This document shows, piece by piece, positions 1 to 64,000 of a stretch of DNA of 64,000 nucleotides. Location of the stretch: positions 50,726,386 to 50,790,385 of the forward strand of contig OX359248.1 of NCBI GenBank assembly GCA_947179485.1, read 5' to 3'. The notes beneath the pieces were generated by a model. It was not told where the DNA came from. It ran no database searches and was given only the letters and a program-made list of their open reading frames with translations. Position 1 is the first letter of the stretch. The number at the start of each line of letters is the position of its first letter. A program made the position numbers and the translations under genes. The stretch comes from Allacma fusca (Eukaryota; Arthropoda; Collembola; Symphypleona; Sminthuridae).

Positions 1-44
1 GGTTAACTTTCAATTGACAAGAAACACTAGTTGTTAGTCGTTAC

Positions 45-230
45 TAGGGCTTCTACTTGGGACAATGTTTTTGTCACGTCGACAATTTTGTCCCGTCCCG
101 AATTCCTCGAGACAAAAAAGTTCGACCCGATTCAGTCCCGAAATAACATGGGGACAAACATTTTGTCCCGAAACTGTCCCGATCCCGGTCCCGTCAACCT
201 CGGGACGTCCCGTCCCGAAAAGGAGCCCTA
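45..230. mobile_element. hAT-like MITE A with GTCCCG keyword repeats (186 bp)
   Basis: The ends are short inverted repeats: TAGGGCT at 45-51 matches the reverse complement of AGCCCTA at 224-230. An imperfect 8-bp target duplication flanks it, GTCGTTAC at 37-44 and GTCATTAC at 231-238 (one difference). The interior is a dense, irregularly spaced set of GTCCCG/CGGGAC words (about ten between 87 and 220). It is too short to code for anything. An 8-bp duplication with TAGGG-type ends fits the hAT superfamily. It sits inside a tandem repeat, which weakens the target-duplication evidence a little. Confidence 0.65.
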
Positions 231-238
231 GTCATTAC

Positions 239-590
239 ACTCATTGTTAGTCGTTAGAAATTCATTGTTACCCGTTAGAGACTCATTGCTAGTCGTCAGA
301 GACTCCTTGTTGCCCGTTAGATACTCATTGTTACTCGTTCGAGAGTTATCTATAGTCGTTATGGGAAATCGTAAGTCGTTAGAGAGTGATCGTTAGTCGT
401 TAGAGAGTGATCGTAAGTCGTTAGTGATCGTTAGTCGTTAGTCGTTAGTGATCGTTAGTCGTTAGTCATTAGTCGTTAGTCGTTAGTCGTTAGTCGTTAG
501 TCGTTAGTCGTTAGTCGTTAGTCGTTAGTGATCGTTAGTCGTTAGTGATCGTTAGTCGTTAGTCGTTAGTCGTTAGATTCGTGTCGTTAG
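239..590. repeat. 21-bp satellite grading into a 7-bp (TTAGTCG)n tandem repeat
   Basis: From about 239 to 420 the sequence repeats with a period near 21 (words such as ACTCATTGTTAGTCGTTAGAG). From about 420 to 590 it becomes uninterrupted or nearly uninterrupted TTAGTCG heptamers broken by TTAGTGATCG. Since 21 is three times 7, the longer unit probably grew from diverged heptamers. The same motif appears left of MITE A (31-44), so that element inserted into the array. This is not the canonical insect telomere pentamer TTAGG. Confidence 0.85.
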
Positions 591-894
591 GAATTAGGGT
601 ATGCCCAAATATAAAACAAAGCACTGAGACACCGGAATACAAAATACCAAATGTAAAATAGAATACTGAAGATTTTGAAATACTAACAATTAGTACGACT
701 AATTATAATACTATAATAAATTATTATTACAAATAAAACACGTAAAATGTTCAAGCTATTTCCAGGAATATTTCTATCTTTTGGATTGCATATTTATTGG
801 AAACACTATGATAATGAACACACTGTAAGCGGATGCTTGGTCAGGTGGATTAACGTTTTGGTCGTAATGACATAGATATAGATATACATATAAC
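591..894. other. AT-rich intergenic DNA, nothing recognised
   Basis: No reading frame, RNA gene or repeat could be supported between the satellite and MITE B. Confidence 0.5.
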
Positions 895-1418
895 CAGGGT
901 TGGTTTGGTTTAAACCAAATGATTTAAACCATGGTTTAAACCATGGTTTAAACCAAACGGTTTTTTTATAAAAACCAATGGTTTAAACCAAACACCTAAA
1001 ATTTTAATATTTTCAATCCAAAACGCTTATATTTCGTCGTGCGCAAAACTTGTGCAGTTACTGTGATATTGTGTAATTAAACTTTAGTGAAGTAAATAAT
1101 ACTATTAGCTTTTAGTCTTGTACATTTAGAAATTCGGAATCGTTTGTAAAATGAAAAATGCCAAACTTGTGTTTATGCAAAGTTATCATTAAAATTATAT
1201 CCAAATTATTAAATATTTAATGCTTTGTGATACTTACTGAGTTTGGGAAATAAGTAAATTTGTTCAAATTCACATGTTTTTTCATATGAATGAATGTTTT
1301 GCATTGAAAATTTGTTTAAACCAAAAAAACCTGGTTTAAACCAAAAAAACCCGGTTTAAACCAAAAAAACCTGGTTGTTTGGTTTTTTTGAAATAAACCA
1401 AAAAAACCCCCAACCCTG
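895..1418. mobile_element. hAT-like MITE B with GGTTTAAACC keyword repeats (524 bp)
   Basis: Terminal inverted repeats CAGGGTTGG (895-903) and CCAACCCTG (1410-1418) are flanked by a perfect 8-bp target duplication, CATATAAC, at 887-894 and 1419-1426. The palindrome GGTTTAAACC and its halves are reiterated in both subterminal zones (about 904-985 and 1312-1405), and the middle 300 bp is plain AT-rich DNA. CAGGG-type ends plus an 8-bp duplication are hallmarks of hAT transposons. There is no transposase, so it must have been moved in trans. Confidence 0.88.
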
Positions 1419-1426
1419 CATATAAC

Positions 1427-2290
1427 TATGTACATGTCGTAAAGAAACGAATGTTCAGCTGACGTTTTTGTTGCGTTATTACTTTTGACACATTCGTGAA
1501 AGTTGAGCGCAAACATGTATTTTGAACATAATTTGAGAGGATTTGAAAAGCAATAATTATTGTGATGTGCAATATGTGCATAAAAGTATCAAATGCGAAT
1601 TTAAAAATATATTATGTTCATGTTTGATCACTTTCATCGTTTCGTCTAAAAGTTCTAATTACAAAATCATGTTTCAAAGTACCAACTTCATAAACCAATA
1701 TACTGGAGGTATTTACTTCAGATCCCTATTTTCATTATATTAGGGTATTTAAAAATATTTCGGATCATTATGGACAAACACTACGCATACTCTAGAGTCG
1801 CTCAAAAATTGGTGACAGCTTGTTAGTGAATGATTCAATTATTAAGTATCCACGGCTCCTCCCATCAAAAATTGGCTCCACATACGCGCGAAATCCGTAC
1901 CGCAATGTTTTTCCATTGCGATAGAAATCTATTGATTTGGAAATTCTTTTCTAAAAATTTTGCTTAAAGGAGAAGACAGCCCACTCGTTCAAATTATATT
2001 ATGTTAATTAAGTATGTGTATTTTCCAATGACGAACCTTATGGATTTTAATGCTTGTGGTATATAATGGTCAGCTCTTTCCGTATGCCAACAAATTTGAA
2101 CAGTCTTTCCGTGTTTAGAACGCTTGTAATTATTCTGGACGCCACTCAATATTCTGTTTCCAATCTTTGATACAGGCTAATGGTACTCCGCGTTCCAACT
2201 GCTAAATTCCTACCATTACCCTAATGTTTTGTTACCATTGCACTTTGCAAGTAAATAGAAGGCTGTGCCAAGCACATACAGTCACTTTGT
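1427..2290. other. AT-rich intergenic DNA, nothing recognised
   Basis: Only short, unconvincing reading frames lie between two transposon insertions, and no repeat structure stands out. Confidence 0.5.
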
Positions 2291-2298
2291 ATTCCAAG

Positions 2299-3121
2299 TA
2301 GAGCATCTCGGGCGGTTAAAATTTACGGGTAAGCCCGCAAAAAGCCCGGCCCGCACGGGCTTCGAGCGGGTACGGGTAAAAATTATTACGTTTGACGGGT
2401 TACGGGCGGGTACGGTCTTTTCATCGCGGTTAAAAAAGACCGTGAAAGCCCGTAAAAGCCCGTGAGAAATTGCATTAGTGTGAATACAGGAGCAGCGGTT
2501 GTAAATGTACATAGACTTGAATGACTTGAACGAATTTCAGCCGTTTGCAATTTTAGCTTTCAAACAAACTAAGGCTTGGTGTACGATAGAGCGTCACCCC
2601 GTGGGATATTTTAGGCCCGTGCCCGTCTGTACGACTGTTACTAAATAACAAAGGCAGGTATGCAAGAAAAGTTTTCTTGCATACCTGCCGTTGTTATTTA
2701 TTGTTAGTAAGTTTCATTTCGCTCTTCATTACTGTGGAAAATTCCATTTAGTCTAGAAAATGAATCCTGCTAGTAGTTAAAGTATTTGTAATAAGAATCC
2801 AGAATTTAACATAAATTCAAGAACGCCACCAGAAGTGCTTACCAAAGCCAAAATAGCAGCATAAGCTTTTGTATTGCCTTCTTAATAAACAAGGTAGTTT
2901 AACGACTGTATGTAGCAGTCAAGAACACCAATATTTTAAAATACAGTTTTTCAGTATTTAAGATGTATGGTATTTGCGGGCGGGCTACGGGCTTTTTTTA
3001 ATTTTGCGGGCCGGGCCGGGTTTTTTCGATAAACATTTATTTCGGGCCGGGCGGGTACGGGTAAAACGTTACGAGCCACGGGCGGGCACGGGCATAAAAT
3101 ATCCCACGGGGTGATGCTCTA
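2299..3121. mobile_element. hAT-like MITE C with GC-rich CGGGC/GTACGGG keyword repeats (823 bp)
   Basis: Ends TAGAGCATC (2299-2307) and GATGCTCTA (3113-3121) are inverted copies, flanked by a perfect 8-bp target duplication ATTCCAAG at 2291-2298 and 3122-3129. GC-rich words (CGGGC, GTACGGG, GCCCG) fill about 2309-2462 and 2975-3090, in sharp contrast to the AT-rich surroundings. A second, internal copy of the right end occurs inverted at 2587-2625 (about 39 bp, two differences from the reverse complement of 3083-3121). The element therefore looks composite or carries a nested copy. It has no coding capacity. Confidence 0.85.
2643..2699. repeat. Near-perfect 57-bp palindrome inside MITE C
   Basis: Arms of 28 nt at 2643-2670 and 2672-2699 pair with a single mismatch around a one-base centre. 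The loop is too small for a typical microRNA precursor, so a cruciform-prone palindrome is the safer description. Confidence 0.9.
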
Positions 3122-3129
3122 ATTCCAAG

Positions 3130-5428
3130 ACAGAGATGACCAACACAGAGTCCTGTAGAGTTAAAGCAAGCACTAAATCGGACTGTCCGAACCCCTACAC
3201 TGAAATTGGTGCGTGGTGTGAATTGAGTCTGCTGGATACAGGATAATTCATGAGCCGATTTGTTTCTAGAACACTAACAGTTTTGAGGATCCTGTTACTC
3301 ATGTGGTGTTGGGTAACTTTCACGCATATGTAGGCGTAATGCGTTCATCTGAATAAACTAGTAACGATTTAGATTTGTTTATAGAACTTTGGGGTCTTTG
3401 ATAGTCAGCTGCTACACCTGATGGTTTCTTATCTTGCGGCGTGCTATTGATTATGCAACATTTTCGATTACTCGCATGGAGCCTCCGACGAGTCGCGTGG
3501 GAAATGAAATGGCCTTCCTTCAAGCCTTCAAACGATAATATAAGTTATTAACTAATCAAATTCAAATAAGCAAAGTAGTCGAATTTTTAATTTTATGTCA
3601 AAATTTATTTCGTTGTATAAAAACAATTGATCTATTCTACCGTTAGCATTTTCTTCAAAGGGTTTAACAATAATTCTCCGAAGATAACTACGGTATATTG
3701 CTTTTTGGCAAGTACTTTTGCTGTATGTCAATATTAGTATATAACTAATACTTGTCCGAGGAATGGAATTTGTTTCAATAAATTTGTGTCACCACATAGC
3801 ATATCATAAAATGGTACACAAATCCATTCTAGAATAACTTTTACAGCTCTCCAAACATTGTATATTTAATGGTAATTATTAATATCCTGAAATAAGCTCC
3901 TTTGGTGGACGTTTTAATACGCTGTTGTATTCTTTTCAATATCGAGTTTATAATTTGCTCCGACCAAATTGTCCGTTATGCTCCTAATACAGGAATGGTA
4001 TCACATGTCTGCTCCGACATTTTGGAATTGATTTATTGGTCTGACAGGAATTTGGAAGAAAGTTCAAAGCAAAAGTTTTAAATTGTTCAAACTTTTGATC
4101 CAGAACAAAATTTTGGTTTGGATTTATCTAGTAAGGGGAGGTCAAATTGTTCGACAAAGGTAGTGCGAACAATATTCCGAATTTAAAAGATCAACAATAG
4201 CAAAGAATGATGGATATAAAAATATCCTCTAATTCCTTGTTGAGCCGCGTTGCGTTGAATTCCTAAGTTACCATTTAAATTATCACCCTAACACAATTTC
4301 AACCCTGAAAGTTTATTGCAATACTGACATAAAATCACTTAGCTCAAAATCATTTTTAATGATAAAATGGGTCGCTTTAAAAAATCTTTTTCGGACTACA
4401 GTGTCATGAATCACAACTTTTCTACTTAATTTTGGTAGTTACTAGACGAACCGATCTAAGAATGTACCAGGATGAAAAAGGTATTTGGCAACATGGTGTA
4501 AACACTTTCGTTTAGAAGAAATAGATACTTTCATGTGTTTTAAATATAACTAATAGCAATTTATGCAGCATTTTAAAAAAATTGAAGCTTTATTGCAGTA
4601 TTAATAGCAAAAAAGTCAGGAAAAGGCTTATTTGATTCTTGAAAATTGAGGGGGGGGGACAGTAGTATAGCCTGTCCCTCCATGACGTATTTTGGGAGGG
4701 ACAATGTCCCCCCTTATTCGGGAGTGCCCGTTTATTTATGTATAATGTAATGTCAACTAAACAATACCGTTCTGAACATAATCATTACAGTAGTACCGTA
4801 GTACGTATTTTGCGGTGTCAGTTGTGTGATAAATTTTTGCTGAAAATTAATAAGTGTTTGTTATTGATATTGAAGTCTAATCAATTTATTTTAAAGAATT
4901 ATACACATAACTAATTATTTAATTACTCAAGAAATACTTCATAATGTTTATACTAATTGCAAAAGGATGACCACTTCCATGCCAGCAATTATTATTGGTT
5001 ATTCATATTATTTAACAAATAAGCAATTATCATGATTATGTGTCTATACACCATTAATTTTATGATACATAGGTCCGGTACAAAATGAACTTGAGTTTGT
5101 GTGCAAACGAAGATAATAATCTTATGAGTTTCAAAATTTATCACAATATAATGTCAGCATAACTTGACTTACAAAAACAAAATTGAACATGTGGTAACGT
5201 TTAATATATGGAAATCGTTTAATGTATGGAAAGCTTAGTAGAATTGAGGAACTCTTGATTTGTTAAATTATTTCTGATGTTCATACTTAGTTTGTCAATA
5301 TGTAGCATATTAAAAGGAAATACATCTTACATGTTATTTCTTAAATGTTTTCTGAGCGTATATTTTTTGCTTGTTGCGACTATTACAGTGCCGATGGTAG
5401 TTACTTTTTCTTCTGAATATTAAGGATT
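3130..5428. other. Intergenic DNA downstream of the VWA gene
   Basis: No gene is supported. At about 4650-4715 a run of G followed by CTGTCCCTCC and then GGGAGGGACA and a run of C forms nested inverted repeats, possibly the decayed end of another short element. The rest is plain AT-rich sequence. The 3' untranslated region of the minus-strand VWA gene must lie just below 5428. Confidence 0.45.
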
Positions 5429-7750
5429 TTATTGTGAAAACAAGGCAAAAGCAAAATTGACTCCAAGTACCATTAAAACGTTCCATTTAGCAAAAGCGCA
5501 TTTGCATGCACTACTGTTAAATAATCCTAGCGTAGAATCCAAGAAAGAGTTCGGTGCAGATGTTGTTGCAAATGTTGCAGATTCTATGGAAATTGTAGTA
5601 GGTGCTTCTGTGGTGGTGGAAGGTGTAGTTGTCGTTGTGGTAGTAGTACTAGTTGCTGGAGTTGTAGTTGTTGTAGTCGTTGGGGTTGGTGTTGTAGTTG
5701 TTGCAGTCGTTGGGGTTGTAGTTGTTGTAGTCGTTGGGGTTGGTGTTGTAGTTGTTGTAGTCGTTGGGGTTGGTGTTGTAGTTGTTATAGTCGTTGGGGT
5801 TGGTGTTGTAGTTGTTGTAGTCGTTGGGGTTGGTGTTGTAGTTGTTATAGTCGTTGGGGTTGGTGTTGTAGTTGTTGTAGTCGTTGGGGTTGGTGTTGTA
5901 GTTGTTGTAGTCGTTGGGGTTGGTGTTGTAGTTGTTGTAGTCGTTGGGGTTGGTGTTGTAGTTGTTGTAGTCGTCGGGGTTGGTGTTGTAGTTGTTGTAG
6001 TTGTTGTAGTCGTTGGGGTTGGTGTTGTAGTTGTTGTAGTCGTCGGGGTTGGTGTTGTAGTTGTTGTAGTTGTTGTAGTCGTTGGGGTTGGTGTTGTAGT
6101 TGTTGTAGTCGTCGGGGTTGGTGTTGTAGTTGTTGTAGTAGTGGTTGCAGTTGTTGTTGTTGGAAGTAAGTCAACTTCTTCAACAAGAATGGTGTATTTG
6201 TTGACTGGTTCCAAACCCAGAACATATATGAAAAGGAATCGTTGTAGCGAGGCGGTTGCAGTCCCATCACCAGAATTATAGAATTCATCTGGGACCTCTT
6301 CGTAGTCTTCGTAAGCCTTGTCAATATTGAATTCAGATATGATTTCATCGTCACGTCTACGTCTCACGTTGTTGTCCTGCTGCTTATATAGGTCGGGATG
6401 TTCAATGTAGTTCTCTCCATCCCAGAGCTGGTCGTCGCACCAAGCTCGGTTCAGCCCACGATTTCGCCCGTGGTAAACTTCGATGAGCCCTTGTGTCGTT
6501 TTCAAGGTAATACGAAAACTCCGAGTGACTTCACCCCACTTAAAGCGATACAGTCTATGTTCATTAAATTTCAACGTATCTCCAGTGACTTGTCCAAACG
6601 ACGGTTGCTGGGATTCACCGCAAGTTTGCTGATGTAGGTTCCGGAAGAATTGCAATAGAGCGTTGAAGTCTTGAAGACTGAATACTCGACCAGATTGCCC
6701 TTGTGCGATTTCCATTAATTCTGAATGTTTTGTGTCACGTCCAATTCCAACTGCATATGTGGTTATTCCATCAGCACGGGCTTGTTGAATAGCAGGTACA
6801 CCACCTTTGTCATGCAGTCCACCCAGATTAGATTCCCCATCAGTAAAGACTGCCAGGATTTTTGGAACACCAGATCTTGGTTTTGCGGCTTTGAATAAAT
6901 CCAGAGCAACTTTGATAGCCCCATTTGTATTTGTCGAGGTCTTTGGGTAATTTGCTCTTTGAACGTAATATTGTATTTGAAGGGCTGTATTGCCACTACC
7001 TAAAGGAAGCAGTACTTTTACACCTGTTGCGTAAACAATGAATCCCAGTCGAGTTGTTTCAATAGAATATTGTGCAAATAATTTGACCACAAAGTCCTTT
7101 GACTTTTGGAAATTTTCAGGTCCAACACTTTTCGAGCCATCCAGCACAACGACAAGGTCCATCTTTGCATTACACCTTATTTTGGCTTCTTCGAATGTTG
7201 TAACCAAATCGACGAACTCATGTCCAGTAGGTATTCGAGCATGTCTATAGTCCTTCCTTAAATTGTGTTCTCGATAATTTGCTTGTTCGGCTATGGTTTG
7301 AGGGAAACCTTTCTGCTCAGTTGACGGATCCTTCTCGAACAAGTACAAATGGAGGGCCAAAGCTGAGTAAAGTGGCTTACGTAGATCATCCCAGCTAATT
7401 TCTCCTCTCCATTTGGTTCCAAAGAGTTGGTAAATTTTTCCGTACATTGTGTCCATTGTTTTGCTTACTTTCGTGACATTAAACATTTTCTCAGTATTAT
7501 ACCAAATGCCGCCGGTGAACGTTCGAGTAGAAATTGTCTCGGTGCCGAATCGGGTATCCGCGTAAGCCAATCTTTTGAAGAATCCATAGTCTTTGCCAAA
7601 CAAAGATCCAATTTTTGCAATGACTGCATCAACTGCTTCTTCTCCATTGGCGTCATCCTCAAGAGTTTTGTCCACTACACAAAATGTTGACGGAAGTAGT
7701 GTCAAAGTCAGCACTACTGTCAATGCCTGGAGAAAACCTGAATGACCCAT
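5429..7750 (-). CDS. Secreted VWA-domain protein with threonine-rich mucin-like stalk, probable GPI anchor (intronless)
   Basis: The single exon encodes 773 residues from the ATG at 7750. Residues 1-24 form a clear signal peptide (hydrophobic LTVVLTLTLLPSTFC). The frame is open seven codons further upstream, but with no ATG. A von Willebrand factor A domain spans roughly residues 197-375. It has the MIDAS motif DGSKS (D204, S206, S208), a threonine-rich TSTNTNG loop and the downstream FTDGESN acidic site, so metal-dependent ligand binding is plausible. An uncharacterised globular segment precedes the domain. About 190 residues of Thr/Pro tandem repeat (decamers such as TPTPTTTTTT) follow, expected to carry O-glycans. 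The C-terminus ends in NSSACKC plus a short hydrophobic tail (WNVLMVLGVNFAFALF), typical of a GPI signal, although a membrane anchor is possible. An extracellular adhesion or matrix role is inferred, not shown. Absence of introns, unlike its neighbours, may reflect retroposition. Confidence 0.88.
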   Translation of the reverse strand: MGHSGFLQALTVVLTLTLLPSTFCVVDKTLEDDANGEEAVDAVIAKIGSLFGKDYGFFKRLAYADTRFGTETISTRTFTGGIWYNTEKMFNVTKVSKTMDTMYGKIYQLFGTKWRGEISWDDLRKPLYSALALHLYLFEKDPSTEQKGFPQTIAEQANYREHNLRKDYRHARIPTGHEFVDLVTTFEEAKIRCNAKMDLVVVLDGSKSVGPENFQKSKDFVVKLFAQYSIETTRLGFIVYATGVKVLLPLGSGNTALQIQYYVQRANYPKTSTNTNGAIKVALDLFKAAKPRSGVPKILAVFTDGESNLGGLHDKGGVPAIQQARADGITTYAVGIGRDTKHSELMEIAQGQSGRVFSLQDFNALLQFFRNLHQQTCGESQQPSFGQVTGDTLKFNEHRLYRFKWGEVTRSFRITLKTTQGLIEVYHGRNRGLNRAWCDDQLWDGENYIEHPDLYKQQDNNVRRRRDDEIISEFNIDKAYEDYEEVPDEFYNSGDGTATASLQRFLFIYVLGLEPVNKYTILVEEVDLLPTTTTATTTTTTTTPTPTTTTTTTPTPTTTTTTTTTTPTPTTTTTTTPTPTTTTTTTTTTPTPTTTTTTTPTPTTTTTTTPTPTTTTTTTPTPTTTTTTTPTPTTITTTTPTPTTTTTTTPTPTTITTTTPTPTTTTTTTPTPTTTTTTTPTTATTTTPTPTTTTTTTPATSTTTTTTTTPSTTTEAPTTISIESATFATTSAPNSFLDSTLGLFNSSACKCAFAKWNVLMVLGVNFAFALFSQ
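5650..6140. repeat. 30-bp coding minisatellite (Thr/Pro decamers) inside the VWA gene
   Basis: About fifteen copies of a 30-bp unit (plus-strand core GTTGTAGTTGTTGTAGTCG then TTGGGGTTGGT) with near-identical sequence. Some units are lengthened by 9 or 15 bp of extra TTG-type codons. On the coding strand each unit gives one Thr/Pro decamer. The high identity implies recent expansion or homogenisation. The repeat also creates long open frames on other frames and on the opposite strand, which are artefacts. Confidence 0.9.
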
Positions 7751-7841
7751 TATCCGAATGGTTTCAGGCAACTCACTGCTTTCTCTTATGAGGTCCTAAG
7801 TTTTAACTGGCAAGAGAATAGAATTGGGTTTTGCGTATAAT

Positions 7842-7858
7842 TATATATATATATATAT
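7842..7858. promoter_or_regulatory. TA run upstream of the VWA gene, possible TATA region
   Basis: A (TA)n stretch lies about 90-110 bp upstream of the VWA start codon on the minus strand. It could serve as a TATA-like core promoter or may just be a microsatellite. Position is the only support. Confidence 0.25.
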
Positions 7859-10433
7859 TCGTTTATTAACAACATGAAAAAAGTCATTGTTTTTCCTTGA
7901 AGCTGATTTCATCCAAGAAGGAAATTAACGGATCAATTTACTAATATTAAGCCCAAGTCTCAAGAAACTGATGATAATGAATAATCGTTTTTATTTGTAA
8001 AATTTAATGTTCAACTTGGGTTCCTCAGAGGTACGGTACAATCTAGAACTTATGAAACTGGAAACTATTGGGTTGGGTGTGCCAAATTCCTGTGATATTT
8101 GCTTTCTTGGTGTTTTTCAATTGGTGACCCTACCACATAATACAGAGAAAATTTATTTTTATTGCAATTTCTTAGGTTTTTATTGACAACTCTATTGAAC
8201 ACTGGGGCGTTCATAGAAGGGGAAGATAACATTGGTTTAAATATTTATCAACGGTGTGTTGAGTTTTATTAGGATTAGTATTTTCTTTATTATTATTAGA
8301 TTCATTAGTATTTATTTGGAGAAATTTTATGATGAATTTTGAGGTTGGAGTCATAAGAAGGTGGTTTTGGGGCTGTTCATTAGTTTAATGGGAAGGGAAC
8401 AAAGGAGTAAGTATATTGGTTCAATAGTTACCATGACCACAATTACTGCTGTTATGGTTGACCGAGCCCAGAAATAGTATTTTCAGAGCGGCATGGCATT
8501 TCATTTTTCTCTTCCTTCCTTATTTAGGTTGCTGGAAAAGGGTTAGGAATCACATCAGCCTCCTCTACATGAATGCTGAAATTGATGGTTGAATCTGTTT
8601 CAACTACCGAGATATACACATAATTAACTACTTGCTGTTTTCACCACTTGAGTTTATAGTTACCATAGCTTGTAATTTGTTGCAATGCCATTCTATATAA
8701 AAAAGAAAAATTGTTTTTTGCAAAATATATTTTTTTCTTTGGCTAAACTTCACGCTGGGATCCCCACCCTATTAAAATTATTTAACTATGAATTATAATA
8801 TTGTGTAAATACCCAATACAACAGGTGCATATACATTCTACATATTATATTGCATTTCGCGGTTCTTTTGGGAAGTTTTGCACAATACTGTGTAATTCAC
8901 GGAATATTTCTCCACTGTTGACTGGATTATCGAGACAGTTGAGCTATTCTCCCTGTTCGTTAAATTGATTTACATATTGCAGGGCCAAAATGTAAAAATT
9001 AGGTATAACATTATCCCCCTGTACCAACAATTACAACGAGCATCCAGGTTTGCCTGTGTTAAAAAGTGTAAGACTGGCCCGGGCTAAGGCCGCCTACCAG
9101 TAAATACACCACTGAAGTGTCTTTCAAAGGCTATCTGTTGAGGGTAGGGCGCACAGATTACCATATTCTCAAATCAAGACTCATAAAACAAATTCTCATT
9201 TCTAGGCAACATTTTGCATCAATGTATATTTAGCATGGTTGCGTATTCGAAAAGTTTAGCATCCGGTGTAGTCACTTATTTTAAATGATGTAGCAGTTAT
9301 CAGTGATCGTTTGTTTACAACGACATTGGTGTACATTTGAGAAAATCTTTGGTTTTAATAATTCATAACGACCAGCAGCTCACTATCTATGGTAATTTAT
9401 AATTACAAGTCAATTAGTATTTTAAATTTATTTTTGTGGGGTCCAAATCAGCAGTAAGTAAAATATACTTTTTCAGCCTTAGCTTTGCAAGGGGTAAAGT
9501 TAATGCTAAATAAAAATGAGCTTGAAACGATAAAGCCAATTCCTCTGGTGCGGATTTGGAGTCACTTGGAATTGTGTATGCTTCAAACAGACACATTTGT
9601 TTTCTTAAAGAAGTTCCGAAGTTCTGCCATCAATATTTGTGAAAACTTACAAAAACATTTTTGTCACAGCCATTAATGACTTGTTTGAAACATGAAAACA
9701 CGTTAAACTAAGTGGGAAGCAATTTGCAGTTTTTTAGTACTTGCATCTGATCCTACCGAACAGCAAAGATCTTGGGATTAGGGGAGAAGCTTCGGGTGAA
9801 AATGAAGCTAGGAAATTTTGGACTAAAGCTTCAATTTTGGTGTTGTAATAAAGTCAATGAAACAAATATAATATATCTAGTGGGAGAAGATATTCGTATA
9901 TTGTGGAGACATGAATGGAACTTGTCGAAAAGCAGATAAATATGCTTATAAGAAGATCCGAAAGTAAGCATACATAGTTTTGACCCTACCATAAGGATGG
10001 AGTATGCCCTTCAACATCCAGAAATTTTGAGACAAATTCAACTTATGACCGTTGTATCCCATATATCCAAAACAAGAATATATATAATTATTGATATTTT
10101 ATGTAATTATGTATAAGTATGATTGATTGAAACCATCTGTAAGTATACAGGAGCAAGTGGAACAATTCAAGAGTTTTTGTAAACTTGTAACGATTTGGTT
10201 TATCCATGAAAGTTATAGAAGAAATAAAGTGTATTGTATTAAAAAGTGATTACTTTATATTTTAGCAATCCCCGCTATAATAATGTGTGATAGAAATATA
10301 TACTACGGAAACAAAATTGTTATATACATAGAAACTTGTATAGGTATATGACTTTACTGATGAACAGAAGGAGTCATTGTACTCAGTATTCTATTTTAGA
10401 TATTCACATAATATTGTTTATGTATAAATTTAG
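7859..10433. other. Intergenic DNA, nothing recognised
   Basis: No coding frame of convincing length or composition. A GC-rich patch at about 9070-9103 (CTGGCCCGGGCTAAGGCCGCC, then CCAGT) resembles the terminal part of a decayed short element but lacks a partner end. Confidence 0.45.
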
Positions 10434-10709
10434 TTATTCTTTCAAATTTCTATTATTTCTCAATAATTTTCCTCTAGGGTATACGTCAAGAATATGTTCC
10501 AAGATTTCAACCGCAATGCAATGACGGCAACGGATATTTTCTTGACTAGACACAGGATTTGATCTACTCGGTAGAAAATTTGCAGTCATTTTAATTGCGT
10601 TTACCCAGTCAGATGCTGATATTCCAGATTTTTGTGAAATCCGTTTATTTGTAATGGAACACTTAATTACAACATCATTTGTGATGCTGTGTCTATTATA
10701 TCGCACCAT
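10434..10709 (-). pseudogene. Fragment of a non-LTR retrotransposon reverse transcriptase (C-terminal part)
   Basis: The 91-codon frame contains SDWVNAIKMTANFLPSR followed by IRCRHC, VEILEHILDVYP and LLRNNRNL. This order (W-x-x-AIK-x-x-x-N-x-LP-x-R, then C-x-x-C, then ET/EI-L-x-HIL and RxxR) is typical of the thumb and zinc-knuckle end of R2-type and related non-LTR retrotransposon polymerases. The catalytic palm is absent. A different frame just upstream on the same strand (about 10710-10790) may be a frameshifted continuation. The piece is a relic with no intact element around it. The family is judged from motif memory, not from an alignment. Confidence 0.5.
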
Positions 10710-10724
10710 TTTTCATATTTAATT

Positions 10725-11297
10725 GTTCTAATTCATTCCTAATCAGTTTGCATTCTTGATCAATTTCTTCCTTTTTTGCTGAGAGTTTGTATTAAATAAT
10801 GTAATCGAGTCTGATTCTTGAAATGTACGCAAGGCGTGGTCGTTTGCTTAGCTATTTTTGAATATTAACTGAAGTTTAATTTTGAAAGAAAATATTGCTG
10901 TTCTTGAGGAAAATTTCTTACAGTATTTTACCACGTTTTTGGTAAATGATCGCTGGCATTAAATGATTGAATATGTTCTTCCCAAATGGTTTTATCAGTC
11001 CAAGTCCTGTTACTTTTTTTGGAATAAACCATAAAATCTCGTCTTATCCCTTCCCAACCAAGTCAATGCAGCTCTGTTGTATGGCTGCATTGTGCTGCGC
11101 CGCACTGTGTTCTCGTAAATTCGTACCCCAGAACCAATACCGGGCATTTGTTGGAGGCATAACAGGGAAAACAGGAACATGTATGTATGTGGCAGCACCA
11201 CATATTAGAAACGTTGAAGTTTTCTTACCCGAAGTATTATGGCTACGAATTAAAAGCTTCAGTTTATGACTAGAGAAGGTTTTGGAAAATTCCAATG
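10725..11297. other. Intergenic DNA, nothing recognised
   Basis: Short frames on both strands have no recognisable composition or motif. No repeats noted. Confidence 0.4.
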
Positions 11298-11306
11298 TGT
11301 GAGTAG

Positions 11307-11773
11307 TAGTGATGCCAATGGTCTGGTCTGATCCAGATTTTATGAAACTGGTCTGGTCCAAAGCGCAGACCAGACCATTGGTCTGGTCCAGTTTTTCGGA
11401 CCAGACCAGTGGTCTGATCCAGTCATTCGGACCAGACCAGACCAAAGACCATGGTCCGGACCATGGTCCAGAAAACCATTCAGAGCAATTGAATAATCAC
11501 ATTTTATCCAGTCAAATTTTTTTTTATCCTCAGAAATGACATTTTTAATTTGTTCCACAGGATTTCGTTAACTCATAAATTTTTATTTTGCGTACTTTTG
11601 GGACCATGGTCCTGTGGTCTGGTCTGGTCTGGTCCTGAAGCTGGACCAATTGTATCTGGTCTGGTCCAAGTGTTAGACCAGACCGGACCAGACCATACAA
11701 GTCTAGGACCAGACCGGACCAGACCAATAACGGACCATTATTAATGGTCCGGACCAGACCATTGGCATCCCTA
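11307..11773. mobile_element. hAT-like MITE D with GGTCTGGTCC keyword repeats (467 bp)
   Basis: Terminal inverted repeats of 22 bp with one mismatch: TAGTGATGCCAATGG... at 11307-11328 and its complement ending at 11773. A perfect 8-bp target duplication GTGAGTAG flanks it at 11299-11306 and 11774-11781. Both subterminal zones (11319-11472 and 11604-11762) are built from GGTCTGGTCC, CCAGACCA and GGTCCGGACC words in both orientations, making many small palindromes. The centre is AT-rich. TAG-type ends with GATGCCAA next to an 8-bp duplication match hAT elements. Open frames inside are products of the repeat. Confidence 0.9.
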
Positions 11774-12025
11774 GTGAGTAGGTTAAATATTTCTCTGTTA
11801 TTCCTACGGGGGCAAATAATTCATGTTAACAAAGACGTTCATATAATCCTAGTTTAATAGAGAACACGATAAAAATGTTCAGAATAATCCTGTCAGTAGG
11901 TGCAAATTACAAGTTAAATAATTTAATTTATAACTTTTGCTACAATGTTGCCCTACTCTTTGTAGTCAGCTTCCTCTACGCATAGGTATATGAAAATTCA
12001 TACACCTATTCATAGGTGTTCATGA

Positions 12026-12511
12026 TAGTGGTCGGACCAGTTCAGTTTGGTTCGCAAAATTCAGTTTAGTTCGGTTCACAAAGTAAACTGAATCGAAAAT
12101 CAAAATTTCAGTTCAGTTAGCTATTCTTCGGTTCAGTTCAGTCCAGTTTCCTCTGTGAACTGAACTGAACTGATTCCAAAACAGTTCAACGCACCAGGTT
12201 AAAACTATAACGTAAATAGTTTCCGTTTTGGTAAGTACAATATATATAATATATGTTTGTACATACATATAAGATATGTTCTTATATATGTATAAATATA
12301 TAGCACGGCAAATGCAACCGTCAAAAATGAGAAGTGCGTCATGACAGAAACAGGCTTTATTGTGCATGCATAAAAATCAGTTCAAACAATTCAGTTCAGT
12401 TCAGTTTGACGCTGAAACCGAACCATTCAGTTTGGTTTGTGTATCGAACTGAACCAAAATTTGTATGAACCAAACTGAACTGAACTGAACTGAACTGAAC
12501 TGAAATTTTCA
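12026..12511. mobile_element. hAT-like MITE E with TTCAG/CTGAA keyword repeats (486 bp)
   Basis: A perfect 8-bp duplication GTTCATGA lies at 12018-12025 and 12512-12519. The enclosed DNA begins TAGTGGTCGGACCAG and ends in ATTTTCA, so the extreme ends are not good inverted repeats. Just inside, TTCAGTTCAG words on the left (12039-12190, mixed orientation) mirror GAACTGAACTGAA words on the right (12378-12505). The (TTCAG)n/(CTGAA)n arrays pair with each other. There is no coding capacity. I assign it to the same class as the other elements because of the duplication and keyword architecture, with less certainty about the termini. Confidence 0.72.
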
Positions 12512-12519
12512 GTTCATGA

Positions 12520-13745
12520 ACAATATTTTAAAATGCAAACTACATTTTTAACTCTCAAAAATAAACGCAGGCTTTCAAGAAACCGTGTTAAAAAATATTT
12601 TCCACGTAAGACTTCCAATTTGCAGTCTATGAATAATGATAATAATACTATATAATATTGCAATATTACTTTATTTGTAATTTATTATATTAAGATTTTA
12701 TTCAAATACACATAATTTAATTTAATGTAAATTCTTGACTAGTCTATATGCAGTTACTTGTGGCTGTTACTTCAAAAATACTTAACTCTCACAAGCAGTC
12801 AAATTAATAAAATTCGAGAAACAATTTACAGACTTTGCGGATCTAATTACTCAAAGCGGAATTCAGCTTTGCGTGCTTGAGGTTTAAAACATTTAACCAT
12901 CACTGTCAAAAGAGCACTTTTCGGTGACACTTTAGTGATCGTGTCATGTTATTTTAACTGATTAAATTAGTCCTGCTCGTGCCTTACATGACATGTGTTT
13001 CAAGTAATCATCAATAATCACAGCGCAATACTAATAATTTACAATTAGTAATTGATATGTATCACGAAGGTAATAAATGTCTCAATTGATTTATGTACTT
13101 CAGCACTGCTTTAATATTGTAATATCGTTATCTTCCGTGATTACAAAGTTCGCTAATGCTGTGTCCATATTGCCTTTCTGCATTGTAACATTTTAAAGAT
13201 CTCCCAAGGATCAAAGAGTCGTTTATTGAACGGATTACTGAAACAAAGAACTTGCACCCTTTGAACAGGCTTATGAGGGCTTAAGGTGGATAAATTTTCA
13301 CGTGATCATAATTGAACTACAGATAGCACGGTGGCCAAGAGATTTCAAGTCCACGTCCCAAGTCCAACAGAACTGCTAAAACATACATATGTGGATTTTT
13401 GCTTACTTGAAAAGGCGGCATTTATTTTAAAGTTATCAGGAAATTCTGAGCCGATTTCGCAATGCTTTACACGTTATGCATTTTTCAGAAGTCAGTTTAT
13501 AATCATCAGGACTTTTGTCTACGATGACGGGACAACGGTATTTTGGTTTGCCGAGGCAGTCAGGATTTTATTGAATTGAAGTAGTAAATATTTTTTTTAT
13601 TGGAGCTCCCTATAGTAGTAGAATATAAACACCCTTGTTATGAAATTATCTTAAAGAATGAGAATAACAACTCCAAGAATTGACAAGTTGTACAAATAAG
13701 AGAACCATTCAATGCATATGGAGTTCTCATGTGAACAGATTCCTT
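12520..13745. other. Intergenic DNA, nothing recognised
   Basis: An 82-codon plus-strand frame at 13331-13579 has no recognisable motif and is not supported as a gene. Confidence 0.4.
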
Positions 13746-14087
13746 ATATCGTCGCTGAAGAGGCAAAATGGAATACATGCATTTTGGATTAAAATCAAAA
13801 TGGTCTACATGCAGTTTTACTAAATGCAAAATGGAATAGATGCATCAAGTTTTAAAAGCAAAATGGAATAAGTGCAATTTCGTCTAAAAGCAAAATGGTC
13901 TACATACATTATGAAAGTATACACGCATGTAGACCATTTTGCTTTTAGTGAAAACTGCATGTAGTTCATTTTGCTTTCAGGAAAGCTTGCAACTATTCCG
14001 TTTTGCCTTTAAGGAAAAAGGCATGTAGACCATTTTGCTTCTATTCGAAATTGCACTTAGTCCATTTTGCCTCTTCAGCGACGATAT
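13746..14087. mobile_element. Inverted 5+5 array of about 33-bp units with 27-bp perfect terminal repeats
   Basis: The perfect 27-bp inverted termini are at 13746-13772 and 14061-14087 (ATATCGTCGCTGAAGAGG...). Between them, five units containing CAAAATGG followed by a TNTACATGCA-like word run forward (starting near 13763, 13796, 13824, 13857 and 13889). Five units with CCATTTTG run in reverse (near 13926, 13961, 13994, 14028 and 14061; one reads CCGTTTTG and one TCATTTTG). The element is therefore one long imperfect hairpin of about 340 bp. The target duplication cannot be fixed because ATAT is itself palindromic; TA or ATAT are both possible. It is a foldback/MITE-type element of unknown superfamily. 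Confidence 0.82.
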
Positions 14088-15932
14088 CTTTATGTTAAGT
14101 CCAATGTAACCTTATTTATTTTCATGAATGGCATCAATGCCATGCTTGTTCAGAGTGCACCATTACTATTAGGAAAATCCAATAGTAAATCCCAATGCAA
14201 GTGATGCAAATTTTATGTTATCTGCTTGAATGGGATTAAACAATCGCGGGACCCTTTCTCTGAGAGACTGAAAGCCACTTAAACTCTCATACCTATCCAT
14301 TATCTTTGATTAAAACTTTTAATTCTAATTTATGAATTCCTGAATTGAGACAAGCCAGGCCACATTGTTCAAATGAGTTATTAAGCACTCACAATCCAGC
14401 ACAATTTCGGGCTCATGAGTTCGTACATCCTCCGTGTTTACTTCGAATACATGAGCATTTCCAGAGAAGATTGAAATCCTGTTGCTAAAATTGTCAGCCA
14501 CTATTTACACTGAGATTTGCCCAAGTTTGCACATACTTCACTGCCCCAGTGTATTATTGCTGATAAAATTAAGCTAATGGATTCGATTAAACAATCAGAA
14601 GCAAAGTACATGTATAATACGTTAAGATAATAGTTATTAAATTATGTGACATACATATTTATCTTTGACAGGACATAGTCACTTCAATGGGTTTTTCCAT
14701 GACGGGTTATAATACAGTAGGAATGGCTTGCTTGATTTTGCACGGATTTAAACTACGAGCAGAACCTACATGGAACAAAATCCTCCAAGATAGGTCCAGG
14801 ATACACAAAATAATTTGGTGTGACGTGTGACCCAAAAAAATGCAGATACGACCACGCGAGGATGTTTTGAAAGTTACTCACGACTGACCAAGGTCAACTG
14901 TCTTGAAAATCCTATTCGAAAGCTCCAAATGGATAAATGACATCTAAACTTTTAGTTAGTGACGATGTTCAAAATTAAAAATAGCTAAAAACAGGTTCCC
15001 TTTTGACAAGACTTGCGTCCATTCCATTAATTGTGTGTTTGCCAATTGTTGTGTGAATAATTTACCTCATTAGTTTTATCCTGTTTTTGCCAGAAAATTG
15101 TAGGGAACTAAATGACAGTAGTAACCAGAAAGATCCTGTAAAAATCCATACAAAGATGTTTGGGCATTCACAACCCTTGGCAGTACAAAACTAATTTCTA
15201 GTTTACTGACCGACACCTGATAATTTCAACTGTCACGTACTTACTTTGTTACTTCACCCCATTGAAAATGACATATCTGTTGATTTAATTAATGTATGAC
15301 GGAAATTACAACACATTTTTCTCTTGATGGAGTGAAAATGCGCGTATTTAAACATCATCATCCTTGAATTACAACTCAACAACATGTAAAATATGGAGTG
15401 GAGTCCTCTCCATTTACTTATTTTGATGTTTTGATGTTTTCAGTATCTGGGATTTCATTGGCTACTGGAAAATAGCATTACAGTGGAAACACTACTGATT
15501 ATCCCCATAAGGATTTCTATATGTCCAAATCCGAATTGCAGAGGTAACAGAAAGACCTACGAATATATTTTTCGCAACTGGCTATGAGTTGGAATGTCCA
15601 CTGATAAAGGAGATTAGGAGGGGGATGATAAAATAGCACAATTATGTACATATAAAAGTGAATTAAACGCCATTCACCTCTCACAGTCTCTCCTCAGCCC
15701 AGTTTAGCCAAATTAGTCTGTTTACAGTGTATTCATCAGAGTTTAGATGATTGCACTTGCGGATTTGTCCAAATGTTTCTACATTAAGTGCGTCGTCAAG
15801 AAGTTTCCTAAATATTTGAGTAATCTTGTGTCTACTTTTTAGTTTCGGCTCAAATTACGTAAAATTCCCCATTTGAAAATACGGGATTTGAATTGAATTT
15901 ATATTTTATCCTGGGAAATATCTGGGGAGGAA
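14088..15932. other. Intergenic DNA upstream of the SLC12 gene
   Basis: The promoter and 5' untranslated region of the cotransporter gene are expected here. CACAGTCTCTCCTCAGCCCAG around 15682-15705 contains TCAG-type initiator words, but no TATA box is convincing. No other gene is supported. Confidence 0.4.
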
Positions 15933-18900
15933 ATGAATGTTCCTAAGGAAGAATCTGGCCCTCGGGACAGTCCTACTGACATGGAACAAGGTCAGGGCCG
16001 ATTTCACGTGGACGTCGTAATAGATCCCGCTTCCTCGGACTCAGAAGAATATGAAGAAGATGATGAGGAAGACTACAACCATAATCAACATACATACATC
16101 CCCCAATATGACAAGACTTTAGGCCAATTGACCCGAGAGGCTCTCCCATCTGAAAAACAATATGAAGATGACTCTATCAACCGGATATCTCGTCCTGGAG
16201 TGGATACTCTTCACTACAGTCAAAATTATTCTAAAGAGGTTTGCTTCCTGACTTTGATTGATTACTATAAGTATTGCACGTGGTTGCGTATCGATCAGCT
16301 TTATTTTTGTAGCGACTATGTATTAGAATAGAAAGGTTTTAACTACGCAGCTAGTTTTTCGTTCCTTGAATGGTGCATTACAAGATTTTAAAACTTTAAA
16401 TGCCGAAACAATTGAGGAACAAGATGCAACAATGAGTAGAGATATTATTTGAGACATTATATACTAGATATATTTATATTTCATTATATAATTGCAGTGG
16501 TAGATACAAGCAATATTTATTTTAACATTACTGTGTAAAGAAATAAACCACCGGTAATAGTAATAATAAAATTGTATTTGTTACTGAAATTTTTGGCAAA
16601 CTACAGAGTAGTAAACATTGACCGTTCTCAATGTTTAAATGATTAGCTTTCATGATCGTAATCCTGACAGTTTTGAAACTTTCATTGAAATAACATTCCC
16701 TTCAACAGTAAAATATTGTTTCAGTTCAAAGTAGCAATAGCGAGAGGATACTTTTTCCTGATGTTGCGAAAATACTTAAAGCACCTAAGATCTAAGATTT
16801 CAGCCGTCGTGAATTATGCTACGATTATGTACGACAATACAATTATTGTACTAAAGGCAATATCCGGTTGAGTTTATTAAATCACACAGTTCCTAGAAAC
16901 ACGAGGCAGGAGCTACATGTTTTTGCAAAGTGCCTGTGCCAGATAATACATTGTTTTCTGATAACAATATACCTTTCAATACACAGACCGCTTATCGGAT
17001 AATAGCTCACCAATTGGTCCTTCAACTCTCGTATTGATTTTAAATAGTCAAATTAACTGAGATTGTGTCTCTATAATGGGGTAGGTTTATCTTAATTTAA
17101 ATATGTATATTTGCAGCCTAAAAACGTGACGGCTGCTGCCGATGGACCTGTGCTGAAAGGGAAAGTCATTAAATTCACATGGCTCGAAGGCGTTTTGGTA
17201 TGACCTGAATTAAGAAAAAAAATTCTAATTAATACTGCAATTACATCAATTTGAAATGGTATTGCTGTCACCAAGAGGAAACTCCATAACTATTATATTA
17301 ACCGTAAAAATTGTAGATGCGATGTCTCCTCAATATTTGGGGAGTGATGCTCTTCCTTCGATTGTCCTGGGTCGTGGGGCAAGCTGGAGTTTGTAAGTTG
17401 ACTTGCGTCACTAGTAAAATACGAGTTTGTACAGATACATATGTACCTATACATAATTTTGGACTTGAATATACTTAAATTTTGCACGTCAGCAAATACG
17501 GAAAGGATAAATGGACTAAACATTGATTTAGGATTTTCCAATCCTTATCAGTCTAGCCAGACCTGTAATTAACCTTGTTTTTGTTATTATGCAAGGGCAA
17601 GGATTGTGCCTCATCAGCTTGGCGAATTTAGTAACTTACATTACGGCCATCTCAATGTCTGCTGTGGCAACCAATGGACAGATCAAAGGAGGTATGATAA
17701 TGATCATGTACAAAATCTCTTCCAGTCTCCAGTAGTATTGAAGAGGGATTTAGGAAGATTTACAATTTAAATGATTTATAGGTGGAATTTACTACATGAT
17801 TTCTCGTTCACTTGGACCCGAGTTCGGAGCCGCCATTGGTCTTATGTTTACAGTGGCAAACTCTGTTGCTGTGGCATTGCACATTATCGGTTTTGGAGAA
17901 TCCTTCATTGATCTTCTGAAATCCAATGGAATTGAAAAAGTTGTAGATGGAGCTGTGAATGACATTCGTATTTATGGGGTTGCTGTTCTTGTCCTGATTT
18001 TAATTCTCGCGTTTATTGGCATGGACTGGGTCACTAGGGTGCGCTGTTGCAACTTAAAATTATATTGCATTTTGATATCCAATACAATTCCAACCACTTG
18101 GTTTTAATAAGTTTGAATGACATGATTTATTTACAGGCACAAATGCTGTTCTTAGTAATTTTGATTGCTGCTCAAGTGGACTATATAGTTGGAACAGTCC
18201 TGGGTCCCGTCGACGATCTAGAGAAATCTCAAGGATTTACAGGATACAATGGTAACCACTCTTTAAATTGTATATTTCCGGTGAGCCTGTCGTTTATTGA
18301 CCAGAGGAATGTCTGGACGTACATTTTTGTTTGTATTTACATTGCTTAAAAATTCAAAGATGTGTATATGGTGACATGAAGAACTCAATTTTCTCTTTAC
18401 AGTCGATACATGGAATGAGAATTTCAATTCGGATTATCGTCTAACAGATGGGAAACAACAGAGTTTCTTCACAGTTTTTAGCATTTACTTCCCCTCTGTG
18501 ACAGGGATCGTTGCTGGTGCTAACTTATCCGGAGATTTGAAGGATCCAGCGTCCGCAATTCCTAAAGGAACTCTCTTAGCCATTACTATAACTTATGTCA
18601 GTTACTTCATATATGTTCTCACACTGGGGGCTACAGTTGTCCGTGAGGCCACTGGTATTTACCCAAATGTGACTGATCCTGACGAAGCCTTTGAAATTTA
18701 CACGAATTGTGGTAACGGCACTGATTATATTTGTGATTACGGTCTTCTCAACGATCGGCAGGTAATAAAAATTCTCTTTTGATAATCACTGAAATGCATG
18801 TATCTTGCTGGGGACACACACTGTACCTAGCTTGCATGCATTTATCATCAAAAAAATGATTTTAATTATTTCTGCGTAGGTCATGGCGTTATCTTCATCT

Positions 18901-21764
18901 TGGGGTCCACTAATTTATATGGGTAATTTTTGCATATCACCAGCTAACGGAATTATATGAATGCACTTGTAATTGTCTGGTTTTATAATTTATGCAATTA
19001 TTTTAGGCTGCTTTGCTGCCACACTCTCATCCGCCATCGCCAGTCTTGTAGGAGCTCCTCGTGTTTTGCAGGTTAAAAGATCTGATTACAAATTTAGTTT
19101 GAAAAGTTGAACAATATTCCCTGACAATGAGCAAACTACTAAAATGCTTTTGTTTACCCATGTAGGCTCTCGCAAAGGACAAGTTGTACCCTCTCATTCA
19201 TTTCTTTTCGGTGGGCTACGGAGCGAATAATGATCCCGTTCGCGGTTACATTCTCGTATTTATCATCGCTCTTGGCTGTATTATTATTGGTACTTGAAGC
19301 ATAAAATTTGATGCTTGTGCTTAAAATACGACACAATAGGGCGATATGGAAGCGAGTGTATTCTTTTCATCTAAAATAATATTTTCTTCCCAGGTGAGCT
19401 CAATGCCGTTGCCCCTCTAATGTCAAACTTTTTTGTGGCGGCCTACTGCCTCATCAATTTCTCTGTGTTCCACGCGTCCATCACCAAGTCCCCAGGTTGG
19501 CGTCCGTCTTTCAAATATTATAACGCTTGGGTGAGCCTCGTCGGCAGCGTCCTCTGTGTCGCTGTAATGTTCCTTATGAACTGGATCACTGCATGTATCA
19601 CCGTTGGGGTTTCTGTGACATTGTACTTGTACGTCTCATATCGTGCTCCGGATGTTAACTGGGGCTCGTCCACTCAAGCTCAGTCCTTCAATACGGCTAT
19701 TAGCTCTGTCCAAAACTTGAATAATGTGGAAGAGCATGTTAAGAATTACCGGCCACATGTCCTTATCTTATCCGGACCGCCCAGCTCCAGGCCAGCACTT
19801 ATTGATTTCACTCATTTGCTCGTGAAAAACCTTTCCCTTTTGATCTGCGGTCATGTTGTAAAGGTACCACTGCCTTTTTAATCCTGTCGTGTAACTTCCG
19901 ATTGCGCAAAAATTCATCAAGTTACTAATTATTACTGAAAAAATTCCTTCTTGAAGCACAACCTGAACCAAAAAGCCCGTAATCAATTGTCGCAACAAGC
20001 TTACCAGTGGCTTGCCAAACACAAGAGGAAGGGATTCTACTCGTTAATTGAAGATGACAAGCATGATAGGGCTGTACGGTCTATTATGCAGCTCTCGGGT
20101 CTGGGTAAATTGAAACCCAACATGGTCATGATGGGGTACAAAAATGACTGGCTCACGTCAAGTCGACAGAGCGTCAAGGAGTATGTCAACATTATACAGT
20201 AAGTCCCTCTGGAGGAATTAATTGTAATATATAAAATGTAACTCAAATGTGTCATTCTCATTGTCATTCTGATTATCCTATATAGCGAGGCTCTTAATAT
20301 GCATTTGGCAGTGAGCATCCTCCGTGTTCCTGGAGGTCTGGACTACAGTAATGTACTCCAAGAGGACGGACACTTGACTATGAAGGAAATACTTGAATTA
20401 ACTAAGCCGTCCAAATCCTCTCCTAGGATTCGTTTGGAGAGTACCATGTCTCAAGGTAAATTAATCATACATAATGATATTTAAATGTAATTACTATGAT
20501 ATCATAGTTAAAATTGTTCGTGCAATTCCCTGCACAAAGTACTCCCACTAATGTAAAAGAGAATCCCTTGTCCTACCAATTTCTCAAATAGAGGCAAAAT
20601 TTTTTTGAAACATTCTGGTTTAGCCCCATGTTTATTTTTGTTCTCATATGCAGAATCAGGCATTCTTAAGAGAGAGGTTTATCTTCTTTTTATGTGTGCT
20701 TTGATACTTTTGTGTGCCCCTCACTCTTGTACATAATTACAAACATACAATGTTCCTCAATAATAAATTCAATTTGCACAGACGGGGAATTTGTTAGCAG
20801 TGATGAAGAATCAGCGCCCCCATCATCACCCTTACCACCTGCAGTTGAAGCTGAGCAAGCTGAAGATTTCCAGAAGAAGCGAAATCGGAAGAAATCTGTA
20901 TCAGCTATGTTCGCTGCTAAGGATGGTGCCCAAATTCCTAGAAATATTCTTGCAAGTGTAACTCAATTTAAGAGAAAGCAGAAGAAAGGTATGATTGACG
21001 TATGGTGGCTGTATGATGACGGTGGTCTCACAATCTTAATACCTTACATTCTGTCTACCCGAACGCAATTTGCGGACTGCAAGTTGAGGATCTTCACTCT
21101 CACCAGTCGAGCTGATCAATTAGGGCAGGCTCAGAGGAAGTATGTATATTAGTTTCCAAACGGTCATTTAATATTTAAAGAAACATCCAAGGGAAAAAAA
21201 AGTCAAATTCGGTAGATTAAACGTAATATTATATTTTCAACAGTATGGCCGCACTTTTGGCAAAGTTCCGAATTGACTATGCGGATGTAATTGTCATATC
21301 AGATGTGACCACGAAAGCTAAAGAAGCTACTAAACAAGAATTTGAAAATGTGATTGCAACATTTAAAGATGACGAAGTAGATGATGGATCTGCCATTCGA
21401 TCCTCGGAACTTGTAGTACTCAGGGAGAAAACTAACCGTCATTTGCGATTACGCGAATTGCTCCTTGAACATTCTAAGGACTCTACATTTGTTGTCATGT
21501 GAGAATATTTGAATTATAAATTTAATTCAAGGGATGCAAACTTTATCAGAAAGACCTATACAGGTGTTTTCTATTACATTAGATCATAATAATTAATATA
21601 TCTGTTTCATAATTGTGAACATTTACAGGACACTGCCAATTCCCCGGAGAGGAACTGTTTCCGCGCCGTTGTACATGGCATGGCTGGAAATGATCACAAA
21701 AGATATGCCACCTTTCTTGCTGGTTCGAGGCAACCAAACCTCAGTACTCACTTTCTATTCATAG
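15933..21764 (+). CDS. Na-(K)-Cl cotransporter, SLC12 (NKCC/NCC) family, 16 exons, 1050 aa
   Basis: Electroneutral plasma-membrane cotransporter importing Na+ and Cl- (with or without K+). Exons: 15933-16238, 17117-17197, 17317-17392, 17596-17691, 17782-18038, 18137-18251, 18403-18761, 18880-18922, 19007-19071, 19166-19289, 19394-19863, 19957-20198, 20286-20455, 20782-21139, 21244-21498, 21629-21764. Every junction is GT-AG, phases agree and the total is 3153 nt. The N-terminus has the SPAK/OSR1 docking motif RFHV (residues 23-26) and a phosphoregulatory segment [13 protein letters not shown], with T62 and T67 in the places of the NKCC activating threonines. Family signatures in the membrane core: [47 protein letters not shown] and [11 protein letters not shown]. 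The C-terminal domain has [18 protein letters not shown] and the end [19 protein letters not shown]-like is favoured, but K+ dependence cannot be told by eye. All family blocks are present, so it looks functional. It is convergent with the gene at 23.1-32.9 kb. Confidence 0.95.
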
Positions 21765-22048
21765 ATTCCATATTTTTTGTTGCTTTCAAATTAGGAGTGT
21801 TTAAGTTCATAGGTCTAATTTTTGTAGAATGACTTCACTTTTTACAGTATACTGGGGATTTATGTATTACATTTAATGCATTGTTGACACATAATTATAT
21901 GTATCTACATTACATAGTACGTTTGTAGTGTGTTCTTAAGTACAAGTAGTTTTAAGAAGCTTTTCCAGATTAGGATCGTCATGAGAAAATATACAGATTA
22001 AATTATATAAGTTGGAACTTATGTTAATCAACCTTCATCTGCTGATTA

Positions 22049-22054
22049 AATAAA
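22049..22054 (+). other. AATAAA polyadenylation signal, SLC12 gene
   Basis: Canonical hexamer about 285 bp after the SLC12 stop codon, on the coding strand and in AT-rich DNA. Confidence 0.55.
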
Positions 22055-23070
22055 ACGCATTTTCATATATGCACTCGGTCATTTATTTATTTCGTCTTAA
22101 TAACGTGTTATTGCGAAATTGCAACGATTAAAATAATACATTTTAGTATTGCAATTTATTAATATTGTATTATCTCTTACTGTAAACTTTATGAATGAGC
22201 TTGAATTTACTCTGACGTACCTGCCTACTGAAGAAATCAAATAACAAATACTGTATTACAACAACTTATAAATATGTTAGGATTTCCCTACAAAAATTTC
22301 ACACGTCCTTCAAGAAATCACACTGCATGATTATATTAGTAACCATTCCGTGTGGTTTAACATTAATAATGGCATTATCGTCGAATATGTAAAGATAATA
22401 ATTATTACAATGTACAAATGTTAATGTAGAAGATATTTGGTACATGCCTGGCACGCGTGAAAAAATAGATACTCTAGCCTCTAAACTGGACGACGAATCA
22501 AGTGTAAACCAGTTAAAGAACTTTTAGACCTTTATATGACCTACATACGTGCATGGGAACTATAAGGGATAATTCTTGGGAACCGGGAGAGAACCATTGG
22601 GAAGGAAGGGGGTCTAAACGAGAATCGCCCGAAGACAATATTTCATACCACATATTGGAGGAGAGGCAAAGAATTTAATAACTGAACTCTTGTTTAAGTA
22701 GGTACAGCATCAATCTTAAAAAAAATAAAGTAAAATCTAAGAGCCCTACTATTTTTCCTGCAAGATATAATCTCTTTGGGTATTGAACTGAGATTTCATT
22801 GATATTTACAAGCGGTTATTCGTGATAATATTTTGTCAGTTCGGACAAATCGGATCTCGTGGGTTAAGTCTACCTTCCCAGTCTAAGGAATGCATAATTG
22901 GTCCCGAGGAGATTCTCCTGTGGCTCTTTCCAGGGAACTATAAATATGGCAATATTATATTTGGGTTCCGTGGGTAGGGGAATTTTAGAGGGTTGTTCTA
23001 ACATTGCTGTCATTAGCTTCAACTCCATTACTTTCTCTGATTTATTGGGATTTCCATCCCGTTTTTTGAG
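22055..23070. other. Convergent intergenic interval
   Basis: This lies between two genes that end towards each other and should hold both 3' ends. TTTATT at 23041-23046 reads AATAAA on the minus strand, 25 bp past the stop of the large disordered-protein gene, and is one candidate signal. Nothing else is recognised. Confidence 0.4.
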
Positions 23071-26000
23071 TTACAGATGCTCTTCAATCTGAAAACAACA
23101 GTTTGAAAATTTTTGAAAGTCGTCAGTACTGATTTTACTAGCTATTATTGAAGTTTCAATTTTATAACCTGATCTGTTTGTCTCGAGTTCTGTAGAATTG
23201 TTTGTACAGGTAAATATAATTAGTATACTTATATATCCTCGAGTAAGAAGTAAAAATGATCTTCGAAATCATGAAAGCTTAAACGTTTGATGTGTTTAAT
23301 TTTTTGATAGATAAATTTTTTATAGCTGTCATGCAAATTTAGCTTCAAGTTAAAATTTTTCTTTTCGAATGATATTTTAATAGATCCAGGCTTAAGTCCT
23401 ACAAATTATAGCATTGGCATGAGGAACTTTTTGCAGATGTATATTTCCACCTCTCGTTCAAGGATACAATAATTTCAAGAGGATAAGCATTACCATAGCT
23501 AAAAACCAGCTTGAAATTAGCAAAAACTTACCGACTCAGCAGTAGCCAGACGATCCCTTAAGGATTCTAAAAATGAAAGTATTTCATTTCTAGAGGCACC
23601 ATCAAAAATAGATTTGACATCGAAAGTGTCAGTATATATGGGTGAGCTGGGTCTCTTCATGTCACCAATTTCTTCATAAATAGGTTCTTCTAAGTCCTCA
23701 ATAGTATCAGTGTTTTGTGGAGGGACAACTCCAGAACCGGCGCTGTTTTTATTTTTAGTAGTTAATAAATTAGGACCACTACTGCTATTATTATTCGTAT
23801 TCATTTTCATCGAGTCCAGGAATTTCCCACGGGCCATGGAAATTGTTTCGGTCACTAGTTTAGAAACGGCAGTGAGACGACCAGTGGTCTCATTGCTATT
23901 TGACAAGGAGCAATTTTTCTCAGAACTGTAGTCCTCCTCTACACCTGAGGATTCAGGGCTGGACGACACGATCACTTTGGAAATATATGTTTGGTATTCT
24001 GGAGATGCAAAGTTTAGCTTGTTTAGTTTCTCGCTGAGCTCGTTCAGAAGGGATCGGGTTCGGTCGAGAACTTTGTCCTCATGTCCTAAACCACTACCGG
24101 AAGTACTGTCCTGAGCACCTGCTTCATCCTTTACATTATGACTTCCCTGGAAATCATCTCCATGACTCTCTGCGCCCCTGCCTTCACTCCGGATCTGATT
24201 CAAGCACAAGTTGTAATTTTTTTGAATATCTCCTCCGACACTATTATCCAGAGCATTCAAATGTCCGTCCAGGGTTTTCTGTAAATTCTCCGTAGATTTC
24301 CTCAACATTGACTTTTCAGCTGGACTGCTAGGGAAGAGTGGGAAATTGAGGGCTTGGAGTTCCATGGAAACTCTGGGGGAGAGATGAACAGGGGGTCCTT
24401 GGGTTGGTAAAGGAGGCGGAGGAGAGTCCTCAGTATCAACCCCACTGTCCGAATCGGGAAGGAGTAAATTGAGAACATCATCGTAAAGTGGTTCCTCATC
24501 CTCGAATTCCCCTTCCATGAACCCATTGACCTTTCCATCCACCATTGACCTCCCATAATTACTAGATATTATTGACAAAGTATCATCATATATTAAACTT
24601 GCGTTTTTCTGGTTTCCCTTGTAATGATTTCCCTGGCCAATAGAACTTAGGCGAAATTTGTCGCGCTGTTCGATATCATTGTAAACATTGTTGTTCACTT
24701 GATGATTGGTTTGTCCATACTGCTGGGAACCTCCACTAGAGGTAGTACTATTGGTGGTGCTAGGATACTCCGAGACGCTTCGGCGACTTTTGATACTTCC
24801 GCTACCAATTTTGCCCAGGATGTTTTTGGGCGGAGGGAGATTCGGGATGGGTGGAGGTGGCAATGGATGTTGAATTTGAGGCTGAGCAAGTTCTCCGCTT
24901 GACAGGGACTTACTTGAATACTTGGAGAGTAAATTTTGTGTAAAGGTTGCGGCATTTCGTGTCAGTTCTTTATTTAGCGACTCAAACAACTGTGGCGCGG
25001 AGAAAGTTGAGTACCTTTTTTCAGCGGCTGTACGCTTTGCCTTCCGAGCTGCATAAGTAATCACATCGTCATACAATGGCTCAGAATTGTCTTCTGAAAA
25101 TGATTCTTTTTTCTCGAGTTTAGCAGTCTTTGATTCGGCTGATATGGAAACATTCGAATTCGATTGGGTGCTACTCGAAGTAGTTGATGTGACATTAGTG
25201 GACTGGGTGGTTTCAACGCTATTTGAATTCACTGATGAGGCATTACTTGCAGAAGTGGAAGTGTGGTTATTTTTGTTAGAATTCGCAACCGTTGAATTTG
25301 CAGTTTTAACATCAGTTCGAGTTTTGTCCTGGTGTTGTCGCAAATCTGAACTCGGGACATCTCCAACTGTTTTTGTTATCACCGGAGTTCCTCCTGACGA
25401 TGGTGCCATGGCAGTCCGCGCAGGTGATTGCGAATCACTTTGCGTCTCTCTTTGTTCGAAGTCTGTACGCTTGTAAATAGTCTGTTGAGGATCGGTGGCA
25501 CTGGGATTCTCAGTCGTACCTTCTGGCAATGATTGTTTCGGGGGAATAATGAGTACGACGGAAGTAGACTGTGGTCTGGACTTGCTACTTGAATTCGTTT
25601 CCTCAAAGTCAGTCCTATCGACCTTTTGGTCGGATTGGCCCCGGGGATATAATAGGTCCGTAGCTGCGTAATGAATCTCCTCGATTTTATTATCTTGGCT
25701 GTCCTTCGCTCGGCTCTGGTTATAGGTACTATATGTTTCAGTAGATGTGTTATTATGGCTGACGTTGATATTCTGCGGAGTAGAATATATCCGGATCTCA
25801 CTGACGGAATTCTCCTTCGTCACAATCTCAATATTTTGCTCAGGATGATGATATTTGGCATTATTTTGCGAGTCTTTTTGAAGTGGCGAGGATGACTTGC
25901 TAGGGATTTGACCTTGCATGGCACAAGTTTCGTTTTTACATTTCTTCGAAGTATCTCTTGGCGTTTCAAAATTGTATTGATGTGAATGATATGAACTACC

Positions 26001-29000
26001 TTGGGTGGAATTATTAGCCCCACTACGCATTACAGAATTAGGTTTTGTTTCTTCCGAGATAGAATTTACAGAAGTTTTTGTATCCTTATTTTTACTGTCA
26101 ACCATGGTGGGTACAGGTGGTAAAGGCATCCTAACCGCCGCTGGAGTTTTTGAAACTTCCTTCACCTTTTGTATATTGGGTCTGGCAATTTCATTGCTAC
26201 TTATTTGTTTTTCCTCCTGGGACAGACGGAAAGAACGTTGCGAAATTAATTTTTCTAACGATTTACACCTATCGGCTAAACTTTTACTACGGCTTGATGA
26301 TATTTCTTTTGAACTAATTCTTGGAGCCTCATAAGTACTTCTAACATTGCCAGAGTTAGGGTTAGTTCTTGTAGGTGATGATACATTATTGCTAATTTCC
26401 GTTGGATTCATTGCTCGCAATGGATGAGCAGTATTTCCTAAACTAACTGAAGGTTTACGAATATGTGAGCTTCCATTTTGGCGGGAAACTTCTCCAGAGA
26501 TTCCAGCAAGGTACCTGTCCTGTTTCACAGCTTTACCTACAGGTCTTCCCGTTGCATACGAAGGGGGTTTATGCAACTCTGTAGGATTTACTCTTCTGTT
26601 GTTGGTTCCGTTTGGGTCACGATAAGATGGTAATGAGGTATCTCGAAGTGGAATGGGTGGTGGCGGTGGAGGTTCTCTGGGTCGTAATAAACTTCCTCCG
26701 GGTTGACGGAAAGAACTTGACTGCTTCAGTCTTGGCATGAATTTACCTCTTGTACCTTGCAAATTTCTGTCTGCTCCTAATGGCGTTTGGTTGAAATTGA
26801 AGGCTTGCTCTAAAGAGGGCCGGCTTTGATTCAGCCTGATGCGGGTTGTGTCGTGGAACAGCAAGGAGTTTAGATTAAGTACCCTCTGCTGTAGTGCTGG
26901 TGCTGTAACTGAAGGCAAGACCAAAAACACAAATAAATTACAAATAAAAAAATAAACAATCCAATTTCAGCTTAACAACATGCAAATATTAACTTGACAG
27001 ATATAATAAAATTACCTCTAACAGTCTCTCGATCTGGTGGTGTCGATGTCCGATGTTCGTTCAAAGGTACTGTAACCGGAGTTACATTAGTACCCTGCTG
27101 AACATTTATGCTCTCCTGACCTGTCTCAGATCTCTTCTCCATGCGTTCATCATGATGCATTTGTTTTCCAACATCCCTCATTTGTGAATCACTTGACTGT
27201 TTCAGAATCGAATCTGGAATCTTATCTTTGGTTTTAGTGCTATTATGTCCAGATTTGTAATCCGCATTGCTGACAACGTGACTTCCAACTTGTTCGCCAT
27301 ATGACTCAGCTGTATCAGGCAACTCGAAACCTACGTTAGAAAACTTTGAGTTAGTTGTTTTGGCAGGATTACTCCTCCTCTCTGGTGGATAATCCCGAGA
27401 TGGCTCTTGGAAGTCCCGCTTGGATTCATTAGGGCTGGGCTGGAACTTAAGTTCCTCGTGATTCTGTTGCTGCTGCTTTTTTTTATTTTCCAGGATATTT
27501 GAAGGCAAGTAATCTTCCTCCACTATCCAATCATCTTGCTTGTCTTCAGCAGAATCTTTGGCAGAAGTGTTATCACTTTCAATCTCTTCCTCATGATCAC
27601 CGTCATCTGCCAAAACAACCAACCTGGTGGAATCAAACTGTACCTTTTTCGTTGAACGTGTTGGAGGAGCTGTATTAACTTGACCCTCGCCACATATATC
27701 ACTGCCGGTGTTAGTGTGACAACTGCCGGTGGTCTTATGAGGCAGTTGAGGGCAACTTTGTCCAGGTCTGCTGTCAACGCTTGGGGTCTCATAGACCCTG
27801 TCCTTCTTCAGAATAGGCTTCACGTACTCAGAAGCTACATTCTGAGATACGACAATCTTCACAGCATACACTTGCTGCTTGCTTTGATGAAGAGACCACT
27901 CATCAGAGTTCTCACTGTCTTCCTCGTAGATGGTTTCCTTCAACACGGTCTTGCTCTTACCCTGTCCAGGTCGTAGCTTCTTTCTTTTCCCGACACTCTG
28001 ACTACTTACATTTCCACTGAAATCTCCACCCCCTCTTCCATTGTGGTCTGCGTTCCCTCTCCTATTGTTATCTCCGTTCTTTTTCCCGTTGTGACCAACG
28101 TCCCCCGGATTGTTTGAGGAATTTTGAGACGCACTTCCGCCTTCCCGGTAGATGGGAGTAGGATCTTCCCCAATTGAGCTCCAATCGTCAGGCTCTTGAT
28201 GACCACAGTCCAAGTATGGTTTCATACCGGAACTATGCCTACTGACGCTATTCGTGTAACTATTGTTGCTGCTAGCTTTTAAATTCTTTTTTTCTTCTCG
28301 TTCCGGTTGGGAACTTCTAGCAGCAGTCGTTTCTTTAGAAGGCGAAGGCGAGGAATAACTTGTAGAATTCACATTTGGAATTGTATCTTGGAACTCAAAG
28401 ACTTCAAATTCAGAAAGGTAGCTTTGACGATTTTCGCTTCCTGCATTACTATCACTAGTAACTTGATTCTCGTAGTTTAGACCACTGACTATTGCTCGAG
28501 GACTGGAGAACTTCATTGGTTGGACAGTGTTGACGTTACTGATATAGGTTGAGTTGGCGTTTCCAGCCCCGTATTGTACACCGTGGCTGCCGACGGGCTG
28601 GGAGTAATATGTTTTTAAGCCAGTTTTAGCACTAACTGCATTTCCATTGTTAGTTTTTACGACTGTCTGGCTCGTGGAGTCGATAGGCTCCGTTATTTTG
28701 TTATTGAATTTATCAGCAGTCTGTTCGCGTTCACGACTTCCACTTGGTACGTTCTTTATGCTATGGGGCGACATTTGCTGTAGCTGGGGAGACCCCCTGA
28801 GGTCCATCTTCCAACTCACATCCGATCTTGCCCCGTCCTGGATCTTTCTGCTGTTGCCCCCAATGGCTTTGATTTGACTCTTTTCATTTGACTCATTCGA
28901 CTGACTATGAACTGAACTTAGAGATTTAGCAGTGCTCAGAGCGGGGCTGGGCTGGATACCGGAAATCATGTAGATCCCTTGTCCTCCTATTCGGACAGGA

Positions 29001-32000
29001 TCTTCAGAAACGACGTTGTCACTTAACTCATCACTGTCCGTTGGATCATCGTTGTTTTCCCCGAGGGGATTTTTGCTCGGGAGAGGTTTTTTCGGCTTGA
29101 TGAGTTGATAGGCAGTTACATCCGTTTGAAGAATGGATGACCTCATGACAGAGGATTGACAAGAACCGTAAATAATGGAACCGGAACCAATAGATTTACT
29201 TTTGGTGGGATAATTATTACAGGTACTACTCCCTTCTTCGCCCATGTAGGGAGAGACAGAGGCGGAAGGGACTGCTCCATCAGTAATGGCTAATGGACTT
29301 TGGTCACTAGAATGACGATTAGTTTTAGGGTTTTTAGTAGAGATGGAAGCACTATTGGGACTAAGGTATGGGTTATTTGAAGCTGCAAGCCAAACATCGT
29401 ATGGCAGGAATTGTCTCAGGTCCCATTCTGAATGATAAATTTCTTCCTCCTGATAGTTCGGGACGGGGCCAAACTCATTTGGGAAAGGCCAGGGTTGGCG
29501 GGACCGTTTGGGTCGGACACGGACGGAGGCGGTCACATGTTGCGGGGAATCGCCATACACATCCGTACAGCTTGCATAGAAGGATTTTTTATCCGGGAAA
29601 AAATAGTTTGAGCGAAGAAGGCCCTCATGAGTACAGACTGGCTCTTCTTTCAACACGTTTAATGGAGAGACGGGGGCACGGGGATTTGACCTCTTCAGAA
29701 CATCCAAAGTCGGTCTCTTCTTCACTACTTGCTTTAAGCTCTTCCAAGTGAGCTTCCTTACACTACTAGCAAATTTTTTAGAATTGTCTACATTACCTGC
29801 GTATTGTTTCTGACCGTTGTAAACTTGCGAGTGTTTACAGCAGTCATTCACTGTGTAATTTGGGGTATGACAAGCATGACAGTTATTATTTTCAAAAGGG
29901 ATCCCACCGGGATGAGGATGGGGAGGAGCTTCGGGGTGGAAGTTGAACTCACTGGAACACTCACACATACCACAATAGTCCATGGTTTGGCAACGGGAAC
30001 TGTGCATATTTTGTGATGAACACCCGGGACTGCCCGGTGAGTAACCATGACTGTAACCAAAAGGTAAGTCTGACGGCAACTTCACTGAACCATAGATCCA
30101 AGAGTGGGATTTAGACATGTCCTTCCTGTTGTTGACTTTATAAACCATTCTCTCAACGGGACTTTTTGATGTTGATGTCACACGGAAGTCTTCCTCCAAG
30201 TCGTACTGCTGGGTAGGAGGTTTATTTCGGCTTTTAACATTATAACCATTTGCATCACTCTTGGACTTGCCCAACTTCAAAAATCTTCCGAACACATTCC
30301 CATTGCTACCACTGCTCCTACTCTTTTTGGACGGATCCTGACCCTATGGATAAACAAACAAAACAGCGTGCTGGGTCAGACGTTACAAATACTCTCAGGA
30401 TGTTTTAGAAAATATGAGCAAAAAAATATGTATTAGTAAAAAGCGAAATTTCAACCACGTCGCTGTTGCACTATTAAAGACAGCTGACATAGACGAAGAA
30501 CATAAACGTTAGTAGCCGTAAAATACAGTAACAGAAGAACTACAGAACACAGCACAATATGAAAGTTCGCAAAGAGGTAGAAACGTACACTGGGGATGTT
30601 TAAAAGGTAGACGTAAACCTGAATTATTATTCTTCAAGGGAAAAGTAAGAAAGGCTTGAAATCTATCGGCCTGCGCTGAGCGATAAGCATAGAATACCTC
30701 ACTCAGGTGTCGGAAAAACTACAGTGCACTCCCTTGATAAGAGGTTCCCTAAAAAAAGAAGCAAAACTTGACTTTTAAAGGGGCACGGTCTTATAAGCGG
30801 AGAATTAACACTGAGGCAAGCGGTTATGTGTCCTAATATTTTCCCTTAGTTAGAAAAATGCTCCTGCATATGTCACAGTTACAGAAAGAGTGCATTGTGC
30901 GTTGATTCACTCCAAGATAACCGAGCTAATGAAGTAAATACCTTTGAGTCTTTCACATTTTTCTAAGAATGTACAGTGTACCCCTTTGGAACACATTCTA
31001 ATTTGAAATATGCTCAAAAATTGGTCGAGTGGTTTCGAACGTACATATGTGAGTACTGGGAAAAATATATTTAAAATGCTAAATTAGTTTATGTAGTGGT
31101 TTTGTATTGACCACTACGGGTCAGATTCAATGAGGACTAATTGCAAGGAAGGTAGCATTAGCCCAAAGCACTGCCTCGCATGAACATAGCTAATAACTTC
31201 CGGTTTTTATGTATTTCTAACGTAACTGCAAAACTCACATCTGTGGCACTGACATTTTAGCTCCTGGGTGACTCACAAGTATTAAGATACACATTACACA
31301 TACGCATGGATTTCCTTTTCTAATTAACCTAATAATAGTAAAGTAGAAGCTGTTTTCTTATTCCTTGAGAACTTTGAGTGGACGGTTACCAATACATATT
31401 TCCCTTATCAAGGCAACCATCACAAGTAAATCATTGACATTCCTGGTATAACCAAGGAGAATCACTCATTTCTGCCTATGCTCAGACAGCAGCCGCGTCC
31501 CAGACCCTTTTTTTCCTATGTCTCCTCTAATTACATATTATCTGAAACTATTTATTTCCTTTATAAGAACTAATTTTCTTACGCATTTCGGTAAAAGGTA
31601 CATTTTATATATTTGTTGACCTACGTGGAATTATTAATCGAGGTCTCTGTCGGCAAAACATTACAAGGCTAAGGAAAGATTCTGAACAATTTACAGTTTT
31701 TATGGGACTAATATCTGATATTTTCCAATCAAAAGATTACTGCATAACCTTAATCCTGGAAATACTTTTAAGAGCCATCAATAAAATATTTGCTAGATGA
31801 AACATCTGTGGAAATGTTTGTGGAAATTGACATTACTAAAGCATTGCTTTATTACAATTATTAATTCGATGGTTGTAGATTTAAAATCTGATTTAAGGTA
31901 CGAAATGAGTACCAAGGATAATTCTTATCTTTACATGATGGTAGATATAATTATGTAAATATTGTTCATTCCTATTGTTTTTTTTACTTCTAAGTTAAAC

Positions 32001-32930
32001 TTACCCCATTGAGATATTTTACTTATCAAACTTGGCTTGTTTGTTTAATAGACAGTGCTTCCACTTTCTAATATCTGAAGGTCGAAAAATTTCTAATATT
32101 CCTGTTAGAAATCGGGTAGAATGTTTTTCTTTTGCATTTTGAATTCCCTCAAATACGTTTTGGCCAAATATATTGAGTTTCATTCATGAGCCTTTTTAGT
32201 GTCGTGGAAGTGTGAAGTAATATCAATGCCAGTTGTGTCTGACCACTTATGAATTTGAGGAATTTATCAATCCTCACTTAGCAGACTGTATGAAAGTTTG
32301 AACTCATGACAAAGTGTAGTTTTCACCTTTCCCGAGCTGACAACAGTAGCAAGAATAAAAAGAAAACACAAACAGGGCTTGTCATTTGTGGCTGCCACGT
32401 TTTTGATGTTTTCCTTCCTTCCTTCCTAGAGCTTGAGAAATTTTGGGTATTATGAGAAATTGATACGTCCTAAGAAGACATTTTGAGCCTTGCCAGGTTG
32501 TGGCACAATTAATTATTTTGTTTACTTTGGAAATGACTATAATTTGAGAGACTGCAATTTTTCAAAACTGGTTTTTTCCAAGTTCTCCCTTCTCTCAAGT
32601 AGCTCCCAATTAAACTTCATAGCACCCACGAAAATTATATACTTGGACTGAAGTAGGTTGTTTTAGAAATTACTATTACTTACTTCTGACTACATAAGAA
32701 CTAGTACGAGAAATTACTAAATCCCTCAAAATTTAGTATTTAATTTTGTTTAAAATCCAACATATTTTTTTTCGGATTTTCAGCCGGGAGAATTATTTCA
32801 CCAAGCCTGGTTATTTCTAAGATGCTAAACATTCAACATGTAACACTAGTAAATTTTAGGAATTTGTTCAAACCTGAAAATTAGGGGGAGTTTGGTAGGT
32901 GCCATACACCGACTCGTAAAAGTCCCGCAT
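23071..32930 (-). CDS. Large disordered scaffold-like protein with polyproline and acidic tyrosine motifs (about 2259 aa, 4 coding exons), unrecognised
   Basis: Exons in transcript order: 32930-32874 (MRDFYESVYGTYQTPPNFQ), 30343-27016, 26908-23532 and 23088-23071 (IEEHL, stop). All junctions are GT-AG, phases 0, 1 and 0 agree, and 6780 nt divides by three. I do not recognise the family. The N-terminus holds a basic segment (FGRFLKLGKSKSD) and a Cys/His-rich patch (CGMCECSS, CHACH, CCKH). Most of the rest is Ser/Asn/Gln-rich and probably disordered. Polyproline runs (PPPPPPIP, PLPPPPIPNLPPP, PPPPLPTQGPP) could bind SH3 or EVH1 domains. Repeated acidic tyrosines (ETIYEEDSE, EPLYDDV twice, EPIYEEI, LIYDD) resemble SH2 or PTB docking sites. 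The C-terminus (EILSFLESLRDRLATAE) is a likely amphipathic helix. A cortical or signalling adaptor is an inference. The first exon rests on phase, a start codon and composition, and 5' untranslated exons are unknown. Confidence 0.8.
30344..32873 (-). other. 2.5-kb first coding intron of the large scaffold-like gene
   Basis: The intron is bounded by AG|GTTTGA at 32873 (minus strand) and TCCATAG|GG at 30344. At 30725-30900 the words CAGTGCACTC and GAGTGCATTG form a weak inverted pair reminiscent of pogo/Tigger-type ends, without a clear target duplication. No exon or RNA gene is evident inside. Confidence 0.5.
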
Positions 32931-34523
32931 GGTCTCAAATAAAATTTACACGATTTAGACGTCTACAAAGGATATGTGCTGTTTCGAACTTGGCCAAGTT
33001 CGAAAGTCACTTCTCATATTCCATTTTTGTAGAGCATGATGAAGGTTAATCCACACACATCACTTGTTCCTAGCATACGGCTGTCCCTCTCCTTATAATT
33101 TTGTCAGTGCTTCCTATGGAGTCAATATGTCGTCACTCATTAAGAATAAGGGTGACACCATTAACTCTTTTCCCATTCGCAATGTTGGGTGAACAATCCT
33201 CGTCCTGTACTTCCAAATCACTTCACTTGTCAATGATTGTCGTTCCTTCGACATCCTTCCTCAAGCAGTTCCTTCGAAGTCATATTGTCCTCAAGATTTG
33301 GCAGATCTACAACAGGAAAACAATCCAAACACAGGAATCAAAATAATGACTCAAAATTCTAAAAGCACCTTTGAATGACTGGTTTACTATATTTTGGGGA
33401 TACTTGACGAAATCCAAAGTTCACTTTCATGATGATATTCTATTTGGTCCCTAATTATTAGTATAAATGTGGAAGTCAAAATTGGTATATGTTACATTGA
33501 AGAATTTGTAAGAGAGAGAGGATCCGGTCGCTGTAAAGGCTAAGGCTATACCAACCGTAATAAATCTGTCTATTGTGTAGAACGTTATTGGGATATATCG
33601 TCCCCACCAGAGATTCAAGGGCAGAACAGACAAAAGTACTCTCCGCTCCTTCCGTATACTTATGTATAGGAAAGTGAATATTTATAAAAAAAAATTATCA
33701 CCATATTATTACTTTGCCCAGTTTACATACAAATGTCGTATTTGCAGAAGTACTGTTGTTTTCACCTTAACCCTCACGAGCAATTATTACATATGTACAT
33801 ATTTGTACATAGCGATTCGCACCGTATGTAACTCAGGACTCGTCGCGAAGTTCGTCGAATACATTAACACTTTAAAAAAATACCAAACATATTTTGTAAT
33901 GACTGTCAAAATTACTGAGCTCCAAGTGAATGCGTCAAAATTAACAGGCTGCCGATGAAGTTCAAAAAAATACCATGACACATTTTCCAGATCTTAAGCG
34001 CCTGGACACTTACAGGAAAGCAAATTATTACTGTCCCCCAAAAAATATTTAAATGCTTCAGACTAGGAAAATAGTGGATCCTTGAAGGGATTTTAAAACT
34101 GACAGCTGCTCTTAATTAAATTTGAGTACGTGCTTCTGTGTATGTCAACATTGTTGACTTACTTGGGTGTTCAGATACATTCCAATCTGTAAGTTCCTTA
34201 CTTTCGAAGGAGTTCTCAATTCCCAAGACATGAACCTTCTGGATATAGCCATTTCTATTGAAAGTTTATTTGAGATCTATGTTGATCAGTTACTAAGTAA
34301 AGTAATCAGCCTTTTTTTAATAGTTTTAAGCTCACTTCCCTTCCTCAAATCTGACTTTACAGCCCAGTGGACTCCACTGACTTAACATAACGTCTTGTTT
34401 GCACAGTTTTATCACTGTACATCCTCATATCTGTTCCCTCCCTTTGTATTTTATGTAGGACTTGAGCATTTGATACATGTCTTGTTAAGGTTGGCTTCAC
34501 TGACTGTAATAAATTTAAATTTA

Positions 34524-34546
34524 ACTCTCTCTCTCTCTCTCTCTCG
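34524..34546. repeat. (CT)n microsatellite
   Basis: Uninterrupted CT dinucleotides. Confidence 0.9.
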
Positions 34547-35567
34547 CACATTGTGAGTGTCCCAACTCGTAAAAATTTCGAGCTATACACTCTTTGAGCT
34601 ACTGATATTTTTTTAAAAATACGACATCTAGCAAATTTCTAACATTTTAATCACGTTTTAGAAAATTTGACATTTGAGAGCAGTCTCTGTTTTCTCTTTG
34701 AGATACATCAAGCTCAATGTACTTGTTTCTATTTGTACTCCACGACGCTCCAAGGCTGATGTTTAGGAAGGGAAATTGTAAAAAATGTGTAGAAAGTACA
34801 TATGTATATGTACATGGGGAGTACTAATTCACAAGTTATCAAAACTGATTGTGAGATCAAATTCCTCAAAGGATTCTTTTATGAAAAATAATTTATTACG
34901 ATTCAAACCTCATGCTGAAAAGAGTCTCTGTAAGATTATGCTTCTAGGCGTCAGCTACTACTCTTCTCCTATACTTCAGTGTATTAATATAGCCTCAAGC
35001 CCACATTTTTCCAGGTCCTCAAGAACGCTCAAAATTCTCCGTCTGAGAGAGTCAACAATATTGTAATAGCTTCCACAGTAACTACATCCTTTGGGACTCC
35101 CTTGCATAGATCATGGAGACCGTAGCTAAAGTTCCTGAGAAGGATTTAACTCCATGGCAAAATAGATTTGAGAGTGTGGGAAGCTAATGGGATACATTTT
35201 GATTTCCAAGTATGCACATATTAGTACAAGCGTGTAAATGTACTTAGCAAATCATTCCAATGGTTATGGTCCATTATAGACTACGCCAGGAGAAGCATTC
35301 AAGCAAAATGCGCCAGCTAGGTCATAATAATTACGCCAAATATTACTAAGTACGCCTAGAGTTATACTGTACACAGGTAGTTACGGTCAGGTATTGCACA
35401 GTTTCCACGCTTGGAGACACCCTCAAACCATTAAATCCTTGGATTTTGGTTACTATATATGCAAACCATCATTGAAGCTCAGAAAGTTTTGGGATTCGTT
35501 ACATTCGAACAACTAAATCCCTTGTACTTTGATTTTGTCTTACAGGCAAATCATATGTAGACAGAGT

Positions 35568-35590
35568 GAGAGAGAGAGAGAGAGAGAGAG
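35568..35590. repeat. (GA)n microsatellite
   Basis: Uninterrupted GA dinucleotides. Confidence 0.9.
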
Positions 35591-38452
35591 GTGTCTTATG
35601 AGACTTCTCCTACAATGCTGGTAACATGTCAGTAGCATGGAAATATGAATTTTTTATTAGATCCTGTGCGCTCCCAACTTTTTGATACCTTTTGCATGCT
35701 ACTTCACGTGGGGAACTGATAAGGCAAGACAGCCACTACGTGACCCAAGTGGACGTAGGCGTGGGAATATCACAAGGGAATAGATATACATATTTAATTA
35801 GCTGCACTTAAGCCCATGCAACGCACGTGTGCTGCCATATATATGTATGTATATATCCCTCCCCATCTTCCTCCCCCCCCCACAGAGTCAGTGCATGTTC
35901 TCCTCAAAGCTCTCCTTAATTTCTCGGACTTTCCAACCAACTCTTTCAAGAATAATGGAAACAATTGGGCTACTTTTTAATAAACTATGTGTCGGCTAAT
36001 GATGTGAGGAACGACGGCGTGGACAGTGTATACTGACCGTGTGTAGTATGACTGTGGGTAAAAGGGCCTTAATAAATAAGAAATAAATACTCCACGGTCA
36101 CCTGCACTCTTGTCATGTCATGAATAAAAAAGCATGTGCAGCTCAGTCTCATACTGTATCTATACGACTGTTGATATTTGTTTCAACAGGTGAGATAGGA
36201 TTACAATTGGAAATATTATAACTTGATTTTGATTTAGTATCTCTCCTGATCGTTCCAAGTTCAAGAAATGCGCACACCTTTCTTCACATGGGATACAGGA
36301 GTAGTAGCACACGACATTGTATGGCCTAGATTTGAAAAAAATTAGATTGTCGGCTATACAAGAACTAGACTTGCATTGATTACCTCCAACCCAACTTCAT
36401 CAACTTCAGATCCCATAGCATCAAGTGAATGTGACGTAGGGATGTACGTTCAATGGAACTATGAGCTAAAGCTCACGGAAACATTTTTTTACGAACCCTT
36501 ATTCCTATACAGTATACTTGGGCCAAGTCAAGACACTACTACACCAAGAAATGCAGACGAGAAAATATAATTTTTAAGTTTCTACTTGAGCTAGTTTCGT
36601 GAGCATGTATTGGTTTCTGTGGTTCCGAGGGTTAGAGGAGTGATATAGAGAGTATATGGTCATATGAAATATTTTGCAATGTTTGGCTCCGTCATGAGCC
36701 TCCCTTCACCCTCGGCTTTAGAGAGACTGTTCATCTGATCTGCCTGCCCTTGTCTCAACTCACACATTGGACTAATATTCAACTGGGGAGTGCTTACGGC
36801 AAAATATGTAGATACTCACAGATGTGTAAGTACCTACACGGACGAGGTACTAGGACGATGGCCAGGCCTTTTGCCTTCATACTTTGACAGTTGCTGTTGA
36901 CAAGAGAGCAAAACCAATAAAAAGGCAGTAGCTCTCCGTTCTTGTTCTGTTAAAAACCAGTCCGAATATATTATGCTAATGTTTTATTACGTTGAGTTCA
37001 CAATCTTGAATATTATTATTACTGAGTTCTAACACCTCCCAAAAAAGGAACAGCAGCAGAGTCTCCTCAAATATTTTTATGATGGGGATCAGACTTGGGA
37101 CTGTGTCCCGTAATGTGGCTCAATTTTCGAGATAAGAAATAGTAACTGGGGTCAAAATAAAACCGTAAATACAGGGAACTATGTCTCTCGGTGACAAAAA
37201 AAAATGAGCCGTTTCATTTTCCATAAAAGTAACCATTCAGGGGATCTATTCATGTTTATTTTACTTTTATGGGTAAACATGTTTTGGTTTTCAAGAAAAC
37301 TGCAAGTAGTGCACTTTGAGACTCCAATAAATATATGTAGAGATATTCGCGTGTGGTTTTGATTTTCGAAGCGAATCCAAGAATGCAGTTTTTCAACTTC
37401 AGCCTTCTATATATTTAATTATATATATATTTAGTATATGCGCAGAATCTGTCATAGAGTTTCTTAATTTAGACTTGAATGTTGAACAAGGTCTGGGTGT
37501 AATTTTTTTTTAATGTATTGTTTCAAGACAGTAATTAACCCAAGAAGAGAGGAACATACGAAAAACCTGAACATGTCACACTATACAGTCCTCACACTCC
37601 GCCCCTTGTCCGTATTTCCAATGCGAATATCCCTTATTGAAAGAATTGTTTAATTAGAAATTGAGCCTTTTGCTTGGACACAAGGTAAACAAAATGTCAG
37701 CCGCATTTTTGGAGCCCGAGTATATACCACATGCCAAATATTGGGATAAGATTAGATACAAATTTAAAAAAAAAATACCAACGCAATAAAATGTATTGGA
37801 TCCCTCACAAGACTTACATATCCTTAAATTACGACTTACAACACCAGCACTTACAATACCTATACTTTTGTGGACATTATCGTATAATCTGCAAGAATGA
37901 CAACCACACAAACGAAATTAGAAAGAATAAAAAAACAGAGAAGTAAAATTACCGCAAAACAAAAAAAAGCATCTACCTTTTATTTTTTGTGGTTGGATTC
38001 GTAAAAAAGCACCACATATTACAACAATTACATCAGACAATGTGGGCTGAACGTAATTTTTACGGGGTAAAAATCAAGGGCATAACTATCGCTTCTATTC
38101 TCGTCGAACGTAGATTTACTCAAGTATGAATTTACATACCTAAACTATTACTAATGTGAAATAATAAAATTTTTATTCTCTTATTTAAAAAGTTCCCATG
38201 TTGATGGGGGTGAGATAACCGTGATAACATTTTTCCTCAAAATCACCTTCTGATGTATCACCTCACCTGGGAATACAAAACCATAATAAAATACGGAAAA
38301 ACTTCAATAACCGTTGGATTAAATAACAACCATATCTTTAGTTTACGTTCGGAACACGATTATACTAAAAAAAACTAATAAAAAATTAACACAAACAATA
38401 AAGACAAAGTATAATAAAAAACACTCAAATATCATTTACAAAAAATAGTATC

Positions 38453-38489
38453 GCACACACACACGCATACACACACACACAAACACACA
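38453..38489. repeat. (CA)n microsatellite, interrupted
   Basis: CA dinucleotides with GCAT and AAA interruptions. A second short CA run lies at about 39130-39146. Confidence 0.85.
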
Positions 38490-41400
38490 AAAAGTGAATG
38501 CAACTTCAAATTTCGGGTATATAATCAATTGAGTATGAAAATACAAAAAAAAACATGGATGCCCATTGAAGCTCACTAGAAAATAATTGTACTAAATTTC
38601 AACATATATATAATAATTATTATAGATAGCTCAATATTCCACTTACATTTTCAAATTACTATTACTTCAAAAACAGGTAATTTTACCTGAAATCGCGAAA
38701 TGAGCCCATCCATTGAACCCAACGTAAATTGTATGTATAGAAGCAAAATCCATCACGTAATGGCACATTCACTCCTCAGCTATTCCTTTCTATCTTTCTC
38801 CAATGTTGACGTTGACATCATTTCGATACCGGCAGACGTCCTAGTTTTTTGATTTTGAGAACAGTACTTACTTGTTTTCACATCAAGTCAAGCCCATTGA
38901 ATTACATTGTGTGCTTAATGCTGAGAGGCATATGTAAACAAAATTATGACTCCCTACAACTTATCGGTGATTTCACAGATAGTTTAATTTCTTGGGATTC
39001 ACTTATAGCTTCCAGTTTTGAATGCACCATTAGTGACCATTTCTTGGAGGGATCATATCTCTCAAAACAAGCCCTTTTCCCTGAATAAATTCCACTTAGA
39101 CAAACGTACACACAAACACAGTCCGCCGTACACACACACACACACATGTGCTACTGCAGAAAGAGACGGGGCTGAGAGCTCTGTATACGAATAACTTACA
39201 AAAAGATAAAAATTTTCACAATTCCGTCCAAGATTTAAGAATTTTTCTCACGTAAATTAAGCACAAGGTGATATTTGACTGTTTTTACATATTTCCCAGC
39301 CTATAGGATCCCACAATTTGACATAAATATATGAGAGGGGGAGAATCAGGACAAAAGGAGCCTTCTATTATTAATGACGGAGAGGGCTGAATTGTCGCAC
39401 TGTGTCCAACAAAATTTGATTAAATTTCACTTCTGGAACTCAACAAGTGCCTAGAGGTCTCCTCAAGACTTGTTAGCGACTAAAAGCGTTAATAATTTTG
39501 GTGCTAATGTAAAATTTGCGTTGAAATGGGAACATGCTACGGAGATATGAGTGGAATGGCAATTGCTGACATGATAGTTCCAAGTGTTTAGTGTGTGCAG
39601 GTCTTTAGTGTGTGTACAGGTCTTGGTTGTGTACAGGTAGAAGAAGGAGTGAACGGAGTGAAGGAAAAAAATTATGTACATTCATGCAGTAATTCCCGTT
39701 ATGTCTCCTCTGTACAGATAGAATATACCTGTACATCAATGAAACAAGAAATGAGCGATGCAGGACAAGTTCACACACTAACTACAATATATTATATGTA
39801 CTATGGGCATTGGGGCCTGCCGTACTATTAATTTTTTCCACTACTACCTGTGTAGTGTGAGTACTTATTACTTAAACTCCATGTATATTTACTATGTTGT
39901 TCAAGTCTATCCATTTGGCTTGGACCATATAGCCATTTGTAGGTATAGGCAGAAAAAGGAGGATGTATGATGAGAAAAAGGGGGAGAGAACGGTTTGTAG
40001 AAGTGAGTCTCAATACATAGGAGTAAGAAAAGGTAAAGCTCTCGTCTCTCTGTCAGAGTACTACTCCTTTGTATCGTGTGCTCTTTCTTTCTCACTCTTT
40101 GTTATTATACTTGGCAAAAAAGGCCACGGGAGTGAATTAAACACCTTCTTAATGCTTTGAGAACAACTTTCAAACAACTAGCCCCTAAAAGTGCATTTAA
40201 CTCTTCTCTCCTGGTCGGAGACTACAGTACGCTCTATGGCTTCTTCCAAGGGATCCTCTCATTTCATTGAACATTGACTGTCATGAGTAAACAAATGTGA
40301 ACAACAGGGATTCGGATAAAGAAATCAGCATCATCTGCAAGACGTTCTCTATCTTCCGTATTGATGGTCTCAGTGTTGTGGGTAGATGGCCGCTTCGTTC
40401 AACGGTTGAATTGACGTGTGGATGGACTCACAAATATTAAAAACACAGGGAGGACTACTATGGCACTCATCACAAAAATTATTTTTTCCTTCCCACCCCT
40501 TTTTTATTGGAAGCCTTTTCTGTGCGGAGGCTTGTCCGAGCAGGACTACTGCCAGGCTTTGCAGAGACACACACTGGGTGTTCCAAAAATATACATTAAT
40601 GAGTATTTGTTTTAGTGGTGACGGTGAAATAGCGTTTAGTCATCCCACTATTCATAATTACTTCCGTGGGATTTCAGAAAATATGACAATTTACAGGGAG
40701 CTCTTTTTTCCCCATTATATACATTATTTATCTGTAGTTTTGTACACACTGTCTTTCGAATTTTCCTCACACACCACAATGAATTTGCAATAATAATTGA
40801 TGGAGAAGGAAAATTAATGAAAGTTAGTACTCATTCAGAGCAGGACAATAGTTACCTTGCTGTTTGACACCCATTCTCCATAAATATTTATTGAGGTATT
40901 TATTCTCAGCAGAGGTAGGATTTATTCAAATGTTACATTTGCTGAAAAACACTATAGGGATATTCTGTGGGAAAACGCTCGAATGCTTAATTATATGTAA
41001 TTACTTACAGTAAATGAATGGGAATTTTGAATGCCGAGCGGTCGGAATGATTACTAAATGAGCTTGGCTCTTAAAAGTGTAGGAAAACGTTTGGAATAAA
41101 ATCATTCATTCCCAGCATTATACCTAGAATATTCCTTGGGCTTATTTTTTCAGTTCATATCGAATAATTTAATAACGTTAGTTCATTAATAGTCATATTT
41201 GCAGTACGACGGTAGTTGTCAAAGACTTTGTTTATTTCTACTCCCTACAACTTGGACTGGTGTTAATAAGATCCTTTTCCCCATTGATAGATGGTGCTGT
41301 ATTACAAGCTAAAATAATTATTGCTGGTTGTCGACTCTTGTCTTTCCTTTTGTTTTATTGTTGTAGTAGTGTTTAGAATTATTAGTAGGGTAAATGGGGA

Positions 41401-43786
41401 ATTTATAGCCTGTTCCCGTTTTTTAATTTTCATAGCATGACACTTAACGTCAAAAATTCATTTTTCCCAGCAGAAGGACAGAACGTGATGTTTGAGGTAA
41501 TCTTATTGTTCGAAACAGGTGAGTTGTTGTTGTGATTGTTGAGTTCACATGGTTCTGGAATATTTTTCAGTCTGTTTTGATTTGAGTACGAGTCCTTCGG
41601 TACTTTTCCGAACAAATATCAGCTCCTTTTAACGGATGAAATAATTAAAATAATTTTCTTACAGGATGTAAATCATTCATCCTTTTATGTACTCCTTGTA
41701 ATTACCTATGGATGGTATACATATGGGTTGGATTGTAAGGAGCCTCAAATTGCTAGACTGAATAATTATTACACTAGGTTCGAATTAAGTGAAATTATAA
41801 TTTTATGCCAGGACCAATAGGAGGCAGCATAATTCTAGTATTCGAGCTTGAATTTACTACCGAGCCTCCTTTCGAGCTAGATATCAAATCTTAACCACAT
41901 GGCTTCAAAGGTTTACGCACAATATTTATTGGCAGAGTCTCATTGTTTACCATTCATTCGCATTTCATTTTGTAATGATCTAATTTTGTGGGCCTCTTTA
42001 TTTTTTCCCCTGTTATAATCCCTTGCTCTTTTTTCTTTACGTTATTTTAAGCTTCCCTGTTTTTATTAATTTGCCGTTACTGTCGATCAAGTTAGCTGTT
42101 CACAGGTAAGTTACTATAATAATGCTGTCAGGGATGTTCCATATTATTGATTAAATTTTTGTCTGCTTTGTGAATATATAAAGACTTTATGGACTTTGGT
42201 TCTCAACAAAAGAAGCCATGCAATGACTCAGTATAGGATTCTCTTGTGCATTATACCATGCTTGAGAATTCACAGGTTCTCAGGAATTTTTGTATAAATA
42301 ATTGATACATTTCAAAGCACAATTTTCAACACCAATTCATATGTTGTACGTAATTATTTATATATTTATATAGGTATAGTATTATCTCATGCACACATGC
42401 ACATTACAGCCAATTCGGTACTCATTAATGGAGTTTAATTATTACAGCCCCATAGGAAAAATGTTTGCTTGTTAACCTCACACGTTTTAGTATAAACTAA
42501 TTTTACAAATTAATCATTTATGCAGTACATAGTTGCTTGTTTCCCTCAAGAGAGGTAGTGATGGGAACATTGGGAGCTATTCTATAATTGTATAGAATTA
42601 CCGATTGCATATTCTATTACAAAATATTTTCCTCAAGTCAAATTTGACATGGGATTATTTTCTTAAGTATTAATAATAATAATTATTCCTATGGCTGGCT
42701 TTTTAAGGCAAATTTTAATATTTTAAAAACAGGGGTAAAAAGTGAGTCGTTTTGCCAATTCTCAGCAAATTATGTATCTACGTTGATGGCACTCAGAAGG
42801 ACAGGCGCTAATGCATGGGATGTAAGTATATGTAAGTGCTCCAATTTATTACGGTAAGTTTGATCAGCGTGAATAGTGCTTATGCAAGTGGAACGTCTTT
42901 TTACAAGATCTTTTGATTAGTTGGATATTGAGAATACTTTTCATGGGGATTAAACACGTTAACGACAGTGGACCCAATATCACGCTTCGTTACTACTCTA
43001 CCTATTGTTTGTGCTCACAAATCATTGATTAACTATGCTAGGATTGTAATTAGTGAGGGAGCGACTCATGGGAATCATGAGGATCTTCGCAATAATAATG
43101 ACCAATCTGAACATGAGAGATAATATTTGAGTTTATGGACTTCAGTAGCATTGTCAATTAAAAATGCTACTTAAAATGTGCAGGGATTGCAAGGTTGCAT
43201 CACATTTCGAGTCCGTGCATGGGAGAGGACTTTCATAATATGCAGACATGAATGGAGCTACTTTGTAATGATATTGTGTACGAGTTTGATGTAATTGGGC
43301 ATACTTGCCGAATAAATCTAATAAAAATTGAAGCAAATTTTAATTGTGACATAGTACAAGTCAATTTATCTAATTTATTGGACATTTTTCCTTGATAAAA
43401 GCTTTTCATACTAATTGGACTTGAGTTAATTTTAAAATACAAGAGAAGTGTATCGCCTCCAACTTCCTCGTTTCAACTTCTTCAGCTCAAGGCAGACCAA
43501 TTCCCAAACTGAAGTCACACTCCGGCTCCAAGTCTGAACTTCTCCCTTGCTTTTGGGAGAGGAAGCGGAAATTCTTTGTTGACATTCCAGATAGTGTGAC
43601 TCCTTCCCAGATTTAAACCAGTCATAACAAAATAATCATATGTAACAGTTCATTTACATTGGAACACATGTTCCAAATAGTTCTTAAATATGCAAGTGGT
43701 GTACAGTCCTCAGTCCGCTGTCTTCTCAAATATTGCAGATATAGAAGTTGTCAACAGTCTGAATTCCATGTGTGATGAACACAATT

Positions 43787-43792
<6 letters not shown>

Positions 43793-43818
<26 letters not shown>
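43793..43818. repeat. (CT)n microsatellite
   Basis: CT dinucleotide run, uninterrupted until TATCTC. Confidence 0.9.
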
Positions 43819-43822
<4 letters not shown>

Positions 43823-45713
43823 ATTCTCTTTACGTAACAAAATCCATCCCATGCGACTTGGCGACTTCCCTTGAACCTCCTGCTTCTAGATTTGTAGCTG
43901 ATTGTTATTCCATTTAAGGAGTCCCAGTCCCAGCAAAGCAGTCAACTTGATACAATTTGTATGCAAACGACACGTTTATAAAACCCTATCATAATTTAGT
44001 ATTATTTTACCAGGGGTAGATGCACTATTTTCCCAAAACTCCCAACCGTCAGCGCTGGTTAGATTACTAATCCAGACATGGTCACCCCAGCAAGTACATT
44101 TAGTTCTTCCTATTTTAGTCTTGGAAATTCGTAATGGGACTGGAATTCTAATGTCTGAAAATAAGGACGACCTCGTGTTTCCCCAGCCAGTACTATTATA
44201 TGTACTACCTATAAAAGTCAAACAAATACATACTGATAGCTCGGTCCTATGAAATCCTTTCTGAACCAGACTTGTATAGCTGTAATAATTACACCTAGGT
44301 GTGTGAGTATACCATATAGCGAAAAGATTTTGAAGCTACAGAACTAACTTGACAGGGTTTTAAAACTCGGAGTGACAAAGTTGGAAGGCTCATGCTCATA
44401 GTACATACACAAGCCGGAGTGCCGGAGTTAAACGAATTGAATCAATTTGGTACAAAGTGTTCGACAACATGAAAATTTGGTTGTTATATGTATGTATATA
44501 TAGACATGAGGATTCCTCCTGGTAATATTAGATATAGAAGTGTTCGGCTTTGGCTTCACAGACCCAAAGGCTGGGAGGGCGTTTGTGTTTACACATATTC
44601 TCTAAACAGATGATTGTGGGAGAGATGCAGGAGTAAAAAATGTGTCTCAATTTAAGCACTCTAGAGAGTATTACGGCCCAATATTGTTAATCATATAGCT
44701 ATTAAAAAGAGAGCGTATATCTTGTAGACAAGACGAAGCATTGCATATATATAAATGTATATGTAATGTCTATATAGGGATACACACAGACTTACAGAAA
44801 TGCATGAGCCGGGTACCCGCAAGGAATGAGTAGTATTGTATAAATCGTCTCGGCTCTTGAATTGGGCCTGCATGGCAATGACAACTCAAGCCAAATGTTC
44901 GACCTCTAAAAATAAGATCTACTAAGAAATTCCTGTTAACTTTATACACTGCACATGAACCCCGTCTCAGTCCGTCCTGTTGACTTGTGTCACATTCAGG
45001 CGACCAGTTAAACACGAACTGTCACTCAGCCCCTTTCAAATCCTTTCATAAGTTGTAGAGTAGTTTGTTATAAAAGTTGAAGAAAAAAAAAGTGTCAGCA
45101 CCACACTTGAAAGAAGGCCCAGATTTCCCGACAAAAATTACAATCAGCCTTAATTTTATTGTTAGTTTGTGTATAGTTAAAATTAGGCTAAATCTGGTAA
45201 CCAGCCCTTAATCATGCTCATAACTAAATCGAGTGTCGGGTTGAGGGGGGGGGATTGAATTAAAACCAGTAGTGGAACGGGCCGCCTGCAAAAATGTGGA
45301 TACTATTTGTATAGATACTTATAAGAAAAATTAAAACCAGTACTAAAAGTAGAATTAAGTCGTTGATATTATTTGGAAACATGTCTTTTGAGCACAAACC
45401 AATCAATTTAAATGGTTTAATTATCTCATGCTACTACTGTACTAGAAATTCAAGACGTCTACTCTGCTCTCGTCTGATATGGAAGACCGGCCAGGGATTT
45501 TTGTGATATAAACAAAAATAATTCTCTACGATAGTTGAGTATTGAAGTGAATCCAACAGTTTCTGTTTCCTCAGTGGAGGATTATTGTACAGACGTAACT
45601 CCTCTCGAACAATCGTTCACGTTGATCGACGCTGTGCGTGACAAGCCAAGTTTATAAAGCCTGTTTTGCATTGTCAGTTTTGTTTATTAGTGTTTATACT
45701 TTAATAGAAGAAA

Positions 45714-45861
45714 ATGCCTACGGTGTGGCCCAAGACGATCCGGTCCGGTGTGACAAGCTCTCTCTCCCAACTCATCTCATCCACTACGACGACTACTACT
45801 ACTACAACTACAACTACCTCTACAGCAACTGCTACTAATGTCAAGATACGAACGTTCCTGG
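45714..45861 (+). CDS. Alternative candidate first exon for the FGD gene (Thr-rich)
   Basis: From the ATG at 45714 an open stretch encodes 49 residues beginning MPTVWPKTIRSG, with a run of about twelve threonines. It ends at CTGG|GTACAT in phase 1, the phase required by the exon at 48746, where the joined codon would be Asp. The donor is weaker than that of the candidate at 46864-46927, and the Thr run could be a chance ACN repeat. It may be an alternative promoter exon or not coding at all. Confidence 0.25.
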
Positions 45862-46863
45862 GTACATGAACAACGACTCTTCTTCATCTCCTTATTTTTT
45901 TTTTGCACATTACTTGTACTTATCGTTCCTGCGAGTCAAAATGATGACGAGTTTGTTTAATGCGTGAACAAACTCCACTCTGGCCATTCTGCATTCACAA
46001 TGAAACTTCCCCCTGAAGAGGAAACAACACACAGTCCGTACTGTACCTTCATTAGTGAGGAAGATTCTTGTGGAGTCTAAACGATTTCTAAATTCGCTCC
46101 TCATGTAATAATTATTTTTCAAAGTAATAGATCCTCCCCTATTATTTTTACGATTTCTACCAATTATTTGAACGTGCTTTTTCATCTGACAAAAAAATGT
46201 CTTACTACCATACCGGAAAAAACTCAACTAATAAGAATAGCCTCATCGTTATATTTGTACAGTAGTCAGTGTTATGGTTACATGTTACAACGTTACAAGA
46301 GCAAGGCTCACGCCCCACAACAGAATACATTTCCCAGCCGGGTGTATGAGGAATTTGGTGTTTTCCCACCTCAAGGGCTTAATTTGGCATTGAGTACCTA
46401 TGACCAGTGTAAACACTATACTGTGGACTGATTTTTTTTTTTTTAAACCTAAAAGTGAGTGTGAGTGATACCCTGAAATAAGGGACCATCAGTCTGTCAA
46501 TAACGGAGTAAATCCAAAGAAAACTGTTTACACCAGGAGTTATTAATACGAAGGAAAGGCTTATTCTAGTTTCTATAGTGGGGAGTCTATTCCCACGTGT
46601 GTATGTATATATTTGTGGTGGTGCGGAGTCTGGTTACATTTTGTATAGTAGTGAGTGCTTGAGCAAGCATGGTAGCCTCAAGAGACTCAAAATCCCTTTT
46701 AATAAAAGCTTCACTTTCCTTGGATTTGTCATTTTTATAACCGCAGCCAATGTACTACGTCTGAGACTGATGACTGCGTGCGGCCATTCTGATTAATCAT
46801 AGACAGGAAAAATTCCTGATTTCAAATCTTAATGAGAACTTCCAATGTGCTCAATACTCGTGG

Positions 46864-46927
46864 ATGATTTCAGCGGAATACCACACGTATATGAGTACCA
46901 TGGACGCGGAACAGACTCACCTTCCAA
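46864..46927 (+). CDS. Candidate first coding exon of the FGD gene
   Basis: ATGs at 46864, 46891 and 46900 are in one frame, which gives MSTMDAEQTHLP from the second. It ends at a perfect GTAAGT donor (46928) in phase 1. The exon at 48746 needs exactly a phase-1 partner, and the joined codon becomes Asn, giving ...THLPN-ATKPLVPPKPK. An in-frame stop lies upstream at 46771, so the start is within the window. Support is phase, donor strength and position only. Confidence 0.45.
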
Positions 46928-48745
46928 GTAAGTAAAGGCATTTCATCCAGTTATAGGGTTTTGACTAACCTGAAAAAAATAAAGTTGTATGACACTTTTT
47001 TTTCCTCCCTCGAGAACATATGTAAATTATTGGCATGCTATCAAATTCCGTGTTCACAAGGGAAATCATCATGTTATTTTGATGTAGGTGGATATACAGA
47101 GGTATATATATTCGACACTTGAAATGTGCACAAGGAAACACAATAATTTGTAACGATATTAAATGCCTGCAGACTGCAAAATCAAATTAAGGAGTTCGAG
47201 TGCATGCATAATTAAATGAGACAGACTTGTTCGGCTTTAGTTAGTGACTATCTGTCTGAACGGCAAACAACTTTACGTCAAATTTGCACAACATCAGTGT
47301 AGTAGCTCTCATCAAGCTTTTCCTTTATGGTAATAAGCGGGTGAGAAAAAATTTCCCATCAAATTGCTGGTTACTGTCCCTACAATTAGTGCTAGTGCTT
47401 CTTTAAGTAACCACAATTATCATGCGGAAATGTTTTTAGAGGGCTGGTTCTTGAACCTATTTCGGTACTCTCCTGTTGTAGGTATATTCTTAAAATTGCC
47501 CTACCCTCGACCAGTCACCATCTCCCAGGGAAGTCAGCAACGTAATTTTTGTTATTGAACCTAATTTCACACTTCCCATTACTAACGTGCGAATGTATTG
47601 ATTGGGAAGACTGAAAAAACAGTGAGGGAAGGATAAATTGATTTGTTTGGAGTACAAGTGTTTATTTACATTGAGAGCTCAAGTGCGCAATATAGTTTTT
47701 GGTGAAGTCTAGCTTTACTATTAAATTTGACGTTGATATTTTCAACGAGCAATTTAATTTCGGAGGAGAGGGGGGTTTGCAAAGAAATGGATATCTTTTT
47801 AGGTCAGTTAAGTGACATGAACGGCAGTGATTTGTCAATTCAAGTCAGATGCTGGGAGTACAAGGGAAAGGTTATAGACAGGAGTCAAGTATGCTTTTTC
47901 ATGGCTTCATGCTTGGAATAACCCTTCCAGGAGGACTCTTTACAAGTTGTCTTATGTTCGCAAAAAGGGTTTTGAGTTTCGTATATTTATTTACAACTGG
48001 CTGGATTACAGTGTTTTTTAATATTTGTAGATATCCACACAGATATATATGTTCGTGTTTATAATCAGGTCACAAACCATGGTTTTATGTTATACAATTT
48101 TAAGAATCTTAAAAACTAGGTATTTAAATTTATTGACGATTCCTTGCAGTCTTATAGGAAAAGTTAGGATTCTATATAGCGGGGATACTTGGAGAGCTCC
48201 ACTGTGTCTTGTGGTTGGGATTATGTATAGCGACCTTATATTTGGTTTTGGAATGGGAGCTATACAGTAGCATTTGGGAAGTATCTTGTATCCTCCACGT
48301 GGAATTGTAAAGGTCTCGCCAATTAAATATGCATTGTCTCATCTTGTAAATATTATTATAGACAGACATATGGGTGTCTCAGTTGTTTATATATGGTCAT
48401 GAGGAGTACAGTACACTGGACTGGAACTTAGGTTGGGTGAGCACCGACACTAATAGGGACTGCCTTCCTAGTAGTAGCAGTTTATCTTGTTAGAGAAATA
48501 TGGTTGAGGTACATAATATTAGATTAGGGTGAAAATGGGAAGCTGAGGTATACCCACAATATAAGGAGTCGTGTGATATGGAGCTGTACAAACTCTAGGT
48601 TATGTTTACGCTTGCCTTTAATGTCACGTCTAATTTTAGTTCCCCTATTTCGCCATTTGCGAAATTCCTTGTTAGAGTTTTATCGTCGTGTCGTAACTCA
48701 TAAATCCTAATTTTTCCCTGACTTTCTTCTCTTTTTTTTTACCAG

Positions 48746-51700
48746 ATGCCACGAAGCCGTTGGTCCCTCCGAAACCCAAGATTGTTCCTTTGCCCAGAGC
48801 TAGAGTTAGTAAGACATCAACTGGAACGCAAGTGAATCTACTAAAGAAGTCAAGTAACAAGCCTCAAATCCTTGCCAAGTAATTTTTTTTTCTGTTCTCA
48901 TTTCATTAATTAGCGACTCCTCTTAAAACGTTCGTATTAATATTAATTATCTTCTAAACTCGACATTAGTTTTTGTTTTGGAAATATTTCTGTCTAATTC
49001 TGGACGTGTGTCTGTACAATAAATTCTTCAGGCCAGTCAAAATATTGGGGTCTGGGGCTACAGCTGAGATACCAAAAGTAGACTGTACATCTGCGAATCC
49101 ACAAGCTTTGCCTAAGGAACCCGAGTCATCCGAATCCAAGACAATAATTAAAAGGGAGCAGAAAGTTTACATCCACAAAACTGAAGTTCGTAAAACAAGT
49201 CATACAACTGTCATTGTCAAGCCGCAGATTGCTCCAAAGCCCATACTCAAAAGTAAGCCTCAGAATGTTTCCTTTGCCTTGGACCACCCTCCAACAACGA
49301 GTAAGAAAGGGATACTAAAATCCATCACCAGATCTAATTCTGCTCCCGTAAGGAGACCTATTTATTCCCATGCTTTGCCCAGCCCAGATAGAAGTCATTG
49401 TGCCAATATCAATAACAAGATCAATTCCAGTGTCAAAACATCCCTTCAGAATGAGCACCTCAAAAATTTTAGGAATTCACAATTGAACCGAATCTCCCTC
49501 CCAATAGTGTTTACAGGATGGAGAAAATCCCGAACTTTCCCTGTCATTAATAATAATTTTCAAGTAGCATCTTGCCCCAATCGAAATCAATCCTTTACTG
49601 ACTTAAAAATCAATTCCGATCTCCTCAAATCATCTGCACCCCGAGTTCTGGCAGAGTCCAATAAACTACCATCAATACCAGTAAATACTACTTTCACTAA
49701 CTCCAAGCCTGGTCCGTTGTCAGTTCCAGTGCCACCTCCAAGACTGAAGAGAAAGCCATCAATCCTCACACCGCCAAACACTGCCTTTGATCCTCCCACA
49801 ATAGTCGTCCCGCTGCCCATAAAAACCATCCCAATTTATGCAAAAGTAAATAAAAATCGCAAGTGGGCCCACAGAAGGAACTTCAGAAAAGGGAAGAATA
49901 GCATTTACAATAATGAAAACATCGAGAAGACCAGCTTACTCCACTCTGTATTCAAATGTGATGATGAGCACGACTATGAGATAATCGGGAGTCCTTCTTC
50001 AGAATTCAATGACGAGCTGATGGACGAGGTGAAGGATCTCCCCAGCGAAATGGTCATTAAGTCTAAATCTTCCAAAAGGCATGCTCAGTCCCAGCCCGAG
50101 AAAAGGGCAGATGAGAGGAAAGAAACAATTGAAAATAAACCTGAGCCAGAAACCAATAGTTTTTTTCATGAGGATAAAATCCCGGAAAAGGGGGAAATTC
50201 AAGGAGGAATGCAATCCAAAGGAACAGAAAAACCTCTGGAGACCGTAGAAACACAATCAATTCCATCCCAGGAACTTGTTGATAATAAATCCTTCCTGTT
50301 TACAATAATGACATTACCAACGGATGAAACAAACAGCTCTAGTAATGCCCAGCTACCTGAAATCATCATAGATACTGTCACAGACCAGAAAACCGTAGAT
50401 AATCAGTTAAACAACAGTGAGGTAATTAGCCTTGAAGAAATGTCACGACCGGATCAGACAGATCCCATAAAAGAAACTGACTCTGAAGAAGCAACACCAG
50501 TTGTGGAAGAGGCTAGTCCATGGGAAGATATCAATTTGGAAGATACGACAGTAGCTGCGGAACAAAGAACCGGTTTAGAACTTTTTGTTTCTCACGACAC
50601 CCCAAAAGGGGACGACACTGGGTGTTCCACTCCGACTGGGATTCCTGTAGTGGGTGAAGTGAAAGTTGATAGCCTTTCGGAAGAAGAGTGTGACACTCTT
50701 ACTACCAAGAACCCTCAAGATGTACCCCCACATGGGATTATTCACACGAAGGAAAAAAGCAAGAGCAAATCCAGCCTATTGGATTTTGTAGATATGGAGA
50801 TTCAAAAGGTACAGCATCTTCTCGCTGATATTGCCGCAGGTTCCTCGGACAAGAAGAAAAAACCTCAGTCATCTCTGTCTCTACCGACGGATGTCCCAAA
50901 GTCAGTCCTCCTTCGTAAATCCTCTGTTCCTAATTTGTCCTCGTCCTTGAGCGAGTTCAAAGGTAGTAAAAGTGACGATCCTCAATTATCACGGAGGTCT
51001 TGGGCTAACAAGTCCACTTCTTCAGTTGGGTCCACAACTTCCTCCTCCTCCATGGGTAGTAAAGTTGGGACTGCGGGCCTCACACCTCAACACAGTAAGG
51101 GTCGTCGGATGTCCGATGTCTCTCAATGGTTCTGGGCGGATGAGGGGGACACCTCCACTGGGGCAATGGGGGACAATGAGAATTCCCCCTTGCATAGTTC
51201 CAGTGAGGAGATAGGATTTGTGGAGTCAAGTTCAGGTCGACCCCTCTTCCGACGACGACGGACTGTGGCCGACTTCTTTGGTAAAGCTCGGAAGTCCAGC
51301 CTTGCTAATTTCGTGAATGCCAGCATGGTTTGGAAGAATAATGGGCGGAGGAAGAGTAAGTGCCCATTGGAGGGTTCGGAGCTGCCTAAAATAGAAGTAA
51401 TTTTTGCGGATAATGCTAGCTCAACAGAGAGCAAGGAAAGCAAGAGACTTTCTTTTGTTGAGGATGAAGAGGAAGTTGATCTCCTTGAAATGAGAAAAAA
51501 GGCTGAAGCTGAAAGAACTGAGCTTATTTTAGCGCAATTGTCTCCCAAAGCCAAAAAAGCATTTTATGTTGTGCGTGAGATCCTATCTTCGGAACAAACT
51601 TTCGTAGATGTGCTTCGCTTAATAACCCTCGAGTTCCCAAAGAGTCTGGAGAGATCTGCGAAGAAAATGAAGTTGAAGCAGGGTGTGATTAGTGAGCCGG

Positions 51701-53315
51701 ACCTGGAGTTTATGCTAGGGGGTCTTCCTATCCTCAAAGGTGTGAATGAGGACTTGTTACAGGATTTGGAAGAGCGTGTGTCAACTTGGGAGGAAGACTC
51801 TAAAATTGCGGATATTTTTGTGAAGAAGGGTGCCTTTTTGAAACATTACACAAATTACATTAAGGACTTTGAGAAGATCAGCCGTTTCTTTGACACTTGT
51901 CGTCAGAAGAACTCCAATTTTGCACATGCTGTTCGGGAGTTTGAGGATAGGAAAATATGTCATAATTTAGGGATCAAGCCTTATATGCTAAAGCCAGTGC
52001 AACGTATGCCGCAGTACTCCTTACTCTTGGAGGACTATCTAAAGAACCTTGATGAATCTCATGAGGATTATGAGGATACGAAAAAGGCTATTTCCATTGT
52101 TAGATCCGTAGCTGAACATGCGAACGAAACGATTCGAGTACAAGCTGCCTGGGAGCAGTTGATTCTCCTTCAAAAACGTCTTCCCGGAGTAGATTTTTTG
52201 AGTGACAATAATGGTTATTTAGTCAAGGAAGGGGAACTTTTGAAAGTTTGCCGGAAAGAACTTCAGCCAAGATATTTTGTTTTGGTAATCAATGTTTTTT
52301 ATGTGTCACATGTTACAAAAAAATTTCAGTACATAGATACTTATACAAACTTGTACATACAAACAGAATGTAGTATTTCTTAAATTCATGAGTCACACAA
52401 ACACACACACACACGAATCTGCAAGGTAGAGCGAAACAATTGACTTTGCGGAAGGGTAGCCAAAATACAACTTCACATTTAGGAAAATAATTTTGAGAGG
52501 CCTTTAAATCTCACCTAATTCGTAAATTACTCCTACGCTGAATGTCACATTTTAGCACCATTTATTTTGACATATAACTGACACCTTTCACCTAAAACCC
52601 ACTCATAGTAATTGATTTTAAATTAAAGTAAAAAGAAATTGAGTGTAGTTTTGAAGTCATGGTCCTCTTGAGTACTAAATATATGTACGATTGATATTCG
52701 TATCTTTCGGCACTAAAATTACCCAGAATTATTTTCTTAATCAAGAATAATTAGTTAAGTTTAGTACACAAACCCTCTGCCAATTAAGACAGCCATTGAT
52801 GAGATCGGAAATATTGACCTTGCTGTGCGTTGACCTGCATCAACGAGACAATGTGCAGAAGTAGACCCATTATTGATACCTCTAAATTTTAATTGAATTA
52901 AGTTTAAATTTACATGCTTATGTTGGCAATGTCAATTGTTTCGTGTAACCCTGGACTTTCACACACAGCCCAAAAGATTTATGTGTGTGTCCTCTTGAAC
53001 TTATGTAAAGTATGTACTTATGTTCACGCCATGGTGAGCCAATATATCCTGAAGCAGATGGATTTTTAGTAGCAAATGAATTTTCTAGGGCTTTATTTAA
53101 TGTCGGAATGGAATTATTTGCAGATGAACGACAGCCTCCTCTGCTTGACCTATATCAACTCATCACATCTCAACACATCCCAGAAAGATCTAAAGCTCAA
53201 GTACAAACTCCCACTAACTCGAATGAAAATAATGATTTCTATAAGTCAGGAACATCAATTTGAATTCAGTATCATCGGAGTCGCTCGAAGTTTCAATGTC
53301 GTTGCGAAGTAAGTC

Positions 53316-53346
<31 letters not shown>

Positions 53347-55321
53347 GCATTAAATTAAGCTCATCAGAATTCACACATGAGAATTTTACGGTAAACTGTT
53401 TCAAGGAGAGAGCAAAAATGCACTTCCTATAGATTCCAAGAACGATTTTGATTTAGTACTCCACGCCATTGTGCTTCACTTGATGCTTTAATTAGACTAG
53501 AGTATATACATATGAATTACAAATTGTGATTGAATGAAAGCATACTTTCTAAATCTAAAATTTAATCGTATTTGAAGGTCATTCAGGGAAAGAGATGAAT
53601 GGATGGAAGCCATGTCCAATACCATAAATACTTACAATAAAAGAAGGCCATCTTTTGTATCATCTTTGGACTGTGCTCAGAAACAGTACCAGTTGGGCAA
53701 GCAAGTGAGTTTTTTTAATATTTAGCGGACAGTAATAATGTAAGTCAAGTTAATTAATAATGCATTTTGATATACATGGGGCTGGATGAGCGAGCTCTGA
53801 ATTGCTACTTGAACTTGATTGGGCTGAGAGTGTCAATGAATAATTTGTAAATGCGGAGGATTGATTAATGATTTGTGTACAGGCACCAATTTGGATCCAA
53901 GACTCCCGAGTGTCAATGTGTCAAGCCTGTGCAACGGAATTTAGCATGACGTTTCGACGACATCATTGCCGATCGTGTGGAAAAGTGTGTGTCTTTAAAT
54001 AACTACAATTAATCATTCAGACATGTCAATCTCAATTTTTTGAGTTTATGTTTTTGTCTTCTAGGTCGTGTGTCGGCACTGTTCAGCTAATGAAGCTCCT
54101 TTGCAGTACCTTGAGTATGAAACTGGGAGAGTTTGTGATTCCTGTTATGAAGTTATTCTCAATGGTACGCACATATATCGGAAAACTTTTTTTACAAACT
54201 TGCAAAAACATTATGTACAATTCATTACCCAAATTCCCGAGGGATTAAATCATTGAAGAAAATCACAGAATTATTCTAATTCGCTTGCGTTTTTACAGAC
54301 TTTGAGGTAAACTATGAGGACAAGGAATCCAAAACATTTTATCAAATCAGACAAAAGTTCAAAAAGTTTAATATTGGGATGCCACCCCCCAGGAAACATT
54401 ATAAGAGCAAGCGAACAGTTCGGCTCCCTTCAAAGGTATGTTTTTATATTGAGATTTTAGCCCTATAGGTGTACTCAAAATTGTAGTATCTTTATATAAG
54501 AGCATCCCTACTGACTCTTACAACGGCCTGCTCTTACAAGGAGACAACTCTATAGTGTTATGTTAAACCGGAATGTGTGTAAATATTTTTGCTCCAATGG
54601 TGAACATACTCTTGAGTCTCTTATAGTGAGAGTACCTCCTGCCTGACCAAATTAGTGGATAGGAACACAAATAATAATTATTTCCAATTTCTACTAGATT
54701 GACGAGGACAATAACACCACAGCCAAAGTATGTAGCCATTTACAATGGAAGGAGAAAAAAGTTTGGCGTCGGAATTGGTTTGTACTCGTTGACTGTGTTT
54801 TGTACATATTCGCCGCTTCCGATGATGTTGCTGCAATAAAAACACTCCCAGTCCTTGGTTACACCGTCGAGGCCGGCGGATCTGATGTAATATTTATTTT
54901 TAAATTTGGTCTATAACGTATACAGCATAACTTGACATTTTACAAAGGAAATACATACTCTTAATGTAGTTCACACGTGTGAGCGGCATGCCATTAAGAC
55001 CATAAAGTACGAATGATTTTTTAACTATGGAACCATATTATTTTCCTTCCTTACAGGATGACTCGGATAAAGAAATAAGTTTCAAGTTAAGGCATCAAGG
55101 AACAGGCGTCATTTCTTTTCAGGCGGATAGCTCTCGCACTGCTGAAAAGTAAGTTCAAGTTCTCTGGCTTTGATTTATTATGAATTTTTGAGTTGTAAGA
55201 ATAGTGGAATTATTATTAAGCAATTATTCATTTATTGCTTGACAACTTACTGATTGTTGAATGTGATTTCAGGTGGATAGATGCCTTAAATGAAGCAATA
55301 AGGTTGAAAGCTGCAGAATGA
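48746..55321 (+). CDS. FGD5/FGD6-like RhoGEF (DH-PH-FYVE-PH), 5' end uncertain
   Basis: Guanine-nucleotide exchange factor, by family a Cdc42 activator acting on actin and phosphoinositide membranes. Exons: 48746-48878, 49032-52284, 53124-53308, 53578-53704, 53883-53984, 54065-54164, 54299-54435, 54698-54886, 55057-55148, 55273-55321; all GT-AG and in phase. A long low-complexity N-terminal region (VPPKPK, PVPPPRLKRKP) fills the 3.25-kb exon. The DH domain follows at about 51549-52145 (FVDVLRLITLEFP, IADIFVKKG, LKPVQRMPQYSLLLEDYLKNL). PH1 is split across 52284/53124. The FYVE finger has all three signatures: WIQD, RRHHCRSCG and RVCDSC. PH2 (WRRNWFVLVDCVLYIFAASDDVAA) ends the protein at WIDALNEAI. 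The LLGF-like phrase after PH2 (LPVLGYTV) and the FYVE sequence favour FGD6/FGD5 over FGD1-4. It looks intact. An ATTAAA at 55459-55464 may be the poly(A) signal. Confidence 0.93.
53316..53341. repeat. (TA)n microsatellite in an FGD intron
   Basis: TA dinucleotides directly after the donor site at 53309. Confidence 0.9.
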
Positions 55322-56162
55322 TTTCATCGCCAGAAATTCCTAATTCTGTTTTATACTTTACTCTAAATATTATTATCTTGTCAAGTAAACGTTTAGAATG
55401 TTATATCTTTTGTTGATCTACATTTCGTGATTAATGTAAAAATCCACAAAGATTGTTTATTAAATACACGCATAGCGTACTATTCGCACTACCTCAAAAC
55501 TGTGTAGCATCATTGAAGTAGCCTCTATTTTTATTTACACACATAAAGTTTCAAGTTATTATTATATCACAGGATGTGGCAACTGGCAACATCCTTAGCC
55601 GGTGGCCATATGTATATTAAACAATAACTTCATACCAACAAACATTATTATTGTTTATTGAACGAAAGGAGGGGAACGCTCACATTACAATAATTATTAG
55701 AAATCAGTAATTTGTTTATTTTTGCCATGGTGATAAAAATTCATTACGTATTATCATCTGTACAAAGTAAACTAGTAATTATTATTATTAACACCAGCAA
55801 CGTTTACTGTCTTGTTCAAATTTTACATCCAGTGAATCAATCATCCTCATAAGATTACTTTTATTCCCTCAGTCCCGATTCGAATCTCATACTGGTAAGA
55901 CGTACCAGTAATTTCTCAAAATTTGCCGTAAAATTTCAAAATTACTTTTCCATTTCTCCTTCCCTTCTTCACGTCATCATCCAACCGACGCGACCATTCA
56001 TCGTCCCAAAAGGGTGTTTTTAGCTTACATTTGTGCATAATTTCAGCAATTACACGTAAGGAAAACATTTCAGTTGTTAGGTTGCTTTCAAGGGATTTGA
56101 TTGGCAAGAAGTAGATATCAACAGAGGCGTATCTACATTATTCCGATTGCGATTTAATAACC
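55322..56162. other. Intergenic DNA between FGD and the Gln/Gly/Met-rich gene
   Basis: This holds the FGD 3' end and the upstream region of the next gene. A 63-codon minus-strand frame (55916-56107, with WDDEWSRRLDDDVKKGRRNGK) has a charged composition but no known motif. It could be a tiny divergent gene, though I do not call it. Confidence 0.4.
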
Positions 56163-56675
56163 ATGCCAACTATGTTCTCACAGGTTTTCAGCATGGCTTT
56201 CGATTACAGCCAGAATTTCGGACAGGGTCAACAAAACTGTAGCTTCCAACAAACTCCACAAATGTCTGGACAATCTGGGTGTCCAAATTTCACCAATGCA
56301 CTATCAAGTGGGTTTTTCAACCACGCCGGATTCCAGCAACAGTTCTCAAGCATTCATCCGAACCCACAGTGGTGTGGGAGCAGTCCTACCATGCCTCAGG
56401 GGGCCCCTCCAACGCCAACACACTGCCAAACCCTTGACTGGGCACCTGCTCTTGAAAAAAGTGGGTTGCAAGCATCCATTATACCTTCACAAATGGGTCA
56501 AAATGGCGGAGACGCTCAGTTCGGCTCACCAATGGGAATGGATGCCCAGAGCGGAGGTATAAAGGTTCTGTCAGTTACTCCTACAGGAGGTATGGGAATG
56601 GGAGGCAATCAGGCCATGGGAGGCATGGGTTCTGGCCAGGGTCAATGGATGGGAAATATGGGACGTAATTACTAG
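56163..56675 (+). CDS. Small Gln/Gly/Met-rich low-complexity protein (170 aa, intronless), unrecognised
   Basis: A single open frame from the ATG at 56163 encodes 170 residues. No family is recognised. The first part is rich in Gln, Phe, Asn and Ser (FGQGQQNCSFQQ, FFNHAGFQQQF) with five cysteines, and the last 35 residues are Gly/Met repeats (GGMGMGGNQAMGGMG) ending WMGNMGRNY. There is no signal peptide or membrane segment. Such composition is seen in prion-like or phase-separating RNA-associated proteins, but that is a guess. Support for a real gene: codon-like composition over the whole length, an AATAAA at 56814-56819 on the same strand, and its isolation between two plus-strand genes. A less likely reading is an exon of the following gene. 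Confidence 0.55.
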   Translation: MPTMFSQVFSMAFDYSQNFGQGQQNCSFQQTPQMSGQSGCPNFTNALSSGFFNHAGFQQQFSSIHPNPQWCGSSPTMPQGAPPTPTHCQTLDWAPALEKSGLQASIIPSQMGQNGGDAQFGSPMGMDAQSGGIKVLSVTPTGGMGMGGNQAMGGMGSGQGQWMGNMGRNY

Positions 56676-56813
56676 AAATACTTAGCTACATACCTGTAGA
56701 TATGTGCTAGCCTATCTACTAATTTGAAACCATCTTCAAAAATAAGTATCTCTAACTCGAACGTCTAAAAATTTACCCAATACAAATATAACTATACTTA
56801 TATTATTCCCAAA

Positions 56814-56819
56814 AATAAA
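56814..56819 (+). other. AATAAA polyadenylation signal after the Gln/Gly/Met-rich gene
   Basis: Canonical hexamer about 139 bp past the stop codon. Confidence 0.55.
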
Positions 56820-57303
56820 GTCTTCCATGACAATCAATCTACCACAACATTCCTGCATTTCTCAGTTCTTGTTTCACTACAGCACCATGCCTCTGGGTGT
56901 TAAATTTTCTAAAGGTATGGGTTATGTGTACCATATAATCTCGTGTTTGCAAAACCCAATTGGGTAATTGGGTTACTAGCATTTTAATGTGAAACATTGC
57001 ACCTCATTACACCGTAAATACTTACTCCAGGAATAACAGCCAAATATTAAACAAAACTGTACTCCCCATTTAAGCAAAAAGTTTATTTGCCTTGTAAAAA
57101 CCGAGTAACAGCATTATAATTTAAGTAATTGTACCAGTAAGTCTCCCGTTCCAATCCAACACGACAAATGGAGAGGTGGTGAGAATAATAAAACGATTTA
57201 AGTTAGTACTCACGGTCGTAGTCAAGTTTAGGTTCCGTATAGTTCTGCTCTTCTGCACATTATTTCAAACTTTGGTCCAAGTCGAAATTCCACAGATTAC
57301 AAA
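56820..57303. other. Short intergenic interval upstream of the ZNFX1-like gene
   Basis: It should contain the ZNFX1-like promoter. No helicase-like coding sequence is visible. A stop codon in frame with the ATG at 57304 lies at about 57229. Confidence 0.45.
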
Positions 57304-60300
57304 ATGGATTTCTCATTCATCTATGATCCGAATTTCCATCCTATCAAAAGACTTTTAGGCAACAGTGGCTCCAGCAAATCTAAGGTAAAAGGAATGGCTC
57401 ACAATGCTCAAATGTTTGTCTCATCCCAGAAAGTCCCCTGTTATAATAAATTTGCGGCGTCCTTGTACACGTACCTGATACTTCAAGGCTATGATAATCA
57501 AGAATTATCCCTCCTCACAATCTCTCCGGAGCAAGCTGAGATTTTCCAGGTTAGTGCTTTTTATGTTTGAAGTAATTAGACGTTAAATGATACTTTACAT
57601 GTATTAACTTTAATCAACCTTAAAATAAAGTGAAGTACCATTGTGGCATATTCGTTTTACATGCGTTGATGCAATATTTCTTTTTCATTATGTATTTTCA
57701 GTATTTGCCAAACAGTTACAAAATATCGAAAGATGTAACCCCATTTTACAATTTAGATCCTGGGAAAACACTCGAAGTCTGTATTATTTTACTTGGGAAT
57801 GATAATGACCCCATTGAGAGTAATGTAGCGGAACTTTTATCAACATTCCTGGACAGAGTAACTGGTCAAGTTCGGTATGCCGTAATTATTTGTATTAAAA
57901 ATTTGCTAAGTAAAATACCACAATAATGCTTAAATGCGTATTGACAGTCGTGAATGGCGGTGGATGAGTTTTGAAGTTGTGGGGTTGTGACACGAACATT
58001 AAACATTAGCCCATATTATTATGCAATGATTTCAGGAGATCATTGGTGTTAGAAAAAATTGAACCAAAATTTTTATTTACAGGTCTGGTCTGTATTTGAT
58101 TGGCAATCCTTTGTACTTATCGACGTTTCCGAAATTCCGGACATTTTTGGCTTGCTTGATAAAGCATAACCGGCTGAGTTCTTCTATTTTGCTTCAATGT
58201 CCTCGTCATAAAGTGGAGGAGGATGTTCGGGAATACAAGGATTTTCCTATCCTTGGAGGAGGGTTTTGCTCAGAAACATGTGGCCAACAACTAAAATGTG
58301 GACACATGTGTTCCCGACTGTGTCACTTTGGAGACCATGAAAATGATCTGACTAAATTTCGACATTGTTTCCGGTCTTGTGGAAAACTTTGCGAAAACAA
58401 CCACCCTTGTACTGAACTGTGTCATTCAGAATGCCAACCTTGCAATGCAGTTATGGTCAAGACTTTCAGCTGTGGACACAAAACTTCCTACAAGTGCTCT
58501 GAACCTTTGCCCACCACATGCGGGAAAACTAAGAGGATCATCAGAGGACCTTGCGGGCATGAGCTTATAATTTTGTGTGGTTTGGACGAAGCTCCGAAAT
58601 GCCATGAAATTGTTACGCAAAAGTTGCCCTGCGGACATACCAGAAGATTGGCTTGCTACAGGAAATCGGACCCTTGTGACTACGAAGTCTCAGTTCCTAG
58701 AAATGGTTGTAATCATACTCTTAAAAGGTACTGTCATGGGTCTTTGAAAGAGAATTTGGACCAGCCTTGTGAAGAAGAGTGTGGCAGGTTTTGTAAAAGA
58801 GGTCACCCTTGCCGTAGCGGACATCAATGTGGGGAAGCTTGTCCTCCGTGCGAAACAATGGTATCATTTTTGTTCGAGTGCCATCATCGATTGACCATAC
58901 CTTGTTACGAAGGAGATTGCAGGGAGGCACAATATTGTCGGGAAAGCTGTAGCAGGCCTAGGAGTTGCGACCATCCTTGCAACCTGGCTTGCGGCAAACA
59001 TGGTCTTCAAAAGTGTCCTCCATGCAAGGTTTGTCATTGTTGTATTCAGCATGTGGGTTTAAAATTACTTTATTTTGGTGTATCAAAATTTATACGCACA
59101 CTTAAGTAGAATTAATAATTCAAAATTGTAATTTCGACATAATTGACACATTATGGATTTTTTTCTTTAAAGATTATTGTAAACACCGAGCGCTCTTGTG
59201 GGCACAACTGGACCCATCCCTGCTGGGTTGACGAATCTCAGGTTCCATGTGAGGAACTAGTAAATGTCCAGAATATGTCATCATGCGGCCATCGCATCGA
59301 ACTGAAATGTTTTCAAGCGGCACAGCTAGTCGGTAAAGAAGCTGTCTTCTTTTGCGAATCTCGATGCAACTATTACTTTGATCCGAGTCAAGATGGATGT
59401 GGACATTTTTGCACTGGTATCTGCAAAGAATGTGCTGACAACTCTTTTCATCGTCAGTGCCAAGAAAAGTGTCAGAAAATTCTTTTTTGCGGGCATAAGT
59501 AATTAATTTTAAATCTAAACTCAGATTCTGATTTTATACACTTCTGGCAACTATACCTGGGAAATACTTCTGACAAAATTGAGTAGGTTTTAAGTTCTCG
59601 TTTTCATTAATGACATGACAGGTGCCAGAGTCGTTGTTCTTCAGTTTGTCCGCCTTGCCAAGAGCTATGTGAGTACTCCTGCGCTCACGCTCACTGCAAC
59701 CATTTATGTGGATTTCCATGCCTGCCTTGCAAGGTAAGGGGTCAGATGTTTGAATAGTTTCCTGAAGTTGAATCCATTCTTCGAAAGCGTTATTATTCTT
59801 TGTTTTCAGAAACCTTGTACTTACGAATGCCCCCATGACAAGTGCACTGCCGAGTGCGGTCAAGAATGCAATAAGCTACCCTGTGAGTACCCTTGTCCAA
59901 AATATCTAAAATGTGGTCATATGTGTTCTGGTTTTTGTGGTGAGCCTTGTCCACGTTTGTGCACCATCTGCGATAAACAGGAGTTACTGTCTACGGATTT
60001 GCTGGGAAAAACCTCCATCGAAAAAACTGATAGGTATAGTTGATGAACATACTATTTAAAACTAAATATTACTATTGAAAATATACATTATTCAGTTGCT
60101 GAAAAATATTCTTTGTAGATTTATTCTGCTTGTTGACTGCGGTCATACCTTTGATGCTGAGGCTGTGAAAGATTTGATGAATAAACCCTTCGTACTTGGT
60201 GAGATCCTTCCAAAAAGTTGCCCAATTTGTAGAACAGAAATTCGGACAAGCTCTCGGTTCAAAAGCGTTCTTATGAGGAGCAGAAAAGATATGGATGCTA

Positions 60301-61423
60301 TTAAGCAGATTATTTACGGAAATCCTGCCCTAATCTACCAACAGCAACTGGAAGTTCACAAGATTTTGAGATCGAGTCCTCAATTAGACTCACTTTTGGT
60401 AGATCTGAGGGATAAAATAATGCTCACATTGTATTCTTCTCATTCAATGGCTGATGCATCTGGTGTCAGCTTCAAACAGGTAATGCTTTACGTTTGAATA
60501 CAAGGCAAGTCTTTTTATTATAAGGCACTAGCAATAACGTTATTCACATGAACTGATTTTCTATTAATGATTACGTGACAGATCAAAGATCAAGATTTTT
60601 AATCAATCGATTGGAATCAATAAATGTAATTTAAAATTTGTTTTAGATGGGAATACTGGAAGCTCACAGTCTGGCGTTTGTAGCTAAAACTCTTACACGA
60701 TGCATTGTAACACAATCGGAATTTACCTCACGATTCTTGCCACCCGAGTACACACAGATCATCAACCAATATTTAATACGAATAGCCAAGTACCTTCCAA
60801 ATGTAGAATGGCCCCTTACGAGATTCGAAATCAGAAGTGTCATGCAGGAATTGAATCGCATTACCGACCTGATGGAATTATGCATGAAACAAGCAGACAA
60901 TCAGCATGAGATTTTGAAGAGATTGTTGAAACAACCTCGTGGCAAGGCAGCGTTCAAACGAGCGTACACTATTGCCACTGCCATTGGAATTCCGTATGAT
61001 GATAACGCCAGGGCTAAATATGTAGAAGCGCTTCAAGTGTGTTCCCCATTCATCAACGATAATATTTACTTATAATATACTTTTATATACTTAAATTATT
61101 ATCTTTACTCAGTTTTTTTAAACAAATTTTTAAAGGAATTGGAGGAAGCTTTGGAGTGCAAAATTGGAATTTCTGATGGGGAGCGCTTGGATATTTTGAA
61201 GGCCTTCAACTTCTCAACAGGGCGTTGGTTCAAATGCCCCAACGGTCATATTTACGTTATAACGGAGTGTGGAGGCGCCACGGAAGAGTCTGTGTGTAAT
61301 GAGTGTGGGGCAAAAGTCGGTGGAGAGAATCATAGCGTTTTGCCTACGAATGACCTTGCTACAGAAATGGATGGCGCTACGAGGCCTTTATATCCAACTG
61401 CATTGTCCCGTTCACCGGTCTGA
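57304..61423 (+). CDS. ZNFX1-like zinc-finger protein lacking the helicase motor (NFX1 fingers + RZ finger), 9 exons, 1021 aa
   Basis: Exons: 57304-57549, 57702-57874, 58083-59028, 59173-59498, 59622-59733, 59810-60033, 60119-60479, 60647-61036, 61136-61423; GT-AG, all phases agree, 3066 nt. Residues 1-165 align in order with the second RecA lobe of ZNFX1-type SF1 helicases (LYTYLILQGYDNQELSLLT, RSGLYLIGN, ILLQCPRHK), but the catalytic words are ruined: FQGEE-type motif V reads LDPGK (100-104) and SRAK-type motif VI reads GQVR (137-140). Walker A and B are absent. Then come tandem NFX1-type Cys/His fingers (about 166-640), the segment VDCGHTFDAEAV...CPICRTEIR, a helical region, and an RZ finger (C960, H964, C980, C983, with CPNGHIY and CGGATEE) ending in SRSPV. 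ZNFX1 is a dsRNA sensor and small-RNA factor in animals, and RZ domains act in ubiquitin transfer. A role without ATP-driven unwinding is inferred. Intact splicing argues against a dead pseudogene. Confidence 0.9.
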
Positions 61424-61931
61424 ATGCCTCTGGCTGAAATTTAGTTGACATTCGCGAATGTTAAAATTGTTGACATATTTTTTTATTTCATTTTGTATTA
61501 TTGTTTGAATTTTCTTTGATTGCTGTTGTTGTATTTTTCCTCTTGGGCTGGGCTTGTTATATGTAATTGTATAGTTGCAAGCAAGCCATTTGAGCAAGTT
61601 GGCTAGGAACAATTTATTATTTTATTATTCATGTCTATTTAATTTGAAATTCCAAAAAATTTACAGTACATTATACGGATACAGTTTCCTATTGAGAAAA
61701 CAATTTGTAGATATACAGTAGTTCATGCACTCTCACCTTGAAATAATTTATGCCAGGAGGAATATTTGTGGTAGTACGTAGTAAAAGTATGTAGCTTGTA
61801 GTTACCGTTGAAGTGAATTTGTAAGCAGTCTTGCATGAGTACACGTACATATATGTAGAAAAGTTATGGAGACAGACAGAAATGAAATGTGGTGTAGAGC
61901 ATGAGTGCATACATTTGTACATATGGTCATT

Positions 61932-61937
61932 AATAAA
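61932..61937 (+). other. Possible polyadenylation signal, ZNFX1-like gene
   Basis: AATAAA about 510 bp past the stop. No closer canonical hexamer was seen on this strand. Confidence 0.35.
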
Positions 61938-64000
61938 CTGTTCATTACCTGTTTCCCCACAATGTTCTTGTAACTACCATCATTTACAAGTTCGACGCCA
62001 ATGTTAAGCTGACTTTTGTACCTTCACGCCCGAAATACTAATTAAAACTTCTTACTTTGAACAGGGGAGGTGCCCTCAGTATGCACACACATGTCGATGG
62101 CTAAGAAACAAAATTAAGTGATCCCAAGCGGAGATAAAAGCAAAAGTGAAGGTGTGAAACATCAAGAACAAAAAGTGAGCACCAGCCCTCATTACAAGCA
62201 GATCTTCTCTTTGCATCTTAGCGAGAGATGCAATTTGTAAGGTGTAATTATTTGGAACGTGGAACCAATAGTAGAACACAAGTTTCTACATGAGCTACCA
62301 TATGACTCTGTACTATTTGTATATTTTTTCCCTTGCTTCTTTGGAAGTTCAATGAGTAATTTGTACACCTCACACGCTCAGTCAGACGATAGCGTCATTT
62401 TGTTCACAGTAGGAATTAAATATTTTATGTAAAGAAATTGGGAACTCCGCACATCATTTGTCATCTCAATGCTGAGAAAAAGTGCAGGGGTATTTACAAA
62501 CAGTGAAATGCTACTACTGTAATATGTTTATATTTACATCTTCTATATGCCACCAATAACCTCATCTGGACGTCAAGTACAGAAATAATGCTTGTCGAAA
62601 TTATTTAGACAAATCTCAAGTGAACATCCAACATCCTATATATTATTAATAGTGTTTGCTGCAATTCGAGGAAGGAAAGCTTTTTGTGAAGTATATGTGA
62701 AACCTGCGTTCTGAAAGCTATGCGTAGAAAAAAAGAACTGAATGAATATGACACTGTATATATGTACAAGAGTAAGAACTTAATGACAATTTTATCACTT
62801 GCTCCTGCACCCATCCTACACCACCAGGCATTGTTTCTCAGCATGGCTCAAAGCAAAAGGTAAAGGTACTCACGAAGGGGTTTTGATTTACACATGGTAC
62901 TCCATACTATTTGCAGAACAGAGCTGAGATACGTTATATCATGTCACTTGCTTCCAAGGTAAGTATATAAGTAATACTAAACGCAGAATCCGTTGGAAAG
63001 TATTGCGAGAGAGTACCAATGCAAAAGACGAGATTTAAGAAGAGCAGGGTATGGCTGCTCCCCCAAAGTTTACCTGTCCCAACAATTCTTCCTTGAGGCT
63101 GCCTCTTTTGCCAGATGAAAAAAAAATCCATGGAAAAAACTGATGGAGAGTCTTTGCAAGGCTTGTGTGTATTTGCCTGTGTGAGAGAGGCAGGAGCTGT
63201 GTAGCTACTCACACAAGTGTAGTACATGTGGCTACCAAAGTTGAAGGTTGAGAAGGGCATTTTTGTCGTCTAAAATATTGTAAGTGGCTGGACCAGATTA
63301 ATTACATATTTAATTATAAAATTACATACATTTTTTTTGTGTAGAAAGTAACCTCCGCTCATTGTATTACGCTGTATGTTATATATGTGCGTGTACAATT
63401 TCCGTACACTTGATCTTATTTACGACAACAGAGACAATATTTATCAGGTACTTAGGAACTTACTATTGATAACAATTTGACGATAGCTAGCTTCTCACAT
63501 GGGTATTACTCCATTCCAAGGAACACGCAATTTACAAATTATAGTGATAACGTTCTAATTTAAAATTCTTCTGTATGTGCTCCGCACCAAGATCTTCTTG
63601 TTTCGTCTCTACGATCCCACCTTTAAAACTTGGTTTCTTTCTAACCCATAACACTTGTGGTACACCAAAATCTCAGAATATTTGAGGAATTTTTGTTGAT
63701 ATTACTACTCCTAGAATATATTATCCCTATATTAAACAGCAGCGAGAGAGAGAAAGACAGGTGCTTTGGCAAACCCCCTGAATTTTATTACATGGTTCAA
63801 ATATTGAACTAGTCTTCCGGCATTACAGGGAACGTTTTTTGCGTAAGTATTAAATATTTACTCATGTTCTTTCTTGTAGAGAACATATATGTAACTATAA
63901 AAATACTCACTTGAAAAGTATCAAGGGAGAAGTGAAGGATGAAAATTACACCTTTTTTAAAGTTGTTTTAGTGTAAAATATTATTGTTCACTAACTCCAG
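61938..64000. other. Intergenic DNA to the window end
   Basis: A 108-codon minus-strand frame at 62934-63260 has no recognisable motif. A short GA-rich run occurs at about 63743-63760. Nothing else supported. Confidence 0.45.

Follow-up and report, generated by a model that had tools for sequence, protein, structure and literature searches.

In the springtail Allacma fusca, a 64-kb stretch of chromosome 4 (the window, by which the whole of this stretch is meant) carries in its first 12.5 kb five short elements, each packed with a short word of its own, and the question raised by this locus is what kind of elements these are and whether the words are sites read by a transposase. The elements and associated features are as follows.

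37-44 and 231-238: duplications flanking E1, GTCGTTAC/GTCATTAC, 7 of 8 positions matching
45..230: E1, hAT-like MITE, 186 bp; ends TAGGGCTTC/TAGGGCTCC; word GTCCCG/CGGGAC
239..576: tandem array of TCGTTAG (TRF), on one strand, adjoining E1; the larger repeat around E1 is dispersed as well
887-894 and 1419-1426: duplications flanking E2, CATATAAC, perfect
895..1418: E2, hAT-like MITE, 524 bp; ends CAGGGTTGG; word GGTTTAAACC
2291-2298 and 3122-3129: duplications flanking E3, ATTCCAAG, perfect
2299..3121: E3, hAT-like MITE, 823 bp; ends TAGAGCATC; words CGGGC and GTACGGG
2587..2625, minus strand: second, inverted copy of the right end of E3 within E3 (element positions 289-327 versus 785-823, 95% in the window copy)
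11299-11306 and 11774-11781: duplications flanking E4, GTGAGTAG, perfect
11307..11773: E4, hAT-like MITE, 467 bp; ends TAGNGATGCCAATGGTCTGG; word GGTCTGGTCC
12018-12025 and 12512-12519: duplications flanking E5, GTTCATGA, perfect
12026..12511: E5, hAT-like MITE; left end TAGTGGTCGGACCAGTTCAG; word TTCAG/AACTGA; right 28 bp deleted

The plan that the original prediction, made from the window alone, had ascribed to all five elements (8-bp duplications, short ends and words in both orientations) is borne out, as coordinates, ends and duplications all agree, including the perfect duplications of four of the five (E2, E3, E4 and E5). Genome searches with each element as the query, in which 40 copies were scored per family, identify E1-E5 as five dispersed families, and the exact ends of E2-E5 occur 153-799 times genome-wide. 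The elements range from 186 to 823 bp and have short terminal inverted repeats (TIRs) of the YAG type (TAGGG, CAGGG, TAGAG, TAGNG and TAGTG, the right end of E5 being taken from other copies); the sole stop-to-stop frame of at least 120 aa that overlaps an element is one of 150 aa (11044-11496) extending over part of E4. All five thus have the makeup of hAT MITEs, that is, short, high-copy elements without a transposase gene. Among the fetched copies, the expected duplication length of 8 bp is recovered, with a perfect duplication in 81 of 107 and at most one mismatch in 96 of 107. An origin from a local satellite or tandem array is ruled out by the genome-wide copies with differing flanks and duplications, and the evidence supports five independent families of short elements with hAT-type 8-bp duplications. 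Among the open-licence papers listed, no title or abstract start concerns these springtail elements, which leaves earlier publication possible.

The families differ in detail. The window copy of E1 is embedded in a larger dispersed repeat, and 9 of the 20 fetched E1 copies share its near-identical 20-bp flanks; the 11 copies with flanks of their own include 6 with perfect duplications and 10 with at most one mismatch. All 40 scored copies of E2 match at 96-100%, the duplications are perfect in 10 of 10 fetched copies, and its left end has 349 exact 22-bp matches in the genome. For E3, the duplications are perfect in 22 of 29 fetched copies, with 321 exact 20-bp matches to the left end. E4, with 799 exact ends, has perfect duplications in 19/19 fetched copies, of which, being the best-scoring matches, 12 are identical to the window copy; this identity at 11 independent sites points to recent movement. 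The right end of E5 had been described as weak, which is accurate for the window copy and caused by the 28-bp deletion, the duplication having been kept. The fetched copies of E5 (n=29) span 484-541 bp, their family consensus has a perfect 20-bp inverted repeat, 22 of them show perfect duplications, and exact 22-bp ends number 153 in the genome. Pairs of E5 ends at 888-1947 bp are also found among the listed ends.

The target preference was derived from the 81 perfect duplications, with within-family repeats counted once and four contributed by the window. T occupies position 2 in 57 of these, A occupies position 7 in 67 (a preference present in all five families), and 47 have both, compared with only 6 that contain the Buster-type TA at positions 4-5. 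The duplications of E1-E5 follow nTnnnnAn, the pattern of Ac/Hermes-type hAT elements, as opposed to the nnnTAnnn of Buster; Hermes is reported to prefer nTnnnnAn targets (PMC10368747).

The genome is rich in hAT and BED domains, as supported by hAT dimerisation domain matches above the cut-off for all 150 scored (of 860 candidates) and by at least 35 BED finger matches (150 of 327 candidates scored), 14 of these 35 lying, as judged by eye, within 5 kb of a listed hAT match on the same strand. Autonomous hAT copies with the same ends, which the original prediction proposed to look for, were not found when listed E2-E5 ends (100 of 349 for E2, 99 of 321 for E3, 100 of 799 for E4, all from the first 32.2 Mb of C1, and 100 of 153 for E5) were compared with the listed hAT and BED matches on C1, C5, C8 and C9: by coordinates, none of the 399 ends faces outward within 6 kb of a match, and the only two within 10 kb both face the wrong way. 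On C1, two E4 ends separated by 6.8 kb (23453303 to 23460131) have no listed hAT match within 10 kb. Two BED-hAT 3' flanks (600 bp each) contain no recognisable element end; one is without a clear word array and the other carries GTACTAC eight times within a 92-bp tandem. That this comparison linked no transposase to E2-E5 among the listed ends is compatible with elements of another superfamily with 8-bp duplications, for example, P/Galileo, for which long repeats with multiple THAP sites have been reported (PMC3688188). Nevertheless, the YAG-type ends and the nTnnnnAn duplications fit a Hermes/Ac-type hAT, and hAT domains are plentiful in the genome according to a search that covered hAT and BED domains, so that such an affiliation appears extremely improbable.

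The words are far too frequent to be accidental. For each of the five elements, the count of the most repeated 6-mer in the ends was matched by 0 of 300 dinucleotide shuffles; over whole elements, with overlaps counted, the top count of E3 was matched by 6/300 and those of the others by 0/300, and the top words exceed all 300 shuffles in 12 of the 13 candidate elements tested. Chance is thereby ruled out. When an array is defined as at least 5 non-overlapping copies of one 7-mer in 200 bp, present on both strands, arrays in the 64-kb window are restricted to E1-E5 and one further stretch at approximately 13.75-14.09 kb; keyword arrays spilling beyond the element borders, which would have spoken against the original prediction, were looked for, and the arrays stop at the borders of E1-E5. 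The stretch at 13.75-14.09 kb is an inverted repeat, word-packed on both strands and flanked by TA.

Such arrays are common outside the window as well. Both-strand word arrays were detected in 44 of 154 flanks (1480 bp each, 228 kb of neighbouring DNA) versus none after shuffling, in a sample drawn next to E3, E4 and E5 copies and hence biased to element-rich DNA. The clustering of five elements in 12.5 kb, which had been singled out, is not special given the like arrays in these flanks. Word packing may extend beyond hAT elements, given that the 13.75-14.09 kb repeat is TA-flanked and that the majority of the 44 flank arrays lack a verified duplication. A search of the flanks yielded 18 rows that combine TIR-like ends with a perfect 8-bp repeat, and 7 of these rows were accepted as hAT-like word elements. 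An eighth candidate, L028, was rejected as having no word (its count was matched by 283/300 shuffles), and ten rows (L003, L015 twice, L030, L031, L037 twice, L057 twice and L073) were dropped because, on visual inspection, they were short, of low complexity, internal to an array or poor in words. Applied to the window, the same search recovered E2, E3 and E4, together with a row within E4 and another that is likely due to chance (55910-57130); when a similar search was controlled with reversed sequence, in the flanks only, there were 8 rows versus 20, and 1 versus 10 with a perfect duplication.

The words had been said to differ completely among the elements. For E1-E5, they are indeed family-specific and lie mainly in the element ends, and over 16 representative families, themselves partly picked by word, the table of words comes close to diagonal; families that share the end CAGTGCT have different words. 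Families do not strictly have a word each, however, because the word of E3 is common to the CAGTGCTCGG family, whose ends differ from those of E3. Given that further families in this genome are built to this plan, the words may reveal the binding of many such enzymes.

One could imagine that the words serve folding, with single-strand hairpins maintained for their structure instead of for protein binding. Among the elements folded (E2, E3 and E4), single-strand DNA indeed folds much more strongly than dinucleotide shuffles (z -12.8 for E4 and -7.3 for E2, with 100 shuffles each, and -8.3 for E3, with 20 shuffles), but good folding is a property of any array that repeats one word on both strands, so that the arrays account for these scores. 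If structure were what is needed, there would be no call for the word to differ from family to family, and hAT cut-and-paste movement uses double-stranded DNA, which makes this explanation highly improbable.

Variants common to several copies avoid the words, whereas private mutations do not: the ratio of shared to singleton variants is 10/77 in words, 36/113 in spacers and 97/148 in cores (words versus cores, P=5e-7; words versus spacers, P=0.018; rotation control, P=0.019; the nine E1 copies with shared flanks were left out). Without E1, the difference between words and spacers loses significance (P=0.13). Part of the depletion belongs to the whole end region because spacers are depleted relative to cores as well (P=0.002). 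The proposed selection on the words thus finds modest support in the avoidance of words by inherited variants, with a words-versus-spacers signal that depends on E1.

These variants bear directly on the possibility that the elements are hAT MITEs with passive words, grown by slippage and internal duplication, the true site being another short motif. There is a precedent in Hermes, where BED domains bind repeats at the left end and the conspicuous GTGGC, which looked like the site, proved not to be the BED site, that role belonging to AAGT (PMC10368747). Many of the springtail words are 5-6 bp tandem units, such as the short run of AACTG (x6.4) in E5, and word counts vary from 17 to 24 among E5 copies. 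Slippage would nonetheless sit poorly with dense words in both orientations at both ends, arrays that stop at the element borders and inherited variants, unlike singletons, that avoid the words. Furthermore, four hAT-encoded proteins have been reported, and each bound a motif that agrees with the subterminal DNA of its own element (PMC8097297). On balance, passive words seem unlikely. The same two papers bear, in opposite directions, on the claim that the specificity of transposases could be read straight from the MITEs, which calls for care. The original interpretation is partly supported, with each keyword as a putative BED site and a separate hAT transposase for each as a hypothesis.

E1-E5, then, are probably hAT miniature elements moved in trans, with the repeated word most likely being the binding site of the BED-type finger of the transposase. 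The transposase would be supplied from elsewhere, with a Hermes/Ac-type choice of target; its core would act at the short terminal repeat, and the both-orientation word just inside the ends would be the likely site of the N-terminal, BED-type finger. Many sites per end could allow a multimeric transposase to capture its element among many rival families, and such capture would promote dense arrays, with a word private to each family. Binding, the BED finger as the reader, the role of competition and the pairing of transposases with families are inferred.

The words fit published hAT biology, in which BED domains of transposases bind subterminal repeats. As in E1-E5, maize Ac/Ds combines 8-bp duplications, a short TIR, a word near the ends (the Ac transposase binds repeated AAACGG) and short non-autonomous elements such as Ds1 of approximately 400 bp (PMC3260210); that is one well-studied plant family and word, whereas here several families of a single animal genome differ in their words and are seen from the DNA side only. 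Hermes of the house fly shares the nTnnnnAn preference and BED-bound repeats just inside the TIR, whereas its site is short and differs from the one first proposed, and the springtail words are longer and denser (PMC10368747). BED-type DNA-binding proteins derived from hAT elements have been domesticated many times, with diverse motifs (PMC8097297). The hAT-derived CGG-binding proteins and the array-tested hAT proteins have similarly diverse motifs, which for four hAT-encoded proteins match the subterminal DNA of their elements, but there the proteins themselves were tested (PMC8097297). The Mar elements of Drosophila are likewise a short hAT MITE family with 8-bp duplications, although of the Buster type, with nnnTAnnn instead of nTnnnnAn, and the accessible text on Mar makes no mention of word arrays (PMC3517528).

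A broader and more tentative possibility is that dozens of hAT MITE families make up a lexicon in this genome, each with an amplified binding word of its own, from which many BED-finger specificities could be decoded by means of the DNA alone, and that ends and words are modular, which would suggest that finger specificity evolves apart from the catalytic core through competition among coexisting families.

Altogether, a rich catalogue with a word per family is added to a known kind of hAT element. Its practical use depends on the proposed link between word and transposase; families that each carry their own dense word offer ready predictions of which word each hAT BED domain binds and are relevant to how transposon families in one genome evade or make use of one another's enzymes.

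The window corresponds to G000:C12:50726386-50790385, on the contig that matches chromosome 4 of Allacma fusca as given in PMC10427803. The five short elements, E1-E5, are located where originally predicted, each flanked by an 8-bp duplication that is perfect in four of them and matches at 7/8 positions in E1.

Elements E1-E5, each with its own word (a short sequence repeated near the ends) and the occurrences of this word per kb of the window, inside vs outside the element
45-230: E1, GTCCCG, 48.4 vs 0.25
895-1418: E2, GGTTTAAACC, 11.5 vs 0
2299-3121: E3, CGGGC, 24.3 vs 0.31
11307-11773: E4, GGTCTGG, 34.3 vs 0.14
12026-12511: E5, TTCAG, 43.2 vs 2.58

All five families are dispersed in the assembly (392,743,791 bases in 91 contigs). 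Among the best 40 candidates scored for each family, identity is 86-100% for E1 (of 1094 candidates), 96-100% for E2 (of 586), 94-96% for E3, self-match apart (of 888), 97-100% for E4 (of 1300) and 87-100% for E5 (of 404), with some E5 matches shorter than full length. Exact ends number 799 for E4 and 153 for E5 genome-wide (both ends counted), and 349 for E2 and 321 for E3 (left end counted); reversed control patterns of the E2-E5 ends have 0 exact matches in the genome.

The affiliation of E1-E5 with hAT is well supported. The 8-bp duplication expected of genome copies is perfect in 81 of the 107 extracted from these families, window copies excluded, and has at most one mismatch in 96. A consensus set that also numbers 81 (perfect duplications, with repeats within a family counted once, plus the window's four) has T at position 2 in 57 cases, A at position 7 in 67 and both in 47, and the preference for A is present in each family taken separately. 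These duplications resemble the Hermes target pattern, stated as nTnnnnAn in PMC10368747, and are unlike the nnnTAnnn reported for Buster elements in PMC3517528.

The weak right end predicted for E5 is real in the window copy, which lacks 28 bp there (breakpoint blurred by four bases of microhomology) and keeps its duplication, but it is not a family feature: the consensus right end, CTGAACTGGTCCGACCACTA, repeats the left end in inverted orientation over 20 bp without a mismatch, so the weak end reflects damage rather than design. The 20-bp flanks of nine fetched E1 copies are near-identical to those of the window E1, whereas 11 others have flanks of their own; thus, the window E1 forms part of a larger dispersed repeat with a one-strand TCGTTAG array (window 1-626), which may end at CAGTGCT near 626 (minus strand), with the other end outside the window. 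For E4, 12 of the 19 best-scoring fetched copies show no difference from the window copy. A local tandem accounts for three of these, which have one common duplication and equal spacing; identity at 11 independent sites, the window included, points to recent movement. Regularly spaced E4-bearing units at G000:C1:14677396-14700803 and G000:C8:61068492-61082264 (approximately 5.75 kb and 6.65 kb) are local tandem duplications carrying the element along. E3 carries its right end a second time, inverted (2587-2625), as well as a near-perfect palindrome (approximately 2638-2700), and accordingly may be composite. Elsewhere in the window, a 788-aa stop-to-stop frame (5429-7795, minus strand) encodes a von Willebrand factor A domain, with a long threonine-rich tandem array towards the C-terminus.

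As predicted, the words are dense inside the elements in both orientations (GGTTTAAACC being self-complementary), and the commonest 6-mer in the ends of each element exceeds all 300 dinucleotide shuffles. No arrays of these words were found outside the element borders within the window. The strong single-strand folding results from such both-strand arrays, so that a separate function for it is not needed.

Word arrays extend well beyond these five families. In a sample biased to DNA beside fetched element copies, 44 of 154 flanks contain a both-strand array of a 7-mer, compared to 0/154 after one dinucleotide shuffle of each; most of the 44 are not proven elements, and only two resemble E1-E5. 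Similarity sorts them into 29 clusters; this number is too high in at least one instance, where the two ends of one element fell apart. Six further families in the fetched flanks combine a word with terminal inverted repeats (TIRs) and perfect 8-bp duplications.

Further families, by word, and the fetched sequences that contain them
AATTGC: L060
TCGGAA: L070
ACCGTA: L065
ACGATA: L012 and L010
AAATGC: L010
CCTACA: L008, ends CAAAGG instead of YAG

Another class has CAGTGCT ends: the window and L001-L080 together contain 48 such heptamers, 19 of them with at least four copies of a 6-mer in the next 130 bp, and the words differ (GGGTAC, ACTTGA, CTAGTC/CTATTC, ACGAGA, CTGCAA). The only member seen with both ends, the CAGTGCTCGG element (L035, 811-3338), lies between two copies of the duplication GTTTCAGG and is split by a nested E3 copy. 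A 336-bp inverted repeat in the window (13749-14084), in which CAAAATG recurs densely on both strands with a 32-bp period and which is flanked by TA on each side, looks like a TA-target miniature element; word packing may therefore not be limited to elements with 8-bp duplications.

The prediction of one private word per family largely holds. Across 16 families, the top three words of a family occur at 4.8-13.8 per 100 bp in itself and at no more than 2.5 elsewhere, the one exception being word sharing between E3 and the CAGTGCTCGG family (5.0 and 3.8 per 100 bp). Because the five CAGTGCT rows were chosen one per word, their difference is built in; ACGAGA and CTGCAA are represented by one end each. 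Word difference played no part in choosing E1-E5 or the six further families.

If the words matter for movement, variants transmitted by movement should avoid them, an avoidance not expected of private mutations arising after insertion. In counts that exclude CpG sites and the terminal 12 bp and use hand-picked word sets, the ratio of shared to singleton variants is 10/77 for words, 36/113 for spacers and 97/148 for cores (words vs cores, P=5e-7; words vs spacers, P=0.018; word-mask rotation control, P=0.019), a modest effect from variants that are not fully independent. Singletons in words match the rotated expectation (77 vs 77.3). The words-spacers difference stays at P<0.05 with any one family left out other than E1, whose removal raises it to P=0.13. 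Since spacers are distinct from cores as well (P=0.002), constraint may extend over the entire end region.

In hAT transposases, the core acts at the short TIR and an N-terminal BED finger reads nearby repeats. The words are likely to be transposase-binding sites; under the simplest reading, which the original prediction proposed, each would be bound by the finger of the family's own transposase. The Ac transposase binds AAACGG repeats (PMC3260210), several BED domains are engaged on the left end of Hermes (PMC10368747), and in PMC8097297 each of the four hAT-encoded proteins reported has a motif that matched its own subterminal DNA. The last result argues for the words as putative BED sites, whereas Hermes points the other way, its first-proposed repeat, GTGGC, having proved not to be the BED site (PMC10368747). 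Potential partners are abundant: all 150 best of 860 candidate hAT dimerisation domains scored above the cut-off, and at least 35 BED matches were found among the best 150 of 327 candidates scored; a count by eye places 14 of the 35 on the same strand as a listed hAT match and no more than 5 kb away. No autonomous partner emerged: of 399 listed E2-E5 ends (up to 100 per family, hence weak evidence of absence), none is outward-facing and within 6 kb of a hAT or BED match listed on C1, C5, C8 or C9; one E2 and one E3 end come within 10 kb, both wrong-facing. In two 600-bp stretches behind BED-hAT transposases no element end could be recognised; a clear word array is absent from one, and the other repeats GTACTAC eight times within a 92-bp tandem. 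The distance between two facing exact E4 ends (6.8 kb; G000:C1:23453303-23460131) would suit a long relative, with no hAT match within 10 kb among those listed.

Altogether, E1-E5 are new families of an already known kind; what makes them interesting is how many private words a single genome contains, along with a hint of independent variation in ends and words.
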